Source: an uncultured Pseudomonadales bacterium
Lineage (GTDB): Bacteria; Pseudomonadota; Gammaproteobacteria; Pseudomonadales; Azotimanducaceae
Assembly: GCA_938017975.1 (NCBI GenBank)
Contig: CALIKQ010000002.1
Location: 1 to 64,000, forward strand
Length of the DNA stretch: 64,000 nt
Direction of reading: 5' to 3'
Shown: positions 1 through 64,000 of the stretch, piece by piece
Layout: every line of letters starts with the position of its first letter
Numbering within the stretch: position 1 is the stretch's first letter
Position numbers and translations under genes: made by a program
The notes under the pieces: generated by a model
What the model was told of the DNA's origin: nothing
The model's input: the letters and a program-made list of their open reading frames with translations, nothing else
Databases searched by the model: none

Positions 1-56
1 ATAGTCTGCCATGATTTGCGCAGCGACCAATTGAGCAATCAGAGAAGGAATAATCA

Positions 57-497
57 ATGAGCGAGTACATAGCCCCGAGTATTGAGTGGGTTCGTAAACA
101 CGTTGAACTCTATGAAGGCAGCGGCGGGACCAAGGGTACGACGCTCAGAGAGACGGGTATGCCCTGCATCATTGTCACCCATAAGGGTGGTAAAACCGGC
201 GCTGTTCGCAAGATTCCTCTGATGCGTGTAAAGGTTGATGATTCCTACGTTCTTGTTGGCTCCATGGGCGGGCAACCCAAAAATCCGGTTTGGGTCTATA
301 ACCTGCGCGCTCACCCGGACGTTCAAATTCGAGATGAAACAGTTGTGACGGACATGCGAGTGCGTGAAGTGAGCGATCCAGACGAGAGAGCCAAGCTCTG
401 GGAAGCGAGTGCAGCGGCTTTCCCCCCCTACAATGATTATCGCGCGAAGACGACCCGAGTCATTCCAGTTTTTATCGCTGAGCCTAAACCAGATTAG
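57..497 (+). CDS. DDN-like deazaflavin/flavin-dependent nitroreductase family protein
   Basis: Small cytoplasmic split-barrel flavoprotein of the deazaflavin-dependent nitroreductase (DDN, TIGR00026) family. Members bind F420 or a flavin and reduce nitro groups, quinones or enones; the substrate here cannot be told. Family features visible are THKGGKTG at residues 41-48 followed by RKIPLM, and SMGGQPKNPVW at 69-79, which forms the cofactor pocket. The length of 146 aa is normal. The ATG start is supported by GAAGGA 7 bases upstream. The next gene converges on it across a hairpin (567-604), so it ends its transcription unit. Two LLM enzymes of F420-type families occur in the same window, which makes F420 use plausible but not shown. 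Confidence 0.8.
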   Translation: MSEYIAPSIEWVRKHVELYEGSGGTKGTTLRETGMPCIIVTHKGGKTGAVRKIPLMRVKVDDSYVLVGSMGGQPKNPVWVYNLRAHPDVQIRDETVVTDMRVREVSDPDERAKLWEASAAAFPPYNDYRAKTTRVIPVFIAEPKPD

Positions 498-566
498 AAT
501 GCAATAAGTCCAGGAGGAAGAGCTGACCAGGCAGACGCTTGGAGCTCACGTCTCCCCCCGATGATC

Positions 567-604
567 GCTCGCCTTTCGATAGTAAAAACTATCGAGGAAC
601 GAGC
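567..604. terminator. Long hairpin between convergent genes, possible bidirectional terminator
   Basis: Perfect 8-bp stem TCGATAGT / ACTATCGA (576-583 and 588-595) with an AAAA loop. Two G-T pairs and a 2x2 mismatch extend it to an outer 5-bp stem GCTCG / CGAGC (567-571 and 600-604). It lies between two convergent genes, where a bidirectional terminator is expected, but there is no T run on either side. It may therefore be an mRNA 3' end stabiliser rather than an intrinsic terminator. Confidence 0.45.
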
Positions 605-669
605 ACCCTGCGCCCTAGCGTACAGATGACGCCCTGACTAAGGATTTGATGTTTCTATCCTGGTTGCGC

Positions 670-1764
670 TTAAAATACTAGAATCGCCCGCCCCTGAATC
701 TCTCCAGCCTCTAACGCCGCCGTGGCACTGTTGATGTCCTCGATGCCAAAACGTTCTGTGACGAGAGATTCCAAATCCAGCGTTCCCTCTTGGTGCCACT
801 GAATGTACCTCGGAAAATCTCGATCCGGGCTACATGAGCCACCGATACTCCCGATAAACCGTTTTTCATTCATCAACAGATCCAGCGGATCGAGCTCGAC
901 GCCAGTTGTTGGGACGCCGACGAGAACCGCCGTACCGCCACTTTCCCCGCCAAAAAAGCCGGTGCGCGCAGCAGGCACAATCTGCTCCATGGTTTTTTTA
1001 ATGCCGATACAATCAAAAACAAAATCCGCCCCCGCCACAGTTTCGCGGCGAATTGTTGCACGATCCGTCTTTTGCGTTAGCGCCCGGATCTCAGCGATCG
1101 GATCAACTTTCGCTGCGTTAATGGTATGCGTCGCGCCAAAGCGACGAGCAAAAGCCAATTTCTCGTCATCAAGATCCACGGTAATCAGAGGGTTAGCACC
1201 TCTCGCGCTGGCTGCAACAACGGCTGACAACCCGACTCCGCCAACGCCGAAGATTGCGACACTGTCCCCTGCCTGAACATTTGCCGTGTTCTCAACCGCG
1301 CCGGCGCCAGTCATGACAGCACATCCTATGATCGAACTAACCAGCGGTTCGATCGTCGAAGGTACTTTCACCACATATCCTTCATCGACCAATGTGTGGT
1401 CCGCCCATGTAAAAACATTACTGCAGGTAGCGACTTCTCCGCTGGCCAATTCGACCCGTGCAGCTTCAGGGATTCGATCGCCTGGGTTGATGGTTCGGGG
1501 TACCCAAGTCACCATTACGGTGTCTCCTGGCGCGACGTGACTGACCTCAGTACCGACTTCTAATACCTCACCTGTTGATTCGTGTCCGAGCACTTCCGGC
1601 GCACTCCTTGATCGGTGCATCGTGTGCAATTGACTATGACAAATTCCGCTCGCAAATTGCTTGATCAGAACTTGGTGCGGTCCCGGGCTCGGCAATACAA
1701 CCGAGTGAATCTCAAGCGGTCCTTGAACCTTGGGCACCACCACCACTTTTGCCTCTGCTGCCAT
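670..1764 (-). CDS. Zinc-dependent alcohol dehydrogenase (MDR superfamily)
   Basis: Medium-chain alcohol dehydrogenase, predicted to oxidise an alcohol with NAD(P)+ in the cytoplasm. The catalytic zinc ligands are C42 (GICHSQLH), H61-E62 (GHESTGEV) and C148 (GCAVMTGAG). The Rossmann signature GVGGVG lies at 173-178, and D197 in the LITVDLDD strand suggests NAD preference. The segment at residues 90-120, which in most relatives holds the four structural-zinc cysteines, has only one cysteine (C114), so the structural zinc lobe is missing or remodelled. The length of 364 aa is normal. The ATG start has an AGGGGG ribosome site just upstream. An upstream array of TGAAT repeats may be its operator. 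The substrate is unknown; alkanols from CYP153 are one possibility. Confidence 0.85.
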   Translation of the reverse strand: MAAEAKVVVVPKVQGPLEIHSVVLPSPGPHQVLIKQFASGICHSQLHTMHRSRSAPEVLGHESTGEVLEVGTEVSHVAPGDTVMVTWVPRTINPGDRIPEAARVELASGEVATCSNVFTWADHTLVDEGYVVKVPSTIEPLVSSIIGCAVMTGAGAVENTANVQAGDSVAIFGVGGVGLSAVVAASARGANPLITVDLDDEKLAFARRFGATHTINAAKVDPIAEIRALTQKTDRATIRRETVAGADFVFDCIGIKKTMEQIVPAARTGFFGGESGGTAVLVGVPTTGVELDPLDLLMNEKRFIGSIGGSCSPDRDFPRYIQWHQEGTLDLESLVTERFGIEDINSATAALEAGEIQGRAILVF

Positions 1765-1778
1765 ACTGCCCCCCTAAC

Positions 1779-1823
1779 TGAATCTATGAATGATCAAATG
1801 AATATATGAATGATTAACCGAAT
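1779..1823. repeat. 20-bp tandem repeat with phased TGAAT boxes, candidate operator
   Basis: Copies at 1779-1798 (TGAATCTATGAATGATCAAA) and 1799-1818 (TGAATATATGAATGATTAAC) differ at 3 of 20 positions, counting from the alignment. A decayed third copy starts with CGAAT at 1819. TGAAT boxes therefore start at 1779, 1787, 1799 and 1807, with CGAAT at 1819, giving alternating steps of 8 and 12 bp and a full period of 20 bp, about two helical turns. The array lies 15-60 bp upstream of the alcohol dehydrogenase start, where a repressor or activator would bind. Confidence 0.5.
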
Positions 1824-1918
1824 AAACGAGCAAAAGTTTACGTGTAAGACCTTTTTGATCCCTGCTCGGACACTTTGCTACTCAGCTGATGTCCTCAGCT
1901 TTACTCCGTCCTCAGAGC

Positions 1919-1963
1919 TTTGTTAGCGACATAGACCACTATTTGTTAGCGACATAGACCACT
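1919..1963. repeat. 23-bp tandem duplication, possible remnant of an IS end
   Basis: TTTGTTAGCGACATAGACCA plus CT occurs twice, at 1919-1940 and 1942-1963, identical over 22 bases and separated by one base. Multiple tandem repeats beginning TGT are a known trait of IS21-family insertion sequence ends, but no transposase gene or second end was found in the window. The IS origin is a guess; a duplicated protein-binding site is equally possible. Confidence 0.5.
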
Positions 1964-2117
1964 CTATGCCGGTCAATAACAGGGTGACCACAGTTCCTTG
2001 CTCACCTCGGGACCCTGCCACAAACCTACACCAAATAATTCGTTTATTTCCTTAAATCTATGTTTTTAAATGATTAACAAGTCTAACGCGCTGTAACCAA
2101 ACGATTACCCGGGCCGA

Positions 2118-3515
2118 TTAAAAGTCTCCAGCCATAGCTTCAAATCCGATCAGGTCCTCCATCGCGGCGACCATTTTTAAAACCCCCAGATCATCTCTCT
2201 GACGACCAATAACTTGCATCGCAATCGGCAGCCCGTCGCTGGACAACCCTATCGGGACCGTACCGGCGGGATTACGCGTCATATTAATACCCATCGTGTA
2301 CCCCACCCAATCAGGCGTCTGTTCACCATTGACAAAGCCATCGCCTTCGATGGTTGGGGCATGCCCACGGGTTGCAGGCGTAAGCAAGATAGGCGCTTCT
2401 TGAAAGGCAGACTCTAACTCAAGATTAAGCGTGTGACAGCGGTCGATGGCGCGCGCGTAATCTGCGCCAGAGAAGCGATCTAGACCCATTTCAATTTGAG
2501 GGCGCAGCGCCGCATCGATTTTCTCCCACTCCGGCGTCCCCCGCAGATGCCCCTGAGCGCGCGCTCTCGCAGAGGTCCAGAAGACAAGCCAAGCTCCAAA
2601 AGGATTGTCACTCCAGATCTCATCCCGCTTGATTACCCGCACACCCTTTGCTTTGAGTCTCTCAATCATATCCTCGCAATGACTCAGGATCTCATCGTCG
2701 CACGTCGTAATCCCCATTGTCGGCGACCAGATAACCGCTCGGGGTAGCGTCCCGTCGAGGTCCTGAGACCAGGATTGTGTCGGTGCAGGCAACGAGAAGA
2801 TATCTGTTGGCTCGTCGCCCAGACATTGATCGAGCGCAAACGCAGCATCTCTGATTCGAGAAGTCATCGGCCCTTTAACGGTCAACAAACCAGAGCCAGG
2901 TGGTTTAGCGCCGCCATTGGGCATCCTCCCCTGGGAAGTTTTAATACCGCTCAGACCGCACAATGCAGCCGGGATTCGAATTGAACCACCACCATCGCTA
3001 CCAGTCGCAAGCGGTATCATGCCAGCAGCCAATGCTGCGGCAGAGCCTCCAGATGAGCCGCCCGGACTTCGGGATTGCTGCCAAGGGTTTTTCGTCGCAC
3101 CAAAGGGTACATTGTCTGTTTTTCCTTTGTACCCAAATTCGGGGGTATTGGTCTTGCCCACAACGACTGCTCCAGCCTGGCGCAAACGACGCACAAGCTC
3201 AGAGTCTGAAGCGGCAGGCGCATCATCGACATGGAAAGCAGAACCAAAGGTGGTTACGTAACCGGCCGCATCCTCCAAATCCTTGACGCCGAAGGGCACT
3301 CCCGCAAGCGGAAGCTGTGCACCCTTGGATCGCTGCGCATCGACCTCCTGCGCCGCTTGTAGCGCAAGTTCTGGATCGAATGCACAAAAGGCATTGAGCG
3401 AAGGGTTTAGCCGCTCGATGGCATCCAAGGCGTCGGTCACCACCGCGACCGCCGAAACCTTACCCTGATTCACTCGATCAGCGATTGACCGCATTGATTG
3501 TTCTCTGAAATCCAT
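2118..3515 (-). CDS. Amidase signature family amidase (GatA-like)
   Basis: Cytoplasmic hydrolase of the amidase signature family, which cleaves carboxamides by a Ser-cisSer-Lys mechanism. The triad can be placed at K78 (PFGVKDL), S154 (in GGSSGGS, 152-158) and S178 (in DGGGSIR, 174-180). The 24-residue spacing between the two serines is standard. At 465 aa it fits stand-alone amidases. No gatB or gatC neighbour is present, so it is not the tRNA amidotransferase subunit. The ATG start has TAGGAGC upstream at good spacing. It is followed at a distance by the alcohol dehydrogenase on the same strand, and the gap between them makes a shared transcript doubtful. The substrate is unknown. Confidence 0.9.
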   Translation of the reverse strand: MDFREQSMRSIADRVNQGKVSAVAVVTDALDAIERLNPSLNAFCAFDPELALQAAQEVDAQRSKGAQLPLAGVPFGVKDLEDAAGYVTTFGSAFHVDDAPAASDSELVRRLRQAGAVVVGKTNTPEFGYKGKTDNVPFGATKNPWQQSRSPGGSSGGSAAALAAGMIPLATGSDGGGSIRIPAALCGLSGIKTSQGRMPNGGAKPPGSGLLTVKGPMTSRIRDAAFALDQCLGDEPTDIFSLPAPTQSWSQDLDGTLPRAVIWSPTMGITTCDDEILSHCEDMIERLKAKGVRVIKRDEIWSDNPFGAWLVFWTSARARAQGHLRGTPEWEKIDAALRPQIEMGLDRFSGADYARAIDRCHTLNLELESAFQEAPILLTPATRGHAPTIEGDGFVNGEQTPDWVGYTMGINMTRNPAGTVPIGLSSDGLPIAMQVIGRQRDDLGVLKMVAAMEDLIGFEAMAGDF

Positions 3516-3625
3516 GACTTGCTCCTATTCCTGTGGCCAGATATTGAGTGCTCTGATGCTGTCCTAAAGACTACTTATAACATTTATCCAGGACGACTTG
3601 AGCTTTAAGACAGGCATAAAAGCCT

Positions 3626-4537
3626 CTATGGCACTTGACGATAGCGACGCTCCTGATCGACTTTAGCAGCCTGCGCCCGAAGCGTTTTGGCCCGTCGGTC
3701 CAGCCCGTCTTCGTTCCAACCGGGTGCCAACGTCAAAAAGCCGAGTCGTTCTCGCCATGACTGACTGCGCATCAAATCTTGCCAAAGCGACTGATAACCA
3801 GCGATGGCGTACTTCATTGGGTTATAACCTTCGAAATTCTTCGTCAAGCCATAACGCAACGGCTCCTCGCTTGATTCCTCAGAAAAAGTTCCAAACCAAC
3901 GGTCCCAGATGATTAAAACGCCGCCATGGTTGCAGTCTAAATACCGCACATTGGACGCATGATGAACCCGGTGGTGACTGGGCGTGTTCATCACAAACTC
4001 AATCCAAGTCGGGAGTTTTTTTACCGACTCTGTATGCACCCAAAACTGGTAAATTAAATTGAGGCTAATCATCAACAAAACCATCCCTGGATCAAACCCT
4101 AACAGCGGCAATGGTAGCCAGAAAAAATATTTATGAAGTCGCTCACCGACGCCCTGGCGCAACGCCGTACCAAAGTTCATCAACGTGGCAGAATGATGGG
4201 CCTGATGCCCTGCCCAGAACAGTCGAATCTCATGATTCGCTCGATGGAACCAGTAATAAATAAAATCGTCGAGCACGAACAAAAGTGGCCAGGCCCACCA
4301 ACGCCCGTGCAGGGTTTCGGAAAAAGGCGAAATTGCGTAGAGCTGATAAAATAGGAAGACCGCCAAAAGTTTTGGCAACAGGTCCACAAGCGACGACAAC
4401 ACCAGCAGCCCCAGAGACAAGGCAGTGTCTTTAGGTGCATACCAACCCCGCTGATAACGCCAGGAAAAGATGGCTTCTACCACGATCGCCAACACAAACG
4501 CAGGCAAGGCGTACTGCATCACTTGATCAGCCGTCAA
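3626..4537 (-). CDS. Sterol desaturase / fatty acid hydroxylase superfamily membrane protein
   Basis: Integral membrane di-iron oxygenase of the fatty acid hydroxylase superfamily (PF04116), which uses O2 to hydroxylate or desaturate lipids in the inner membrane. The histidine clusters are complete: H98-x3-H102 (HRANH), H111-x2-HH115 (HQAHH) and H188-H189-x2-HH193 (HHRVHH). Hydrophobic segments lie at about residues 8-25, 38-66, 82-97 and 146-167. The 303 aa length is typical. The likely start is TTG, backed by AGGAGC about 7 bases upstream; the next in-frame ATG is six codons in and lacks a site. The closest family cannot be fixed by eye, so the lipid substrate is open. Confidence 0.85.
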   Translation of the reverse strand: MTADQVMQYALPAFVLAIVVEAIFSWRYQRGWYAPKDTALSLGLLVLSSLVDLLPKLLAVFLFYQLYAISPFSETLHGRWWAWPLLFVLDDFIYYWFHRANHEIRLFWAGHQAHHSATLMNFGTALRQGVGERLHKYFFWLPLPLLGFDPGMVLLMISLNLIYQFWVHTESVKKLPTWIEFVMNTPSHHRVHHASNVRYLDCNHGGVLIIWDRWFGTFSEESSEEPLRYGLTKNFEGYNPMKYAIAGYQSLWQDLMRSQSWRERLGFLTLAPGWNEDGLDRRAKTLRAQAAKVDQERRYRQVP

Positions 4538-4668
4538 AACGAGCTCCTATGTTGGCGCGGAAATATTTGATGCTCTCTCCTTCACAATTTTCTTGATTTA
4601 GGCCACCCGTCATATGCCCAGGCTACTGATTTGAATCTGTAAGAAAATCGAGGCACGGCAACTAAACA

Positions 4669-4696
4669 TTGTAAAGCCAAACTAAAAGACTATACT
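4669..4696 (+). promoter_or_regulatory. Sigma70-type promoter for the DEAD-box helicase gene
   Basis: TTGTAA (4669-4674) and TATACT (4691-4696) are separated by 16 bp and lie 39 bp upstream of the helicase start, giving a leader of roughly 30 bases. Box matches to the consensus are 4/6 and 5/6. Read by eye only. Confidence 0.5.
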
Positions 4697-4735
4697 TCGC
4701 GCCTTCCCCGCCAATGTATCACAGGACTCACGCTC

Positions 4736-6568
4736 TTGGCCTCAGAACCAACAACCTTCACCGACCTGGGACTGCCAGCGCAAATTCTGAAAACCCTTGA
4801 GGCTTTAGACTACCGAAACCCGACGCCGGTTCAATCTCAAAGCATACCGACTCTGCTGGCTGGTCACGACCTATTGGGGCACGCGCCCACCGGCACGGGC
4901 AAGACCGCCGCCTTTAGCCTCCCCCTCCTCGCTCGAATCGATTCAAAGCAAGCATCGCCTCAACTCTTGGTCTTAACACCAACAAGAGAACTCGCCATTC
5001 AGGTCACTGCAGCTATCCAAGGCTACAGCAAAGGTCTGCCAGGCGTTAGAACCCTCGCGATTTATGGCGGCCAAGACTATGGACCGCAACTAAGACAATT
5101 GCGCAACGGTCAACACATCGTTGTCGGCACGCCGGGAAGGGTCATGGACCATATCCGTCGCGGCACGCTCGATTTGGCTGACCTCAAGGCATTGGTGCTT
5201 GATGAAGCGGACGAAATGCTGAACATGGGATTCCTTGAGGACGTCGAATGGATTCTTGAGCAAGCGCCGGAGAAACGACAAATGGCCTTGTTCTCCGCCA
5301 CCATGCCCAAGGAAATCTCACGGATTGCCAAACGCTTCATGACACAACCGAAAACCATTGCGATCGAGGCACTGATCGGCGCCAAGGCAATGATTCAGCA
5401 GCAATACTGCCTAATCGCCGCAAAGGAAAAACCAAGCGCGCTCCAGCGAATGCTAGCGTTTGAAGCCTTTGACGCAGTTTTAATATTTGTCAGAACAAAG
5501 CTACAAACCGTCAGCGTTGCTGAGGCAATCACTCGCGGAGGGCACCAAGCCGCTGCCATTCATGGCGATTTAGCCCAAAACCAGCGCGAACAAATCATTC
5601 GTCGATTATCCAAAGGACAACTCGATATTGTTGTTGCAACCGACGTCGCAGCGCGTGGTCTTGATGTTGACAGGATCAGCCATGTCATCAATTACGATCC
5701 ACCCCACGACGCCGAAACCTATGTCCACCGAATAGGCCGCACTGGGCGAGCCGGTCGCAGCGGTCGAGCCATCATTTTCCTGGCCAAACGAGACGAGCGA
5801 AGGATCAAAATCCTAGAGCGAGAAACGCAAAATAAGCTTACTCAATACGCTCTACCTTCAGCTGAGATGATCCGCTCCAAACAACTGAAGGATTTTAAAG
5901 AGACGCTCATCGAGGCACTCAAAACGCCCCCGAGCAACGATCTGGTCTCAACCATGGAGTCGGTCATGGAAATCAGCGGGCTCGATACAATCACCATCGC
6001 AGCCACCATTGCCCAAGCACTATTACCTAAAAAAGCCTTTGCGCCCGTCAGTCTTGATAAACCCGCTCAACCAAAAGCCTCATCACAAGATCGAGCGATC
6101 GCTAAAAACGAGCAGCATTTCTCACCGGCAAAGGGAATGGCTGTTTTTCGAATTGCAGTGGGCAATGATCAAAGCGTGGAGGCAAGAGAGATTGTGGGCG
6201 CGATCGCCAACGAGGGCGGTCTTAATGGGAAAGAGATTGGTTCGATTCGTATTTTTGCGGACCACACCTTGGTTGAACTACCCAACGCACTACCTCGGAC
6301 TGTCTTTACAGCCCTTAAGAACACTTGGGTTAGGGGCCGGAGGCTGGGTATCTATCGGTTAGAAACCGAGCAACCCCCAAAATCCAAACGACGGAGCAAT
6401 GCTGATAGCGCACGAAAAAAACCAACCCAAAGTCGATCTAAATCGCCCGTGGGCAAACGCCGTAGCGCAACCACTTCCAGTGCAAAGAAGGCAGTCTCCC
6501 CCGTCAAAAAGCGCGCTAACGCCTCAGCAAAGACAGCGCCTAAATCACGAGCCAAAACCAAAGATTGA
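4736..6568 (+). CDS. deaD: DEAD-box ATP-dependent RNA helicase (DeaD/CsdA type)
   Basis: RNA helicase that remodels RNA structures, with ribosome assembly and cold adaptation as the usual roles of this subtype. All motifs are present: Q motif NPTPVQ, Walker A PTGTGKT (51-57), PTRELA (82-87), TPGR (132-135), DEAD (156-159), SAT (187-189), ATDVAARGLD and HRIGRTGRAGRSG. A DbpA/CsdA-type RRM-like RNA-binding domain follows at about residues 465-540 (from FRIAVGN), then a Lys/Arg/Ser-rich tail of about 60 residues. The start is TTG with AGGA 9 bases upstream; the nearest upstream ATG is out of frame. A promoter fits just upstream. At 610 aa it matches DeaD rather than the shorter RhlE or SrmB, though subtype assignment by eye is not certain. 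Confidence 0.92.
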   Translation: MASEPTTFTDLGLPAQILKTLEALDYRNPTPVQSQSIPTLLAGHDLLGHAPTGTGKTAAFSLPLLARIDSKQASPQLLVLTPTRELAIQVTAAIQGYSKGLPGVRTLAIYGGQDYGPQLRQLRNGQHIVVGTPGRVMDHIRRGTLDLADLKALVLDEADEMLNMGFLEDVEWILEQAPEKRQMALFSATMPKEISRIAKRFMTQPKTIAIEALIGAKAMIQQQYCLIAAKEKPSALQRMLAFEAFDAVLIFVRTKLQTVSVAEAITRGGHQAAAIHGDLAQNQREQIIRRLSKGQLDIVVATDVAARGLDVDRISHVINYDPPHDAETYVHRIGRTGRAGRSGRAIIFLAKRDERRIKILERETQNKLTQYALPSAEMIRSKQLKDFKETLIEALKTPPSNDLVSTMESVMEISGLDTITIAATIAQALLPKKAFAPVSLDKPAQPKASSQDRAIAKNEQHFSPAKGMAVFRIAVGNDQSVEAREIVGAIANEGGLNGKEIGSIRIFADHTLVELPNALPRTVFTALKNTWVRGRRLGIYRLETEQPPKSKRRSNADSARKKPTQSRSKSPVGKRRSATTSSAKKAVSPVKKRANASAKTAPKSRAKTKD

Positions 6569-6641
6569 TCGCCTCTAGCCTGTTTCCACTTCACCAGCGA
6601 CTGCGATAAACTCTAGCGTCAAGCAAACGAGAGGCAGTGAC

Positions 6642-7970
6642 ATGAGCGAAGCAGTATCAAGCCCTGAAAGCCAGGACGAACCGATCCCGAACTTCAAGCG
6701 TCCGGGAGACGGTGAGAATCTCATTGCTGGAGAAATCCCTGATCCACTGACAATACCCCTCGAATCCATCAACCCGGTTAGCGCGCGACTCTTCAGTGAA
6801 GATCAGCATTGGGATTTTTTTAAACGCCTACGGGCCGAAGACCCCATCCATTTCAATGAAACTGAACTTGCAGGTCGATTCTGGTCATTAACGCGTTATG
6901 AGGACATTAAGAAAGTCGATTCGGACCATCAGAATTTTTCGTCGGCCCACGGCATAACACTGGGTTTTCCTATTGACGCCGAACTTCCAGAGGGTGCGCT
7001 CAATGTCAGCATGTTCATCGCAATGGATCCGCCGACCCACGACGTGCAGCGCAAAACAGTCTCTCCCGTCGTTGCACCCAGCAACCTCGCCAATCTCGAA
7101 TCATTGATCAGAGAACGCACGGGCAATGTCCTCGACAGCTTACCTGTCAATACGCCCTTCAATTGGGTCGATCTTGTTTCTATTGAGCTCACCACTCAAA
7201 TGCTCGCAACCCTGTTCGATTTTCCTTTTGAAGATCGAAGAAAACTAACGCGTTGGTCCGATGTTGCTACCGCAGTACCCGGCGCTGGCGTTGTGGAAAC
7301 CGAAGAGCAGCGACGAGCTGAGTTAATTGAATGTTTGCAATATTTCACGCAACTTTGGGAGACCAGAAAGGTCAACCCGGGCAGTGACTTGGTCTCCATG
7401 TTAGCGGTAGGTGAAGAAACTAAAAATATGGAGCCCCTGGAGTTTTTAGGCAATCTCATCTTGCTCATCGTTGGTGGCAATGACACGACTCGCAACTCGA
7501 TGAGCGGTGGCGTCTATGCCCTCAATAAGTTCCCAGAAGAATTTACGAAGCTAAAGGCTAACCCAGCGCTGATTCCGAATATGGTCGCTGAGGTTATTCG
7601 CTGGCAAACGCCATTGGCATACATGCGAAGAACAGCCAATGAAGACATCGAACTATCCGGCAAATCCATCAAGGCTGGAGATCAACTGCTCATGTGGTAC
7701 GTGTCAGGTAACCGCGACGATTCCGTGTTCGACCGGCCTGATGATTTGGTGATCGATCGAGCCAATGCCCGGGCGCACCTTAGTTTTGGATTTGGCATTC
7801 ATCGCTGTATGGGAAATCGTCTTGCTGAAATGCAGCTGCGTGTTTTGTGGGAAGAAATATTGAAGCGCTTTGATGACGTTAAGGTTTTGGCCGAGCCTGA
7901 GCGAACCTATTCGTCTTTTGTTAAAGGTTACACAGAGATGATGGTGACGTTGACCCCCAAAGCTTCTTAG
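6642..7970 (+). CDS. Cytochrome P450 of the CYP153 family (alkane terminal hydroxylase type)
   Basis: Soluble class I cytochrome P450 that resembles CYP153A, the family that hydroxylates the terminal carbon of medium-chain alkanes and related aliphatics. Visible landmarks are MFIAMDPPTHDVQRKTVSP (124-142), the I-helix GGNDTTRN (278-285), the ExxR pair E317/R320 and the heme loop FGFGIHRCMGNR with the thiolate ligand C389. The length of 442 aa includes an N-terminal extension of about 35 residues, common in CYP153. No ferredoxin or ferredoxin reductase gene is adjacent, although CYP153 needs both. A flavin-type LLM gene follows 73 bp downstream on the same strand and may be co-transcribed. Whether the substrate is an alkane, a fatty acid or a terpenoid cannot be decided. 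Confidence 0.9.
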   Translation: MSEAVSSPESQDEPIPNFKRPGDGENLIAGEIPDPLTIPLESINPVSARLFSEDQHWDFFKRLRAEDPIHFNETELAGRFWSLTRYEDIKKVDSDHQNFSSAHGITLGFPIDAELPEGALNVSMFIAMDPPTHDVQRKTVSPVVAPSNLANLESLIRERTGNVLDSLPVNTPFNWVDLVSIELTTQMLATLFDFPFEDRRKLTRWSDVATAVPGAGVVETEEQRRAELIECLQYFTQLWETRKVNPGSDLVSMLAVGEETKNMEPLEFLGNLILLIVGGNDTTRNSMSGGVYALNKFPEEFTKLKANPALIPNMVAEVIRWQTPLAYMRRTANEDIELSGKSIKAGDQLLMWYVSGNRDDSVFDRPDDLVIDRANARAHLSFGFGIHRCMGNRLAEMQLRVLWEEILKRFDDVKVLAEPERTYSSFVKGYTEMMVTLTPKAS

Positions 7971-8043
7971 CAAGCAGTGGCGCGACGCAATGGTGAATGG
8001 AGCTTGAGGCGTTTACTGCTAACCCTGTAAGAAGGAGCACACC

Positions 8044-8889
8044 GTGCACATCGGACTCTTCGGTATCAATATGGGTTACCTCGCGCAACCACAGCGAGCT
8101 AAGGTCATTGCCCAACACGCGGAAGCTCTGGGCTTTGAATCCCTATGGACCGGTGAACATGTGGTGCTTCCAGATCCAAGAGAGAGACCCTCTCCTGCGG
8201 AGCCAGAAACACCCATGGCGCATCCGCCAGCTTTTTTAGCGTTTCTAGCCGGAGTGACCTCTAGCATTAAGTTGGGCACAGGTATCACGCTGATTGCCCA
8301 GCGTAATCCATTGGTTCTCGCCAAGGAGATTGGGACCCTTGATCTAATCAGCGAGGGCCGACTCCTCTTTGGCATTGGGGCCGGTTATTTGCATCAGGAG
8401 TTTTCAGCCCTGGGTGTCGACTTTGATTCCCGTGGACCTCGAACCGATGAATACATAGACATCATGCGTACGCTTTGGCGTGATCCCCAGCCCAGCTTTC
8501 AGGGTCAGTTCTACCAGTTCAAAAATATTCAAGCGCAGCCAAGACCCATCCAGCCCGAAGGCCCCCCGCTCCATATCGGTGGCGCAAGCCCGGCTGCACT
8601 GCGCAGGACTGTGACACAGGGCCATGGTTGGTATGGCTTCGCAATGGACGTGGAGACCACGGCTAGAACCCTTGAAAACCTCAAAGCTGCCAAGGCACGC
8701 TTCGATCGACCAGACTGGTTAGGAGCCATTGAGATCAGCGTGACACCGCCCAAACCGCCCACCCGAGCAATGATTGAGGATTACAGAGCCTTAGGCGTTG
8801 ATCGCGTGATCCCGATGCTAGGGTTTTACCCTCAAGAAACATTAATGCGTGATCTCGAATCGATGGCGGATGACATCATCAACAGATAG
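8044..8889 (+). CDS. LLM class oxidoreductase, TIGR03619-like (F420-type)
   Basis: Luciferase-like monooxygenase-fold (TIM barrel) oxidoreductase that resembles the Rv2161c-type subfamily, annotated as F420-dependent in actinobacteria. Supporting stretches are AEALGFESLWTGEHV near residue 30, KLGTGI in the mid 70s, GRLLFGIGAGYLHQEF after residue 100, and PLHIGGASPAALRR around residue 178. The 281 aa length is normal. Translation starts at GTG with GAAGGAG 7 bases upstream. It follows CYP153 on the same strand by 73 bp, so the two may share a transcript and a pathway. It could use F420H2 or FMNH2. The substrate is unknown. Confidence 0.85.
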   Translation: MHIGLFGINMGYLAQPQRAKVIAQHAEALGFESLWTGEHVVLPDPRERPSPAEPETPMAHPPAFLAFLAGVTSSIKLGTGITLIAQRNPLVLAKEIGTLDLISEGRLLFGIGAGYLHQEFSALGVDFDSRGPRTDEYIDIMRTLWRDPQPSFQGQFYQFKNIQAQPRPIQPEGPPLHIGGASPAALRRTVTQGHGWYGFAMDVETTARTLENLKAAKARFDRPDWLGAIEISVTPPKPPTRAMIEDYRALGVDRVIPMLGFYPQETLMRDLESMADDIINR

Positions 8890-8970
8890 CTTCATCGCCG
8901 CCCCGACGAAAGCAGCTGTATCTCCCTGACACCTCCTGGACGGCTATCCCATAACGTATCGAACAGCCCT

Positions 8971-10062
8971 TCAACCTGAGTGACGCTCAAAGAGATAACC
9001 GTTCTTGGGCGGTGGATTACCCGCTACCTGCTGATAGACCGACTCAAGCCCAACCGGATCATTGACAACTTGGAGCTCAAACCAATCCTTTGCACGACCA
9101 ATGAAATCCGACCATTGCGCCGCTAATTCAGCGCGAAACCGGTCTTGACCGCCATTCTTGATCATTTTCTCGGCTTGAGAAGGCGCAAAGAATGGTGTTG
9201 GGCGCGCGCCCGGTAACGGCGCCCGCCCCCCCGGATCTGCTTCGTAGTGCGTAATGCCAACGAGGCTGCTGTGATACAGCTGCTCAGCGAAACGATCATG
9301 TAAACGTGCGCGCACATCAGCGTTGCCCGCAATATCAATCAACGCGGCCGGCCCAACCACAATCTGATCCAGAGCATCGTACGCCAAAACACATTGATAG
9401 ATTCCCAAACTTTGAACGAAGTCCACATTGGCCTCCGACGTAAGACCGATGACATTGATGTCATGGTAACGATTAAGCAGATACGCGAGACTCATTGCAG
9501 TTTTCGATGATGCGCTTGTTAAAAGAATGCTTTCGGCCGAGAAATAGTGAGCATCCTTTAATTGCGCGGCGAGCAAAAAGGCGGTTGTAAATAGAGGATT
9601 GAGGAGCATCCTCATCCTGTCTTCTTCCGGCGGAAAACCCAACTCAGCCGTCGCTAGACTGTATTGATTGTAGGCTTGAGGAAGGTCGCGCCGGTGACTG
9701 GCCTGACAGAAAAATCCATGCGCGCTCACCTTCCCCGGCTCAACAAGGACATGACTTGCCATCGGAAAATAACCATAAAACCGCTGCCCGACATCGACGC
9801 CCTCGACATCACTCGCGATAACCGTACCAAAACCCCAAACTGGGATTTGTCCCCAGGGCAAGGTCTGGGGGAAAAATTGCCAGTACCCAATTTGGTCCCC
9901 GGCAACGCCATAGGTGATGTTGTTTGCGGTGAGCGCAAAAGCATCCACACGCAACATCGCCTCTCCAGCTTTTAGTGGCGCCTTGACCGTATCCGCAAAC
10001 CCTAAATCAAAAGAGGTTTCACGCAAGCGCATACGGTCCACTCTAAAACTAAACTCTGACAC
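8971..10062 (-). CDS. DUF2855 family protein (MDR-like, no catalytic zinc)
   Basis: Protein of the DUF2855 family, a divergent branch of medium-chain reductases whose function is not established. Typical features are ALTANNITYGV near residue 44, WGFGTVIASDVEGVDVGQRFYGY around 75-97, and ILLTSASSKTAMSLAYLL near 179, the last replacing the usual glycine-rich NAD(P) loop. No zinc-ligand pattern is seen. The length of 363 aa is standard. The start is GTG with GAGG 6 bases upstream; an ATG ten codons in has no site. It is transcribed divergently from the SDR gene at 10418. The absence of zinc ligands suggests a reductase or a non-redox enzyme rather than an alcohol dehydrogenase. Confidence 0.8.
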   Translation of the reverse strand: MSEFSFRVDRMRLRETSFDLGFADTVKAPLKAGEAMLRVDAFALTANNITYGVAGDQIGYWQFFPQTLPWGQIPVWGFGTVIASDVEGVDVGQRFYGYFPMASHVLVEPGKVSAHGFFCQASHRRDLPQAYNQYSLATAELGFPPEEDRMRMLLNPLFTTAFLLAAQLKDAHYFSAESILLTSASSKTAMSLAYLLNRYHDINVIGLTSEANVDFVQSLGIYQCVLAYDALDQIVVGPAALIDIAGNADVRARLHDRFAEQLYHSSLVGITHYEADPGGRAPLPGARPTPFFAPSQAEKMIKNGGQDRFRAELAAQWSDFIGRAKDWFELQVVNDPVGLESVYQQVAGNPPPKNGYLFERHSG

Positions 10063-10417
10063 AGCACACCTCGCATTTTTTTATCGAATGGCAACAGAGG
10101 CCTTAACCTCGACCGACCTAATCATAACAAACCGTGACTGGCTCAAACTCATCATAGTGAATGACCTAGGCCCAAGAAAATCCATTGGCGTTGCTGACCT
10201 TTGTCATTCGACTCGTCAGTAACCCTTCGTCAGAAAATAATAGCTTATCGAAGAATAGATGCATCTCTCCTTTACGGCCCTTCCAAAGCAAATCATTGAG
10301 CTGAACAATCCTAAGGGCCAGTCCAAACCATTGTCGCCGACCCCTGGCAATGATAACGTCCGATCCAGATTAAAAATCGACCCAAACCTCAGCTCCAACT
10401 TACAAGGGACCCTGTCC
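10063..10417. other. Divergent intergenic region
   Basis: This 355-bp gap separates the divergent DUF2855 and SDR genes. The SDR reading frame stays open back to 10259, but the residues before 10418 do not resemble the family and lack a ribosome site, so the gap is taken as non-coding. A weak TTGTCG (10331) and TAACGT (10354) pair with 17-bp spacing could be a promoter. Nothing else is evident. Confidence 0.5.
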
Positions 10418-11209
10418 ATGATTGATTTATCGAACAAAGTTGCCGTCGTGACCGGTGCTAGTAAAGGAATCGGAAAAGGTATCGTTGAAGGATTATGTGA
10501 ATATGGCTGCACAGTCTATTTCACGGGACGAAGCTCCCAAAACGTGTCTCCACCCGCACCCATGACCATTGAGGCTACCAAAGCATCTGCAGAAGCCTTG
10601 GGAGGCACCGCCATCCCTGTTTGCTTGGATCATAACGACGATGAGGCAGTTAACGCGCTATTTCAACGCATTGACCAGGAACAAGGGCGACTCGACATTC
10701 TTGTCAACAACGTCTATCAAATCCCCAACCCGCCGGCGATGAACAAAGGATTTTGGGAGCACCCAATTTCGGTTTGGGACGATCAATGCGGAGTCGGTTT
10801 GCGAGGTTACTATACCGCAAGCGTTTTTGGTGCCCCAATCATGGTGCGTCAGAGATCGGGTTTGATCGTCAATATCTCTTCCCGCGGAGGACGAGAATAC
10901 GTATTCAGCGCAAGCTATGGCGTCGGCAAAGCCGGGGTCGACAGAATGGCTAAAGACTTTGCCGTCGAGTTAGTAGACCATGGGGTCTCAGCGATTTCGT
11001 TGTCACCATCAAAGGTCAAAACAGAATTCATCTTAGAAATGGTTGAGGCCGGTAAAATGAAGCTCGATCCTGACGGAGCCCAGTCTGTGCGATTGAGCGG
11101 CAGGTCGGTGGCGGCACTTGCTTGCGACCCCAACATCCTAGATCACACCGGCAGCATTCTCACGGTCACAGAGGTGCAATCAATCTACGGAATCATTGAC
11201 CCGGACTAA
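10418..11209 (+). CDS. SDR family oxidoreductase, DHRS1-like
   Basis: Short-chain dehydrogenase/reductase, predicted to interconvert an alcohol and a ketone with NAD(P)H in the cytoplasm. The cofactor loop is TGASKGIG (12-19). The usual NNAG is NNVY (97-100), followed by a conserved W (FWEHPISVWDD), as in the DHRS1 group. The catalytic residues are S154 or S155, Y167 and K171 (SYGVGK). The start at 10418 was chosen because it places the Rossmann fold at the N terminus and has AAGGGA upstream; the longer frame from 10259 adds 53 unrelated residues. The 263 aa length is standard. Its last 30 bases overlap the 3' end of the opposing lipoprotein gene. The substrate is unknown. Confidence 0.88.
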   Translation: MIDLSNKVAVVTGASKGIGKGIVEGLCEYGCTVYFTGRSSQNVSPPAPMTIEATKASAEALGGTAIPVCLDHNDDEAVNALFQRIDQEQGRLDILVNNVYQIPNPPAMNKGFWEHPISVWDDQCGVGLRGYYTASVFGAPIMVRQRSGLIVNISSRGGREYVFSASYGVGKAGVDRMAKDFAVELVDHGVSAISLSPSKVKTEFILEMVEAGKMKLDPDGAQSVRLSGRSVAALACDPNILDHTGSILTVTEVQSIYGIIDPD

Positions 11210-12328
11210 TGAGAGGACTGAATCTGTGGGCTCCTGTGGCGAATCAATGAAAAACGAGCGTACGGCGTCATTTAGCAAAGCCCTCAGTGCCTCCCTAGAT
11301 AGATCGCCTGATAACCCAAACCGCTTTGCTAGATTTGAGAACTGCGGCGCGTCGCAAAAATCATAATGCTTGGTTCCGGGCACGAGGTGCTTGCGAGCCT
11401 CCTGACTGTTTCTGATTATCTTATCTAACTTCTTATAGTTAATAGGATCATCCCAAGCACTCTGGCCCAGATAATAAAAGGGTTGGGTGAGTCCTGCATC
11501 GATCACCTCGGGAGGAACAGGCACCATCCACCCGTCGAGCGCCATCACCCGTCCGATACGATCATCTTCCGAAGCTAAGACAATCGCCGTCGCGCCTCCA
11601 AACGAATGCCCGAACACGCCTACATCTTGCGTTGAAACATTGGACCAAAACGGATCACCTCCCTCTTGCAAACGCTCCACTTCGTCCAACACAAATTTCA
11701 AATCCTTGGCTCTTGTTTTCAACTGAGGCAACCGGAAATCCCAGAAGGCCTGACCCGTGCGGTTGAGCTGATCCATTGATCGATAATCCGCCTCAGAACC
11801 ATCAGAAAAAATGGTGAGATAGGCATCAAAAGCATGATCTACACTGATCACGACACGACCGTAACTGGCCAATAGCTCGGCCTGGATCGTGTTTTGATTT
11901 TTCATGCCGCTCAGGCCATGCGAGAACAGCACAACCGGCCGCTTAAATTCAAAGGCCAAAGCATCTGCATTGACCCAGGAATTGGTAGTGACATCTTGCA
12001 TATGCCGTATTAAGAACTTCGGCAAACCTGACTGATAGGCCACCATATCAAGTCGACGATTAGGATTGTCGAGGTAGGGTTGCCGCTGTGATTCATCCGT
12101 ATCAATGGCGGGATACCAGACCTGAACCATCAGCCGGCGCAGGTCACCCGACGCCTCTGTAAACGATTCTCCGCGACTGACATCCGTCCAATCAAAGACT
12201 CGGGTGCCGACCGGATATGGCCCTGGCGGTGGCTGCAGATCATCAAGCGGTAACACTTTTGAGATCACAAAAGAACAACCAGACGTTAGTAATCCCAACG
12301 CAAAGACGAAGACGGATCTTAGATTCAT
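11180..12328 (-). CDS. Lipoprotein alpha/beta hydrolase, PAF-acetylhydrolase-like
   Basis: Predicted outer-membrane or periplasmic lipoprotein with an alpha/beta-hydrolase fold like platelet-activating factor acetylhydrolase II, a phospholipase A2-like esterase. The signal peptide ends in LLTSGC with lipidation at C18. The domain begins with YPVGTRVFDWTD and RLMVQVWYPA, the oxyanion region has VVLFSHGLSG, and the nucleophile elbow is GHSFGG. A D-containing strand (MALDGWM) and a late H (GTKHYDF) fit the rest of the triad. The length is 382 aa. The gene converges on the SDR gene and the two coding ends overlap by 30 bp. The true substrate could be any short-chain ester or oxidised phospholipid. 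Confidence 0.8.
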   Translation of the reverse strand: MNLRSVFVFALGLLTSGCSFVISKVLPLDDLQPPPGPYPVGTRVFDWTDVSRGESFTEASGDLRRLMVQVWYPAIDTDESQRQPYLDNPNRRLDMVAYQSGLPKFLIRHMQDVTTNSWVNADALAFEFKRPVVLFSHGLSGMKNQNTIQAELLASYGRVVISVDHAFDAYLTIFSDGSEADYRSMDQLNRTGQAFWDFRLPQLKTRAKDLKFVLDEVERLQEGGDPFWSNVSTQDVGVFGHSFGGATAIVLASEDDRIGRVMALDGWMVPVPPEVIDAGLTQPFYYLGQSAWDDPINYKKLDKIIRNSQEARKHLVPGTKHYDFCDAPQFSNLAKRFGLSGDLSREALRALLNDAVRSFFIDSPQEPTDSVLSLVRVNDSVD

Positions 12329-12528
12329 GGACTTATTCCTAGCAATGATGGGTGGAGCGCCTCGGACCGAATTCTCTCTTGCCAGCTAAATGCACTGATC
12401 AGGGCCAAGGCCGTTACCGGCACTGCGCCTTAATAGCCAGCCCCGTCCTCTGCCAGACCGCAACCTTTCACCGAAACCTTAGGTAAACCTCTGAACTTGG
12501 GTCACGCGGGCAGTTAAAAAAGAGACCA

Positions 12529-14703
12529 TCATTCAACCAAAACCGATTGCGACGGATTATCCCAGAACGAAGTAATAACATCCTGCTCAATCACCCAAAA
12601 AACAGCGTCGTCATGAAATATAGAGCGTTGCTGACCCCAGATAGGGATGTTGGTCGCAGCATCCACTTCGAGAAATCCAGGTGATGTCAATGTAAGCGCG
12701 GAAGGATTTTCTGGGTTGGCAATTTCAAACAAATACAAGCGTGCAAGATTCGTATAGGGTGGATCTCTGAGATAACCCTCCACGGGTATCGCCATTCTGT
12801 GCGTATCGCTACTGGCTCGCCAATAGGTAAACGCTTTTCTATTGTACTCAGCCTGCGAGTAACTATACGACAGCGAATCATCCAACGTTAGCGCGCCTAA
12901 AGATTGCGGCGCTGTCAAATCACTGACATCAAAAAATTCAAGCTTGGTTAAACGGGTGTCGGAGCGACCTAGACCCAACAATACCGATTGGCTCACCGGA
13001 TGAAGAAAGTCTGAAAAGCCCGGCACCTCAAGTGAGCCTGCGATGAACGGATCCGCCGGGTTTGAAAGATCAATGACATAGAGCGGATCGATTCTTTCGA
13101 AGGTGACAAAATAGGCACGATCTCCAATAAATCGGACCCCATAAAGATCCTCGTTGGGCTTGCCGATCTCATCGGGACGGGTCGCGCTGGGCAGCTGGCC
13201 TATGACTTCTAGCGCAGGTTCCTCATCACTTGGCGCCAAAACGAACAAGGTATGGTCAATTCGGTCATCGACATCATCCTGCCATTGACTTAAAACAACG
13301 CGTAAGTTGGGCCCTGATGCATTCACTCGATAATCATTGTTGCCGCCGAGAAACAACCCACCTTGGAGTCGCACTGAACCCAAATAATCAGCCTTCTGAG
13401 CCAATTCAAACTGATGAATCAGCGTGTCAAAATCTCCCTCGTAAACGACTTGCGTAAAATACAAACTCTCTGTTGTCAGATAAACGCCGTCAATCGGTTC
13501 CAGAAGACAGACAGAATCGATCACCTCAGCTGTGTCTGGATCAATCTGTAAGACCATCGAAATTGTTGGAGAACCGGAGCGCTCAGGGGCATCCTGGTCT
13601 TCAGCATTGAGGGCGTAGCAATCTGAGGCTGCGACCGCTTCAAGGGCAACGCCGTCTCGCTCGATCAATGGTAAAAAGTCTTGCGTTTCCAAACCTTCTA
13701 ACAGATTTTGATTATTATCCAACTCCTCCTGACTCGCTGGATAATAATTTAGACCCTCAATGTTGGGAGAATGGCGGGTGACAACAAATATTCCAGCCTC
13801 GGTTCGACGGCTATTGACGAGCACTCCTTCGATTTGCAGCTGATGCAGCCGGTCATAATTCGATTCGGAGGCAACATCATAGATATCAAGCCCGACGGAC
13901 CCCCCTGACCAGCGCCCAGCGTCTGCGAAATCATCGCCATAACGTCCCCACCAATTAACGCTTGTAAGGGCAATGAGTTTTGAATCAACGAGGTAGAGTC
14001 CCTCTACACTCTGATTTTCCTCAAGAGGAATACTGGCCTCTTCCTGTGCAAGGCCCTCAGCAGGATTTGTTTTCAGAACTCGGATCCCACGCACGTCTTG
14101 ATCGTTTTGGATGATGGCTGGATCGACCACAGCGCCAACACTTTCCTCCGTTGCCGCACTGCCGTCCCCATTTGAGCCAATCGCTTCCGACCCGCTGCCG
14201 TCACCCGAGCCATCATCAACGATGTCATCGAACAGCACCTCTTCAACAAAGCCAAAACAGCATCCCAAACCACGTGTCGGAGCCACGAACATTCGGTCGC
14301 CGTCATATTTTACAAAATCATACTCATCAACATTTTTTTCGAGAGTATAGGTCGTCGTAAAACTGACCGTTTCAGTACGCATACCAGCATCCGCAGCTGT
14401 ACCTGAATCCCCACTCCCATCACCGCTGTCTGACTCCAGGGTCGCTATCCCCTCAAGGTCTGAGCTTTCCGTCGACGACCTAAGCCTTTCCTCAAAATAA
14501 TTTTGTAACCCTTGTACTGCTTTTTCTCGAAGCTCATCTGATCCAGCGATCTGAACCAACAACCCTTTAGGCGCGGGTGCTGGCGAAGGTGTGGCAACTG
14601 GCGTCTCCGGCGCATTTCCGCCACCACCGCCGCCGCAGGACGCGATCAGCGTCATTAACAAAACGGGCGCGAGGACACCCAGAAGCGATTTTTTTGAAAT
14701 CAT
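12529..14703 (-). CDS. Secreted lipoprotein with C-terminal beta-propeller domain
   Basis: Large surface or periplasmic lipoprotein. The signal peptide ends in LIASC, lipidation at C23, followed by a Gly/Pro/Ala-rich linker of about 25 residues. The remainder resembles the Beta_propel family (PF09826), secreted proteins distantly related to WD-40 propellers; the recurring hydrophobic strands ending in acidic turns (for example YVIDLSNPADPFIAGSLEVP and FFDVSDLTAPQSLGALTLDD) are its hallmarks. Two low-complexity loops rich in Gly, Asp and Ser (about residues 92-105 and 165-190) interrupt the N-terminal half. The 724 aa length is usual. The binding partner is unknown; propellers of this type are often called calcium- or polymer-binding without proof. 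It is a single gene with no operon partner. Confidence 0.8.
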   Translation of the reverse strand: MISKKSLLGVLAPVLLMTLIASCGGGGGGNAPETPVATPSPAPAPKGLLVQIAGSDELREKAVQGLQNYFEERLRSSTESSDLEGIATLESDSGDGSGDSGTAADAGMRTETVSFTTTYTLEKNVDEYDFVKYDGDRMFVAPTRGLGCCFGFVEEVLFDDIVDDGSGDGSGSEAIGSNGDGSAATEESVGAVVDPAIIQNDQDVRGIRVLKTNPAEGLAQEEASIPLEENQSVEGLYLVDSKLIALTSVNWWGRYGDDFADAGRWSGGSVGLDIYDVASESNYDRLHQLQIEGVLVNSRRTEAGIFVVTRHSPNIEGLNYYPASQEELDNNQNLLEGLETQDFLPLIERDGVALEAVAASDCYALNAEDQDAPERSGSPTISMVLQIDPDTAEVIDSVCLLEPIDGVYLTTESLYFTQVVYEGDFDTLIHQFELAQKADYLGSVRLQGGLFLGGNNDYRVNASGPNLRVVLSQWQDDVDDRIDHTLFVLAPSDEEPALEVIGQLPSATRPDEIGKPNEDLYGVRFIGDRAYFVTFERIDPLYVIDLSNPADPFIAGSLEVPGFSDFLHPVSQSVLLGLGRSDTRLTKLEFFDVSDLTAPQSLGALTLDDSLSYSYSQAEYNRKAFTYWRASSDTHRMAIPVEGYLRDPPYTNLARLYLFEIANPENPSALTLTSPGFLEVDAATNIPIWGQQRSIFHDDAVFWVIEQDVITSFWDNPSQSVLVE

Positions 14704-15005
14704 ATTGATTAATTGTTCCCGAGGACAAAATTTTATTTCGATATTTTAGCATTGGACCAAGATGCTCCCAAAGCCCCATCCGCAGCAAAGAGATTAAGTT
14801 GCCCAAAGAATACTTGGAGGCGGCGCTTGAACGAGAGACGCTCGCCCTCCTACCTTTACGCCCGACTTTTACGCAATCTTTTTACTTTCTAAACCAAGCC
14901 CCAAACACTTCAGTCGGTTTAAGCGAGTCCGAATATTGAGATTCATTGACAGATCTGTGTGATAACTGCTCAACTCAGGAAGCTATTTCAAGGTAGAAAT
15001 CATTC
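14704..15005. other. Divergent intergenic region
   Basis: This 302-bp gap separates the propeller lipoprotein (minus) from the VOC gene (plus). It is AT-rich near the lipoprotein start. A perfect TTGACA at 14946-14951 has no matching -10 box at normal spacing. No gene or repeat is seen. Confidence 0.5.
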
Positions 15006-15500
15006 ATGACAGTCGAGATCAACGGGATTGCCCACATTCAGCTCACCATCGCCAAAGGTCGCGGCGCCTTAAATTTCTGGTCCGAACTTTGCGAATTCTT
15101 AAATTTAAAAACCCTCATTAAGGGTGAAGACGTCCTCTATTGTATCGGCGGACGTACAGGCATCCTCGTCAGAGAAGTGCCCGAAGCCTACAGTGATAAA
15201 ACATTCAACCAAGATTACCCAGGCTTGCATCACTTTTGTCTGCGAGCCCGATCCAGAGAGGATGTTGATGCCCTAGGAGCCTTTGCAGAGCATTCCCTGG
15301 GCGCAGAAATTTTAAGACCCCCGTCACTTTCAGAGCATTTCGCTCCGGGCTATTACTCTTTGTTATTCAAAGATCCGACAGGCATCCCCATTGAATTTAA
15401 CTTTGTTCCAGGGCAGGGACATTTTGGAGAGGATGGTCGGCTCGGAGAAGATGGCCCTGGACCCGCCCGCCGATATGGCGACTATGGCCTGGCAGACTGA
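15006..15500 (+). CDS. VOC family (glyoxalase/dioxygenase fold) protein
   Basis: Protein of the vicinal oxygen chelate superfamily, metal-dependent isomerases, lyases and dioxygenases built from two beta-alpha-beta-beta-beta modules. The first module begins NGIAHIQLTI (H9 a likely metal ligand). The second includes YPGLHHFCLRAR with H75 or H76, and the last strand has LLFKDPTGIPIEFNF, whose E is the usual third ligand. The length of 164 aa fits a one-domain VOC protein. AAGG precedes the ATG. The stop codon touches the start of the GNAT gene (TGA then ATG), so the two are translationally coupled. The reaction cannot be predicted. Confidence 0.8.
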   Translation: MTVEINGIAHIQLTIAKGRGALNFWSELCEFLNLKTLIKGEDVLYCIGGRTGILVREVPEAYSDKTFNQDYPGLHHFCLRARSREDVDALGAFAEHSLGAEILRPPSLSEHFAPGYYSLLFKDPTGIPIEFNFVPGQGHFGEDGRLGEDGPGPARRYGDYGLAD

Positions 15501-15989
15501 ATGCTCGATTTGATTATCGGAGGCTTTACTGAGGCGCACCGCCAACCGGTGACCAACCTTATGATATTGCTCCAAGAAACTGAACGTACCATTAGCTCAG
15601 ATCGCCGAGTTGGCACGTCAATGGCTGCAGGGCACATCGATTACTTGCTAAATCTGGTTCAGGCTCAGGACGGCGCTTTTCTAACGGCGGTCAGGAACAA
15701 TCAGGTTATTGGGTTTTTAGTCGTTGTTATCTCATCCGAGGATCCAGGCGATGAGCATCTCAAACAGGCTTACAGGCGCTATGGTGAAATCACCGATATG
15801 ATTGTAGAACCGGATCACCGAGGCCAAGGTATTGCAAGGAGGCTGTTGGATCAAGCGATCCTTCACGTTCGAGGACGGAATCTCTCACGAATCAAGGTTA
15901 CCGCCCTCGAAGGCAATCAAGCGGCGGCCGCGCTATATCGCTCGACAGGATTCAAGCCCTCGGAGCGCACCTTCGTCCTTGATGTCTGA
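15501..15989 (+). CDS. GNAT family N-acetyltransferase
   Basis: GCN5-related acetyltransferase that transfers an acetyl group from acetyl-CoA to an amine. The CoA-binding motif A is visible as MIVEPDHRGQGIARRLLDQA (about 101-120), with the R/Q-x-x-G-x-G/A loop HRGQGIA. Motif B follows with KVTALEGNQAAAALYRSTGF, which carries the conserved ALYRSTGF ending. The length of 162 aa is normal. Its ATG begins on the base after the stop of the VOC gene, indicating coupled translation and possibly a joint function in small-molecule detoxification. The acceptor substrate is unknown. Confidence 0.88.
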   Translation: MLDLIIGGFTEAHRQPVTNLMILLQETERTISSDRRVGTSMAAGHIDYLLNLVQAQDGAFLTAVRNNQVIGFLVVVISSEDPGDEHLKQAYRRYGEITDMIVEPDHRGQGIARRLLDQAILHVRGRNLSRIKVTALEGNQAAAALYRSTGFKPSERTFVLDV

Positions 15990-16102
15990 CCGTTACAAAG
16001 GACCTGCCAACACTAATAGAACCATGAACAGCCGCTGTCTGCGGCCTGCTGTGCTCGACTCGCAGATGGCGTTATCGTCCGGTCAACTCTTTCAGACTGA
16101 CC

Positions 16103-17230
16103 TTACGCCTGCATTTGATCATCGAGAGCGTGAATAATCTCACCCACTTTGAAAAACTGGCAAACGCCCCAGTACCGGGGCGTTGTGGCTTCAACAATGG
16201 CGTATTCTGTCTCACCGCCATTCGACAAAAAGTTGCCTACCATACTTGAGAATCCGAACAATAGAACCGCAGCCAACTGACCATCGCGCATCATTTCCTC
16301 GTAGCTGTAGTCACGCACACCGCCTGCCACTAGGCCCGCGTGATAGTTCCTGAGCAGGGACTCGCCCTGATCAAACAAAGTCTCAGGCCCAACCGAGTTC
16401 GCAAAAAAATACATCACATCATAAATACCCGGACCGGCAGCGGCCAATTGCCAGTCATAGGCTCTGGCGGCACCGGTATCCCTGTTAAAACAGAAATTCT
16501 CGATTCTTGCGTCACCATGTAACAACGTTTTCGGCCGGCACCGAGAAAAATATTGGAATATCGCGCCCGCGGCGGCATTCCCAGGCTCGTACATTGGAAA
16601 CATCTCGTGCGGAATCAAAGGGCCAAAGTCTTTCTGAAACAGTGGCCAACCTGAAGCAATGATCGGTGTATAAATTTCAGCCCAATCTGAGAACTGATAG
16701 AGACTCTCCACTCTGTCGAGTTCTGGCTGTTCCCAGTAATGGGCATGCATGCTGGCCAGACCATCGATGCAGGCACGGGCATCCTCAGCTGCCAGCACAT
16801 CAAGCTGGCTTACAAACCGAAATGGCTGAAGATCCTCCATCAACAGAAGGTAATCTCCCTCGCCAGTCACATCTGAACCCCCATAAAATTTGGGTGGCTT
16901 CAGCGGACAGTCGGTCGAAAAGTGCTGGTAAAATCGCATCTCACGCTCATAGGCGAGCAAGCCTTTCCCGGTCTCGAGGTTGGAAGCTCGTAACGTGGGG
17001 AATTTTGCGATGACGGAGTCAGGACCTGCATCACTGGGGTCCCAGGTCAAACGAATACGACCGATATCACCAAGAAAACCCGCTGTTTCACCCACAGGTT
17101 CCACCTTGAAATCCGTGATTCGCGCATCGCTTGCGTCTGAACCAGCGCCGATTCTCTTTTTAAGTTCTGTTTGCCCATTTAGCCACAGCAGTGACAACTC
17201 GTCTAAAGACCTTGGGTTGCTTTCGTCCAT
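16103..17230 (-). CDS. Aminoglycoside phosphotransferase-like / ecdysteroid-kinase-like kinase
   Basis: Small-molecule kinase of the APH-like fold, closest by eye to the EcKinase/CHK group. The catalytic loop reads LLHGDARIENF (Brenner motif HGD-x4-N) and the metal-binding motif is YDWQLAAAGPGIYD in place of DFG. The N-terminal lobe carries SVIAKFPT with the nucleotide-binding K. The start at 17230 is preferred over 17245 because AAGGA lies 8 bases before that ATG, giving 375 aa. The gene converges on the VOC-GNAT pair. Such kinases in marine bacteria often sit among CoA-dependent degradation genes and may phosphorylate hydroxylated lipids; the substrate here is unknown. Confidence 0.82.
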   Translation of the reverse strand: MDESNPRSLDELSLLWLNGQTELKKRIGAGSDASDARITDFKVEPVGETAGFLGDIGRIRLTWDPSDAGPDSVIAKFPTLRASNLETGKGLLAYEREMRFYQHFSTDCPLKPPKFYGGSDVTGEGDYLLLMEDLQPFRFVSQLDVLAAEDARACIDGLASMHAHYWEQPELDRVESLYQFSDWAEIYTPIIASGWPLFQKDFGPLIPHEMFPMYEPGNAAAGAIFQYFSRCRPKTLLHGDARIENFCFNRDTGAARAYDWQLAAAGPGIYDVMYFFANSVGPETLFDQGESLLRNYHAGLVAGGVRDYSYEEMMRDGQLAAVLLFGFSSMVGNFLSNGGETEYAIVEATTPRYWGVCQFFKVGEIIHALDDQMQA

Positions 17231-17654
17231 AAGACATTCCTTCATAGGATGCTTTTACAAACTTTCTATTCTTCACAGGATACCTCAAACCCCTGGCTTG
17301 CTCAGTGTCTGGCCCAGCAAGATTTGTAGATACGGACCACTTTTCATCGCTTTGCGGATGGTACTTCCACTCTATTTAGAGTTTGTTCGACTGCCTGTTC
17401 CGTAGTCCTGCATCGCTTGGTCATCTGCTGCGTTTGGCTTTTTCTACGCGGTATCAGTGCTATCGGTTGCGCCTCTTGCTCGATCAAAGCCATATCAAGC
17501 TGTTTGATCCTCGTTGAATTAAAGGCATTCCAGCAATCGAAGTTTGCGAAGTAAACATGCCGTCGACTCCCAATAAGTTAGATCAGATTAATTGGGAGCT
17601 CAACCGAAAATTTGGAACACTCAGAGCAGAAATAGAGCGCCTTTAACGCTGGCG
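17231..17654. other. Intergenic region with one possible 29-codon ORF
   Basis: This 424-bp gap lies upstream of the kinase gene and downstream of the Gfo/Idh gene, both on the minus strand. It has no long coding frame. On the plus strand a 29-codon frame (17557-17646) encodes a charged, amphipathic peptide and is listed separately. No terminator or promoter was convincing. Confidence 0.5.
17557..17646 (+). CDS. Possible 29-aa small protein or gene remnant
   Basis: ATG-initiated frame encoding 29 residues that begin MPSTPNKLDQINWELNRK and end in AEIERL. The composition looks protein-like, with a heptad-like amphipathic helix (L8, I11, L15, F19, L22, I26). There is no clear ribosome binding site and no family can be named. 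It is antisense to nothing and lies just beyond the Gfo/Idh 3' end. It could be a real small protein, the tail of a decayed gene, or chance. Confidence 0.2.
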   Translation: MPSTPNKLDQINWELNRKFGTLRAEIERL

Positions 17655-18638
17655 TTAATCACCACGGACGCTCAAGCCTGCCTGACGGTAACAGGCATCG
17701 ATAACCATCATTTGACTCACGGCATCATCGGCATCTGTCCAAATCGGCTCCCCCTCGGTCACCGCACGACAAAATGCCTCAAGTTGAAAACTGTAACTGG
17801 GCCTCTTGGTAAACTTCTCGACCCGTTTCTCTCCCTCTGCGATCACACACATCTCGTGACCAAACTGAGGCACCAAGGGATTTAAAATACTCAGCGAGCC
17901 GTTGCTACCTTCAACATCAATTGAGGCCTTAAAACGATCAGAGGCCTGCATCCCACCAATAACTTCTGCTTTTGCACCTGACGGGAAAAGGAGCTGCGCG
18001 CGCATCTCTAGGTCGACTTGATCAGGCCCCGTCACTGCGCGCGCAGCCACCACTTCTGGCTCCTCGCCCAGCAAATGTCTGGCCCAGCTCACTGGATAGC
18101 ACCCAATATCCATCATTACACCACCACCCAGCGCGTAGATCATTCGAATGTCATTCTCTGGAACGGGTCCTTTGACTCGGAACTCAGCCTTAAGCCGAAG
18201 AACTTTTCCAATCTCTCCACTTCTAATCACGGCCACGGCTGCAGCAAACAAAGGATGGTAGCGATAGTGGAATGCATCCATGAGGACTAACCCTGAACGC
18301 GATGCCGCATCTCGCATCCCGCGCGCTTCTTGGGCATTCAACGCAAAAGACTTCTCGCACAAAACATGCTTGCCCGCATCCAGCGCCCTTTGTGCCCATT
18401 CAGCATGCTCGGAAATAGGGAGCGGAATATAAACAGCTTGAATATCCGAATCATGAATCACCGCTTCATAATCTGGATGGACGACCGGCACCTCGTGCGT
18501 CTCGGCAAATTGTTGAGCGCGCTTTTTATCTCGAGCGCCCACCGACCACACTGTCACACCCTTTAATTCACGCGCTGGTTCAATTAGCCCCTGGGGTGCA
18601 ATTTTAGCAGCGCCCAAGATTCCAAAATTCAAATTCAC
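17655..18638 (-). CDS. Gfo/Idh/MocA family NAD(P)-dependent oxidoreductase
   Basis: Oxidoreductase of the glucose-fructose oxidoreductase / inositol dehydrogenase family, with an N-terminal Rossmann domain and a C-terminal alpha/beta domain. The cofactor loop is GILGAAKIAP (residues 6-15) and the family EKP motif appears as CEKSFALN (about 93-100), with Ser replacing Pro. The GGGVMMDIGCYPVS stretch near residue 168 carries the conserved D-x-G-x-Y/H site. The length of 327 aa is normal. The start is GTG, and its four bases GTGA overlap the stop of the NIPSNAP gene upstream, so the two are co-translated. The substrate is probably a sugar, polyol or trans-dihydrodiol and cannot be fixed. Confidence 0.88.
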   Translation of the reverse strand: MNLNFGILGAAKIAPQGLIEPARELKGVTVWSVGARDKKRAQQFAETHEVPVVHPDYEAVIHDSDIQAVYIPLPISEHAEWAQRALDAGKHVLCEKSFALNAQEARGMRDAASRSGLVLMDAFHYRYHPLFAAAVAVIRSGEIGKVLRLKAEFRVKGPVPENDIRMIYALGGGVMMDIGCYPVSWARHLLGEEPEVVAARAVTGPDQVDLEMRAQLLFPSGAKAEVIGGMQASDRFKASIDVEGSNGSLSILNPLVPQFGHEMCVIAEGEKRVEKFTKRPSYSFQLEAFCRAVTEGEPIWTDADDAVSQMMVIDACYRQAGLSVRGD

Positions 18639-18988
18639 GCAACGGCTGACATAAAGCGTGCGTTCATGTGCAAATAAGCATCAGGGCAAGGGTGTTCTGC
18701 CCATACCGCCTGCCACTCCTCGGACTGGGTCCACTCAGGCCAGCGCTGCTGTCGCGCCTCGAAACTCTCCCATCGAATAATCCAGCAGACATTCGCTTGA
18801 CCATGCTTTGAGACCTGAGGGTCACTGCCGCCGACCTCTGCTGGGATCCCAGCATCCATCCAAAAATCAAGCACATCAAGATTGGCTTTCAGCCAAGGAC
18901 CCGCCTTTTGCTCAGCCCAGACCTTGTAAGCCGGAAAATCCTTCATTGCGATGGTGTAGTCTCTGATTTCATAGATGGGTTTCGACAT
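18635..18988 (-). CDS. NIPSNAP family protein
   Basis: Small ferredoxin-like-fold (dimeric alpha-beta barrel) protein of the NIPSNAP family, often found beside oxidoreductases in degradation gene clusters. It starts YEIRDYTI, the family hallmark, followed by a long helix and VCWIIRWESFEARQQRW, which matches the W-x-S-x-E-x-R region. The chosen start gives 117 aa and has AAGGAGC 7 bases upstream; the longer frame to 19051 adds 21 residues without a site. It overlaps the downstream Gfo/Idh start by four bases, forming a two-gene operon. The molecular role of the family in bacteria is unknown. Confidence 0.8.
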   Translation of the reverse strand: MSKPIYEIRDYTIAMKDFPAYKVWAEQKAGPWLKANLDVLDFWMDAGIPAEVGGSDPQVSKHGQANVCWIIRWESFEARQQRWPEWTQSEEWQAVWAEHPCPDAYLHMNARFMSAVA

Positions 18989-19298
18989 AAGCAGCTCCTT
19001 TGCGACAGCGGACATTGAACAGATCCAATAGAAAAGCGGTAAGCACCGCAACGAACTTATTCAACCACGAGACGTTGACCACTGTCATCAACCCATTCGC
19101 CAAGAGCGCACCGAATTTTTCTTGCAGTCAACCAGATCGCCGTCGTAAAAATCTACCACCATCACGGCCTGATTGCGCTTTTACAGGGGACATGCTTTAG
19201 TCAAACTCTTAACATCGCAAACTCACGAGAAAGCGCATGGTTTCCTCTCGCTCCAGGGCAGTTAACGCGAATCCAGCAACGCTTTAGGAAAAAATACT
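18989..19298. other. Divergent intergenic region
   Basis: This 310-bp gap separates the NIPSNAP operon (minus) from the stator-like operon (plus). It should contain the promoters of both, but no box pair with good spacing was found. No gene or repeat is seen. Confidence 0.5.
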
Positions 19299-19955
19299 TT
19301 GAATTTTTGGATACTCAACCGACGACCTGATGTCTGGCTCGACGCGTTGATCGCTGCTGGATGCTTGTTTTTTGCCGGCTATCTTCTTTGGTCCTACGGC
19401 TATCTTTTGCAGCTCGTGACCTCTGACAAAAGCTACCTTTCGATCATCATCATCATTATTTTTATCCTCAGTACTTTGAATTGGTTACTGCGCTGCAGGG
19501 CCTTGGGGAAGATTCAAAAATCACTGCAGCAGCCAGCCCTTCAGTTCGAGGACTATCTAGGGCTACAAGAAAGTCTCTTAGGCCAGACAAGCGCTGAGTC
19601 CGGCCCAAAGCAACTCAGTCCCGAGCAGATTGCAGACCATTTGCTGAACCGTCACGCTTTTGGTTACTTTATCAGCGACCTGCTTTTAAAACTCGGTCTC
19701 GTAGGCACCGTGATAGGATTTATCCTAATGCTTGGCCCGATCTCCGAGATTAAGAGTTTTGAACCCACAGTGATGCAGCAACTCCTAACGGCGATGAGTG
19801 GTGGAATGGCAATTGCGCTCTACACGACATTGACAGGGCTGGTCACAAGTACAGTTGTCAAAGGTCAGTATCACCTTGCGGACCAGAGCGTTGTTCAGAT
19901 CATCAGTGTCTTTGAGCGTGTCAAAGTCAGTATAGAGCCCAGTGCGCCATCCTAG
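19299..19955 (+). CDS. MotA/TolQ/ExbB-like proton channel protein
   Basis: Inner-membrane protein with four predicted helices (about residues 13-37, 44-63, 125-147 and 163-187), the topology of ExbB/TolQ/MotA stator subunits. The family signature appears in the last two helices: GLVGTVIGFILMLGP (helix 3) and SGGMAIALYTTLTGLVTSTV (helix 4), where the T/S-rich face lines the ion path. A cytoplasmic loop of about 60 residues separates helices 2 and 3. The start is TTG with AGGA 9 bases upstream. Its end overlaps the next gene by 14 bp. With 218 aa it is close to ExbB or TolQ in size, but the neighbours are not ExbD/TonB, TolR or flagellar genes. It is the first gene of a three-gene operon of unknown role. 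Confidence 0.82.
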   Translation: MNFWILNRRPDVWLDALIAAGCLFFAGYLLWSYGYLLQLVTSDKSYLSIIIIIIFILSTLNWLLRCRALGKIQKSLQQPALQFEDYLGLQESLLGQTSAESGPKQLSPEQIADHLLNRHAFGYFISDLLLKLGLVGTVIGFILMLGPISEIKSFEPTVMQQLLTAMSGGMAIALYTTLTGLVTSTVVKGQYHLADQSVVQIISVFERVKVSIEPSAPS

Positions 19956-20553
19956 CTTAAAGCGTTATCAACAGGACGACGTCTTCACTGACTTACTGTT
20001 CAATGCACTTTTAGGCTTTGTCTTTATGTTCGCAATTGCTTTCCTCATGATCAGCGAACCAGAGAAAAAAGGCGAAATTGCATCCAAGGCTGAGATGCTG
20101 ATCACCGTACGCTGGCCCGACAACCATCCCGATGATGTCGATGCCATTGTTGAAGATCCAACGGGAACACTCATCTGGTACTACAATCGAGACTCGGGGT
20201 TGATGCATCTCGATCGAGATGATCGCGGTGTCTTTGCAGACGAAATCAAGAGCGAAGGTACTCGGATCATCAACCCAATCAACCAGGAGAGTGTCACTTT
20301 GCGAGGTCTGCAATCAGGCGAGTATGTGATCAATTTATTGCATTATAAAGCCCATTACAGGGAACCATTACCTGTAACAGTAAAGGTCGAACGCCTCAAT
20401 CCGAGCGTCGAACTCATTTACTACGGTGACCATTATTTGACAGGCACTGGCGATGAAATCACGGCGTTGCGCATGAGTCTTGATACCAAAGGCCATGTTG
20501 TGGGGGTCAACCAATTGCCCAAACCCTTGTTGATTCACAACCAGAATAAATGA
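19942..20553 (+). CDS. Membrane-anchored periplasmic protein with MotB/ExbD-like helix
   Basis: Unrecognised 203-aa protein with one N-terminal membrane helix and a periplasmic domain. The helix runs from about residue 14 to 37, and its start FTDLLFNALLGFVFMF resembles the MotB/ExbD ion-carrying helix, with D17 at the place of the essential aspartate. The soluble part is predicted beta-rich (AEMLITVRWPD, PTGTLIWYY, GEYVINLLHY, PVTVKVER). It shows neither the OmpA-like peptidoglycan domain of MotB nor the ExbD/TolR fold by eye. The start is GTG within the preceding gene, and the end overlaps the next gene as ATGA, so the three proteins are likely made in fixed ratio. It probably partners the channel protein upstream. 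Confidence 0.7.
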   Translation: MRHPSLKRYQQDDVFTDLLFNALLGFVFMFAIAFLMISEPEKKGEIASKAEMLITVRWPDNHPDDVDAIVEDPTGTLIWYYNRDSGLMHLDRDDRGVFADEIKSEGTRIINPINQESVTLRGLQSGEYVINLLHYKAHYREPLPVTVKVERLNPSVELIYYGDHYLTGTGDEITALRMSLDTKGHVVGVNQLPKPLLIHNQNK

Positions 20554-21116
20554 CGATGACCGACCACTCCATCATCGGCCTTTGCTATGTTCTGATCACG
20601 GTTCTTTTGTTGATCTGTTTGAAAGCTTCAAACATTGCCACACACTTTAAAATTGGCTTGATCGTGCTCATGAGCAGTTTTTACATTGTGACGTGGGAGC
20701 AAGTCCGTAACCTAAAGGGATGGTCAACTTTCTCGCCGCTGCCAGAGTCTTTTCGAGTCATTTGGATCCATATTCGAGAGGACAATAAGTCAACGGGCGA
20801 AGCTGGCAAGATTTACTATTGGATCAGAGCCTTAGACGAAGTCGGGCTTCCTAGCAGGCCGCCGAGGGTTCACCACATTCCCTGGAACCTCGAAGCTGCA
20901 GAGCTCGCAGAAACAGCGAAAGCGAGACTCGAGGCTGGTGAAGTACTCAACGGGCGCCTAAGCAATAACGCTCTGATCAGGCAAGAGGCTCAGTCGGAGC
21001 AGTCAATGAACGACAAAGATCCTCTACGCGCTGGTGAAGATCAAAAGCAACCACAATTCGAATTCATCACCGTAGCGCCACCCAGCTTGCCAACCAAGAT
21101 CATCCCGATTCAATAA
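20550..21116 (+). CDS. Uncharacterised two-helix membrane protein, third gene of stator-like operon
   Basis: Not recognised. The 188-aa protein has two N-terminal membrane helices (about residues 8-25 and 32-48) and a soluble tail. The centre of the tail (about 60-125) contains PESFRVIWIHIRE, GKIYYWIRALDEVGLPSRPP and RVHHIPW, which looks like a compact folded domain. The last 50 residues are polar and likely disordered, ending in a proline-rich stretch. The start overlaps the preceding stop by four bases. No classical TonB or TolA feature is present, so it is not a clear energy-transducing arm. As the last gene of the operon it may be the effector or adaptor of the channel complex. Confidence 0.6.
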   Translation: MTMTDHSIIGLCYVLITVLLLICLKASNIATHFKIGLIVLMSSFYIVTWEQVRNLKGWSTFSPLPESFRVIWIHIREDNKSTGEAGKIYYWIRALDEVGLPSRPPRVHHIPWNLEAAELAETAKARLEAGEVLNGRLSNNALIRQEAQSEQSMNDKDPLRAGEDQKQPQFEFITVAPPSLPTKIIPIQ

Positions 21117-21120
21117 ATCG

Positions 21121-23355
21121 CTAACCGCCCGGGCTGACCTGCCAAGTCATTTGAGGCATTTCTTTATCCCCAGCAGCAACGAGCCTGTCCTCCTCAGCAC
21201 GCGCTTTCACGTAACTCAGGACATCGGTAGATTGCTCCGCATTTAAAACATCTGCAAAGCTTGCCATTCCTTTCGCGGACAACAACCCGTCAAGGACAAT
21301 ATTATTAAAAGCAGCGACCGTCTCGGGCGTCATTCTTCTCAAATCGGGAATTGAACCTCCTGAACGAACAAGAAATCCATGACACACAGCGCAATTTTCG
21401 TTGTAAGCAACTTCACCACGCTCGATACTGGCCAACTCAACGTTCGTCATGTCCTGAGCAGGAATACCACGATCTCTAAGGTTTGGAACGGGCAACTCGG
21501 CATCTCCGCCCAGGGCAAAAACCAACAATCGACCGTAATTGTTGTAAGTCAGAGAGGCATGTTCAGCCACCGGCGGCAAAGGCTCCCCACCAAAAAGATC
21601 GCCTCCACCTGTCCCAGTTAAAACAGAAACGTATTGGACTCCGTCTAGCTCAAAACTGATCGGCGGTGCCAGCATGGAGGTGTAGGTATTGAACTCCCAA
21701 ACCTTCTCTCCCGTCGCTTTGTCGTAGGCGACAAACATGCCCAATGCATTACCCTGAAAGACAAGGCCACCCTGAGTTCCAAGCACACCGCCATTCCAAT
21801 AATGGGGAATCTCAACAACCCAGCGATCCTCACCGGTCAGAGGATCGAATGCTTTCAAGTAACCCTTTGGCGTTGGCTGATCTGCAATATTATCTAGCGT
21901 GACCTGGGCGAGCCGTCCAAACTCTAGACCCGTGTTCCAGCCCCTGGGCTTGTGTTTATAAACTCCAGTTTGTTTCCACTCCGACGTCATTTCAAAGAAC
22001 AGCGGATTGTCCTGAGCTGGGATATAGACCAAGCCAGCATCTTCATCAACCGACATTGCCTGCCAGTTGTGCGCGCCCAGAGGTCCCGGCAGAATCCATT
22101 TTCCATCTTTTCGATAGTCAAGATCAGGATTTTCGACTGGTCGACCTGTTTCAAGATCAACATGCGTCGCCCAAGTCACACTCGCGAAGGGATTGGCTGC
22201 GAGCAAATCGCCGTTACTTCGGTCGAGGACATAGAAAAATCCATTTTTAGGCGCTTGCAGCAAGACCTTCTTCATCGATCCGTCGATCTCAAGCTCGGCC
22301 AGTGCCATGTCTTGAACCGCAGTGTAATCCCAGTTGTCTCCTGGTGTTGTCTGATAATGCCACTTATACGCACCCGTATCGGCGTCCACCGCAACAATCG
22401 AGGATAAGAAGAGGTTGTCTCCGCCGCCGGGTGATCGAATCACTCGCGTCCAGGGTGAACCATTGCCGACGCCTAAATACAGATGGTTGAAATCAGGGTC
22501 ATAAACAATGGAATTCCACACTGTGCCGCCACCGCCAATTTTCCACCATTCGCCGCCCTTCCAAGTGGCTGCTGCCATTTCCATTTCAGGGCTCTCGAAA
22601 GGCAAATTAGGATCACCTGGTACGGTAAAGAACCGCCAAATTTGCTCTCCCGTGTTGACGTCATACGCCGTCACATAGCCTCGTACGCCATACTCGCCGC
22701 CGCCATTACCGATAAAGACCTTGTCGTTGGCGACCCTCGGCGCACCGGTAATCGTGTAAGGCCGGTCACGATCGGTGAGGGTATCGACCGACCAGACCTC
22801 GGCACCTGTCGCCGCATCCAATGCAATTAACCGACCGTCCAAACTGCCAACATAAACACGCCCCTTGTAGACTGCAACGCCTCGATTCACCACATCGCAA
22901 CACGCCCATCGAGCCCATTCACCTGGCACTTGGGGATCATAGGACCAGACGGTATCTCCTGTTCTGGCGTCAACAGCATAAACGCGGCTCCAAGAGGTCG
23001 TAAAAAACATGATGCCATCGACCACGATCGGCGTGGCTTCGAGGGCGCGGCTGGTACCCATATCCTTGTACCAGGCAAGACCTAGGTCACTGACCGTGTC
23101 TCGATTGATCGTTTTAAGTGGAGAGAATCGCGTCTCACCATAATTACGACCAAACGCAAGCCAGTTGCCAGGCTCTGTGTCGGCGGCCTTAATCCGTTCA
23201 TCATCAATGAGGCCAATCGTCGGCGGGTTTAGAACGTCCTGTTGAACACCCAAAGTGTCTTTTAAGGTTTGAGATTCAGGCCCTGCCTGCCCTCCCAGCA
23301 AGTAGACCACGCCAGCCAGTACCAATATCGCAATAGCCACTAAACCTTTATTCAC
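21121..23355 (-). CDS. PQQ-dependent quinohemoprotein alcohol dehydrogenase
   Basis: Periplasmic type II quinohemoprotein dehydrogenase that oxidises alcohols with PQQ and passes electrons through its own heme c. An N-terminal signal or anchor helix (about residues 5-20) is followed by an eight-bladed PQQ propeller. The vicinal disulfide WACCDVVNRG, the catalytic aspartate in GDNWDYTAVQ and several W-docking repeats (AVDARTGDTVW, ALDAATGAEVW) are visible. The C-terminal cytochrome c domain has CAVCH at about 655-659 with a later axial Met. The residue two after the catalytic Asp is Thr, not the Asp of lanthanide enzymes, which points to calcium. The start at 23355 (GTG, AGGGGAG 5 bases upstream, 744 aa) is preferred over the longer frame to 23448. 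No pqq synthesis genes are in the window. Confidence 0.88.
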   Translation of the reverse strand: MNKGLVAIAILVLAGVVYLLGGQAGPESQTLKDTLGVQQDVLNPPTIGLIDDERIKAADTEPGNWLAFGRNYGETRFSPLKTINRDTVSDLGLAWYKDMGTSRALEATPIVVDGIMFFTTSWSRVYAVDARTGDTVWSYDPQVPGEWARWACCDVVNRGVAVYKGRVYVGSLDGRLIALDAATGAEVWSVDTLTDRDRPYTITGAPRVANDKVFIGNGGGEYGVRGYVTAYDVNTGEQIWRFFTVPGDPNLPFESPEMEMAAATWKGGEWWKIGGGGTVWNSIVYDPDFNHLYLGVGNGSPWTRVIRSPGGGDNLFLSSIVAVDADTGAYKWHYQTTPGDNWDYTAVQDMALAELEIDGSMKKVLLQAPKNGFFYVLDRSNGDLLAANPFASVTWATHVDLETGRPVENPDLDYRKDGKWILPGPLGAHNWQAMSVDEDAGLVYIPAQDNPLFFEMTSEWKQTGVYKHKPRGWNTGLEFGRLAQVTLDNIADQPTPKGYLKAFDPLTGEDRWVVEIPHYWNGGVLGTQGGLVFQGNALGMFVAYDKATGEKVWEFNTYTSMLAPPISFELDGVQYVSVLTGTGGGDLFGGEPLPPVAEHASLTYNNYGRLLVFALGGDAELPVPNLRDRGIPAQDMTNVELASIERGEVAYNENCAVCHGFLVRSGGSIPDLRRMTPETVAAFNNIVLDGLLSAKGMASFADVLNAEQSTDVLSYVKARAEEDRLVAAGDKEMPQMTWQVSPGG

Positions 23356-23523
23356 AATTGCTCCCCTCATATTTCTTATTCTTCGAAACAGCTTTGAGAA
23401 TACCGCTGCCAATCCGCTTTCACAATCAAAAATCGATAGCCACCACAAGGGTTAGTATTCTTACATTGACCCTGCCCGCTTGATCATGTTTGACTCTTTT
23501 CGAACCCGCTCAGAGAAATCTGC

Positions 23524-24738
23524 ATGAATCCCCTCGCTCAGATCACAGTCCTTGATTTCGGTCAGGTCTACAACGGCCCCTATTGTGGCTTTTTACTCGC
23601 TCAAGCTGGGGCGAGAGTCATCAAGGTGGAATCACTTCAAGGCGAGACACTCAGAGCGAGAGGACCCAAAACCTCGGCCAGCTACCCATTTTCACTACTC
23701 AATAGCAATAAAGAGAGCTTATCGATCAATATCAAAACTAAGGAAGGTCAATCCTTGATCAAAGCGCTCGCCCAAAAAGTCGACGTCGTCACAGAAAACT
23801 TTGCGCCGGGGACGATGACCAAATACGGCATCGGTGCCGAGGCACTGACTGCGATTAACCCTAAGCTGATTTATGCCTCCAGCACCGGATACGGCAACGC
23901 CGCTGGTCCTTACAGAGACTATCTGGGAATGGATATTACCCTCCAAGCGATCAGTGGGGTAATGAGTGTAACGGGAGAAGAGACGGGGCCACCGCTCAAA
24001 ACGGCCGCTGCTTTCGCCGACTTCATCGCTGGCACGCATCTTTATGCGGCCATTGTGACCGCGCTTTACCGTCGCCGCGACACACAATTAGGAGGCGTTG
24101 TTGATATCTCGATGCAGGACTGCGTTTTCCCAACTCTGGCAACAGCGATTGGCAGTTTTTACGTGAATGGCGGGCAAATGCCGCGAGCAGGTAATCGCCA
24201 CCCCGGTAAGGCACTGGCACCCTACAACACCTATGTTGCAAGCGATGGCTATATTGCGATTATCTGCATTCGTGAAGGCCATTTCCGAAAGCTTTGTGAG
24301 GCCATGGAGCGACCTGACTTAATGGAAGATGATCGCTTTATGAACTTCCAAGCGCGATGCGAAAATATGACTGAGCTCGATGCCGAAATCACCCGTTGGA
24401 CTGCAAGCCGCACTCGCCAAACACTTCTAGAGAAGACGCAAGCCCACGGCGTCATCTGCGCACCCGTCAATAATCTAGAGGACGTGGTCAAAGACCCACA
24501 CATGCTCGCGAGGGGGTTTCTAAAACAAAGAGATCATCCAAGCCTCGGTCTCATCGCCCAAATGCAAACGCCTATCCGGATTTCTGACGATCAGCCCCCA
24601 GAACTGGGTCGTGTGCCAGAGCTGGGAGAGCATACTCGCTCGATTCTCAACGATCTTTTGAATCTGAGTGATGCCGAGGTGTCAGCGCTCGAGACGAGAG
24701 GCGCAGTGAAGACGGGGAGTGAACTCACAGAGCCCTAA
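23524..24738 (+). CDS. CaiB/BaiF class III CoA transferase
   Basis: Cytoplasmic family III CoA transferase that moves CoA between carboxylic acids, often activating a substrate for beta-oxidation or closing a degradation pathway. The N terminus LDFGQVYNGPYCGFLLAQAG is typical, with KVE after it. The catalytic aspartate that forms the acyl anhydride is D137 in YLGMDITLQA. The C-terminal half ends with the usual ELGEHTRSIL stretch. The length of 404 aa is normal. It is divergent from the PQQ dehydrogenase, with about 170 bp between the starts. The ribosome site before the ATG is weak. The acid substrate is unknown. Confidence 0.92.
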   Translation: MNPLAQITVLDFGQVYNGPYCGFLLAQAGARVIKVESLQGETLRARGPKTSASYPFSLLNSNKESLSINIKTKEGQSLIKALAQKVDVVTENFAPGTMTKYGIGAEALTAINPKLIYASSTGYGNAAGPYRDYLGMDITLQAISGVMSVTGEETGPPLKTAAAFADFIAGTHLYAAIVTALYRRRDTQLGGVVDISMQDCVFPTLATAIGSFYVNGGQMPRAGNRHPGKALAPYNTYVASDGYIAIICIREGHFRKLCEAMERPDLMEDDRFMNFQARCENMTELDAEITRWTASRTRQTLLEKTQAHGVICAPVNNLEDVVKDPHMLARGFLKQRDHPSLGLIAQMQTPIRISDDQPPELGRVPELGEHTRSILNDLLNLSDAEVSALETRGAVKTGSELTEP

Positions 24739-24843
24739 GACCCTGTTGCGGCGTCCCTTTTTCGATCAGGTAGTGCGGAACCTAGGAGCAGCGAAAGGGC
24801 TCAAACGCATTCGACAGATTCAAGGCGCCGCGCGAGGCTGACG

Positions 24844-25509
24844 CTAGAACTCGAGGGCTGTCTGCTCCGGTAGCCGACCTTCAATCAAAGCTTGTCTAAT
24901 TGCCGTATCGCCCATCTTCTTCGGCGGCACCCAAGCTTCATCATTGTCATAAGATTCTTTTATGATCTTATCGATTGCCTCGAATGATGATTCATCGAGC
25001 TGCATACCCGGGGCTTGAGGATCGCCACCCCCCGCTCTAAATTCCAACAGTTCTACCCCCGCCGGCCCAGCGGTATATTTATAAGGCTGCCCATTGGGCA
25101 CAAAGAATGTAGAGCCAGCACCTAACCGCTGCTGACCTAAAAGGATTTCACCGGCAATCACGTAATACAAGCAATCTCCATACCGCGGATGGCTGTGACG
25201 AAACAATGGAAAGTTTGCACCGAACCAGACATGAACCAAGCTCATGCCGTGATGCCCGCCCTGGGCCAATAACGTTGTCGTGATCGTTCCAGGAATAAAA
25301 GCTTTGACCATCTCTCCTATTTTCTTTGCCGCAGCCTCCGGCCCATACTTACTAGCCAAAGGTTCGTGGGCGAATCCCGCGGCAGACCGTTCGGGCCGAA
25401 TCTTGGCTCGAGGCACCACCTCGCCGATCGCGGGATTTGCATTCAGCTTAAATCCCCCGCGCTCTGAGACGTACCGCTTGCCCTTGGGTGTAACAGTCTG
25501 TTCGCTCAT
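24844..25509 (-). CDS. Cupin domain-containing protein
   Basis: Single-domain cupin of 221 aa. The first cupin motif is visible as FRHSHPRYGDCLYYVIAGE (about 115-133), where H116 and H118 match two metal ligands and E133 a third. The second motif is FFVPNGQPYKYTAGPAGVELL, which lacks an obvious ligand histidine. Cupins of this shape include dioxygenases, isomerases and sensor proteins, so no reaction is proposed. AAGGAAG precedes the ATG. It lies 154 bp downstream of the acyl-CoA dehydrogenase on the same strand and may be co-transcribed with it. Confidence 0.75.
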   Translation of the reverse strand: MSEQTVTPKGKRYVSERGGFKLNANPAIGEVVPRAKIRPERSAAGFAHEPLASKYGPEAAAKKIGEMVKAFIPGTITTTLLAQGGHHGMSLVHVWFGANFPLFRHSHPRYGDCLYYVIAGEILLGQQRLGAGSTFFVPNGQPYKYTAGPAGVELLEFRAGGGDPQAPGMQLDESSFEAIDKIIKESYDNDEAWVPPKKMGDTAIRQALIEGRLPEQTALEF

Positions 25510-25662
25510 GACGCTTCCTTTCTCCGACCTTATCGGGTCGCCAACTCCAGCTCTATTTTACGTTGGTGCAGTACCCAGTTGTTCTCCGATTACGGCCTTT
25601 CACCCTATGACGCTTTCAGCACCCAGCTTTAAATACATTTCTTCACATGACGCCGCACGGAC

Positions 25663-26838
25663 TCAGTCCGGCAGACCGAGCACCCGTTTGGCAATAATGT
25701 TCATTTGCACTTCATTGGTACCTCCGTAGATGGTGACGGCCCGGTCTCGCAACCAGCCTCGAGTCGCCTCGAGCTCTTCTGGCTCAAAGCCTTCTCCATC
25801 CCAGCCTACTCCGGCCATTCCTCTTAGCTCCGACTTGAGCGCGGACCCCTCCTTGGCGATTGTAGAGCCGACAAGCTTAAAAATTGATGTCGTAGCCCCC
25901 GGTGCTTTTCCGCTTTGAGATTCAGCAGAGACTCTCTGCACCGTCAACTGCATGGATTTTTCAAGCATGACCTGCTTTGTGATTTTCTCACGCGCTTCAA
26001 AATCGCTCACTCGGCCTTGATCTTCACCGAGGTACTGCTTTCCGATTTCAGCGTAAGGGTTCAGGGTCTTTACAACTTTTTTGCGTCTTGGGGCAGGTGC
26101 GGCAGATCGCTCGTACTGCAGCAAGCGCTTGCCTACAGTCCATCCCTTGTTGAGCTCGCCCACCAGATTGCTGCGAAGCGCGATGGCATTATCGAAGAAT
26201 GTCTCACAGAACGGCGATGAGCCAGATATCAATTGGATGGGCTTCACCGAGACGCCATCTTGATGCATATCCAGCAGGACGAAACTGATCCCATCATGTT
26301 TACTGGCATCCGGATCGGTGCGAACCAAGGCAAACATCCAGTCGGCGTTATTGGCGCCAGACGTCCAGATTTTCTGACCATTGATCACAAACTGGTCCCC
26401 TTCGAGTACCGCTTTCGTCTGCAGACTCGCCAAATCAGACCCTGACCCTGGCTCGCTGTAGCCCTGACACCATCGGACCTCGCCCGTCGCTATTTTGGGC
26501 AAATGCTCGAGTTTCTGTGCTTCTGTTCCAAATTCAAGCAAGGTTGGACCAATCATCGCCAAGCCCATTCCAGTTTCAGGTGGTAGTGCTTTAATCGCGG
26601 CCATCTCTTCTTGAAAGACTTGGTATTCCTCTCGGCTCATCTCGGCCCCGCCGTAATCCTTCGGCCAGAGCGGTGCTGTCCACCCTCGGGCAGCGCACGC
26701 ATCGCGCCAAGCTCGGGCATCATCAGTATTGTAGATATCGAACGCATCTTCAAAATGCACTGGTTTATTACGCATACTGCTCGGGCAGTTTGCCTCTAAC
26801 CACTCCCTGGCTTCTGTTCTAAAAGTTGCGATATCCAT
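25663..26838 (-). CDS. Acyl-CoA dehydrogenase family protein
   Basis: FAD-dependent acyl-CoA dehydrogenase that introduces the alpha-beta double bond in an acyl-CoA. Family signatures are RWCQGYSEPGSGSDLASLQT (about residue 120-140) and WTSGANNADW after it, for FAD and substrate binding. The C terminus is IYGGTNEVQMNIIAKRVLGL, the usual flavin-contacting end. The length is 391 aa from the chosen ATG, which has AAGGAA 6 bases upstream; the longer frame adds nine residues without support. The acyl chain specificity is not clear. In actinobacteria and marine proteobacteria similar enzymes act on steroid or terpenoid side chains, so a non-fatty-acid substrate is possible. Confidence 0.9.
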   Translation of the reverse strand: MDIATFRTEAREWLEANCPSSMRNKPVHFEDAFDIYNTDDARAWRDACAARGWTAPLWPKDYGGAEMSREEYQVFQEEMAAIKALPPETGMGLAMIGPTLLEFGTEAQKLEHLPKIATGEVRWCQGYSEPGSGSDLASLQTKAVLEGDQFVINGQKIWTSGANNADWMFALVRTDPDASKHDGISFVLLDMHQDGVSVKPIQLISGSSPFCETFFDNAIALRSNLVGELNKGWTVGKRLLQYERSAAPAPRRKKVVKTLNPYAEIGKQYLGEDQGRVSDFEAREKITKQVMLEKSMQLTVQRVSAESQSGKAPGATTSIFKLVGSTIAKEGSALKSELRGMAGVGWDGEGFEPEELEATRGWLRDRAVTIYGGTNEVQMNIIAKRVLGLPD

Positions 26839-27225
26839 AGCTTTTCCTTGTTGTTGACGCGACATCCAACTTGTTGGATTGGGGCCCTTTGAACAAGCGC
26901 CACTCTTCGCGATGTCTTCTAATCATGACCCGACACTATCACACAAACGGGCTGTTTTTAAACTGATACGCATTGGGTCTTCAACAGGTTCTATAGTGAG
27001 CTGGCGGGTCGCTTGCACAACTCAAATGCCCTACCTCAGAGAGATCAGACCCAAAAAATTGGTGCTTTCTTCACCTGGTCCAGACTCGCTGAGCGCTACC
27101 TAACGACCGAGCATGGCTTTTGATTGAAAACGCTCCATAGCCGCGTTTCTCTAGAGCGCATTGCCTGAAGGACTTTTTAAAAGGCGCTCTCCGCCAAAGC
27201 TCGCGAAGACATCAGAAGCTTGTTT
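26839..27225. other. Intergenic region without recognised features
   Basis: This 387-bp gap lies between two minus-strand genes (BVMO-like and acyl-CoA dehydrogenase). Short open frames on the plus strand have no ribosome sites and no family resemblance. No terminator with a T run was found. Confidence 0.5.
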
Positions 27226-28848
27226 TTAAGCAAACTCAAATCCGCGATAGCCAGCCTTTGCTACAGCATCGCAGGCCAATCGATAAGGACCAACCCCTGC
27301 TGCATAGGGCATAAAGACCCTTGGTTTACCGGGCACATTCGCGCCCAAATACCAAGATCCGCCTTGAGGGAATAACGTACTGTTAGCGACCTCCTGAACA
27401 TGCTGCATCCAGCCCGACTGAGATTCAGCACTCGGCTCGACGCGCTGATGGTCTCGATCGCCCATAAACTCAAGGCAACCCATAACAAAGTCGACATGCT
27501 GTTCAATCGACACCATCATATTTGATAAGACTGAAGGACTTCCTGGCCCAGTAATCATAAAAAGATTTGGGAAGCCATGAGCCATCAAACCTAAATAAGT
27601 TTTTGGACCTTCCGACCAGGCTTCCGCAAGTGTAAAACCCTCTGGCCCCATCACATTCATCGACAGTAAGGCGCCAGTCATTGCGTCGAACCCGGTGGCG
27701 ATCACCAAAGTGTCGAGCGCTACATGCTCAGACTGCAGCTGAACCCCAAGCTCGGTGATTTTGACGATCGGATCTTTCCTGAGGTTGACCAGTCTCACAT
27801 GGGGCAAGTTGTAAGTTTCATAATAATTACTGTCAACGCAGATCCGCCTAGTTCCAATCGGATGATTGCTGGGACATAGCGCCGTAGCGGTCTCGGGGTC
27901 GCGAACGAGGCGCTTTATTTTTTGGTGGACAAAATTTTGCACAAACGCATTGGCCACCGGGTTCATCAACGTATCCCCAATCGCGCCCATAAATCGAGCA
28001 CCGCCTCTTTCCCATGCAGCTTCCAAAATACTGTTCGCTTGATCCTCGGTGAGCGATTCAAACAAAACAGGATCAATGGGGCCTGCCTGGGGTAGTACGG
28101 CAAGATCGCCGAATCCAGAACCAATCCCCTGTCGATGATTCTCTCGGTGTTCAGCGTACCGCTTTTTAAACGCATCAACCCAATCAGCATCCAAGACCTT
28201 GTTGTGAGCGGGTACGCTAAAATTTGGGGTTCGCTGAAACACGGTTAATTCATCCGCCTCACTTGCAATGACAGGTACTGCCTGGATGCCCGAGGACCCG
28301 GTCCCAATCAAACCCACGCGCTGATCCTTAAAGTTGACGGGCTCTGTCGGCCACTGACTGGCCTGGTAAAAATTGCCAGAAAAGTGCTCTAACCCATCGA
28401 TATCGGGTCTTCGAGGAACGGACAAGCAGCCCGTTGCCATAATACAAACCTTCGCCTGAAGGATCTGGTTTTGGCTTGTTGCGACGACCCATGCCCCTTG
28501 AGGCTCATCCCACACTGCGGATGCCACCCTAGAGTCAAAATCGATGTGCCGCCGAAGGTCGAATCGATCCGCTACGTGACGTGCGTAAGCGAGAATCTCT
28601 GGCTGTTGGGCATAGCGCTCTGACCAAGTCCAGTCCTGCTCTAGATCGCTGGAGAAAGAATAAGAATAAGCGAGGCTTTCTGCATCGCACCGAGCGCCAG
28701 GATAACGATTAAAATACCACGTACCGCCCACGTCGCTCGCTTGCTCTAGAACACGCACAGTTCGGCCAGTCGCCAGCACCCTGTGGAGCATATACAGTCC
28801 AGCAAAGCCAGCGCCCACAATAACAACATCGTATTGGTTACTGCTCAT
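27226..28848 (-). CDS. Baeyer-Villiger-type flavin monooxygenase with altered fingerprint
   Basis: FAD- and NADPH-dependent monooxygenase like cyclohexanone-type Baeyer-Villiger enzymes. The FAD loop is GAGFAG (12-17) and the NADPH loop GTGSSG (182-187). The BVMO fingerprint FxGxxxHxxxW is present at 156-166 as FSGNFYQASQW, so the conserved His is Gln162. Other hallmarks are GTWYFNRYPGARCDAES (42-58) and the near C-terminal FPNLFMITGPGSPSVLSNM. The length of 540 aa from the chosen ATG is standard; this start has GAGGATGAG directly upstream, whereas the longer frame to 28938 has no site. It may insert oxygen into cyclic or long-chain ketones, though the His change could alter activity. Confidence 0.88.
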   Translation of the reverse strand: MSSNQYDVVIVGAGFAGLYMLHRVLATGRTVRVLEQASDVGGTWYFNRYPGARCDAESLAYSYSFSSDLEQDWTWSERYAQQPEILAYARHVADRFDLRRHIDFDSRVASAVWDEPQGAWVVATSQNQILQAKVCIMATGCLSVPRRPDIDGLEHFSGNFYQASQWPTEPVNFKDQRVGLIGTGSSGIQAVPVIASEADELTVFQRTPNFSVPAHNKVLDADWVDAFKKRYAEHRENHRQGIGSGFGDLAVLPQAGPIDPVLFESLTEDQANSILEAAWERGGARFMGAIGDTLMNPVANAFVQNFVHQKIKRLVRDPETATALCPSNHPIGTRRICVDSNYYETYNLPHVRLVNLRKDPIVKITELGVQLQSEHVALDTLVIATGFDAMTGALLSMNVMGPEGFTLAEAWSEGPKTYLGLMAHGFPNLFMITGPGSPSVLSNMMVSIEQHVDFVMGCLEFMGDRDHQRVEPSAESQSGWMQHVQEVANSTLFPQGGSWYLGANVPGKPRVFMPYAAGVGPYRLACDAVAKAGYRGFEFA

Positions 28849-29458
28849 CTCATCCTCTGATCTCAGGCATCCTTTGAGGTTGGCTAACACAGACTCAATC
28901 TGCATACGCAGCCACAACGAATCGATTTTAAGACTCAATCTAGTCCGCCAGAAGGTCCAACGGTTCCGACCGGATTGCGTTAAGCTCAGCGCTAACGCCC
29001 TACCCTCGCGACAGACCGTTCAAACATATCAAAAACAAGCCGACATCGCGAAATTTCAATACATGGCTGGGAGGCCTCTGTTGTTCCTGACAGGAGGAAC
29101 AATCGCGCAGTCCGCTCAATGATTTAATTTCTGCCGACCGAAATCACACAGAAGCCTCAAATCAAGAAGGCAGAACGACAATGATAAAAATTTAAGTCTC
29201 TCGCCAGACATTGGAGCGCGCACAGTCAAGGACGATCGATGACAACATCGCTGCCGCAAAGTATCGGGCAAACTAACTGAATCGTTCCGCTTATTCTTTA
29301 TTTACAATCGATGCTCATCTAACTGTCAAGCGAAAGACTGCCGCCGAGCGAGGGTTTAGCGTTGATTCATCATCCTCGTTTTGCCGCTAGAATATGGTGA
29401 GGCCAAACCCTGATCATTCAGTTCGAACTCAAAGGCCGCCAAATCAAGGAGAAATTTC
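28849..29458. other. Long divergent intergenic region
   Basis: This 610-bp gap separates the divergent BVMO-like and GltB-like genes. No coding frame is convincing. TTGATT (29362) and TAGAAT (29388) lie upstream of the GltB-like gene but with a 20-bp spacer, too long for a good sigma70 promoter. GGAGGAAC at 29092-29099 looks like a ribosome site but no start codon follows. Confidence 0.5.
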
Positions 29459-31072
29459 ATGGAATGGTTATTCGGGAGATATTCTGCGCTCTTCTACAGC
29501 CTCGTATCAGCACTTAGTTTTGGCGCACTGATTCTTGGGCAATCTCATCCGCCGATTTACCTCTACTTGTTGGCTGGGCTCTTTACCGCCAGTAGCGCTG
29601 TCGGCGTTTTTGACTATCTACAAAAAGGCAGCGCTCTACGCGCTAATTTTCCGATTCTGGGCCACCTCCGGTATTTCTTCGAGAGTATCAGGCCGGAATT
29701 GCGGCAATATTTTTGGGAAGATGATGATGAGGCTCTGCCCTATTCCCGCAACCAACGCGCCATGGTCTATCAGCGGGCCAAATCAGAAATGGCTGTCAGA
29801 CCTTTTGGTTCCATCGAAGCCATGTATCAAGAGGACTTTGATTGGTTGAATCACTCCTTGGCTCCACTTGAAGTGACAGCGGCTGACTTCAAGACGATGG
29901 TAGGTTTGGGTGAGGCCGCCTATGAAATGTCTCTGTTAAATATTTCTGGCACCTCCTTCGGCGCCCTGTCTCCGCCAGCAATTAGAGCCCTGAATCAAGG
30001 TGCTCGCCTGGGCGAGTTTGCTCACAATACGGGCGAAGGATCACTCTCTGCGCACCACGAAGCGGGTGGCGGAGATCTGATTCTGCAGGTATCTACCGGC
30101 TACTTTGGATTTCGAACCAGCGCAGGACGCTTAGATCGGGCTTTGTTTAAAGCCAAGGCCCAGCTCGACCAGGTCAAAATGATCGAAATTAAGCTCAGTC
30201 AAGGCGCAAAACCTGGACATGGCGGTATGCTTCCGGGCTCCAAGGTGACCGCAGAAATTGCGTCAACCCGAGGCATACCTGTGGGGGTCGACTGCCTTTC
30301 ACCACCCGCTCACGTTGAATTTGAAACGCCTTTTGGGCTGTTGGAATTTGTCTCAGAGTTACGTGACCTCAGCGGCGGCAAGCCCGTCGGTATCAAGCTC
30401 TGCATCGGTCACCCATGGGAGTTCATCGCCATTGTTAAAGCCATGGTGACATCCAAGCAATACGTCGATTTTATCACTGTCGATGGCGCTGAAGGCGGCA
30501 CAGGCGCGGCTCCAGCAGAGTTCGCCGACCATCTCGGCAGTCCTCTAACAGATGCCTTAATTTTTGTTGACAATGCACTCAAAGGTGCAGGGCTCAGGGA
30601 TCGAGTCAAAATTGGTGCATCAGGCAAACTGGTCAGCGCTTTTGACATTGTCAAACACTGCGCTTTGGGCGCCGACTGGATCAATATGGCCAGGCCTTTC
30701 ATGTTTGCCTTGGGTTGCATCCAAGCCAGAAACTGCGCCTCAGGGCTCTGCCCGACAGGGATCGCCACCATGAATCCAGAGCGATATCGGGTTTTGGACG
30801 TCGACCTGAAAGCTGATCGTGTCAGAAATTTCCATCGAAACACGCTTGCCGGGGTTGGAGAACTCATCGCTGCAGCAGGCATTGCCCACCCAGCTGACCT
30901 CAATCGGCGGCACATCGTGCGCCGGCTGTCTGGCAGTGAAATCCTGCTGGCTGATCAGATTTATCCCAAGGTCACGAACCATCAACTTTTTACGGACAAT
31001 GCGATCGAAGATCCACGTCTGGCCGTTTATTGGTCAAGGGTCTCAGGCGATAGCTTTAGACCAACGGACTAA
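29459..31072 (+). CDS. FMN-binding glutamate synthase family protein (membrane-anchored GltB-like)
   Basis: Protein with two N-terminal hydrophobic segments (about residues 10-27 and 32-50) and a large cytoplasmic domain that matches the FMN/3Fe-4S synthase domain of glutamate synthase. Visible are the FMN-site glycine stretches SQGAKPGHGGMLPG (257-270) and VDGAEGGTGAAP (about 340-351), and the cysteine cluster CIQARNCASGLC (Cx5Cx4C) for an iron-sulfur center. No glutaminase domain or GltD partner is nearby, so it does not make glutamate as a standard GOGAT. The length of 537 aa is normal for this COG0069 stand-alone group, whose substrate is unknown. AAGGAG precedes the ATG. A hairpin terminator follows. 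Confidence 0.85.
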   Translation: MEWLFGRYSALFYSLVSALSFGALILGQSHPPIYLYLLAGLFTASSAVGVFDYLQKGSALRANFPILGHLRYFFESIRPELRQYFWEDDDEALPYSRNQRAMVYQRAKSEMAVRPFGSIEAMYQEDFDWLNHSLAPLEVTAADFKTMVGLGEAAYEMSLLNISGTSFGALSPPAIRALNQGARLGEFAHNTGEGSLSAHHEAGGGDLILQVSTGYFGFRTSAGRLDRALFKAKAQLDQVKMIEIKLSQGAKPGHGGMLPGSKVTAEIASTRGIPVGVDCLSPPAHVEFETPFGLLEFVSELRDLSGGKPVGIKLCIGHPWEFIAIVKAMVTSKQYVDFITVDGAEGGTGAAPAEFADHLGSPLTDALIFVDNALKGAGLRDRVKIGASGKLVSAFDIVKHCALGADWINMARPFMFALGCIQARNCASGLCPTGIATMNPERYRVLDVDLKADRVRNFHRNTLAGVGELIAAAGIAHPADLNRRHIVRRLSGSEILLADQIYPKVTNHQLFTDNAIEDPRLAVYWSRVSGDSFRPTD

Positions 31073-31089
31073 GACGAATTCTTTGTTCG

Positions 31090-31109
31090 CCGGGTGTGCC
31101 CGGATTTTT
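31090..31109 (+). terminator. Rho-independent terminator after the GltB-like gene
   Basis: Stem CCGGG (31090-31094) and CCCGG (31099-31103) with a TGTG loop, followed by ATTTTTA. It sits 18 bp after the stop of the GltB-like gene on the same strand. Confidence 0.65.
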
Positions 31110-31111
31110 AT

Positions 31112-31132
31112 CAATGCCCTCCTGGGGCATTG
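31112..31132. terminator. Second hairpin in tandem
   Basis: Perfect 8-bp stem CAATGCCC (31112-31119) and GGGCATTG (31125-31132) with a 5-base TCCTG loop, directly after the first terminator and before the 3' end of the converging LLM gene. No T run follows on either strand. It may protect one of the two mRNA ends. Confidence 0.4.
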
Positions 31133-31184
31133 CTATCAATAAGGCCCGGACCCAGATTAACGCTTAACAGCCGATCACATGAAT

Positions 31185-32057
31185 CTAATTCGGGGATAAG
31201 GCCTCTAAACAATCCCAATCTAGGACAGCCATGCCCATCTCCGGATGAATCGGCTGAACACAAACATGATCGGCCCCTGCATCATGGTGCTCTTGAATCC
31301 TATTTCGGATCTGCTCGATCGTGCCCCACGCAAAAGTTGTATCAATAAACCGATCTGATAAATCGTCGATATCAGAATCGGTCAATCCCATCCGAAGCCA
31401 ATTATTTCTGTAATTGGGCAACATATGATAGATCTTAGCCACCGGCCGAGCGACCGCGCGCGCCTTCTCAGGATCTTCTTCGCAAATCACTTTTTGTTCG
31501 ACACAGAGCAAAGGTCCAGCTCCCATCACATCGCGGGCCATCCGGGTGTGCTCTGGAGAGGTAAAGTAAGGATGCGCCCCGCTTGCTTGCTCAGCCGCCA
31601 AAGCCAACATTTTAGGCCCAAGCGCTGCTATGACCGTTGGCGTATCTTCTGAAGGCATCCGCCCCGTATAAGGCGAACCTTGCATTTTTTCCAGATAACT
31701 TCGCATCGTTGCAACCGGTGGCCGGTACTGCAAGCCTCTGACACCTTCAACCAAGGGCTTATGAGAGACACCGATCCCCAGCAGAAACCGATTACCCGAT
31801 TGTTCGGCCAATGACTTCTGAGCAGCCATCGTAACGCCGGGCTCGCGGTGATAAATGTTCATAATGCCAGTCGCAATGTTTAAGTCGGAAGTCTGACTAA
31901 GTAGCCAAGCGGCTGTGGCAACTGGACTCTTGCCGACAGTCTCTGGAATCCACAAAGTACCGAAACCGAGCTTTTCAATTCTTTGAGCAGCGTCAGCTGC
32001 CTCCATAGATGTCATTGCATCCTGAAAGTACCAAACTCCTAGCTTTCCTAAATTCAT
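31185..32057 (-). CDS. LLM class oxidoreductase, TIGR03620-like (F420-type)
   Basis: TIM-barrel oxidoreductase of the luciferase-like superfamily, resembling the MSMEG_4141-type group annotated as F420-dependent. It shows LGVWYFQDAMTSMEA near the start, RIEKLGFGTLWIPE (about 26-39), NIATGIMNIYHREP, RFLLGIGVSHKPLVEGVRG, and a late AGADHVCVQPIHP. The length of 290 aa is normal. The ATG at 32057 has AGGAGG 4 bases upstream; an adjacent in-frame TTG is too close to the site. The gene converges on the GltB-like gene. The cofactor may be F420 or FMN; the substrate is unknown. Confidence 0.83.
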   Translation of the reverse strand: MNLGKLGVWYFQDAMTSMEAADAAQRIEKLGFGTLWIPETVGKSPVATAAWLLSQTSDLNIATGIMNIYHREPGVTMAAQKSLAEQSGNRFLLGIGVSHKPLVEGVRGLQYRPPVATMRSYLEKMQGSPYTGRMPSEDTPTVIAALGPKMLALAAEQASGAHPYFTSPEHTRMARDVMGAGPLLCVEQKVICEEDPEKARAVARPVAKIYHMLPNYRNNWLRMGLTDSDIDDLSDRFIDTTFAWGTIEQIRNRIQEHHDAGADHVCVQPIHPEMGMAVLDWDCLEALSPN

Positions 32058-32285
32058 CAATCCTCCTTAACGAACAACGATTTATAAACTGCAACGGACC
32101 GTACCACAGTTCTCATCTCCGGTGTCGTCTATCTGCCCAACCCCGCTTTTATTGAAGGCGCAGGTAAAAGGTTCGAAATTGCGCTTTAAGGAGCACATCA
32201 ATGATTGAGACTGGATACTAAAACACGAACCCGAGGGCACTATCCTGACCTTTGTACGACAAAGCCCACCCATTACCCTTTTCTC

Positions 32286-33050
32286 TTAGGCCTCAGGCCA
32301 CCATCGATATCCCATGGTCTCAAAACGTTCTATCGCGGCCTGATTTGGCAGACCGAAGTATTCACCCAAAACCTTGGACTCGCGCATTTCGAGGAACCCA
32401 CCCCGTTGAATTTGTTCGATTGCGCCTACCAACACGGGCAACGCCAGCCGATATAAATTGGCAAGCAATGTCGAATAGTCAAGACGAAGATCGAGCGGAT
32501 AGGATCGCCGAGCCAAGATGGGGCCTGTATCGATGCCCTGATCGATGATCTGATGGACCGTGAATCCATAGTTGGCCTCCTTACGGATCATCGCCCAGAA
32601 GGTTGCCATGATACCTCTGTACTCTGGCAACAAACCCGAATGAAGATTAATGACACCAAATCGCGGCAAGCCGATGATTGGTGGGCGTAAGATCGAGCCA
32701 AACCGCACAGACACGATCAACTCAGGGTTAAAAATCTCTGCTGTCTTTTTACCCGATCCTTGATTCAGATTATCAACCAATATGACCGAGCATCCATACC
32801 GTTCTGCCATCGCCTCAGTCATTGCGCTCTCGACCGGATTGGTTGCTTCATCAGAGATCAATCCCAAGGCTGCGCGCAGATTCAGCTGATCCCGCAATGC
32901 GAGCCGAACAAGCGCTTGAGGCACCGGGCCCGGTGGCCCCACCCGACGAGTGAGCATAACCTGACAGTCATGCTCCGCTAATTTTGGTAGCAAATTGTCT
33001 AAAAACTGAAAACCAGGCCAGTCCAAATTGCTCAGCAATAATATTTTCAT
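32286..33050 (-). CDS. Formyltransferase family protein (Fmt/GART-like)
   Basis: Protein of the formyl transferase N-terminal fold, which transfers a formyl group from 10-formyltetrahydrofolate. The active-site pattern INLHSGLLPEYRG (about residues 131-143) matches the H-x-S-x-LP-x-Y-R-G motif, with a D in QGIDTGPILAR about 40 residues on completing the catalytic N/H/D set (the Asn is probably N132). It is 254 aa, shorter than Fmt (about 310), and lacks the C-terminal tRNA-binding domain, so it is not the initiator tRNA enzyme. Related enzymes formylate amino-sugars or amino acids. No ribosome site is seen before the ATG. The acceptor is unknown. Confidence 0.82.
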   Translation of the reverse strand: MKILLLSNLDWPGFQFLDNLLPKLAEHDCQVMLTRRVGPPGPVPQALVRLALRDQLNLRAALGLISDEATNPVESAMTEAMAERYGCSVILVDNLNQGSGKKTAEIFNPELIVSVRFGSILRPPIIGLPRFGVINLHSGLLPEYRGIMATFWAMIRKEANYGFTVHQIIDQGIDTGPILARRSYPLDLRLDYSTLLANLYRLALPVLVGAIEQIQRGGFLEMRESKVLGEYFGLPNQAAIERFETMGYRWWPEA

Positions 33051-33143
33051 GAATAGGTTGTTGTATCCACACTGTTGGGAATTCGCATTTACAATGCTTC
33101 AGGGCACATGTAAGAATCAACCCTCCTTTCAAAGAGCCCAAGC

Positions 33144-33653
33144 ATGCTGAACCTTCCTAGCCTGTGCTTACTGGCACTCCTGAGCGTCTCAGCCCTAGCA
33201 GAGCCGCTTCATACCACGCTCAACCATCGAGAAATTAGCCCTCGACTGACAACGTCGGGACAGATCAGCTCTGCTCAAATCGCATCATTGAAAGCAGCTG
33301 AAATCGATTTGGTTATTAACCTTACGATGGAAGCATCAGAGCAAGATGCCCAAGAAGGATATGCCGTTACGAAACTTGGTATTGATTACATACATATTCC
33401 GGTTCCTTGGGACAGACCGACACAGGAAGATCTTGCGCTCTTTTTTGGCATCATGGATTTATCCCGCAAAAAAAATGTCTTAGTCCATTGTTTTGCCAAT
33501 TATCGAGCTTCTGCGTTTGTTTATCTTTATCGACGCACTGTGCTGAACGTTCCCGAAGAAGAGGCACGCGCGGATCTCGATGCGATCTGGTCGGCAGATG
33601 ATTGGGTAAAGTATCCCCAATGGGATGCCTTCATCCGCTCGACAATCAATTAA
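33144..33653 (+). CDS. Secreted tyrosine-phosphatase-like protein (DSP/BLH type)
   Basis: Periplasmic protein of 169 aa with a signal peptide (cleavage after ALA, about residue 19). The mature part resembles the dual-specificity phosphatase-like BLH/DUF442 group. The active-site loop is VLVHCFANYRASAF, with the nucleophile cysteine in HC followed by R five residues later, as in that group. An upstream LVINLTME and YIHIPVPWDRP supply the usual strand and general-acid region. The substrate, whether a phosphate ester or a sulfur compound, is not known. It stands before the CurA-like gene with 39 bp between, so the two could share a transcript. Confidence 0.78.
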   Translation: MLNLPSLCLLALLSVSALAEPLHTTLNHREISPRLTTSGQISSAQIASLKAAEIDLVINLTMEASEQDAQEGYAVTKLGIDYIHIPVPWDRPTQEDLALFFGIMDLSRKKNVLVHCFANYRASAFVYLYRRTVLNVPEEEARADLDAIWSADDWVKYPQWDAFIRSTIN

Positions 33654-33692
33654 AGCAATACCAACGCCCCAACCCTAATGGAGTTATCCGCT

Positions 33693-34682
33693 ATGTCTAT
33701 CAACCCACGCGCTTTTCACTTAGCTCAAAAACCCGAAGGTGTTCCAAAAGTCAGTGACTTCGAACTCTCAGATGTGAGTCTCAAAGCTCTTGAAGAAGGG
33801 GACGTTTTGGTTGAGAACCTTTACATGTCTGTCGACCCTTACATGCGGGGCCGCATGCGCTTCATGCCGATCGGTGCACCAATGTTCGGCGCTGCCGTTG
33901 GCCGAGTGCTCGAGTCGAGAAGCCCTGACCTGCCCGAAGGCTGTTATGTTTTGAATCCTCACAGCTGGCATAGTCATTTTGTTGAAACGTCCCAAGCCCT
34001 AACCGTTCTCGATCCAGATCTCGCGCCCCTTCCGAGTTATCTCGGTGTTATGGGTATGCCGGGCCTCACGGCTTGGGGCGGACTATTGATTACCGGGGCC
34101 TATCAGGATGGAGAAACCCTATTTGTATCTGCCGCGTCAGGCGCTGTTGGCAGTCTGGTTGGCCAAATCGCAAAACTAAAAGGCGGTCGCGTCATCGGTA
34201 GCGCGGGTTCAGACGAAAAAGTCAGCCAACTGGTCACACAGTTTGGTTTTGATCATGCTTTTAATTACAAAACGGCTGATCCGCTTACCGAATTACGCAA
34301 AGCGGCACCCGATGGCATCGACGTCTATTTTGAAAATGTTGGAGGCGCGCAGCTTGAAGCGGCGCTGACGCATATGCGGCCGCATGGAAGAATTCCAATT
34401 TGCGGGATGATTGCCCACTACAATGATCATGGAGAGCCCTCTCCCGGACCAAGAAATCTGACCGAAACCATTTATAAGTTTATTACGCTGAAAGGCTTCG
34501 TCGTGTCCGCTTTTGAGTCAGAGCGCGCAACGTTTCAGACTCAAATGGCGGCTTGGATCAAGAACGACGACATTCAATACAAGGAAACGATTTTTGAGGG
34601 TCTTGAGGCTGCGCCAGACGCGTTTATCGGACTTTTTTCTGGCGCGAATAATGGAAAAATGCTGGTCCACCTAGCAGACTAA
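33693..34682 (+). CDS. NADP-dependent oxidoreductase, CurA-like (MDR, zinc-free)
   Basis: Zinc-free medium-chain reductase like CurA and leukotriene B4 12-hydroxydehydrogenase, which reduce alpha-beta double bonds of enones with NADPH. Typical features are YMSVDPYMRGRM (about 46-57), the cofactor loop SGAVGSLVGQ near 152 with the following GGRVIGSAGSDEK, and FENVGG with MRPHGRIPICGMIAHYN. The length is 329 aa from the chosen ATG at 33693; GGAG lies 9 bases upstream, and the in-frame ATG at 33678 overlaps that site. It may act on enones from the degradation pathways in this region. Confidence 0.9.
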   Translation: MSINPRAFHLAQKPEGVPKVSDFELSDVSLKALEEGDVLVENLYMSVDPYMRGRMRFMPIGAPMFGAAVGRVLESRSPDLPEGCYVLNPHSWHSHFVETSQALTVLDPDLAPLPSYLGVMGMPGLTAWGGLLITGAYQDGETLFVSAASGAVGSLVGQIAKLKGGRVIGSAGSDEKVSQLVTQFGFDHAFNYKTADPLTELRKAAPDGIDVYFENVGGAQLEAALTHMRPHGRIPICGMIAHYNDHGEPSPGPRNLTETIYKFITLKGFVVSAFESERATFQTQMAAWIKNDDIQYKETIFEGLEAAPDAFIGLFSGANNGKMLVHLAD

Positions 34683-34770
34683 AAGCGGTCGATGACACCC
34701 CGACCTCAACGCGCAATCACCTCTTGGCCCGTCGCCATCCTTAACATCAACCAAACTCAAGGAGACTCGC

Positions 34771-35952
34771 TTGACACGATCACTGAGAATGCAACAAACC
34801 GCCGAAAAGTACGTCGCTCGATCTCAATTCTCTAGCATCGAATGGCAGGTCAATGCTGGTGGCGAAGTGCTATGTCAAGGTGCTACCGGCTTTGCAGCTC
34901 ATGAAACCAAAACTCCACTGCCCGACAAACCGATTTATAGAATCTACTCGATGACCAAGCCCATCGTCTCAGTCCTTGCCTTGATGCTGATTGAAGAAGG
35001 GAAGCTTCGGCTATTTGATTTCCTCGCGCAGTACAACCCAATCTTTTCGGCCATGAAAGTACTGGAGCCTAGCGGTCGACTGGTGCCTGCTGAGCGACCG
35101 ATTACCGTTGAAGATCTGCTCACCCACCGCGCTGGATTTACCTACGAGTTTATTACGGGTTGTCACATTGCGCCTGGCTACGATGCCATCGCGCTATCCG
35201 AGGATGGGGGAATATCCCTTGATGACATGATGCAAAAACTTGCCAGCCAGCCCTTGGCCTTTCAGCCCGGTTCTCAATTTAGATACAGCGTTGCAACCGA
35301 TGTCCTGGCTCACGTCATTGAAAAAGCCTCGGGCGAACGCTTGAGCGACTTGCTGAGACGTTCCCTTTTTGATCCACTCGATATGAAAGAAACTGGATTT
35401 CATGTCAGCCCCTCCGCGGAGTCAAGAGTGATGCCTATGTATGGTGTTGAAAACATCAAGGACTTATCGCCTATCAACCCGCCTAAAGGCCAAACACTGA
35501 GCCGTATTGATGTGGAAGCAATGTACCCCTCAAACAATCCAGATTTTACGCGAGGCGGCCATGGTCTTTTTTCGACCACTGCCGACTATATAAAATTCGC
35601 AACGTTTTTATTAAGCGGAAAAACAGTCGATGGTGAAACCTTGCTATCGCACACCATGCTCAAGATGCTGCAGGCAAACCGAATTCCCAGTGATCAGCTA
35701 CCGCTTCGAATTGGACTTGGCACATTACCCGGCTATGGCTGGGGACTGGGCGTTCGTGTGATGATGGATACAGGTCAATCCATGTCTCTCACCAATGTCG
35801 GTGAATTTGGCTGGGCGGGCGCCGCGTCAACTTATTTCTGGGTCGATCCATCTGAGCGTATGGTCGGCGTCATCATGACGCAGTATTTAGGATCAATATT
35901 ACCCATGTCCGAAGAAATGCGCGTCGCAGCCTACCAAATGCTCGGCGCCTAG
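34771..35952 (+). CDS. Serine hydrolase of the beta-lactamase (class C) family
   Basis: Beta-lactamase-fold serine hydrolase; members include esterases, D-aminopeptidases and penicillin-binding proteins. The nucleophile motif is S60-M-T-K63 (IYSMTKP) and the second motif Y172-S-V (FRYSVATD), with a late HGLFSTTADYIKFATFLL. No signal peptide is visible, so it acts in the cytoplasm, which favours an esterase role (EstB-like) over cell wall or antibiotic function. The start is TTG with AAGGAG 6 bases upstream. The length of 393 aa is typical. It is followed 57 bp later by the kinase gene in the same direction. Confidence 0.87.
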   Translation: MTRSLRMQQTAEKYVARSQFSSIEWQVNAGGEVLCQGATGFAAHETKTPLPDKPIYRIYSMTKPIVSVLALMLIEEGKLRLFDFLAQYNPIFSAMKVLEPSGRLVPAERPITVEDLLTHRAGFTYEFITGCHIAPGYDAIALSEDGGISLDDMMQKLASQPLAFQPGSQFRYSVATDVLAHVIEKASGERLSDLLRRSLFDPLDMKETGFHVSPSAESRVMPMYGVENIKDLSPINPPKGQTLSRIDVEAMYPSNNPDFTRGGHGLFSTTADYIKFATFLLSGKTVDGETLLSHTMLKMLQANRIPSDQLPLRIGLGTLPGYGWGLGVRVMMDTGQSMSLTNVGEFGWAGAASTYFWVDPSERMVGVIMTQYLGSILPMSEEMRVAAYQMLGA

Positions 35953-36009
35953 GGTTCAAATTCGGCTAGAATCGGTCTTTGAAGCGGTCGAGAACAAAAG
36001 GAGGCAATC

Positions 36010-37050
36010 ATGGAAGCATCACCAGAGGGTTATCAGGTCAACGCTGTCGAGGATTGGGTCCGTCAGAATGTACCGGAGTTAACGCCACCCTTTGATTGGA
36101 TTCGCCTTGAAGGCGGCCATTCAAATCTTACCTATCAGATCAATGACCAAAATGGCCACAGTGCTGTCATCAGACGACCGCCTCAAGGTGAACTATTGCC
36201 CAAAGCCCACGACATGAGCAGAGAATGGGCGTTAATTAAAGCACTATCGACCACAAATGTTCCCGTTCCTAAACCTTATGGTTTTTGCGAGGACCCTGAG
36301 ATCAGTGGCGCCTGGTTTTACATCATGGGCCTCATCGACGGAAAGCCGCTTTACAACAGCGACGACACCAGAGCTTTAGTGCCTGAGTCTCAGCGGGAAA
36401 CCCTTGCCCACTCGTTTTTCGATGCCCTCGCTGATCTTCATCAGGTCGATCCGGATGCTGTTGGTCTAGGAGAACTCGGCAAACGCGACTCCTATGTGGG
36501 GCGGCAAATAAAAACTTGGTATCGATCCTGGACATCATCAGTCAGCGGCGCCAATTTCGACGACGAACGAGCTCACACCTTGCAAGCCTATTTTTTAGAG
36601 CACCTCCCCGACCAGGGGCCGATTCGCGTTGTTCATGGGGACTATGGTTTGCACAATTGCCTTTTTGGTGCAGATTGTACTGTTGCGGCAATTGTTGACT
36701 GGGAGATATCAACGTTGGGGGATCCCTTAGCTGACCTAGCCTATGCGTTGAACCCTTGGCCAGATCCAAGCGATGCTCGTGAGATTGCCCCGGAATCCCC
36801 GACCAGCCTTAAAGGGTTTCCACCGAGGAGCGCTTTAGCCGATCGCTATGCAAAACGCACAGGGCGAGACTTATCCAATCTGCCGTATTACATCGCATTT
36901 AATCGCTGGAAATCAGCCTGCATCGTGCACGGGGTCTACGCGCGCTACATGGAAGGCAAAAAAAGCACCGAAGGTGTTGATCTCGAATCACTCAGAACGC
37001 GCATTGATCTCTCTCTGACGCTGGCCGAGGAGGCCATTGATCGAGGATGA
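36010..37050 (+). CDS. ACAD10/11-type phosphotransferase family kinase
   Basis: APH-fold kinase of the group fused to acyl-CoA dehydrogenases in eukaryotic ACAD10/ACAD11. The fold features are GGHSNLTYQI (35-44, nucleotide loop), AVIRRPP with the ATP lysine position replaced by R-R, the catalytic HGDYGLHN (209-216) and VDWEISTLGDPLADL (metal site, D230). ACAD11-type kinases phosphorylate the hydroxyl of 4-hydroxyacyl-CoAs, after which the dehydrogenase part removes phosphate. A separate acyl-CoA dehydrogenase gene lies 9 kb away (25663-26838). The start has AGGAGG upstream, and the length is 346 aa. The exact hydroxyacyl substrate is inferred, not shown. Confidence 0.85.
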   Translation: MEASPEGYQVNAVEDWVRQNVPELTPPFDWIRLEGGHSNLTYQINDQNGHSAVIRRPPQGELLPKAHDMSREWALIKALSTTNVPVPKPYGFCEDPEISGAWFYIMGLIDGKPLYNSDDTRALVPESQRETLAHSFFDALADLHQVDPDAVGLGELGKRDSYVGRQIKTWYRSWTSSVSGANFDDERAHTLQAYFLEHLPDQGPIRVVHGDYGLHNCLFGADCTVAAIVDWEISTLGDPLADLAYALNPWPDPSDAREIAPESPTSLKGFPPRSALADRYAKRTGRDLSNLPYYIAFNRWKSACIVHGVYARYMEGKKSTEGVDLESLRTRIDLSLTLAEEAIDRG

Positions 37051-37089
37051 CGCAGATTGGCCGTTGTTAAAATTCGGAACGCAAGCAGG

Positions 37090-38016
37090 CTAAGACCAAA
37101 ACCATCGCAAGTTTTCAGCAAATCGCGCGCCACCGTGACGCAACGTGTGACCACCCTCACCGAATTCGAACCGCACATCATAGCCGGCGTAAACCAATGC
37201 CTTGTGCATCGCCTGATTTGCCGTTGACCAGTCGCCGAACAACGTCTCTGCGTCATTTGAGCCGCTCTGCAAAAGCACTCTGACAGGTTTGCGCGGAGTT
37301 GTTCTCACCAAATAGGGATAATTATGACCACCCCAAATATTGGTAAACGATCCGCAATGCGACAGCACATTTCCAAATCGATCTGGTTGGTGCCAAGCCG
37401 CCGTAAACGCCGCGATACCCCCACTACTGATACCGCACAACAACACATCTTTCGGTGAGTCGGACCAGACCAAATCAAAGCGTTTGGCGGCCAAGGGCAT
37501 CACCTCCTCGGACAAAAAGAAACTGTAATCTTCTGTCAGACGATCATATTCCCAACTTCGCTGAGCCTCATTTGCATTGTAGGAGGCCAAAGGAGACGCC
37601 GCGGGCATTACCGATGCTCGACCCGCTTGGATGAAAACCGCAAAGGTATTGCTCATCTCACCCGAATGATGCAGCGCATCGAGGACCCGAGTCGCTCGAA
37701 CAGGTCCATTTCGCCCCAAATATGCGCCTCCATCATTAAAGATAATGAGCCGATTAGGGGTATTGGGGACACGCTTGGCAGGAGCGTAACACCACATGTT
37801 TCGGATAGTCTTGGGATAGCAAGGCGTCTCGTAATCCTTGATTGAATCGACAGTCCCAGCCGGGCAATCGACCTGACTTTCCGGGCAAGGCTCGTACTGT
37901 TGATCCGAAGGGTGATCGATCGCGGAAATCACATCCCCATTACTGCGTCCGTTACAACTCGCAGGTGCTATCTCGTCTAGTTTTAATTTCTGATGGTCTC
38001 TCACACTCATCGGCAT
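37090..38016 (-). CDS. Alpha/beta hydrolase, esterase D / enterochelin-esterase-like
   Basis: Putative esterase of 308 aa with the Fes/esterase D fold. The nucleophile elbow is GISSGG near residue 195, preceded by LIIFNDGGAYLGR (oxyanion region) and followed by VRVLLQSGSNDAE with the acid and GEGGHTLRHG with the histidine. No signal peptide is seen; the N-terminal 80 residues hold several cysteines (CNGR, PCPE, DCP, PCYP, WCY), which is unusual. The ATG has AGAGGA about 8 bases upstream. The gene converges on the kinase gene with a 39-bp gap. The substrate is unknown. Confidence 0.8.
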   Translation of the reverse strand: MPMSVRDHQKLKLDEIAPASCNGRSNGDVISAIDHPSDQQYEPCPESQVDCPAGTVDSIKDYETPCYPKTIRNMWCYAPAKRVPNTPNRLIIFNDGGAYLGRNGPVRATRVLDALHHSGEMSNTFAVFIQAGRASVMPAASPLASYNANEAQRSWEYDRLTEDYSFFLSEEVMPLAAKRFDLVWSDSPKDVLLCGISSGGIAAFTAAWHQPDRFGNVLSHCGSFTNIWGGHNYPYLVRTTPRKPVRVLLQSGSNDAETLFGDWSTANQAMHKALVYAGYDVRFEFGEGGHTLRHGGARFAENLRWFWS

Positions 38017-38097
38017 GGACAGATTCCTCTAAAAACGTTAACTGCTGGAGCGCCTCTGATCGACTGAAAGTTTGTTTGCACAGCAAATTAACCTTGT

Positions 38098-39399
38098 TCA
38101 GTTCGCCTCCGATTCTAGCCAACTGAGCGCAAGGCCCGACAACGCTCGAATTCCAACAGGGAGCGCACCGTCGTTGACAAAGAAGTACGGCGAATGATTC
38201 ACACCCACCACCCGGTCATCACCCGGATCAGGCAAAACACCAAGAGCAAAAAATAGGCCCGGAACTTCCATCGCAAGATAAGAGAAATCCTCTGCGCCCA
38301 TGAGCGGCGGCACGATAGAGGCAGCGCCATTAGAAGCCCAATTGAGCACTCCGGTCATCTCTTGGGTCAATTTAGGATCATTCATTGTAACCGGGTAGCC
38401 GACATCGATGGTTACCTTCGCGGTTGCGTTCATCGTCGCAGCGGCAGCAGTGGCGGTATTTCGAACACGTTCATGAATTTCTGACTGCATCTCCGGGTCC
38501 AGTGTCCGGATGGTGCCTGTCATCAGTACTCGATCAGAAATAATATTGCCGCGATTGCCACCTGCTATGGTGCCGATGGTCACGACTGCCGGCGCTTTGC
38601 TGATATCCATCTGACGACTGACCACGGTCTGAAGACTGTTCACAACTTGGGCCGCTGCCGCGATCGGATCAACCCCACCCCACGGCATAGAACCATGGGT
38701 TTGAACCCCCTCGATCTCAATTTCCAGATAATCAGAGGCCGCCATAAACCCATTGGGTCGGTACCTGATCGAGCCCGTGGGGCCTGGAAAAACATGCAAC
38801 CCAAAAACAGCTCCGGGTCGATCTGGGCCGCTAAACAGACCTTCCTTTAACATCAGCTCGGCGCCCCCCTCCTCGTCAAGTGGCGGCCCCTCCTCAGCAG
38901 GCTGAAAGACAAACATGACGGTCCCCGGAACTTCAGCGCGCATATCCGATAGCACCCGCGCAACGCCGAGCAATATCGCCATGTGCGCGTCGTGACCGCA
39001 GGCGTGCATCACGCCGGTTTCGATACCTCCCCATAACGTCGTCACGGTCGACGCAAACGGTAGCCCCGTCTTTTCCGTGACCGGGAGCGCATCCATATCC
39101 GCGCGAAGCGCAACCGTGGGCCCTGGTAAGCCGCCGCGGAGAATACCAACAACACCCGTGTGCGCGATGCCCACTTTGACCTCATCCAATCCCAAGCCTT
39201 TGAGCTCCCTCGCAATACGGGCCGCGGTGTTGAACTCTCGGTTTCCAAGCTCCGGATTGGCATGAAACCAATGTCTCAACGCGATCACGGACTCGAGATG
39301 GTGTTCAGTCCGATCCTTGACTTGCGATTGCCAAGGTGCGGATAAAACCTCGCTTGTCCCGAACAATAAAGTTAACAATCCCAATGCATACCGTTTCAT
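38098..39399 (-). CDS. Secreted M20 family amidohydrolase
   Basis: Periplasmic M20D metallopeptidase/amidohydrolase with a signal peptide (about residues 1-20, ending SEVLSA). Metal-binding features are ADMDALPV (about 99-106), HACGHDAHM (about 132-140), PAEEGPP with the catalytic Glu pair, GLHV and a C-terminal NHSPYFF histidine. Members cleave N-acyl amino acids such as hippurate or indole-acetyl amino acids. The length is 433 aa. GGAGG lies 7 bases before the ATG. It is a single gene with no obvious partner; the exported location suggests use of extracellular N-acyl amino acids. Confidence 0.88.
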   Translation of the reverse strand: MKRYALGLLTLLFGTSEVLSAPWQSQVKDRTEHHLESVIALRHWFHANPELGNREFNTAARIARELKGLGLDEVKVGIAHTGVVGILRGGLPGPTVALRADMDALPVTEKTGLPFASTVTTLWGGIETGVMHACGHDAHMAILLGVARVLSDMRAEVPGTVMFVFQPAEEGPPLDEEGGAELMLKEGLFSGPDRPGAVFGLHVFPGPTGSIRYRPNGFMAASDYLEIEIEGVQTHGSMPWGGVDPIAAAAQVVNSLQTVVSRQMDISKAPAVVTIGTIAGGNRGNIISDRVLMTGTIRTLDPEMQSEIHERVRNTATAAAATMNATAKVTIDVGYPVTMNDPKLTQEMTGVLNWASNGAASIVPPLMGAEDFSYLAMEVPGLFFALGVLPDPGDDRVVGVNHSPYFFVNDGALPVGIRALSGLALSWLESEAN

Positions 39400-39870
39400 A
39401 AATCAGCCTCCGATTAATCCAAGCCCTCTGTTGACCGAGTATGACGATCATCGAGGCAGGGATCTAGGTGCGTCCGTGATAAAACGCGCCGTGACGAAAT
39501 CGGGCACCCAAAGCTTTTCAATGGTCGTGATGGTTTGAATTAAGGATCTCTTCCAAGTCGCCCTCAGGCCTGGCCCACTCCTGCCCTGTTCACGACCCGC
39601 CGCGGCTTGGATCAGGAGCGACTGCAAAGACCATCAGCGGCATAGCGCTCAGTCTGCTCAGATTTTTTTTTGGGGGGGGAAAGCGTATTTAAGAATGCTA
39701 CGCTGGAGCAAAGTGCAAAGCTTGTATCCATGAATACCTGAGCGGTTTCCAGTAAACCCTAACTCATCGCCAAGCCAGCCAGGGGCGCTCGCAGTTTATT
39801 TCGCCCCTGTAGGATAGAAACGCTCTAACTTCATAAATTATACCGCTGGAGATAGCCGAACGGCTGCCGT
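39400..39870. other. Intergenic region with a T9G8 homopolymer tract
   Basis: This 471-bp gap lies between the 3' end of the SMC-like ATPase and the start of the amidohydrolase, both minus strand. No coding frame is convincing. It contains nine T followed by eight G at 39663-39679, listed separately. Confidence 0.55.
39663..39679. repeat. Adjacent homopolymers T9 and G8
   Basis: Nine T (39663-39671) run directly into eight G (39672-39679) in non-coding DNA, about 260 bp upstream of the amidohydrolase start. G tracts of this length slip during replication and can vary expression where they lie in promoters. A sequencing or assembly error at the tract is also possible. Confidence 0.6.
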
Positions 39871-41037
39871 CTATCGCCCGGGCCACCGCCAGGGCGGTTC
39901 ATCGAGAGTAAAACTGTTGTCTAACTGAGTCTCTCCAAGCATTTTCTTAAGCGCAAGGTGATTGCAATCCCTATCCGCGATCAGGCGATCGATGAGCGGC
40001 TCACAGTGCGAAGTGACCCAGAGCTGCGTGTTTTCGGACGCACGCTGAATCAAACGTGCAAGCGGGGGAATCAATTCTGGATGCAGACTTGTCTCAGGCT
40101 CATTTAAAACCATGAGGCTCGGAGGCCGTGGCGTCATCAATGCAGCAGCAAGGCAGAGATAACGCAATGTACCGTCGGATAACTCCTGCTGCTCAAGCGG
40201 TCGGAGCAAACCCTGTTGACAAAACCGCAGGGAAAATCGACCAGCCTCGCGCCGAATCTCAACCGTGGCACCCGGGAACGCGTCGCCCAGAACTTGACTC
40301 AAACCTGGTGCGTCGCCAATTTCAAGGATCGTTTGCCAGGCTGCGGGCAAATCTCTCCCGTCATGATGTAAAACCGGCGTCCGGGTGCCCACTTGAGGCA
40401 TTCGACTCGGAGCATCTCGGTCGGTTCTAAATTGATCGTAAAAACGCCATGAAAGAATTCGCTCTCGCATTTGAAACGCTTCCGGCGCTGAAAATGGATC
40501 ACTCGCGCGCGCTAGGACACTATCGAATACCGGCAGATGTCGATGAACCACCTGCCAGGCGCCTGAATCATCCCGAACCTTAACCAAAGACCCAGACCGA
40601 TCCATGACAATTCGGCTGTGGTGAAAGCTCCCTGCTCGCCAAATCACTTCTCGCTTGATCTCTGGGTCGCCATCAAAAAACGTCCTCGGAACCGGGCCCG
40701 GCAAACCGAAGTCAATGGCATAGTTGTACGCATCATCAGAAAAACCAAGCTTGACCGAAACCGGGTTCTGTCTCGGTCCGCCCTGAACAGGTTGTTCACC
40801 TTTTTTCATGGCTCGACTGAGCCGCTCAGGCCCTGCCCAGAGCACTGAATTTAGGCTCCCCTCGCCCGCGATACTCGCCGTTGCCGACCCCAAAGCAGTG
40901 TCCGACAACAGTCGCAGCGCTCTGTACAAATTGGACTTCCCTGCACCGTTAGGCCCAGTCACAAGATTCAAGCGAGTCAATGGCAAGACCAACGATCTAA
41001 TCGATCGATAATTTGAAATAGCCAACGTACTCAGCAT
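39871..41037 (-). CDS. SMC/RecF-like AAA family ATPase (COG4637 type)
   Basis: Predicted cytoplasmic ATPase of 388 aa, built like RecF/SMC heads without a coiled coil. Walker A is GPNGAGKS (28-35). The ABC-type signature is LSDGTLRYLCLAAAL, followed by Walker B LMVLNEPETSLHPEL, where Asn takes the place of the usual Asp before the catalytic Glu. A switch histidine follows in LWVTSHCEPL. This pattern matches the AAA_21 / COG4637 group of unknown function. The start lies 13 bp after the stop of the upstream RND permease on the same strand, so it is the fourth gene of the efflux operon. No nuclease or TOPRIM partner that would suggest an OLD or defence system is adjacent. Confidence 0.8.
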   Translation of the reverse strand: MLSTLAISNYRSIRSLVLPLTRLNLVTGPNGAGKSNLYRALRLLSDTALGSATASIAGEGSLNSVLWAGPERLSRAMKKGEQPVQGGPRQNPVSVKLGFSDDAYNYAIDFGLPGPVPRTFFDGDPEIKREVIWRAGSFHHSRIVMDRSGSLVKVRDDSGAWQVVHRHLPVFDSVLARASDPFSAPEAFQMRERILSWRFYDQFRTDRDAPSRMPQVGTRTPVLHHDGRDLPAAWQTILEIGDAPGLSQVLGDAFPGATVEIRREAGRFSLRFCQQGLLRPLEQQELSDGTLRYLCLAAALMTPRPPSLMVLNEPETSLHPELIPPLARLIQRASENTQLWVTSHCEPLIDRLIADRDCNHLALKKMLGETQLDNSFTLDEPPWRWPGR

Positions 41038-41050
41038 AGATTAGCCAACT

Positions 41051-44000
41051 TTAGGTCGATAGCATCCGGTCCCATTGAACCTTTAGCCAATGGATCTTCC
41101 GTTCTGTACCCATCTTGAGATCATCTAAAAGAACATAAACAAGCGGCAAGATCACCAAGGTAATTAGCGTCGAGAACACCAATCCACCAATAATCGTTCG
41201 AGCCATCGGAAAGTAGCTGGGGCCTAGTCCTCCAATCCGAACATCTCCAAGCGCCAAAGGCAACAACCCAGCGACGGTGGTGCAAACCGTCATTAAAATA
41301 GGGCGCAAACGATGACGACCGCTCTCCAGAATTGCATCAAACCGAGGCAAGCCCTCTCGTCGCAGCTGGATGATGCGACTCAGCAAAACAATCCCATTAT
41401 TTACGACAATTCCAGCAAGCAATAGCATCCCGGTCATCGCCATCGCGGTAAAAGTCGTACCTGTCGCCAACAGAAACCAAAAGACGCCCACGACGCTGAA
41501 CGCGATAGACACCAACACCGCCAGCGGGAATAGAATCGATTCAAACAACGCCGCAATCAGCATATAAATCAACAAGATCGCGAAAAAGATGTTCACAGTC
41601 ATTTCTTGGGCCATTTCAATGTCGAATGAGAAGCCCGACCCCATCTCGCTTCGATACCCAGGCGGCAACTGGAACCCTTCCATCAAAGCCTCGACCCTGG
41701 CGCTTGCCGTTTCGGGCATCGTCCCCTCAGCGAGGTCAAACTGGATTTGGACCTCGGTCTCTCGATTCTCGCGCCGGATCGAACGAAGAGAGGACTGAAC
41801 CTCAAGATCCGCAATGGTCTCAAGGGACACGGTGCCGCCGCCCACCACCGACAACGGTAGCGTTCGAAGGTCCGCAATCGATGCATCCCGGCCGCCTTTA
41901 AGGCCCATCCAGATGGCATATTCGCGAAGGGGTTGCTGGAGCCCTCGAGACAGCTGTGCGCCGAAAGCTGTCGAGACAGTTTGTGCAATTTGACGAGCAG
42001 TGACGCCGTAGAGACCCGCGATCTCGGGTTTCATACGAATCACCACCTCTTGGCGCCTGGACTCTGAATTGGTTCGAACGTTTGTCAGACCTTCGACCTG
42101 CTCTAGAACATTAATCAGCTTGTCGGCTTCATCAAGCAAAACATCGGTTGATGGTCCAATCAAGCGAAGGGACAACTGATTGTTGCCGCCGCCAAAACCA
42201 CGCTTATGGCCACCAAAGCGAACCCGCATATCGGGCACCTGCGGCAAGTCGGCCTCAATCAGTCGCTCAATGGCCTTTGGAGCGAGGGGCGCATCCTCAG
42301 CCAAAGACAAGCTGATATTGCCTCTATCGACATTATAACGACTGAACATGTCTTCGATGTAAAAGGTCTCTTTGTTGTCCAACAAATACTGCTCTAAGCG
42401 TTGAACAAAGTCTTCGATGCTTTCGAGGTCCATCGAACCCCGCATAGAAAAACCAAGACTTAAACGCGGTGATTCCTCGTCGGGATTCATGTTCACATCG
42501 AGTCGTTGGTAAGCCCAGAGACTGCTCAACAGCAGGAGCAGACTCGCAAAAAGTGATAAAAACCTGAATCTCAGCACAAGGCTTAAAGCCTTTGTGTAAC
42601 CTCTGCCCAACCGATCAATGATCGGTGTTTGGCGCGCCTCAGCGACGCCCAATCTCGCAGAAGCAGTTGGCACTAAGGTTTGGGCGATCAGCAAGCTGGC
42701 AATCAGAGAGACACACAACGGAATTGCGATATTTTGCTGGATGACCGCTACCTGCTGAATGTCGGTCATAAAACTCGGGACAAAAACGATGACGGTTGTC
42801 AGCGTTCCAGCCGTAATTGCCATCGCAATGTCTTTGACGCCCTGGCTTGCGGCTTCTTTGGCGGAGGCACCGCCTCTTCTTCGATAGTCGATTGCCTCGC
42901 TGGCGACAACACTGTTATCAACCAACAAACCGATTGCGAGCATCAGTCCAACCAACGACAGAATATTGAGGGTCATGCCCATGAAATACATCACTCCGAG
43001 CGTCGCACACAGAGAGAGCGGCACCGTCATCGCAATGATCAAGCTACTTCGCCATTGCCTCAAAAAAAGCATCAGCGTCATTAACGATAACAATCCGCCG
43101 AGCAGACCACTGTCCCGTAGATCTGAGAGCGCCGTAATGACGCCGCTGGCAGCGCTGTCCACCGGCGTCACCTCGATGTTAGCGAGCTCAGGGGCCTTGA
43201 AGGCTCGGGCAAGTTCTTCTTCGACCAACGTCGCCACTGCCACCAGATTCGCCTCTGGTTTTTTAAAGACAGACAACCCTAGGGAAGCCTCTCCGTTAAC
43301 CCGTCGACGTTCCGTCCATTCCTGCGGCACAAAACCGACACTTGCAAAATCTTTCAATTGGATGCCATTGGGACCGAAACTGAGCGCCTCAATGTCCTCG
43401 ATGCGTTTGAATTGGCCAAGGGGTCGGACGCGAAACTCGCTGAGCCCGCCATCAATTCTGCCCGCTGAGGCAAAGAAATTTTCCGATTGCAGCCTCTGCC
43501 TGACCTCAAAGAAATCCAGTCCAAGGCTTTCTAACGTGTAGCGATCTAACTCAACCAAGACGTAGCGCTCTTCAGCGCCAAACAGTTCGACCGAGTTAAC
43601 GCCTTCAAGTCGTTCCAGCCTCTGTCTAACACCTAGGTCCAATAATTCAAACGCCGTCTGCTGGTCTAAGTTAGGCGCTGTAATCATAAGACTCAGCATC
43701 GGTTGAGCATTGGGATCCCGTTGGCGTAACTCGATATAGCGCACCGAGTCAGGCAGCCGATGACGCGTGTTTTCGATCAGATCCTTAGCTTCTACGCCTT
43801 TGCCAGAGATGTCGTCCGTGAAATCAAGCAAGACACTGACCCAAACAAACCCAGGATAGCTGCTGGTGTTGACCTGTTGCACCCCGCTCATTAATGACAA
43901 CACTTCTTCAATGGGTTTTGCCAAGTTTTCTTCTGCGTCTTCTGCAGTCGAGTTCGGGTATGGGATTCCAATGCCAACAAAAGGAATTTCCATTTCAGGG

Positions 44001-44110
44001 AATTCCTCGAGCGCCAACCGACTGCCCGCAAACAACCCCATCATCGAGAGCCCCAAAAAAAACATCGTGATCGTAATCGGGCGGGCAACGGCAAATCGAA
44101 CGATACTCAT
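41051..44110 (-). CDS. RND efflux permease, second of the pair
   Basis: Inner-membrane resistance-nodulation-division transporter of 1019 aa with 12 helices and two large periplasmic loops, driven by the proton gradient. The start VARPITITMFFLGLSMMGLF and helix 4 GLLVDNSVVASEAIDYRRR are typical; the RND Asp is in LLVDN. TM10 reads GIVVNNGIVLLSR. The gene starts inside the stop of the other permease (ATGA overlap). Two different RND proteins with a single adaptor recall MdtABC, which forms heteromeric pumps. No outer-membrane channel gene is in the window, so a TolC elsewhere is expected. The substrate is unknown. Confidence 0.92.
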   Translation of the reverse strand: MSIVRFAVARPITITMFFLGLSMMGLFAGSRLALEEFPEMEIPFVGIGIPYPNSTAEDAEENLAKPIEEVLSLMSGVQQVNTSSYPGFVWVSVLLDFTDDISGKGVEAKDLIENTRHRLPDSVRYIELRQRDPNAQPMLSLMITAPNLDQQTAFELLDLGVRQRLERLEGVNSVELFGAEERYVLVELDRYTLESLGLDFFEVRQRLQSENFFASAGRIDGGLSEFRVRPLGQFKRIEDIEALSFGPNGIQLKDFASVGFVPQEWTERRRVNGEASLGLSVFKKPEANLVAVATLVEEELARAFKAPELANIEVTPVDSAASGVITALSDLRDSGLLGGLLSLMTLMLFLRQWRSSLIIAMTVPLSLCATLGVMYFMGMTLNILSLVGLMLAIGLLVDNSVVASEAIDYRRRGGASAKEAASQGVKDIAMAITAGTLTTVIVFVPSFMTDIQQVAVIQQNIAIPLCVSLIASLLIAQTLVPTASARLGVAEARQTPIIDRLGRGYTKALSLVLRFRFLSLFASLLLLLSSLWAYQRLDVNMNPDEESPRLSLGFSMRGSMDLESIEDFVQRLEQYLLDNKETFYIEDMFSRYNVDRGNISLSLAEDAPLAPKAIERLIEADLPQVPDMRVRFGGHKRGFGGGNNQLSLRLIGPSTDVLLDEADKLINVLEQVEGLTNVRTNSESRRQEVVIRMKPEIAGLYGVTARQIAQTVSTAFGAQLSRGLQQPLREYAIWMGLKGGRDASIADLRTLPLSVVGGGTVSLETIADLEVQSSLRSIRRENRETEVQIQFDLAEGTMPETASARVEALMEGFQLPPGYRSEMGSGFSFDIEMAQEMTVNIFFAILLIYMLIAALFESILFPLAVLVSIAFSVVGVFWFLLATGTTFTAMAMTGMLLLAGIVVNNGIVLLSRIIQLRREGLPRFDAILESGRHRLRPILMTVCTTVAGLLPLALGDVRIGGLGPSYFPMARTIIGGLVFSTLITLVILPLVYVLLDDLKMGTERKIHWLKVQWDRMLST

Positions 44111-47100
44111 GAGGAGCGATCCAATACTGAATAAACAACCGGAATAATGACGAGCGTTAACAGTGTCGACACAAGCAAACCGCCAATGACCGTCACAGCC
44201 ATCGGCGTCCGCAATTCAGCGGCCTCACCAAAACCCAGCGCCATGGGCAAGAGCCCCAAAACTGTGGTCAAGGTCGTCATCAGAATCGGACGGAGTCGCT
44301 CTTGGGTCCCTAAAACCAGGGCATCGGCTTTTATCAAGCCCTCGACTCGGCGTAACTGGTTCACTCGATCAACCAGCACAATGGCATTATTGACCACGAT
44401 CCCAACGAGCAAAATACCCCCAATAAACACCACCACAGAAATTGGCGTGCTGGTGACCCACAAACCCAGTAATGCACCAATCCCCGCGAGCGGAATCGTG
44501 AACATGATCACAAAGGGGTGCAACAAGGATTCAAACAATGAGGCCATCACCAAGTAAACCATGATCAAAGCTAATATCAAGGCGAAACCTAGAGACTCAA
44601 ATGATGCATCCATCTCCTCACTCTGACCACCAACATGACTCTTTATGCCTGGCGGGTGCGGTATACCCTCAAGCTGGGCTAAAACCGCTTGCGTGCCCGC
44701 AGCAAGATCGCCGCTGATAGGAACAGCGCGCACGATGCCTACCCGCTGTTGCCCCAAGCGTTGAATGTCTGCAGGCCCTACGTCCTCAAATATACGCGCG
44801 ACGGTCTTAAGCCGAACCTGCTCCGCCGCTTCTGGATTCACAATCAGGTTTTCAATATCTGCTCGGGAGTCTCTCGCGGCCTCCTCCACGCGCAAACGAA
44901 CATCAATTTTTCGATCCTGAAAAGTATATTCTGTAGCAACATTACCTTTAACTTTATTGACCACTCGAGCCGCTACATCGGGCACGGTCAAACCGAGGGC
45001 CGCTATTCTCTGGGGATCAAACTCAATCTGCAGCTCGGGATACCCCGATAACATCGAAGATTCGATATCCTGAAAAGCCGATGTCAACTCCATCGACGCT
45101 GTGAGTGCTTCTGCAACGCTTTTGATACCCTCTAAGTCTGTACCTGTAATTTCTACTTCTAACGGCGTTGACAGCGTGAAGAACTGCGGTCGCTCGAGGG
45201 TGTATTTCAGCGCCGGCTGATCGTCCAATATGACTCGCACTCGATCCATCACAGCCGCCTCACTACGCTCGCTGCTGTCTTCCGTCAGCACGACCGTTAG
45301 CTGACCTAAATTCTCTCCGCCACTGACCGCCGAAGCATCCAATCGACCGCCGGTGCCAGAGACTGCGTAACTCCTCACTACCGACGGATCCTTTGCAAGA
45401 GATCCCTGCAACGATGCTACCAAGGCATCGGTAGTCTCTATTTGTGTACCCGGCGGAAGCTCTAGCCGAATGACAAACTCCCCTTGAGAAACGTCAGGAA
45501 TCAATTCGAGTGCAAATCGGTTTGCAACGGTTCCGGAAATCAACAAGGCCAACACGCTCAATAAAATTGTGATCGCCGGCCACTGCAACGCCGCTTTGAG
45601 TAGCCCACCATAGAGCTGTGTTATGGCATGATAGCTACGATCAAAAACACGGGTGAGGGGCTGCGCCAAAAATCGAGTTACGCCCAACACTGAGGCCAGA
45701 GAACCCTTCAGCGAATAACGCCCCGCAGCTTTGACGGGAGGCGCATAAGCCAGTTCCGCATCTTGCTCTGATGCAGTGCCGGACTCCTGCGCGCCTGCCC
45801 CCAATGCCGACAACATGGGTATCAGGCTGGTTGCTAGCAGTAAAGATGCCACTAACGCAAAAGTAACTGTTAATGCTTGGTCCTTAAACAATTGACCCGC
45901 GACACCTTCAACAAAGGCGAGGGGTAGAAAAACGGCGATCGTGGTGAGCGTGGATGCAAGCACCGCGCCTGAGACCTCGCTGCTGCCGAGTTCAGAGGCG
46001 AGCTTTTGGTTCTCTCCGGACTCTCGTCTACGTGTGATATTCTCGAGTACAACAATCGCGTTATCCATCAACATTCCAACGGCGAGCGCAATGCCCCCGA
46101 GGCTCATTACATTGAGACTGATCTCAAAGAGCCGCATCATGGCAAACGTAATCAGTACCGATGCTGGAATGGTCACAGCGATGATGAGCGTGGCCCGAGC
46201 CCGGCGCAAAAAGAGGTAAAGCACCAGAATCGCGAGCAAGGCGCCTTGGATCGCAGCGGTTTGAACCTCCGAAATTGCTGCTTCGATGAATTCAGATTGA
46301 TCATACATGACGGTAATCGCCATATCGTCGCTGAGATTCTCTTTCAAAAGCGCAAGCTCATCTCGAATATTTGATGCGACCTCAACTGTGTTGGCATCGC
46401 CCTCCTTATACAAAGAAACCTCAATGGCTTGCTCGCCATTAACGCGCATAATGGCATCGCGCTCCTTTTGGCCTTCGACAACTCGAGCCACGTCCTTAAG
46501 GCGAATAATCTGCCCCGCTTGCTGAAAGATGATGGTTTCTCGAATAGCTTGCACCGAACCAAATTCATTCAGCGTTCGGACCAAATACTCCTGGCCTGCA
46601 TCTTTTAAAGTACCGCCTGAAAGATTGACATTCGTTGACTCAAGCTTTCTGCCTAAATCAGCGACCGTCAGGTCAAGTTGCGCCAACTTGTACTGGTCGA
46701 CATAGACAGCAATTTCGTCCTCAAAGCCACCAGCCACGATTGTGGCAGCGACCCCCGGAACAGCATCGAGCTTCCGTTTTAAAAAATCATCGGCGTAACG
46801 ACGAAGGCTTTGTAAATCGCTTACCGAGGGGGCATTGCCTCCCGTAAAAGCAACCGAAAACCGAAAAATAGGATCAAGATTTGGGTTTAGACGTATGAGC
46901 GTTGGTTTATCGAGATCAATCGGCAGACGAACTAAATCGAGCTTTTCGCGGACGTCGATCGACGCCAGATCCATGTCTGTGCCCCAACGAAACTCCAAGA
47001 CGACATCACTGCGACCAGCAGCGGAGATTGAGTGCATTTTTCGGACACCGCTGACGACACCGACACGCTGTTCAATTCGCCGAGTCACTTGTTCCTCGAC

Positions 47101-47274
47101 CTCTGCGGGAGCAGCACCATCAAATTCTGTACGCACTGTAAGCGTCGGGTAGGTTAATGGCGGAAGCAGTGTCAACCCAAGACGATCAAGGGAGATTGTC
47201 CCAAAGAGCATCGCTCCCAGGGTGATCATGCAGACCGTGACAGGCCTCGCAATGGACTTTGCCGCCAGACTCAT
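44107..47274 (-). CDS. RND efflux permease, first of the pair
   Basis: Inner-membrane RND transporter of 1055 aa. Helix 1 begins IARPVTVCMITLGAMLFGTI, helix 4 carries GMLMDNAIVVLENITRRRE with the transport Asp, and TM10 reads GIVVNNAIVLVDRVNQLR. A cytoplasmic stretch of about 55 residues between TM6 and TM7 is longer than usual (around SALGAGAQESGTASEQD). It follows the adaptor by 9 bp and overlaps the second permease by four bases. The pattern resembles SwrC/HAE1-type exporters of amphiphilic compounds more than metal pumps. It is likely to form a mixed trimer with its partner. Confidence 0.92.
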   Translation of the reverse strand: MSLAAKSIARPVTVCMITLGAMLFGTISLDRLGLTLLPPLTYPTLTVRTEFDGAAPAEVEEQVTRRIEQRVGVVSGVRKMHSISAAGRSDVVLEFRWGTDMDLASIDVREKLDLVRLPIDLDKPTLIRLNPNLDPIFRFSVAFTGGNAPSVSDLQSLRRYADDFLKRKLDAVPGVAATIVAGGFEDEIAVYVDQYKLAQLDLTVADLGRKLESTNVNLSGGTLKDAGQEYLVRTLNEFGSVQAIRETIIFQQAGQIIRLKDVARVVEGQKERDAIMRVNGEQAIEVSLYKEGDANTVEVASNIRDELALLKENLSDDMAITVMYDQSEFIEAAISEVQTAAIQGALLAILVLYLFLRRARATLIIAVTIPASVLITFAMMRLFEISLNVMSLGGIALAVGMLMDNAIVVLENITRRRESGENQKLASELGSSEVSGAVLASTLTTIAVFLPLAFVEGVAGQLFKDQALTVTFALVASLLLATSLIPMLSALGAGAQESGTASEQDAELAYAPPVKAAGRYSLKGSLASVLGVTRFLAQPLTRVFDRSYHAITQLYGGLLKAALQWPAITILLSVLALLISGTVANRFALELIPDVSQGEFVIRLELPPGTQIETTDALVASLQGSLAKDPSVVRSYAVSGTGGRLDASAVSGGENLGQLTVVLTEDSSERSEAAVMDRVRVILDDQPALKYTLERPQFFTLSTPLEVEITGTDLEGIKSVAEALTASMELTSAFQDIESSMLSGYPELQIEFDPQRIAALGLTVPDVAARVVNKVKGNVATEYTFQDRKIDVRLRVEEAARDSRADIENLIVNPEAAEQVRLKTVARIFEDVGPADIQRLGQQRVGIVRAVPISGDLAAGTQAVLAQLEGIPHPPGIKSHVGGQSEEMDASFESLGFALILALIMVYLVMASLFESLLHPFVIMFTIPLAGIGALLGLWVTSTPISVVVFIGGILLVGIVVNNAIVLVDRVNQLRRVEGLIKADALVLGTQERLRPILMTTLTTVLGLLPMALGFGEAAELRTPMAVTVIGGLLVSTLLTLVIIPVVYSVLDRSS

Positions 47275-47283
47275 ACAGCGAAC

Positions 47284-48381
47284 CTAGAGAACAACGCGCA
47301 CCTGACTGCCGTCCTTGAGAGCGCTGTGCCCTCTAATCACGACTTGATCTCCAGCTTTCAGACCCGACACCACTTCGATGAGGCCATCTTGGATAAACCC
47401 TGTCTCAACCGAGCGCCGAGATGCAATTCCGGCCTCGACTACAAAAACTGATTTAGCTTCACGCTGACTGATGACCGCTTCTCTGGAAACAAGCGTTGCG
47501 TTGTCTCTGCTGCTGTAAAGGATGTCTACCCTCGAAAACATACCGGGCTTGAGCAGCCCGTCCTGATTGATCATCTGCACCGTGACCCTAAACGTGCCGG
47601 TGCTCGGGTTAATCTCTGGCGCCACCCTCAGGACGGACCCTTCATATCTCGCGCCATCGAGCGCATCGACTCTCGCCCAAGCCTTCTGGCCGGATTTCAG
47701 CTTCAGCAACTCCTGCTCTGGCACATTTAAAATGGCTTCAATGACATCTGCCCGCTTCATCTCGAACGCCTCCGAGCTGGGCTGCATCGAGTGTCCAAGC
47801 TTGATATGCCTTACCGTAATGACTCCGGTTATCGGCGCTCTTATCGTCGCCTCGCTGAGATCATGGGCCTGCAGCGCAAGCGCGGCAGCTTCCCGCTCGT
47901 AATTGTAACGGGCTTGATCAATGGCATCCGGACTGATCATTCTTTTCTCGAACAGTTTTTCCGACCGATCAAGCGCTCTTTTATAGTTTTCGACATTCGT
48001 TTGTGTGCGTGCCAAGTCCAGTTCGAGCCGACGCGTATCCAGCTGAGCGAGGGGCGTTCCCTGCTCGACACTCATGCCCTCTTCAACAAAGATCGTCTCA
48101 ACGATACCCTGGGTCTTGGCTACAACAACAGCTTCCTCTACGGCTGAGAGTGTCGCAGTGCTGGTGTAGAGGGCCTCAAGATTACCCAAAACCACCTCAT
48201 CGGTGCTTACAGGAACAGGCCTTGCCTTAAACGCCTTCTTGACCGCTTCTCGCTCTGCAGCTTTCTCTTGAGGCGATTTTCGTTGGCTCTCTACCTGCGA
48301 ATCTCCGCCCGGCAGCTCGGTATCTCCGCCGCACCCGTAGAGGACCACCGCCAAAACGATCGCTACAACTCTGTTTTTCAT
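47284..48381 (-). CDS. RND efflux periplasmic adaptor subunit (lipoprotein)
   Basis: Membrane fusion protein of 365 aa that links the RND permease to an outer-membrane channel. It is a lipoprotein: the signal ends LYGC with lipidation at C17. The barrel-sandwich half-motifs are KTQGIVETIFVEEGMSVEQG (about 90-109) and ATIRAPITGVITVRHIKLGH, joined by a short helical hairpin rich in coiled-coil heptads (about 120-175). The beta-barrel and membrane-proximal domains follow (GMFSRVDILYSS, VVIRGHSALKDG). GGGGAG precedes the ATG. It is the first gene of the operon adaptor, permease, permease, ATPase. Confidence 0.92.
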   Translation of the reverse strand: MKNRVVAIVLAVVLYGCGGDTELPGGDSQVESQRKSPQEKAAEREAVKKAFKARPVPVSTDEVVLGNLEALYTSTATLSAVEEAVVVAKTQGIVETIFVEEGMSVEQGTPLAQLDTRRLELDLARTQTNVENYKRALDRSEKLFEKRMISPDAIDQARYNYEREAAALALQAHDLSEATIRAPITGVITVRHIKLGHSMQPSSEAFEMKRADVIEAILNVPEQELLKLKSGQKAWARVDALDGARYEGSVLRVAPEINPSTGTFRVTVQMINQDGLLKPGMFSRVDILYSSRDNATLVSREAVISQREAKSVFVVEAGIASRRSVETGFIQDGLIEVVSGLKAGDQVVIRGHSALKDGSQVRVVL

Positions 48382-48632
48382 GATTTCACTCCCCGGTTCA
48401 TTATACGCTGAATCGGCTGGCGAAGCCTTGTCCAGAAAATATTTTAGTCACATTGATCGTAAGTTACTTTTCCCTAAGACTCGAGCAAACTTCGATGGCA
48501 AACTGACAGTTCTGGCAAGCTGAGTTCAAGCAATCATGGGTGCAGGTTACACTTGTCAAGGTTGAACCAACCGAACCATCAAACAGTTCGATTGTCACGA
48601 AGAGCGGTTATAAGCCATAGAGAGGGAGCATC

Positions 48633-49715
48633 ATGGAGAGAAGAGACTTTATCTCAACTACGCTAAAAATCGCTGGCTTGGGCCTGTCTACGACCGCCCT
48701 TCCGGCCCCCGCCGCAGAGACCAGACCTGAGTCGCGACTCGCCAACCCAAGAGGTGCGGCAATGCCTGGGATTCTCGCACCTCGACTCAAGCCAGGCATG
48801 AACATCGGACTCATTGCGCCGGCGAGCAATGCCTTTGAAGACAGTGATCTCTACTTCGCGATGGACATTGTGCAATCTCTCGGGTTTCGGGTCACACCTG
48901 CGCCCAACCTTTTTAAGCGACACGGCTATCTTGCTGGAACAGATCAAGAGCGTGCCCATGATCTCAACTTGATGTTCAAAGACCCGTCAATAGACGCTAT
49001 TTTTTGTGCTCGAGGCGGCTATGGCGCATCAAGAATTCTGCCGCTGATCAACTATCAACAAATTTCCCAATCTCCGAAAGTCTTACTCGGCTACAGTGAC
49101 ATCACGGCGCTGCACCTTGCCATTAATACCATGACGGGCCTGATCACGTTTCACGGTCCCATCGCAACCCAGCAATTTAGTGATTACACCTACCGGAGTT
49201 TTAGACGCCTGCTCCTCGATGCAGAAGCTAAGCCGTTGGTTGCTGAGCCGCCCATTTTTGAGACCCAGCCTGGACGTGCGGAGCGGCGCAACCGCCTTTT
49301 AACGCTCAATAACGGCAAAACGCAAGGACGCCTTATCGGCGGCAGCCTAACGCTGCTGACCCATCTTTTGGGAACGCCCTATGCACCCAATTTCAGAGAT
49401 GCTATTTTATTTTTAGAGGATGTTAACGAAGCGCCCTACCGTATTGATAGAATGCTCACAGCACTCTATCTGGCGGGGGTTTTTGACCAGATTAACGGGC
49501 TCGTTTTCGGTAAGTTTACAAAAGCAGGGGTATCGGGCCCAAGTTTATCGTTGGGGCAAATACTTCGAGAGAGAACCGCTGATTTAAACATTCCGGTCAT
49601 TAGCGGAATGATGATTGGCCATATCGAAGACCAAGCAACACTTCCGATTGGAGCCCTTGCGGAACTCGATGCCAATGCTCAAACACTCCGTATAATCGGC
49701 AACTATCTGATTTAA
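48633..49715 (+). CDS. Tat-exported LD-carboxypeptidase (S66 family)
   Basis: Serine peptidase of the S66 (LdcA/MccF) family, which removes the terminal D-alanine from peptidoglycan tetrapeptides or cleaves related amide bonds. The catalytic serine is S155 (LGYSDITALH). The Glu is in FLEDVNEAPYRIDRM and the His in IGHIEDQATLPIG. RGGYGASRIL (128-137) is the usual family stretch. The N terminus has RRDFI, a twin-arginine motif, followed by a hydrophobic segment, so export by Tat is likely; most LdcA enzymes are cytoplasmic, so this is a periplasmic variant. The ATG has GAGGGAG at good spacing. The length is 360 aa. Confidence 0.88.
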   Translation: MERRDFISTTLKIAGLGLSTTALPAPAAETRPESRLANPRGAAMPGILAPRLKPGMNIGLIAPASNAFEDSDLYFAMDIVQSLGFRVTPAPNLFKRHGYLAGTDQERAHDLNLMFKDPSIDAIFCARGGYGASRILPLINYQQISQSPKVLLGYSDITALHLAINTMTGLITFHGPIATQQFSDYTYRSFRRLLLDAEAKPLVAEPPIFETQPGRAERRNRLLTLNNGKTQGRLIGGSLTLLTHLLGTPYAPNFRDAILFLEDVNEAPYRIDRMLTALYLAGVFDQINGLVFGKFTKAGVSGPSLSLGQILRERTADLNIPVISGMMIGHIEDQATLPIGALAELDANAQTLRIIGNYLI

Positions 49716-49801
49716 ACCGTCAGCCGGCACAATACTGCCAGCCTGGCCAGGGATCGAAGGCTAGAACCCTCATCGCCCAATGAACGCTCTAAGGAAATTG
49801 T

Positions 49802-51040
49802 ATGCAAGCCCTTGTTGGTATCCTCGTGATTCTTCTCGTTGGCTGGATTCTGAGTTCAGAGAAATCTTTGATTAGGTGGCGTTTTATCCTGATCGGATTA
49901 GCGCTGCAATTCGGGCTTGCGACCCTATTTTTAAAGGTCGCTTGGATTACTGAATTTCTCATGATCTTTAATGGCCTGGTTACAGCAATCGAACAAGCAA
50001 CGCGCGTTGGTACCGAATTTATGTTTGGATTCCTGGGTGGTGGCGATCTGCCTTTTGAGCCCACGGCCGGAGCAAACATTTACTTTTTTGCCTTCCGGGT
50101 CCTACCGCAAATTCTAGTGTTCAGCGTCGTGGTTGCCATTTTTTGGCATTGGGGGGTGCTGCCGCTGATCGTCAGGGCATTAGGCGCGCTCTTACGCAGA
50201 GGACTGAATATCAGTGGCGTTTTGGGAACGGCCGCATCGGCAAGCTTATTTCTAGGAATGGTCGAAGCCCCCTTGGTGATTCGCGCTTATCTCAAAGATC
50301 TTTCTCGAAGCGAATTTTTCGCCGTTATGACCTGCGGCATGTCCACGATCGCCGGCACGATGATGGTGATCTATGCCACGATCATTAAAGATGTGATCCC
50401 TAATGGCGTTGGCCACCTTCTTGCCGCTTCAATCATCAACATTATCGGAGCAATTTACTTGTCCAGACTGATCAGGCCTGAACTCGAGGAGGCCCACAGA
50501 GAACCTGCTCCAGAGCTCTCCCTGGAGTATTCCTCTTTCATGGATGCGGTTACGCGAGGAACCAGCGACGGCTTGACGCTCGCAATGCATATCGGGGCAA
50601 TGCTTCTCGTGCTCAGCGCCTTAGTTGCGCTGACCAACGGTGTCCTGAGTGGACTGCCCTTAGGCGGGACGACACTCTCGCTGGAGTATCTAATGGGGCT
50701 CCTCTTTGCGCCCGTGGCCTGGCTAATCGGCATCCCCTGGGGAGAGTCTCAGATTGCCGGCAGCATTATGGGCACGAAGATTGTGCTCAACGAAATGATT
50801 GCTTATTTGCAAATGGTAGAGGTTGGCGATGCCCTCTCGGAAACCTCCCAATTAGTTATGACCTACGTGCTGTGTGGATTTGCAAATGTTGGAAGCCTGG
50901 GCATTTTAATTGGTGGTTTGGCTGTGCTTGTTCCTGAGCGTCGTGAAGAATACCTAGCGGTTGCACCCCTCTCTATTTTGAGCGGCACCCTCGTCACTTT
51001 GATGAGCGGGGCAATTGTTGCACTGATCAGCGCATTCTAA
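49802..51040 (+). CDS. CNT family nucleoside transporter (NupC-like)
   Basis: Inner-membrane concentrative nucleoside transporter of 412 aa that imports nucleosides with H+ or Na+. Typical regions are LFLKVAWITEFLMIFNGLV, the gating loop with GTAASASLFLGMVEAPLVIR (about 141-160), MTCGMSTIAGTMMVIYA and the late GFANVGSLGILIGGLAVL. About ten helices are predicted. The ATG has AAGGA upstream. It is in the same direction as the LD-carboxypeptidase (86 bp apart) and could share transcription. Ion and nucleoside preference cannot be read safely. Confidence 0.9.
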   Translation: MQALVGILVILLVGWILSSEKSLIRWRFILIGLALQFGLATLFLKVAWITEFLMIFNGLVTAIEQATRVGTEFMFGFLGGGDLPFEPTAGANIYFFAFRVLPQILVFSVVVAIFWHWGVLPLIVRALGALLRRGLNISGVLGTAASASLFLGMVEAPLVIRAYLKDLSRSEFFAVMTCGMSTIAGTMMVIYATIIKDVIPNGVGHLLAASIINIIGAIYLSRLIRPELEEAHREPAPELSLEYSSFMDAVTRGTSDGLTLAMHIGAMLLVLSALVALTNGVLSGLPLGGTTLSLEYLMGLLFAPVAWLIGIPWGESQIAGSIMGTKIVLNEMIAYLQMVEVGDALSETSQLVMTYVLCGFANVGSLGILIGGLAVLVPERREEYLAVAPLSILSGTLVTLMSGAIVALISAF

Positions 51041-51050
51041 ACGATGACTT

Positions 51051-51080
51051 TTGACCCCTTTCCCTAAAAACCCGTATGAT
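51051..51080 (+). promoter_or_regulatory. Sigma70-type promoter for the small secreted protein gene
   Basis: TTGACC (51051-51056) and TATGAT (51075-51080) with an 18-bp spacer; each box matches 5/6. The predicted start of transcription is about 30 bases upstream of the ATG at 51119. Confidence 0.6.
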
Positions 51081-51118
51081 CTAGGCATCATTATTATGCT
51101 GACCAGAGTGAGCACCCT

Positions 51119-51547
51119 ATGAAACTAGAGATCAAACGTCTGATGAGTCTAAAGCTATGTTTTTTTGCTGCACTCATAATCCTTGGGGTTAACAGCCTTG
51201 TTCACGCGGAAACCACGGTCGATACTCAACAGCTTCCTCCTTACATGCAGCCTGAGCAACTTGCCTTAATCGTTGCTATCAACATGGACGACGCTCAAAA
51301 AGCCGTCTTCAAAGACGCCTTGACCAACTGCGTTTCAGGAATACCCGATGCGATCCGGCGCACGATGCGCAAAGGCGGGGCTGATCTGCCAAAAAAGGTA
51401 AGAAGAGCCATCGACCGAGAATTTTCTAAGTTTGATAAAGCGATGCTTAAAACACTCCGTCAGGACCAAACGGAAGCTTGGGGCACTTATCTAACTTCTT
51501 TCGAGAACGTCATGAAGGACGAGCTCGCGCGCCGCATGGGACGTTGA
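51119..51547 (+). CDS. Small secreted protein of unknown function
   Basis: Not recognised. The 142-aa protein has a signal peptide (K-rich start, hydrophobic core CFFAALIILGVNSLV, likely cleavage after VHA near residue 30). The mature part is all-helical by composition, basic in the centre (RRTMRKGGADLPKKVRRAI) and contains one cysteine (C71), apart from one in the signal. DAQKAVFKDAL and QTEAWGTYLTSFE look like amphipathic helices, resembling in style the small periplasmic helical proteins of the CpxP/Spy type, but no LTxxQ repeat is visible. It has its own strong promoter. An alternative start at the next Met (residue 9) would still give a signal peptide. Confidence 0.65.
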   Translation: MKLEIKRLMSLKLCFFAALIILGVNSLVHAETTVDTQQLPPYMQPEQLALIVAINMDDAQKAVFKDALTNCVSGIPDAIRRTMRKGGADLPKKVRRAIDREFSKFDKAMLKTLRQDQTEAWGTYLTSFENVMKDELARRMGR

Positions 51548-51608
51548 TTCCTGATGCCGAACCTAGAAGATAGCAGCCTTTAATACGACGCCCCTGACAG
51601 GAACCGTC

Positions 51609-51636
51609 TTGAATTAGACTACAAAGACCTTACAAT
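51609..51636 (+). promoter_or_regulatory. Sigma70-type promoter for the YccA-like gene
   Basis: TTGAAT (51609-51614) and TACAAT (51631-51636) with a 16-bp spacer, 36 bp upstream of the GTG start of the YccA-like gene. Boxes match 4/6 and 5/6. Confidence 0.5.
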
Positions 51637-51672
51637 AGTTTTCTACCAGCTGATTTTTAAGGAGTTAATACT

Positions 51673-52362
51673 GTGGCTGACGCTAATTTTCTTTCGAGTA
51701 CAACTTCGAACGCCCGCGCGGCAAATATCGAAGGATATAAAGTTTTACGGCAAACCTACATGTTGCTCGCCATGACCGTCATTTGGAGCGCGATGGTTGC
51801 TGGTGTATCACTTGCCATTGAGCCACCGCCGATCTTTGGGATACTGGCATTGGTTGCCGCAATTTTTACGATATTTCGCCTGAATAAAGTTGCAAACAGC
51901 AGCGGAGCCCTTGGATGGGTTTTTGCGTTCACGGGTTTGTTGGGCTTCTCGCTCGGGCCAATATTGGGTATGTACCTACAGTCTGCGTCAGGCACGATGG
52001 CCATCGTCCATGCGCTTGGCACAACAGGCGCAATCTTCTTGACCCTCTCAGGCTACGCCCTTGTCAGCAAAAAAGACTTTTCCTTTTTGGCTGGTTTTTT
52101 GTCCGTAGGACTCTGGGTGCTGATTGGTGCGCTCTTGTTCAGCTTCATTTCCGCCTTATTCTTTGGCGTTCAAATCACCGGCTTACAACTGGCGGTCAGC
52201 AGCATGGCAGTCATTATTTTTTCTGGATTCATTCTTTATGATACGCATCGAATCCTCTCGGGCGGCGAGACCAACTACGTCCTAGCGACCGTCAGTTTGT
52301 ATCTGAGCATCTACAATCTTTTTATTCACCTGCTCGCGCTTTTTGGCTTTGCAGACGATTAG
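51673..52362 (+). CDS. yccA: Bax inhibitor-1/YccA family membrane protein
   Basis: Inner-membrane protein of 229 aa with seven predicted helices, the BI-1/UPF0005 family. E. coli YccA is a substrate and modulator of the FtsH protease; related proteins are calcium-leak channels. A di-aspartyl pair typical of the pH sensor is present at the very C terminus (FADD), and LYDTHRIL in the sixth helix region is the conserved family stretch. The start is GTG with AAGGAG 7 bases upstream. In Pseudomonas a yccA-like gene also stands before the tus genes, which supports the assignment. It has its own promoter and a hairpin follows. Confidence 0.9.
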   Translation: MADANFLSSTTSNARAANIEGYKVLRQTYMLLAMTVIWSAMVAGVSLAIEPPPIFGILALVAAIFTIFRLNKVANSSGALGWVFAFTGLLGFSLGPILGMYLQSASGTMAIVHALGTTGAIFLTLSGYALVSKKDFSFLAGFLSVGLWVLIGALLFSFISALFFGVQITGLQLAVSSMAVIIFSGFILYDTHRILSGGETNYVLATVSLYLSIYNLFIHLLALFGFADD

Positions 52363-52382
52363 CCTATCAGCCAAGGCGCAGT

Positions 52383-52421
52383 GATCCCTCCCCGGCGACG
52401 ACTTTTATCGGGGTGGGGATC
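52383..52421 (+). terminator. Imperfect hairpin after the YccA-like gene
   Basis: GATCCC (52383-52388) and CCCCG (52390-52394) pair with CGGGG (52409-52413) and GGGATC (52416-52421) with a small bulge and a 14-base loop. GTTTGTAT follows, a weak T-rich tail. It likely reduces read-through into tusD. Confidence 0.45.
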
Positions 52422-52457
52422 GTTTGTATCTAAGCCTAACAACCTGTTCATCGCTTC

Positions 52458-52850
52458 TTGAAATTCGCGCTCAGCATTCACGGTTCACCGCACACAAGTA
52501 GCAGTCTTTGGACCGCTTATCGGTTCGCTGAGGCCTGTTTGGATGATGGCCATGATATCTATCGGGTTTTTTTCTACCACGATGCTGTGCTCGTCGCGAA
52601 CCGCTTTCAATCTCCACCTCAGGACGAATTCGACATCCTCGCCGCATGGCAAACGCTCGCGCAGACTTACAATTTAGATCTTTGCCTTTGTATCGCTTCC
52701 TGCTTACGGCGCGGCATTGTTAACTCCGAGGAAGCCGAGCGGTTCGAGCACCTCGGTGATAGCTTGGCTTCAGGCTTTTCCATTTCCGGACTCGGGCAGC
52801 TGATAGAAGCCACACTTGTCGCTGACCGAACCATCACCTTTGGAGCCTGA
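52458..52850 (+). CDS. tusD: Sulfurtransferase TusD
   Basis: DsrE-fold subunit of the TusBCD complex, which relays sulfur from TusA to TusE for 2-thiolation of tRNA wobble uridine. KFALSIHGSPHTSSSLWTAY at the start and LCLCIASCLRRGI in the middle are family hallmarks; a cysteine of this segment is the expected sulfur carrier (Cys78 in E. coli). The length of 130 aa is normal. The start is TTG; no ATG gives a family-like N terminus. It is the first of four clustered genes tusD-tusC-tusB-tusE. Confidence 0.93.
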   Translation: MKFALSIHGSPHTSSSLWTAYRFAEACLDDGHDIYRVFFYHDAVLVANRFQSPPQDEFDILAAWQTLAQTYNLDLCLCIASCLRRGIVNSEEAERFEHLGDSLASGFSISGLGQLIEATLVADRTITFGA

Positions 52851-52854
52851 TCCA

Positions 52855-53211
52855 GTGAGGCAAATTCTTTTTGTGCTGAGTCACGGTCCCGGCAGCACCA
52901 TCGCCGCACAAGAGTCCTTTGATGCGCTCCTTGCGGGATCCGCATTTGCAGAAGCCAGCGCCTTGTTTATTGGTAATGGCGTGCTGCAATTAATCACCTC
53001 CGATAGCCAACTCGAGATGCCCCCGCGCAAAAATTTCAATGTCGCTTTCAGCGCGATGCCTGACTTTGATATCCACCGTATCTATTGCTGCGCAGCATCG
53101 TTTCATGAAAGAGGCTTAATCCACCAGGATCTTTGCATAAGGCCAAAGCTGTTGCAGCCAGATGCCGTCGCTGAGCTTTGGAAAACCTTTGATCGTGTGT
53201 TGTGCTTCTAA
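52855..53211 (+). CDS. tusC: Sulfurtransferase complex subunit TusC
   Basis: DsrF-like subunit of TusBCD, 118 aa. The N terminus ILFVLSHGPGSTIAAQESFD and AFAEASALFIGNGVLQL are typical. The start is GTG at 52855 with GGAG upstream, giving the expected size; the longer frame from 52816 would run into tusD. It lacks a sulfur-carrier cysteine at the TusD position, as expected. The stop TAA shares its last base with the ATG of tusB, so the genes are translationally coupled. Confidence 0.92.
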   Translation: MRQILFVLSHGPGSTIAAQESFDALLAGSAFAEASALFIGNGVLQLITSDSQLEMPPRKNFNVAFSAMPDFDIHRIYCCAASFHERGLIHQDLCIRPKLLQPDAVAELWKTFDRVLCF

Positions 53212-53471
53212 TGATTCTGCATACCTTCAACTCACCCGAAGCCTTTGCTCGTCATAGCCAACGCGCGGCCTCCACTGATCAATTGCTGCTTATTGAGGAT
53301 GGCGTTTTTTGCTTGGTGGACCCAGCCTTCTCTCCGCCGGCTGGGCTACTTGCACTTCAGGAAGACTTAGAGCTCCGGGGAATCACACCGTCTCAGACCG
53401 TCAACCTCATCTCTTACAAGACATGGGTGGATCTCGTCGTCCAAAGCCAACATACATTAAGCTGGACGTAA
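53211..53471 (+). CDS. tusB: Sulfurtransferase complex subunit TusB
   Basis: DsrH-like subunit of TusBCD, 86 aa. MILHTFNSPEAFARH at the start and LLLIEDGVFCLV are the family features; the end YKTWVDLVVQSQHTLSW closes the small domain. The ATG overlaps the tusC stop by one base (TAATG). TusE begins three bases after the stop. The small size is normal. Confidence 0.92.
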   Translation: MILHTFNSPEAFARHSQRAASTDQLLLIEDGVFCLVDPAFSPPAGLLALQEDLELRGITPSQTVNLISYKTWVDLVVQSQHTLSWT

Positions 53472-53473
53472 TC

Positions 53474-53779
53474 ATGGCAGACCGCGATCACGAGGGTTTT
53501 TTACGAAGCCTCAAAGACTGGTCTCCAGAGGTTGCCGGAGATATTGCCAAGGACCACGGCATCGAATTGACCCCTCAACATTGGGCCATCATTAAGGTGC
53601 TAAGAGCTTTTTATCAGGACCACCGAGTCTCTCCCCCATCTCGCGTCCTGATGAAGGTGCTGACGCAGAAGTTGGATACTGAAATCAACAGCATTAGGTT
53701 GATGCAGCTTTTCGGAGGTCGCGCCCGACGTCACCTTGCTCAAATTGCCGGCTTACCGAAACCCAGTGACTGTGATTGA
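53474..53779 (+). CDS. tusE: Sulfur relay protein TusE (DsrC family)
   Basis: DsrC-like protein of 101 aa that accepts persulfide from TusD and passes it to MnmA. The family core GIELTPQHWAIIKVLRAFY (residues 29-47) and the C-terminal arm GLPKPSDCD are present, with the sulfur-carrier cysteine C100 at the penultimate position. DsrC proteins of sulfur oxidisers carry a second cysteine ten residues earlier; here that position is not cysteine, so this is the tRNA-thiolation type. The longer upstream frame (to 53309) runs through tusB and is rejected. No dsrAB genes are nearby. Confidence 0.93.
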   Translation: MADRDHEGFLRSLKDWSPEVAGDIAKDHGIELTPQHWAIIKVLRAFYQDHRVSPPSRVLMKVLTQKLDTEINSIRLMQLFGGRARRHLAQIAGLPKPSDCD

Positions 53780-53943
53780 AGCCCCCGGCGACTATTCAAG
53801 GCGATTTGCACCACCGCTCCGCAGTGCCGTGTCCTCGATTCCTCTCTGGAACGCCTCCTAAAACTTTAAAAAACGCGACATCGGCGGCCAGCCTTCGTCC
53901 CCGCCCTAAATCCTTTGCACAAGTTCGGGAACAGTGACCTGCG

Positions 53944-55230
53944 TTATTTAGAACGCGCCATGAGGGTTTCTTTACCACCGAGGTAAGGCCGAAGCACATC
54001 AGGGACCGTGACTTGCCCCTGCGCATCTTGAAAGTTCTCCAACAATGCAACCAAGGTGCGTCCAACCGCAAGCCCGGACCCATTGAGCGTATGGAGTAAT
54101 TCAGGCTTAGCGCCTTGTTCAAGTCGGTATCGAGCCTGAAGTCTTCTCGATTGAAAATCCTTAAAATTACTGCAGGAGGATATCTCACGATATTGACTCT
54201 GTCCGGGTAACCAAACTTCCAAGTCATAGGTTTTACTAGAAGATGCACCAAGATCTCCTGCGCACAAGTTCACGACACGATAGGGCAGTTCCAATTTTTG
54301 AAGAATCGCCTCCGCGTGGCTTGTTAGAGATTCATGCGCCTCCTGACTCTGCTCTGGCGGAACCAATTGAACCAACTCGACCTTTTCGAACTGATGTTGC
54401 CGAATCATTCCTCGTGTATCACGACCGTAACTCCCCGCTTCACTACGAAAGCAAGGCGTATGGCACACCATCTTGACCGGAAGCTCGTCGAGAGAGAGGA
54501 TTTTATCCCGCATCAAGTTTGTGACCGGCACCTCTGCCGTCGGAATGAGGTACAAAGCACGATCAAGCGCAACACGAAATAAATCTTCGCCAAACTTGGG
54601 GAGTTGCCCTGTACCTTTTAGTGCCTCTTCATTAACCAGAAAAGGGACATAGACCTCTTCGTAGCCATGCTCGCTGACATGGATATCCAGCATCATTTGA
54701 GTGAGCGCGCGTTGAAGTTGGGCAAGCTCCCCCCGCAGTGCAACGAACCGCGATTGCGCCATCGTTGCCGCGACGTCAAAATTCATCAAGCCGGTAGCCT
54801 CGCCCAAGGTCACGTGATCAGCAGCCTCGCCATCGAATTGACGCGGCGTACCCCAGCGTCTTATTTCGACGTTATCTTCTTCGCTTTGACCATCCGGAAC
54901 GTGTTCATCGGGGACGTTTGGTAGGCCTAGGAGCAACTCTTGCAGATCACGAGCGGCCTCATCAAACCGCTGTTTCTCGGCGTCCAATTGATGCCCCAAC
55001 TCTGTGACTGTCTCCAAGATCTCCGCTGGGTCTTCACCCCTTGCCTTTGCCTGCCCTACTGCTTTTGAGACTCTATTTCGCTCTGCTTGCAAGGTTTCCA
55101 TAGCGACTTGCGCTGACTTTCGCGATGCCTCAAGAGACGACAAATGATCCACATCCAAGACAAATTGTCTTCGGGCGAGCTGACCTGCAAGATCTGTAAG
55201 ATCACCTCGAATAAGTTTCGGGTCTAACAT
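53944..55230 (-). CDS. serS: Seryl-tRNA synthetase
   Basis: Class II aminoacyl-tRNA synthetase that charges tRNA-Ser and tRNA-Sec with serine. It begins [10 protein letters not shown], followed by the N-terminal helical coiled-coil arm (about residues 30-100). Class II motif 2 is [20 protein letters not shown] and motif 3 is [17 protein letters not shown]. The length of 428 aa is standard. It is the last gene of the series ftsK, lolA, rarA, crcB, serS; the 93-bp gap to crcB may hold its own promoter. It converges on tusE. Confidence 0.97.
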
Positions 55231-55323
55231 TTTCTCTCCTCCGGTGAAGACGCGTTTGGTGCCGCGACTTTAGCCTTACCCGCTTTAATTGGCTGGCGAG
55301 GGTAGCCGTTTGTTTAACGTAAA

Positions 55324-55701
55324 TCAATGTCCCCAGGTCAACTGGGCCAGCGCAACGCCGATGGCAAGTGCAGCAAGGCAACCAAGCAGACTTCCACCCC
55401 CGTATAGCAAAGCCATACCGAATCGGCCCTCAATTATGAGTTCATAGAGCTGCAGGCTGAAGGTTGAAAAAGTCGTGAAAGCGCCGAGTAAGCCCACAGT
55501 TAAAAAATATTTCAGATCATCACCGATCTCTAACCGTTCCAGACCAACATATAAAATACCCATCAAAGCACATCCAACTAGGTTCACTGAGAAGATCCCC
55601 CAGGGAAAGCCATGCAGTTCGAACCGGCTCAAAACAGTGGCGAGATAAAACCGAAGGACCGCACCGATCGCCCCGCCGCTAGCAATAGACAACCAGATCA
55701 T
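55324..55701 (-). CDS. crcB: Fluoride exporter CrcB/Fluc
   Basis: Small four-helix membrane protein of 125 aa that forms a dual-topology dimeric fluoride channel. Hallmarks are SGGAIGAVLRFYLAT (helix 1), VNLVGCALMG (helix 2, with the conserved Asn) and GLLGAFTTFSTFSLQ (helix 3, the Phe box and sodium site). It lies 36 bp after rarA on the same strand, within the ftsK-serS series. There is no room for a fluoride riboswitch before it, so it is probably expressed with the operon rather than switched by fluoride. Confidence 0.95.
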   Translation of the reverse strand: MIWLSIASGGAIGAVLRFYLATVLSRFELHGFPWGIFSVNLVGCALMGILYVGLERLEIGDDLKYFLTVGLLGAFTTFSTFSLQLYELIIEGRFGMALLYGGGSLLGCLAALAIGVALAQLTWGH

Positions 55702-55737
55702 TCCCTAACCCCTCGAAACAGCGGTCTATCCTGAGTG

Positions 55738-57069
55738 TTATCTTGATTCATCGGATCCACCCTCGTTTTGGTATCGCTGAAATTGACTGGAACGATTGGC
55801 TTTACTCAGGTATTCCATTTTTTCTTTTATCTTTTGCTCGAGCCCGCGATTACTCGGCTCATAGAAGACCTCATCGGCGAGTGCCTCAGGAAGATATCGC
55901 TCGCCCGCAACGAAGCCCGAATCAAAGTCGTGGGCATACTGATATGTCGACCCATAACCTAAATCTTTCATCAGGGTTGTTGGGGCATTCCTGAGGTGCA
56001 CTGGGACTTCTTCCGAACCCCCTGCTTTCACCTGGGACTGCGCTTTCTGCCACGCCAAATAAACAGCGTTACTTTTTGCAGCAACCGCAAGGTAAGTGAC
56101 CGCTTGAGCGAGCGCAAGTTCTCCCTCAGGGGAGCCAAGCCTTCGCTGCACGTCCCAAGCATCAAGCGCGATTTGCAACGCCCTCGGATCAGCATTACCA
56201 ATATCCTCCGTCGCCATCCTAACCACTCTTCGAGCCACATAAAGGGGATCGCAACCACCATCGATCATCCTAGCCAACCAATACAAAGCAGCATCTGGCG
56301 AAGAGCCTCGAACCGACTTATGCAGCGCTGAAATTTGATCAAAAAAAACGTCGCCGCGTTTGTCGAATCGCCGAGCATGATCACCCAAAATTGCATCTAG
56401 ATCAGATCCAGCCAATGCATCATCCGCACGATGCGTCCAAGCGATTTCCAACAAATTTAGCGCCAGTCTTGCATCGCCATCACTGGCCCTCGCGATGCTG
56501 GCCAGGGCAGCTGATTCTTCCTCAGAGGCTGCTCGCTCTGCCAAATACGCAAAACCTCGATCGAGCACGCTACTGAGATCTTCGAGCGATAGAGACTTTA
56601 AGACATAGACCCGCGCTCTAGATAGCAAGGCAGCATTAAGCTCAAAGGACGGATTTTCTGTGGTTGCCCCAATAAAGACCACGGTGCCATCCTCTACATG
56701 CGGTAAAAAAGCATCCTGCTGGGCTTTATTGAAACGATGTACCTCATCCACAAAGAGCACAGTTTTCCGGCCTTGGCTCATTGCAGCCCGCGCTTCATCG
56801 ATCGCAGAGCGGATATCTTTAACACCACTCAGCACCGCTGAAATAGCGATAAAATGCGCCTCGCAGTGCGCAGCAATCAATCGAGCCAACGTCGTTTTGC
56901 CTGTACCAGGCGGTCCCCACAAGATCAGAGAGTGCAGTTTCTGTTGTTCAATGAGCTGCCAAAGCGGCCTGCCTGGCCCTAAGAGATGGGTTTGTCCCGA
57001 GACCTCTGCCAGGGACTGAGGCCGAAGACGAGCCGCCAAAGGCTCATCGATGCCCCGATCAAGGCTCAC
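55738..57069 (-). CDS. rarA: Replication-associated recombination ATPase RarA (MgsA)
   Basis: AAA+ ATPase of the RarA/MgsA/WRNIP1 family that acts at stalled replication forks and interacts with SSB and the clamp loader. The N terminus begins LAARLRPQSLAEVSGQTHLL, Walker A is GPPGTGKT (52-59), Walker B LFVDEVHRFNKAQQD, sensor 1 GATTENPSFE, and the C-terminal tetramerisation domain contains HLRNAPTTLMKDLGYG and YQYAHDFD. The length of 443 aa is normal. It follows lolA by 54 bp, the same order as in many gammaproteobacteria. Confidence 0.96.
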   Translation of the reverse strand: MSLDRGIDEPLAARLRPQSLAEVSGQTHLLGPGRPLWQLIEQQKLHSLILWGPPGTGKTTLARLIAAHCEAHFIAISAVLSGVKDIRSAIDEARAAMSQGRKTVLFVDEVHRFNKAQQDAFLPHVEDGTVVFIGATTENPSFELNAALLSRARVYVLKSLSLEDLSSVLDRGFAYLAERAASEEESAALASIARASDGDARLALNLLEIAWTHRADDALAGSDLDAILGDHARRFDKRGDVFFDQISALHKSVRGSSPDAALYWLARMIDGGCDPLYVARRVVRMATEDIGNADPRALQIALDAWDVQRRLGSPEGELALAQAVTYLAVAAKSNAVYLAWQKAQSQVKAGGSEEVPVHLRNAPTTLMKDLGYGSTYQYAHDFDSGFVAGERYLPEALADEVFYEPSNRGLEQKIKEKMEYLSKANRSSQFQRYQNEGGSDESR

Positions 57070-57123
57070 TGATGCGCCCTTGCCTCGATATCTGCGAGCG
57101 GGCCCCGAACTTCTCCCGGCAGT

Positions 57124-57756
57124 TTATCGATAATCGACAAAATCAACGCCATCTCCAATTTCAACTGTAAACTCATCACCACCGATCATTTGGTTAACCG
57201 AGATCACGGTTAAATCAACAATAACCTGCTGACTTGCCCGTGAAACCAACGTGATTTGGACTGGCGACAGCGAATCAAAAGTAATTCTCACGCTTTGAAT
57301 CAGTTCGCGCTGATCTTTCGGTGTCAGCATAAACGATCGCCCATCGTCGCTTACAAGCTGAACTTCAAACGCTGCATCCATTTCTTCCAAATTCATCAAC
57401 ATAAGCCGAGCCGGTGAAAACGTTGAGACCCCATCGAGGGGCTCAGCGGTTACTTGCGCCAAAAGGTCATCTTGGGTCCAGAGGGTCTCACCATCAGACA
57501 AAACGATTGCACCCTCATCAGGTATCAATTTAAATTGTGCCGGCCGCTTGAGAAGAAACTCTCCGGCGGATTGCTCGGTGAAATCGCCGAGTGTCACCTG
57601 AAAGTAACGCAAATGAAGTTGATCAAATTGACTCAATCGAGCAATCAACTGATCGAGCGCGGTCGCTGCTAATGCATTGGCGTTGCCCACAACAAGCGCA
57701 AAGGCAATCACAGCACCCCAACGCAAAGAAAATGCCCTGATCCGCTGAAGGTTCAA
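57124..57756 (-). CDS. lolA: Outer-membrane lipoprotein carrier protein LolA
   Basis: Periplasmic chaperone that carries lipoproteins from LolCDE to LolB. It has a signal peptide (about residues 1-31, ending NANALA) and the LolA fold: LHLRYFQVTLGDFTEQSAGEF, LKRPAQFKLIPDE and the loop ETLWTQDDLLAQVTAEPL. The length of 210 aa is standard. The start is TTG, 9 bases after the ftsK stop, with AGGGG 6 bases upstream; no ATG fits better. The ftsK-lolA-rarA order is conserved in gammaproteobacteria. Confidence 0.93.
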   Translation of the reverse strand: MNLQRIRAFSLRWGAVIAFALVVGNANALAATALDQLIARLSQFDQLHLRYFQVTLGDFTEQSAGEFLLKRPAQFKLIPDEGAIVLSDGETLWTQDDLLAQVTAEPLDGVSTFSPARLMLMNLEEMDAAFEVQLVSDDGRSFMLTPKDQRELIQSVRITFDSLSPVQITLVSRASQQVIVDLTVISVNQMIGGDEFTVEIGDGVDFVDYR

Positions 57757-57765
57757 ACCACGCCC

Positions 57766-60102
57766 CTAATCAGGTGGGGCATGGGCGAGTACTTCCCTCG
57801 AGCCGTTGGAATTCATGGCGCTGACGACACCGGCATGTTCCATTTCTTCAACCATCCTAGCCGCCCTATTATACCCAATCCGTAATTTACGCTGGACCGC
57901 AGAAATCGAAGCCCGTCCGCTGTCGGTCACAAACGCGACCGCCTCATCGTAGAGAGGATCGGCTTCGGCTTCGGCTTCCTGCGCCTCAGCGCCACTGCCT
58001 GGCAACAATTCGGAATCTGACCGACTGTCTAAAATAGAATCAAGATAGTTAGGGGCGCCAAGCGACTTCCAACTCTCGACGACACGATGCACTTCATCAT
58101 CATCAACAAAAGCACCGTGAACACGAACCGGTATTGGCGTACCGCCTGGCATGTAAAGCATATCACCGTGTCCCAATAGCTGCTCAGCACCGCCTTGATC
58201 TAAAATGGTCCGAGAGTCAATCTTACTAGAGACCTGAAAGGCGATCCGAGTCGGCACGTTTGCCTTGATCAGGCCGGTAATAACATCGACGGAGGGGCGC
58301 TGGGTCGCAAGCACCAAGTGAATACCGGCGGCTCTGGCTTTTTGGGCAATTCGGGCAATCAATTCTTCAACCTTTTTGCCGACGATCATCATCATGTCTG
58401 CGAATTCATCGATGATCACCACAATAAATGGAAGCGTCTCAAGATCCGGCGCTGTTTGGCCCTCCTCCTCACTCAAAGGATCAGGGCGCCACAGTGGATC
58501 TGCAATTGGGGACCCTGCTTTAGCGGCATCTTTCACCTTCCGGTTAAAACCGCCGACATTACGAACCCCCATCGCGGCCATCAAACGATAACGACGCTCC
58601 ATCTCCGCAACACACCACCTGAGCGCATTGGCGGCATCTTTCATATCCGTGACCACAGGAGTCAACAGATGAGGAATACCTTCGTAAACCGCAAGCTCAA
58701 GCATTTTCGGGTCGACCATGATCAAGCGCACTTCTTCGGGAGATGCTTTAAACAACAGCGATAAGATCATCGCATTCAAACCCACCGACTTACCCGATCC
58801 CGTTGTTCCGGCAACGAGCAAGTGCGGCATTTTTCCAAGGTCTACAACAACCGGCTCGCCTGCAATATCATGACCAAGCGCCAGAGACAGCGGAGAGGCA
58901 GACTCATCGTAAGCGCGTGATGTCAGCACCTGACTGAGTCTGACAATCTCCCGGTCCTCATTTGGAATTTCGATTCCAACAACAGGCTTACCTGGAATCA
59001 CTTCGACCACTCGAACGCTGATTACTGCCAGAGACCGGGCCAGATCTTTCGCTAAACCTGAAATCCGGCTCACCTTAACGCCAGCCGCTGGCTGAATCTC
59101 AAAACGGGTAATGACGGGACCCGGGAATACTGCGACAACCTCGGCGTCGACGCCATAGTCTTTGAGTTTCAGCTCCAGCAATCGGGATAGTGCTTCAAGG
59201 TCATGCTCTGAATAACCCCGCTGACCCAGAATTTCTCGAGCATCTAGAAGGCTCAGAGCAGGGAGGCCTTCAATCGCTTCAGTTTTAAAGAGGTTACCTT
59301 GCTTCTCACGCGCAGCGCGCTCACTGATCTCAGGTACTTTTTCGACTCGCTTGGTAATCTTCACTGGCTTACGGAGCAAGCTTTTCTCAGCAAGCTGCTC
59401 CCGTGCAACTTGTCGAGCCTTTGAGGACTCGTCAATTTGGTTCGCCCGCTCACGATGCTGGCGGTACTGGATAAGTCCCTGACGAATCCGCTCTCCACTG
59501 GTCGCAGTCAAACGGCCGACTTGATCGATGACGGAAAGCCAAGAAATTTCTATCATTAAAGTCACACCCAACAGTAAGAGCGCCAAGCTCAACAGGGTCG
59601 AACCGATATAGCTTACCGAGGGTAACAAAATTGAGCTCAAACTCTGTCCCATTACCCCGCCGCTGCCTTCTCGGAGCCCTCCGGCAACTTGGTAGAAGTG
59701 AAGATCCGAAAGCACGGTACAGGCCGCAACCGTCACCATCAGCCCTACCCCTTGCACCATCAGCAGCGCAGGCACCCAAGGTTCATCACTCCTGTTCGCC
59801 AGTCGTTTCGCCACTGGAATCAGCAACAACAAGGGAAAGCAAAAAGCTGTGATCCCAAAGATTACCAAAAGCACGTCAGCCAACCAGGCTCCTGCTGATC
59901 CCACCCAGTTTGTAGCCTCCGCCGAGGAACCGGTGTAGGTCCAGCCAGGGTCTGCTGGGTTAAAACTGTATAAGGCTGCGGCTAGAAGAAACGCGAGCAA
60001 AAGTTGCAGGATAATCAATGATTCCTTCAATCGAGGCGTCAAAATATCCAAAAACCCAGACGGGTTGTTGGCGTTATTGCGGTTATTTTTGGTTTGCGCC
60101 AC
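57766..60102 (-). CDS. ftsK: DNA translocase FtsK
   Basis: Divisome protein that pumps DNA at the septum and activates XerCD recombination at dif. It has an N-terminal membrane domain with four or five helices (about 30-50, 75-100, 112-132, 165-190), a short linker of about 80 residues, the alpha and beta motor domains (Walker [10 protein letters not shown] at 431-439, Walker [13 protein letters not shown]) and the C-terminal gamma winged helix that reads KOPS ([37 protein letters not shown]). The linker is much shorter than in E. coli. The start GTG at 60102 has AAGG 7 bases upstream; an alternative GTG lies at 60132. Length is 778 aa. Confidence 0.96.
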
Positions 60103-61881
<1,779 letters not shown>

Positions 61882-61892
61882 CCTCCCCCTCC

Positions 61893-62624
61893 ATGTCCAA
61901 TCAACTTGCGCAGCTTGACCACCGTCTTTGGTTTCCGGATCCTCAAGCGGCCTTAGTTGAACCAGAGGGGCTTTTGGCCATCGGAGGAGACCTGAGACCG
62001 GAACGATTGCTTCTGGCTTATCGAATGGGCATCTTTCCTTGGTTCGAATCGGATCAGCCCATCCTGTGGTGGTCCCCTCCGGAGCGCGCCATCATTGAAA
62101 CCAACAACTTCAAAGCCTCAAGAAGTCTAGAGAGATTACTGCGGAAAAATCGCTTCTCCGTCGCCTTTGATTTGCATTTTGACGAAGTCATCGGGCAATG
62201 TCAGCGGAGTCGAACCTCCCAGGGTCAAGGCACCTGGATTACTGACGACATGATCAGCGCTTATTCAGTACTATTTGAATCAGGAGCAGCTCACTGTATC
62301 GCTTGCTTTGAGCATGATGAACTGGTCGGTGGGCTGTACGGCGTATCCCTTGATGGAATTTTTTGTGGAGAATCGATGTTTTCGCTCGTCAGCAACGCTT
62401 CAAAAGTCGCTTTCGCTTACTTGGTCCGCCTCTGTCAGCATCTAGGGGTGTCCATCATCGACTGTCAGATGCCCAATCCACACTTGTTGCGTCTCGGAGC
62501 AAAATCCATCTCCCGCAGCGCATTTCAAGAAATCTTAGCTGAGCCACATTTGGAGCAACCCTGGCAGTCTCTGAAAGGATGGCTACCGACATGGCAAACC
62601 AGCCACCCTTGGAGTCAGAGATGA
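61893..62624 (+). CDS. aat: Leucyl/phenylalanyl-tRNA--protein transferase
   Basis: N-end rule enzyme that adds Leu or Phe from aminoacyl-tRNA to proteins with N-terminal Arg or Lys, marking them for ClpS-ClpA-ClpP. The features are WFPDPQAAL, EGLLAIGGDL (near 45), YRMGIFPWF, WWSPPERAII, GTWIT and SLDGIFCGESMFSL, all typical. The length is 243 aa from ATG 61893, chosen because the longer frame (from 61833) lies inside trxB. It overlaps bpt by four bases. Grouping with bpt and clpA makes an N-end rule block. Confidence 0.96.
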   Translation: MSNQLAQLDHRLWFPDPQAALVEPEGLLAIGGDLRPERLLLAYRMGIFPWFESDQPILWWSPPERAIIETNNFKASRSLERLLRKNRFSVAFDLHFDEVIGQCQRSRTSQGQGTWITDDMISAYSVLFESGAAHCIACFEHDELVGGLYGVSLDGIFCGESMFSLVSNASKVAFAYLVRLCQHLGVSIIDCQMPNPHLLRLGAKSISRSAFQEILAEPHLEQPWQSLKGWLPTWQTSHPWSQR

Positions 62625-63328
62625 CGGGGCTAGAAACGTTGAAATTTTTTCAAGCACCTGCTCACGACTGCAGCTACCTGACCGATCAAAGCGCAACCAC
62701 AGTATTTGCTGACCCTTCAATCAGGCTAGATACAAGATCTTACACATTGCTCTCTCAGATCGGTTTCAGACGCAGCGGACCACACATTTACAAGCCGATG
62801 TGTGCCGACTGCAACGCTTGCATACCGGTTCGAGTCCTAGCCCCTTCATTCGCCCCAAAGCGCCGACATCGTCGCCTGCAGAAGCGCAATCAAGATCTCA
62901 CAGCCACGGTCACCCAGCCTAATAATCAGGATGAGGTTTGGGCCCTCTACGCCCGGTACATTACCCTCAGACATTTTGATGGCGACATGTACCCACCCTC
63001 TAGAGATCAATTTGTGAATTTTCTGGTTGAAGGCCGCGAGGAAGCCCAATTTATTGAATATCGTCTTCGAGGCCGACTAGCCGCTGTCGCGGTGATCGAT
63101 CAGCTGCAGGATAGCCTGTCCGCAATTTACACCTTTTTCGACCCCGACCTTGAGCAACGCTCCTTGGGGTCTTATGCAATCATCGACATCATTGAGCGCG
63201 CTGTCACTGCAGGACTGCCCTACGTTTACTTGGGCTACTGGATAGGAGACAGTGCAAAGATGCGTTACAAGGCCGAGTTTTTACCTCAGCAGCGATTGAT
63301 AGAAAACGTGTGGTGCAACGTCGAGTGA
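62621..63328 (+). CDS. bpt: Aspartate/glutamate leucyltransferase (Bpt)
   Basis: N-end rule enzyme of the ATE/Bpt family that attaches Leu from leucyl-tRNA to proteins with N-terminal Asp or Glu. The conserved cysteine cluster is MCADCNACIPVRV, and the C-terminal part has YLGYWIGDSAKMRYKAEFLP. The start at 62621 (ATGA overlap with aat, GGAG about 9 bases upstream) gives 235 aa and the usual N terminus TGLETLKFF; upstream ATGs at 62579 and 62591 are less likely. Together with aat and clpA it feeds the same proteolytic route. Confidence 0.95.
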   Translation: MTGLETLKFFQAPAHDCSYLTDQSATTVFADPSIRLDTRSYTLLSQIGFRRSGPHIYKPMCADCNACIPVRVLAPSFAPKRRHRRLQKRNQDLTATVTQPNNQDEVWALYARYITLRHFDGDMYPPSRDQFVNFLVEGREEAQFIEYRLRGRLAAVAVIDQLQDSLSAIYTFFDPDLEQRSLGSYAIIDIIERAVTAGLPYVYLGYWIGDSAKMRYKAEFLPQQRLIENVWCNVE

Positions 63329-63340
63329 AAACCATCTAGA

Positions 63341-63354
63341 TACTGAGCTCAGTA
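63341..63354. promoter_or_regulatory. Perfect 14-bp palindrome before infA
   Basis: TACTGAGCTCAGTA reads the same on both strands. It lies 12 bp after the bpt stop and about 30 bp upstream of the predicted infA -35 box, where an operator could sit. The half-sites TACTG and CAGTA resemble LexA half-sites but are 4 bp apart rather than the roughly 10 of a LexA box. It could also be the stem of a very tight hairpin. Confidence 0.3.
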
Positions 63355-63382
63355 CTTCACCGAGTTCAAGACATCGGGCGCT

Positions 63383-63411
63383 TTGCCTTGCCTTAGCAAT
63401 TAGTGCACAAT
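63383..63411 (+). promoter_or_regulatory. Possible promoter of infA
   Basis: TTGCCT (63383-63388) and CACAAT (63406-63411) with a 17-bp spacer, 34 bp upstream of the infA start. Each box matches 4/6, so support is moderate. Confidence 0.35.
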
Positions 63412-63445
63412 GCGCTCACTTTCAAACAGGCAAACAAAGAGCGCT

Positions 63446-63661
63446 ATGGCGAAAGAAGAACAAATCCAGCTTTCGGGCACTGTGGTTGATACCCTGCCCA
63501 ACACCATGTTCAGAGTAGAGCTTGAAAATGGTCACGTGGTCATGGCCCACATCTCTGGCAAGATGCGCAAAAACTATATCCGCATTCTCACTGGAGACAA
63601 GGTTAAAGTCGAAGTGAGCCCCTATGACTTATCAAAAGGTCGCATTACTTTTAGGGAATAA
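63446..63661 (+). CDS. infA: Translation initiation factor IF-1
   Basis: S1-like OB-fold protein of 71 aa that binds the 30S A site during initiation. The sequence is near-identical in pattern to the E. coli factor: [37 protein letters not shown] and [11 protein letters not shown]. The start MAKEEQ is the family start; the longer frame from 63410 is rejected. It converges on clpA with 39 bp between, as in Pseudomonas. Confidence 0.98.
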
Positions 63662-63700
63662 CGCTTTCAGCTAGATCAACAGAAGGCCGAATGGCACGCT

Positions 63701-64000
63701 TCACGCCAGAGCTTCTTCCTCGATCAAAAGCACCAGCTCGTCGTCTTCGACGTCCACGCGAACTACGCCGCCTTTAGCCAGTTTACCGAACAATATGTCC
63801 TCAGCTAGAGGCTTCTTGATCTTGTCTTGGATCAACCGCTGCATAGGTCGAGCACCCAGCATTTCATCATAACCTCTCTCACCCAACCAAACTCTGGCCG
63901 CGTCGGTGACATCCAGCAAGACTTTCTTCTCATCGAGTTGCACCTGAATTTCGACCAAGAACTTATCGACGACGGTCTTAATTACTGTTCTATCGAGTGG
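63701..64000 (-). CDS. clpA: ATP-dependent Clp protease ATPase subunit ClpA, C-terminal part
   Basis: The last 99 residues of ClpA, the AAA+ unfoldase that feeds ClpP and takes N-end rule substrates from ClpS. The reading frame is open to the window edge, so only the 3' end is present. The visible part is the small domain of the second AAA+ module: VDKFLVEIQVQLDEKKV, VTDAARVWLGERGYDEMLGA and RPMQRLIQDKIKKPLAEDIL, with sensor 2 in GARPMQR. The acidic tail EDDELVLLIEEEALA is typical of ClpA. Its position next to infA, bpt and aat supports the call over ClpB or ClpC. Confidence 0.95.
   Translation of the reverse strand, partial: PLDRTVIKTVVDKFLVEIQVQLDEKKVLLDVTDAARVWLGERGYDEMLGARPMQRLIQDKIKKPLAEDILFGKLAKGGVVRVDVEDDELVLLIEEEALA

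Follow-up and report, generated by a model that had tools for sequence, protein, structure and literature searches.

Few outputs are known for ion-driven motors of the MotA/TolQ/ExbB superfamily, namely flagellar torque, Ton import, Tol envelope work, gliding and Zorya, and the periplasm in which such work would be delivered contains no ATP. Non-flagellar relatives of MotAB, ExbBD and TolQR have been classed as generic ion transporters (GIT), some of unknown function, whose B protein is described as carrying a compact peptidoglycan-binding fold (PMC12505986). The locus described here lies on the plus strand within a window of 64,000 nucleotides (the whole stretch of DNA that was analysed) and resembles a GIT system in that it pairs a channel-family A protein bearing pore Thr residues with a single-helix B protein that has, in the window's branch, an Asp near the start of the helix. 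It differs in the predicted TerD-like head of B, in a conserved third gene (C), in the replacement of the Asp, paired with a Lys at residue 21, in part of the family, and in a link to PQQ-dependent dehydrogenases. Our verdict is that the module is a member of the GIT kind with a different head and a PQQ tie. The terms 'pqq', 'terd' and 'dehydrogenase' are absent from the main text of PMC12505986, and no paper on this module was among the top-ranked literature matches (for instance the first 15 of 524 and 12 of 542 papers); since subscription papers are also mostly outside this coverage, the absence of an earlier description is not proven.

A conserved three-gene module

The three open reading frames lie where the first-pass annotation had placed them: gene A at 19299..19955 (+; 218 aa, TTG start), gene B at 19942..20553 (+; 203 aa, GTG start) and gene C at 20550..21116 (+; 188 aa). 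The reported overlaps are also as described, with the GTG of B inside A (14 bases) and the start of C overlapping the end of B by four bases (ATGA). An AGGA at 19286..19289 (+), read from the sequence, is the likely ribosome-binding site for gene A.

The product of gene A matches PF01618 at 32.9 bits, exceeding the curated cut-off of 22.9, in agreement with its naming as a MotA/TolQ/ExbB-like channel protein. Of the four helices attributed to it, three were passed by a hydropathy scan (residues 11-34, 36-70 and 121-152); the fourth, which probably spans about residues 163-186 as judged from the family, falls below the threshold of the scan. Both pore helices carry a conserved Thr in all 20 aligned A proteins, T137 and T177 being invariant together with glycines, and we take these two residues to have the pore-lining role of their counterparts in ExbB/MotA.

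Membership of A in this superfamily is what would favor an ordinary ExbBD, TolQR, MotAB or Zorya pair, yet A scores far below the cut-offs of the respective models (PomA 19.1 against 341 bits, TolQ 15.9 against 221, MotA 10.4 against 380 and ZorA 11.2 against 500), and the best PADLOC match to Zorya has an E value of 0.0023. Nor is B a standard ExbD, TolR or MotB, as a Pfam scan of 31 B members at E<=10, with filters that discard most hits above 0.1, gave no match to ExbD/TolR (PF02472) or to any other model of ExbD or MotB; the same scan gave no OmpA-like domain in B, and hhalign of B against ExbD aligned an unsupported 12 columns. An ordinary pair was therefore rejected on the model scores of A and B, and we consider it very nearly out of the question. 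The usual partners are also missing from the neighborhood as originally stated, with no TonB, TolA, Pal, OmpA-like or flagellar gene among the ORFs of 14-27 kb inspected by eye. Elsewhere in the window's genome there are five further PF01618 genes (six including A) and four ExbD-family genes, so additional superfamily systems are present in this genome. Like ExbB-ExbD-TonB, the module joins a putatively ion-driven pair to a third inner-membrane protein reaching the periplasm, but its B has no ExbD match and its C has two helices and a predicted OB-like domain.

B is present in 22 of 58 genomes (the window's own and its relatives). The alphaproteobacterial set of 190 genomes has it in 22 and the gammaproteobacterial set of 229 in 28 (31 places), and the GTDB collection yielded 192 stretches with B, the best 80 of which were analysed. 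Such conservation across two classes argues against chance ORFs. The three genes recur together in other genomes, with A as well as C lying no more than 3.5 kb from B in 95 of 112 distinct B rows; sorted by hand, the remaining 17 comprise 11 with neither A nor C, all from alphaproteobacterial records, and six at contig ends. Among the 27 of the 31 gamma places that were examined, A is found in 24, B in 26 and C in 24. A distant Azospirillum-like clade (nine tree rows, one from a gamma genome) also retains A, B and C, once in the order A-C-B, and among plasmid records only Azospirillum copies were found, which are unannotated. The description of a pair resembling a stator, accompanied by a third gene and conserved as a three-gene module, is thereby supported.

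Two departures from this arrangement were observed. At L039:3674-5926 the operon is interrupted after A and before B by the gene for a 751-aa acylase-looking lipoprotein (named by eye), and genome G063 has extra copies of B without A or C at L062:6602-7135 and other loci, one of which has a signal-peptide-like start and the head while the axle helix is missing.

The axle helix of B and its Asp17

B is an axle-type protein for which AlphaFold2 (pLDDT 82) predicts one N-terminal helix followed by a periplasmic beta-sandwich. The predicted transmembrane helix spans residues 11-37 (19972..20052, +), in a protein with one hydrophobic stretch by hydropathy scan, and the codon of Asp17 occupies 19990..19992 (+). 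This residue, proposed to stand at the place of the ion-binding Asp of MotB and ExbD, is conserved in the window's branch and not in the family as a whole. Among 130 distinct B rows, 127 were readable at both sites 17 and 21 and were sorted by hand. Asp17, which the window's B has too, occurs in 79, where residue 21 is Asn (68), Leu (10) or Gly (1); in the other 48, residue 17 is Val, Ile or Ala and residue 21 is Lys, a share that is no census as Bradyrhizobium is over-represented in the sample. None of the 127 rows has a mixed state, so the replacement is always paired. Hyphomicrobium facile and Bradyrhizobium BTAi1 each gave a single B match, of the Lys21 type in either case. We consequently rejected Asp17 as a hallmark of the whole B family.

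On a tree of 80 B rows thinned from 113, built by a quick method with the columns of residues 17 and 21 excluded and containing several long branches, the Lys21 state needs three changes, and branches with good support require at least two of them. None of 500 label shuffles reached as few, a low count to which near-copies contribute. The idea that the carboxylate has moved out of B to residue 168 of A was likewise rejected as a general rule. This residue is Asp in 43 of 43 Val/Ile17-Lys21 pairs versus 0 of 44 (alpha branch), and the other Lys21 rows (acidic in 0 of 4 Ala17-Lys21 pairs) and the Asp17 pairs (acidic in 10 of 68) mark it as a branch trait and not a general partner.

By homology the module may be an ion-driven 5:2 machine. 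In such an arrangement a ring of A would surround a dimer of B to form a generic motor of the MotA/ExbB type, driven by the flow of protons (or sodium) past Asp17 of B and Thr137 and Thr177 of A. We infer the ring, the dimer and the ion flow, as we do the metal binding and the job of the module discussed below. If instead the module had become a sensor or scaffold that is no longer ion-driven, at least in the Lys21 branch, one would expect rows without Asp17 as seen in 48 of the 127, a histidine kinase or response regulator adjoining A-B-C as seen in 28 of 43 Val17 loci, and solitary B copies such as the 11 of 112 rows with neither A nor C, one of them a secreted head lacking the helix. Against it stand residues T137 and T177 of A, which do not vary in the Lys21 members of the 20 aligned proteins either, and the replacement of residues 17 and 21 always as a pair, and we regard this alternative as improbable. 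The paired Asp17-Lys21 replacement provides a natural experiment on the need for the axle carboxylate.

Predicted structures of the B head and of C

At E<=5 neither Pfam nor NCBIfam has a model that matches B or C, and to that extent the periplasmic domain of B (residues 50-198; 20089..20535, +) is as unrecognised as first described. Its modelled structure, however, resembles TerD-related structures, with 2qng and 2qz7 as the top structural matches, and a TerD query recovers the same two entries, each at E<1e-8. The modelled beta-sandwich of the head is shared also with SCP2 chain 9a6r_B, another TerD-related structure. The W, D-x-D, D-D-R-G and Q-E-S stretches of the head stand in register with the TerD letters when compared by eye, and residues D60, D65, D67, D93 and E116 are invariant in B. 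TerD is a calcium-binding protein, and the invariant acidic residues of B would fit calcium binding.

The resemblance lies in the modelled beta-sandwich; in contrast to 2qng and 2qz7 the head of B is periplasmic, sits on a transmembrane axle and has no significant sequence match. The TerD profile PF02342 is absent from the Pfam matches of 31 B members, and hhalign of the B head against TerD scored 16.8, which is not significant as 4 of 60 column shuffles reached it; of four B-TerD pairings one beat all 60 shuffles and three failed to. Foldseek alone returned nothing for the head at E<=0.001, nor do 2kxt and 3ibz, two entries for classical TerD, figure among the 50 structural matches listed. 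Pfam names for the head were discarded, the matches among the 31 members being scattered and unconvincing: PPC in eight (best E 0.033), Caleosin in seven (best E 0.00039) and DUF2135 in one (E 0.023).

For C the two-helix description agrees with two hydrophobic stretches in the hydropathy scan, and the tail that had gone unrecognised is predicted to be part of a small periplasmic domain (residues 61-177; 20730..21080, +), which its conserved strand 170-174 closes in the model. The likeness of this domain to OB folds is weak. A TonB-box-like motif in the conserved tail was rejected, because the model places the tail as the final strand of the domain. Tandem duplicates of gene C occur at L056, L234, L235 and L237. 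In the motor outlined above, the output would be the periplasmic TerD-like head of B working with a membrane-anchored, OB-like C.

Association with PQQ-dependent dehydrogenases

Tail-to-tail with C lies a gene for a PQQ-dependent alcohol dehydrogenase with a C-terminal cytochrome c (21121..23448, -), whose product scores 613.1 bits on TIGR03075 (cut-off 480.05); its C-terminus contains CxxCH and matches TIGR04494 at 46 bits, below the cut-off of 122. In the set of 58 genomes, 22 bear B and 20 of them, compared by hand, have a convergent TIGR03075 gene within 3 kb of it (in G003 the gene is in two pieces); in the other two B is on a short contig or at a contig end. As TIGR03075 is matched at E<=0.001 in 58 of 58 genomes (over the cut-off in 45), its mere presence is uninformative in that set.

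The wider sets allow such a comparison. All 14 alphaproteobacterial genomes with a main-clade B have TIGR03075 or TIGR03863 at E<1e-100 (11 and 10 genomes, respectively), as opposed to 33 of the 176 without, in a set of 190 centred on the B-bearing genome G058, which is counted among the 14. In the 229 gammaproteobacterial genomes a marker is present in 20 of 26 with B (TIGR03075 at E<1e-100 in 19, TIGR03863 at E<1e-50 in seven, neither in six) versus 20 of 203 without, a count that omits two weak or partial B matches, one without a dehydrogenase (G329) and one with (G416). The corresponding p values (6e-10 and 6e-13) are too small, because Fisher's test ignores kinship and the genomes are not independent. 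Removing the window's genome leaves 19 of 25, and by a hand count, for which B-less families have no matching total, 17 of 20 B-bearing gamma families have a marker. TIGR03863 at E<=1e-50 has no match in the window's genome, and one locus protein scored on this model fell under the cut-off (377.7 against 413.6). In the distant clade there is no association (2 of 8 alpha genomes versus 45 of 182).

Beyond the window's family the positional link is weaker. Among the best 80 of 192 loci, some with short flanks, a dehydrogenase lies within ~6 kb in 18 of 33 Asp17 loci versus 2 of 43 Val17 loci, and 4 of 27 gamma regions have one near A-B-C. Any PQQ-linked neighbor is found in 25 of 33 and 7 of 43, respectively, and we prefer the dehydrogenase count since the ABC-ATPase and FMN-binding seeds may catch unrelated genes. 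Single tested neighbors exceed the cut-offs of TIGR03864, TIGR03861, TIGR03866, TIGR04557 and TIGR04558, and other neighbors are pentapeptide proteins. Overall the PQQ association of the module is strong but incomplete, being statistical and, in the window's family, also positional.

D-[YF]-D marks lanthanide dehydrogenases. A lanthanide link as such was rejected, as the window enzyme reads W-D-Y-T, the enzymes of five loci (L061, L227, L236, L240 and L246) read D-[YF]-D, and several others have no readable motif. The types of neighbor that exceeded a cut-off, and the pentapeptide proteins, all figure in the ped gene cluster of Pseudomonas, which the module's surroundings resemble in PQQ dehydrogenase, PedA1/A2/B/C-type transport, pentapeptide protein, SoxYZ-like carrier and SoxH-like metallohydrolase, while 'exbb', 'mota' and 'tolq' are absent from the main text of that source (PMC12997753). 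Candidate members of the family are two MotA/TolQ/ExbB genes of Methylomicrobium alcaliphilum 20ZR, MEALZ_3990 and MEALZ_3991, whose expression is reported to fall together with that of mxa genes on substitution of La for Ca (PMC6277846).

Taken as a whole, we favor, tentatively and at somewhat less than even confidence, a reading in which A and B form an ion-driven motor with the TerD-like head of B and C as its output, serving PQQ dehydrogenase systems; in the main clade the motor would serve periplasmic PQQ-dependent dehydrogenases, most likely by powering metal or cofactor handling or maturation. A more specific version is doubtful, namely that the TerD-like head binds metal and serves to load or condition periplasmic quinoproteins at their Ca2+ or Ln3+ (and PQQ) centres, with one branch having repeatedly shifted the charge of the axle from Asp17 to Lys21 and perhaps using a different ion path. 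If the general reading is true, these motors would gain an extra output, provided by a widespread module that has a different head and a genome-level quinoprotein tie; this could explain how work reaches periplasmic metalloenzymes, and may point to an undescribed job for ion-driven motors.

The PQQ genes could also be mere companions, in aerobic periplasm-rich bacteria, of a general Tol-like envelope machine acting on peptidoglycan or the outer membrane. Such a machine would suit the gamma flanks, where clusters named by their L223 member encode YkuD L,D-transpeptidase (9/27), DUF302 (10/27), VWA/FHA (10/27) and cytochrome b561 (5/27), and the distant clade, which has the operon without the PQQ association; the strong genome-level association in two classes and the near-constant adjacency of the dehydrogenase in the window's family weigh against it, and we consider it unlikely, though a serious contender. 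At L061, A-B-C is surrounded by a gene that looks by eye like a receptor, by ABC genes of the PedA1 type and by a PQQ dehydrogenase, as expected if the module, as a TonB-like machine without TonB, supplied energy to a transporter in the outer membrane for metal, metallophore or PQQ. The L061 receptor, used as a single seed at E<=1e-15, matched only its own locus among the 80, and the modelled domain of C resembles OB folds, albeit weakly; we consider energised uptake quite unlikely.

Several further neighborhoods were observed. Most of the loci L027-L043, which are gamma loci and alpha loci labelled PS1/Rhodobiaceae, have a gene of a dehydrogenase family after C on the other strand, a shared layout that could mean whole-block transfer. 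Another gamma context consists of an NtrC-type regulator and a kinase, and at L089:2989-5001 a histidine kinase and/or response regulator is found beside A-B-C. Finally, the window itself carries a large Gly/Ser-rich lipoprotein-like gene at 12529-14703 (-).
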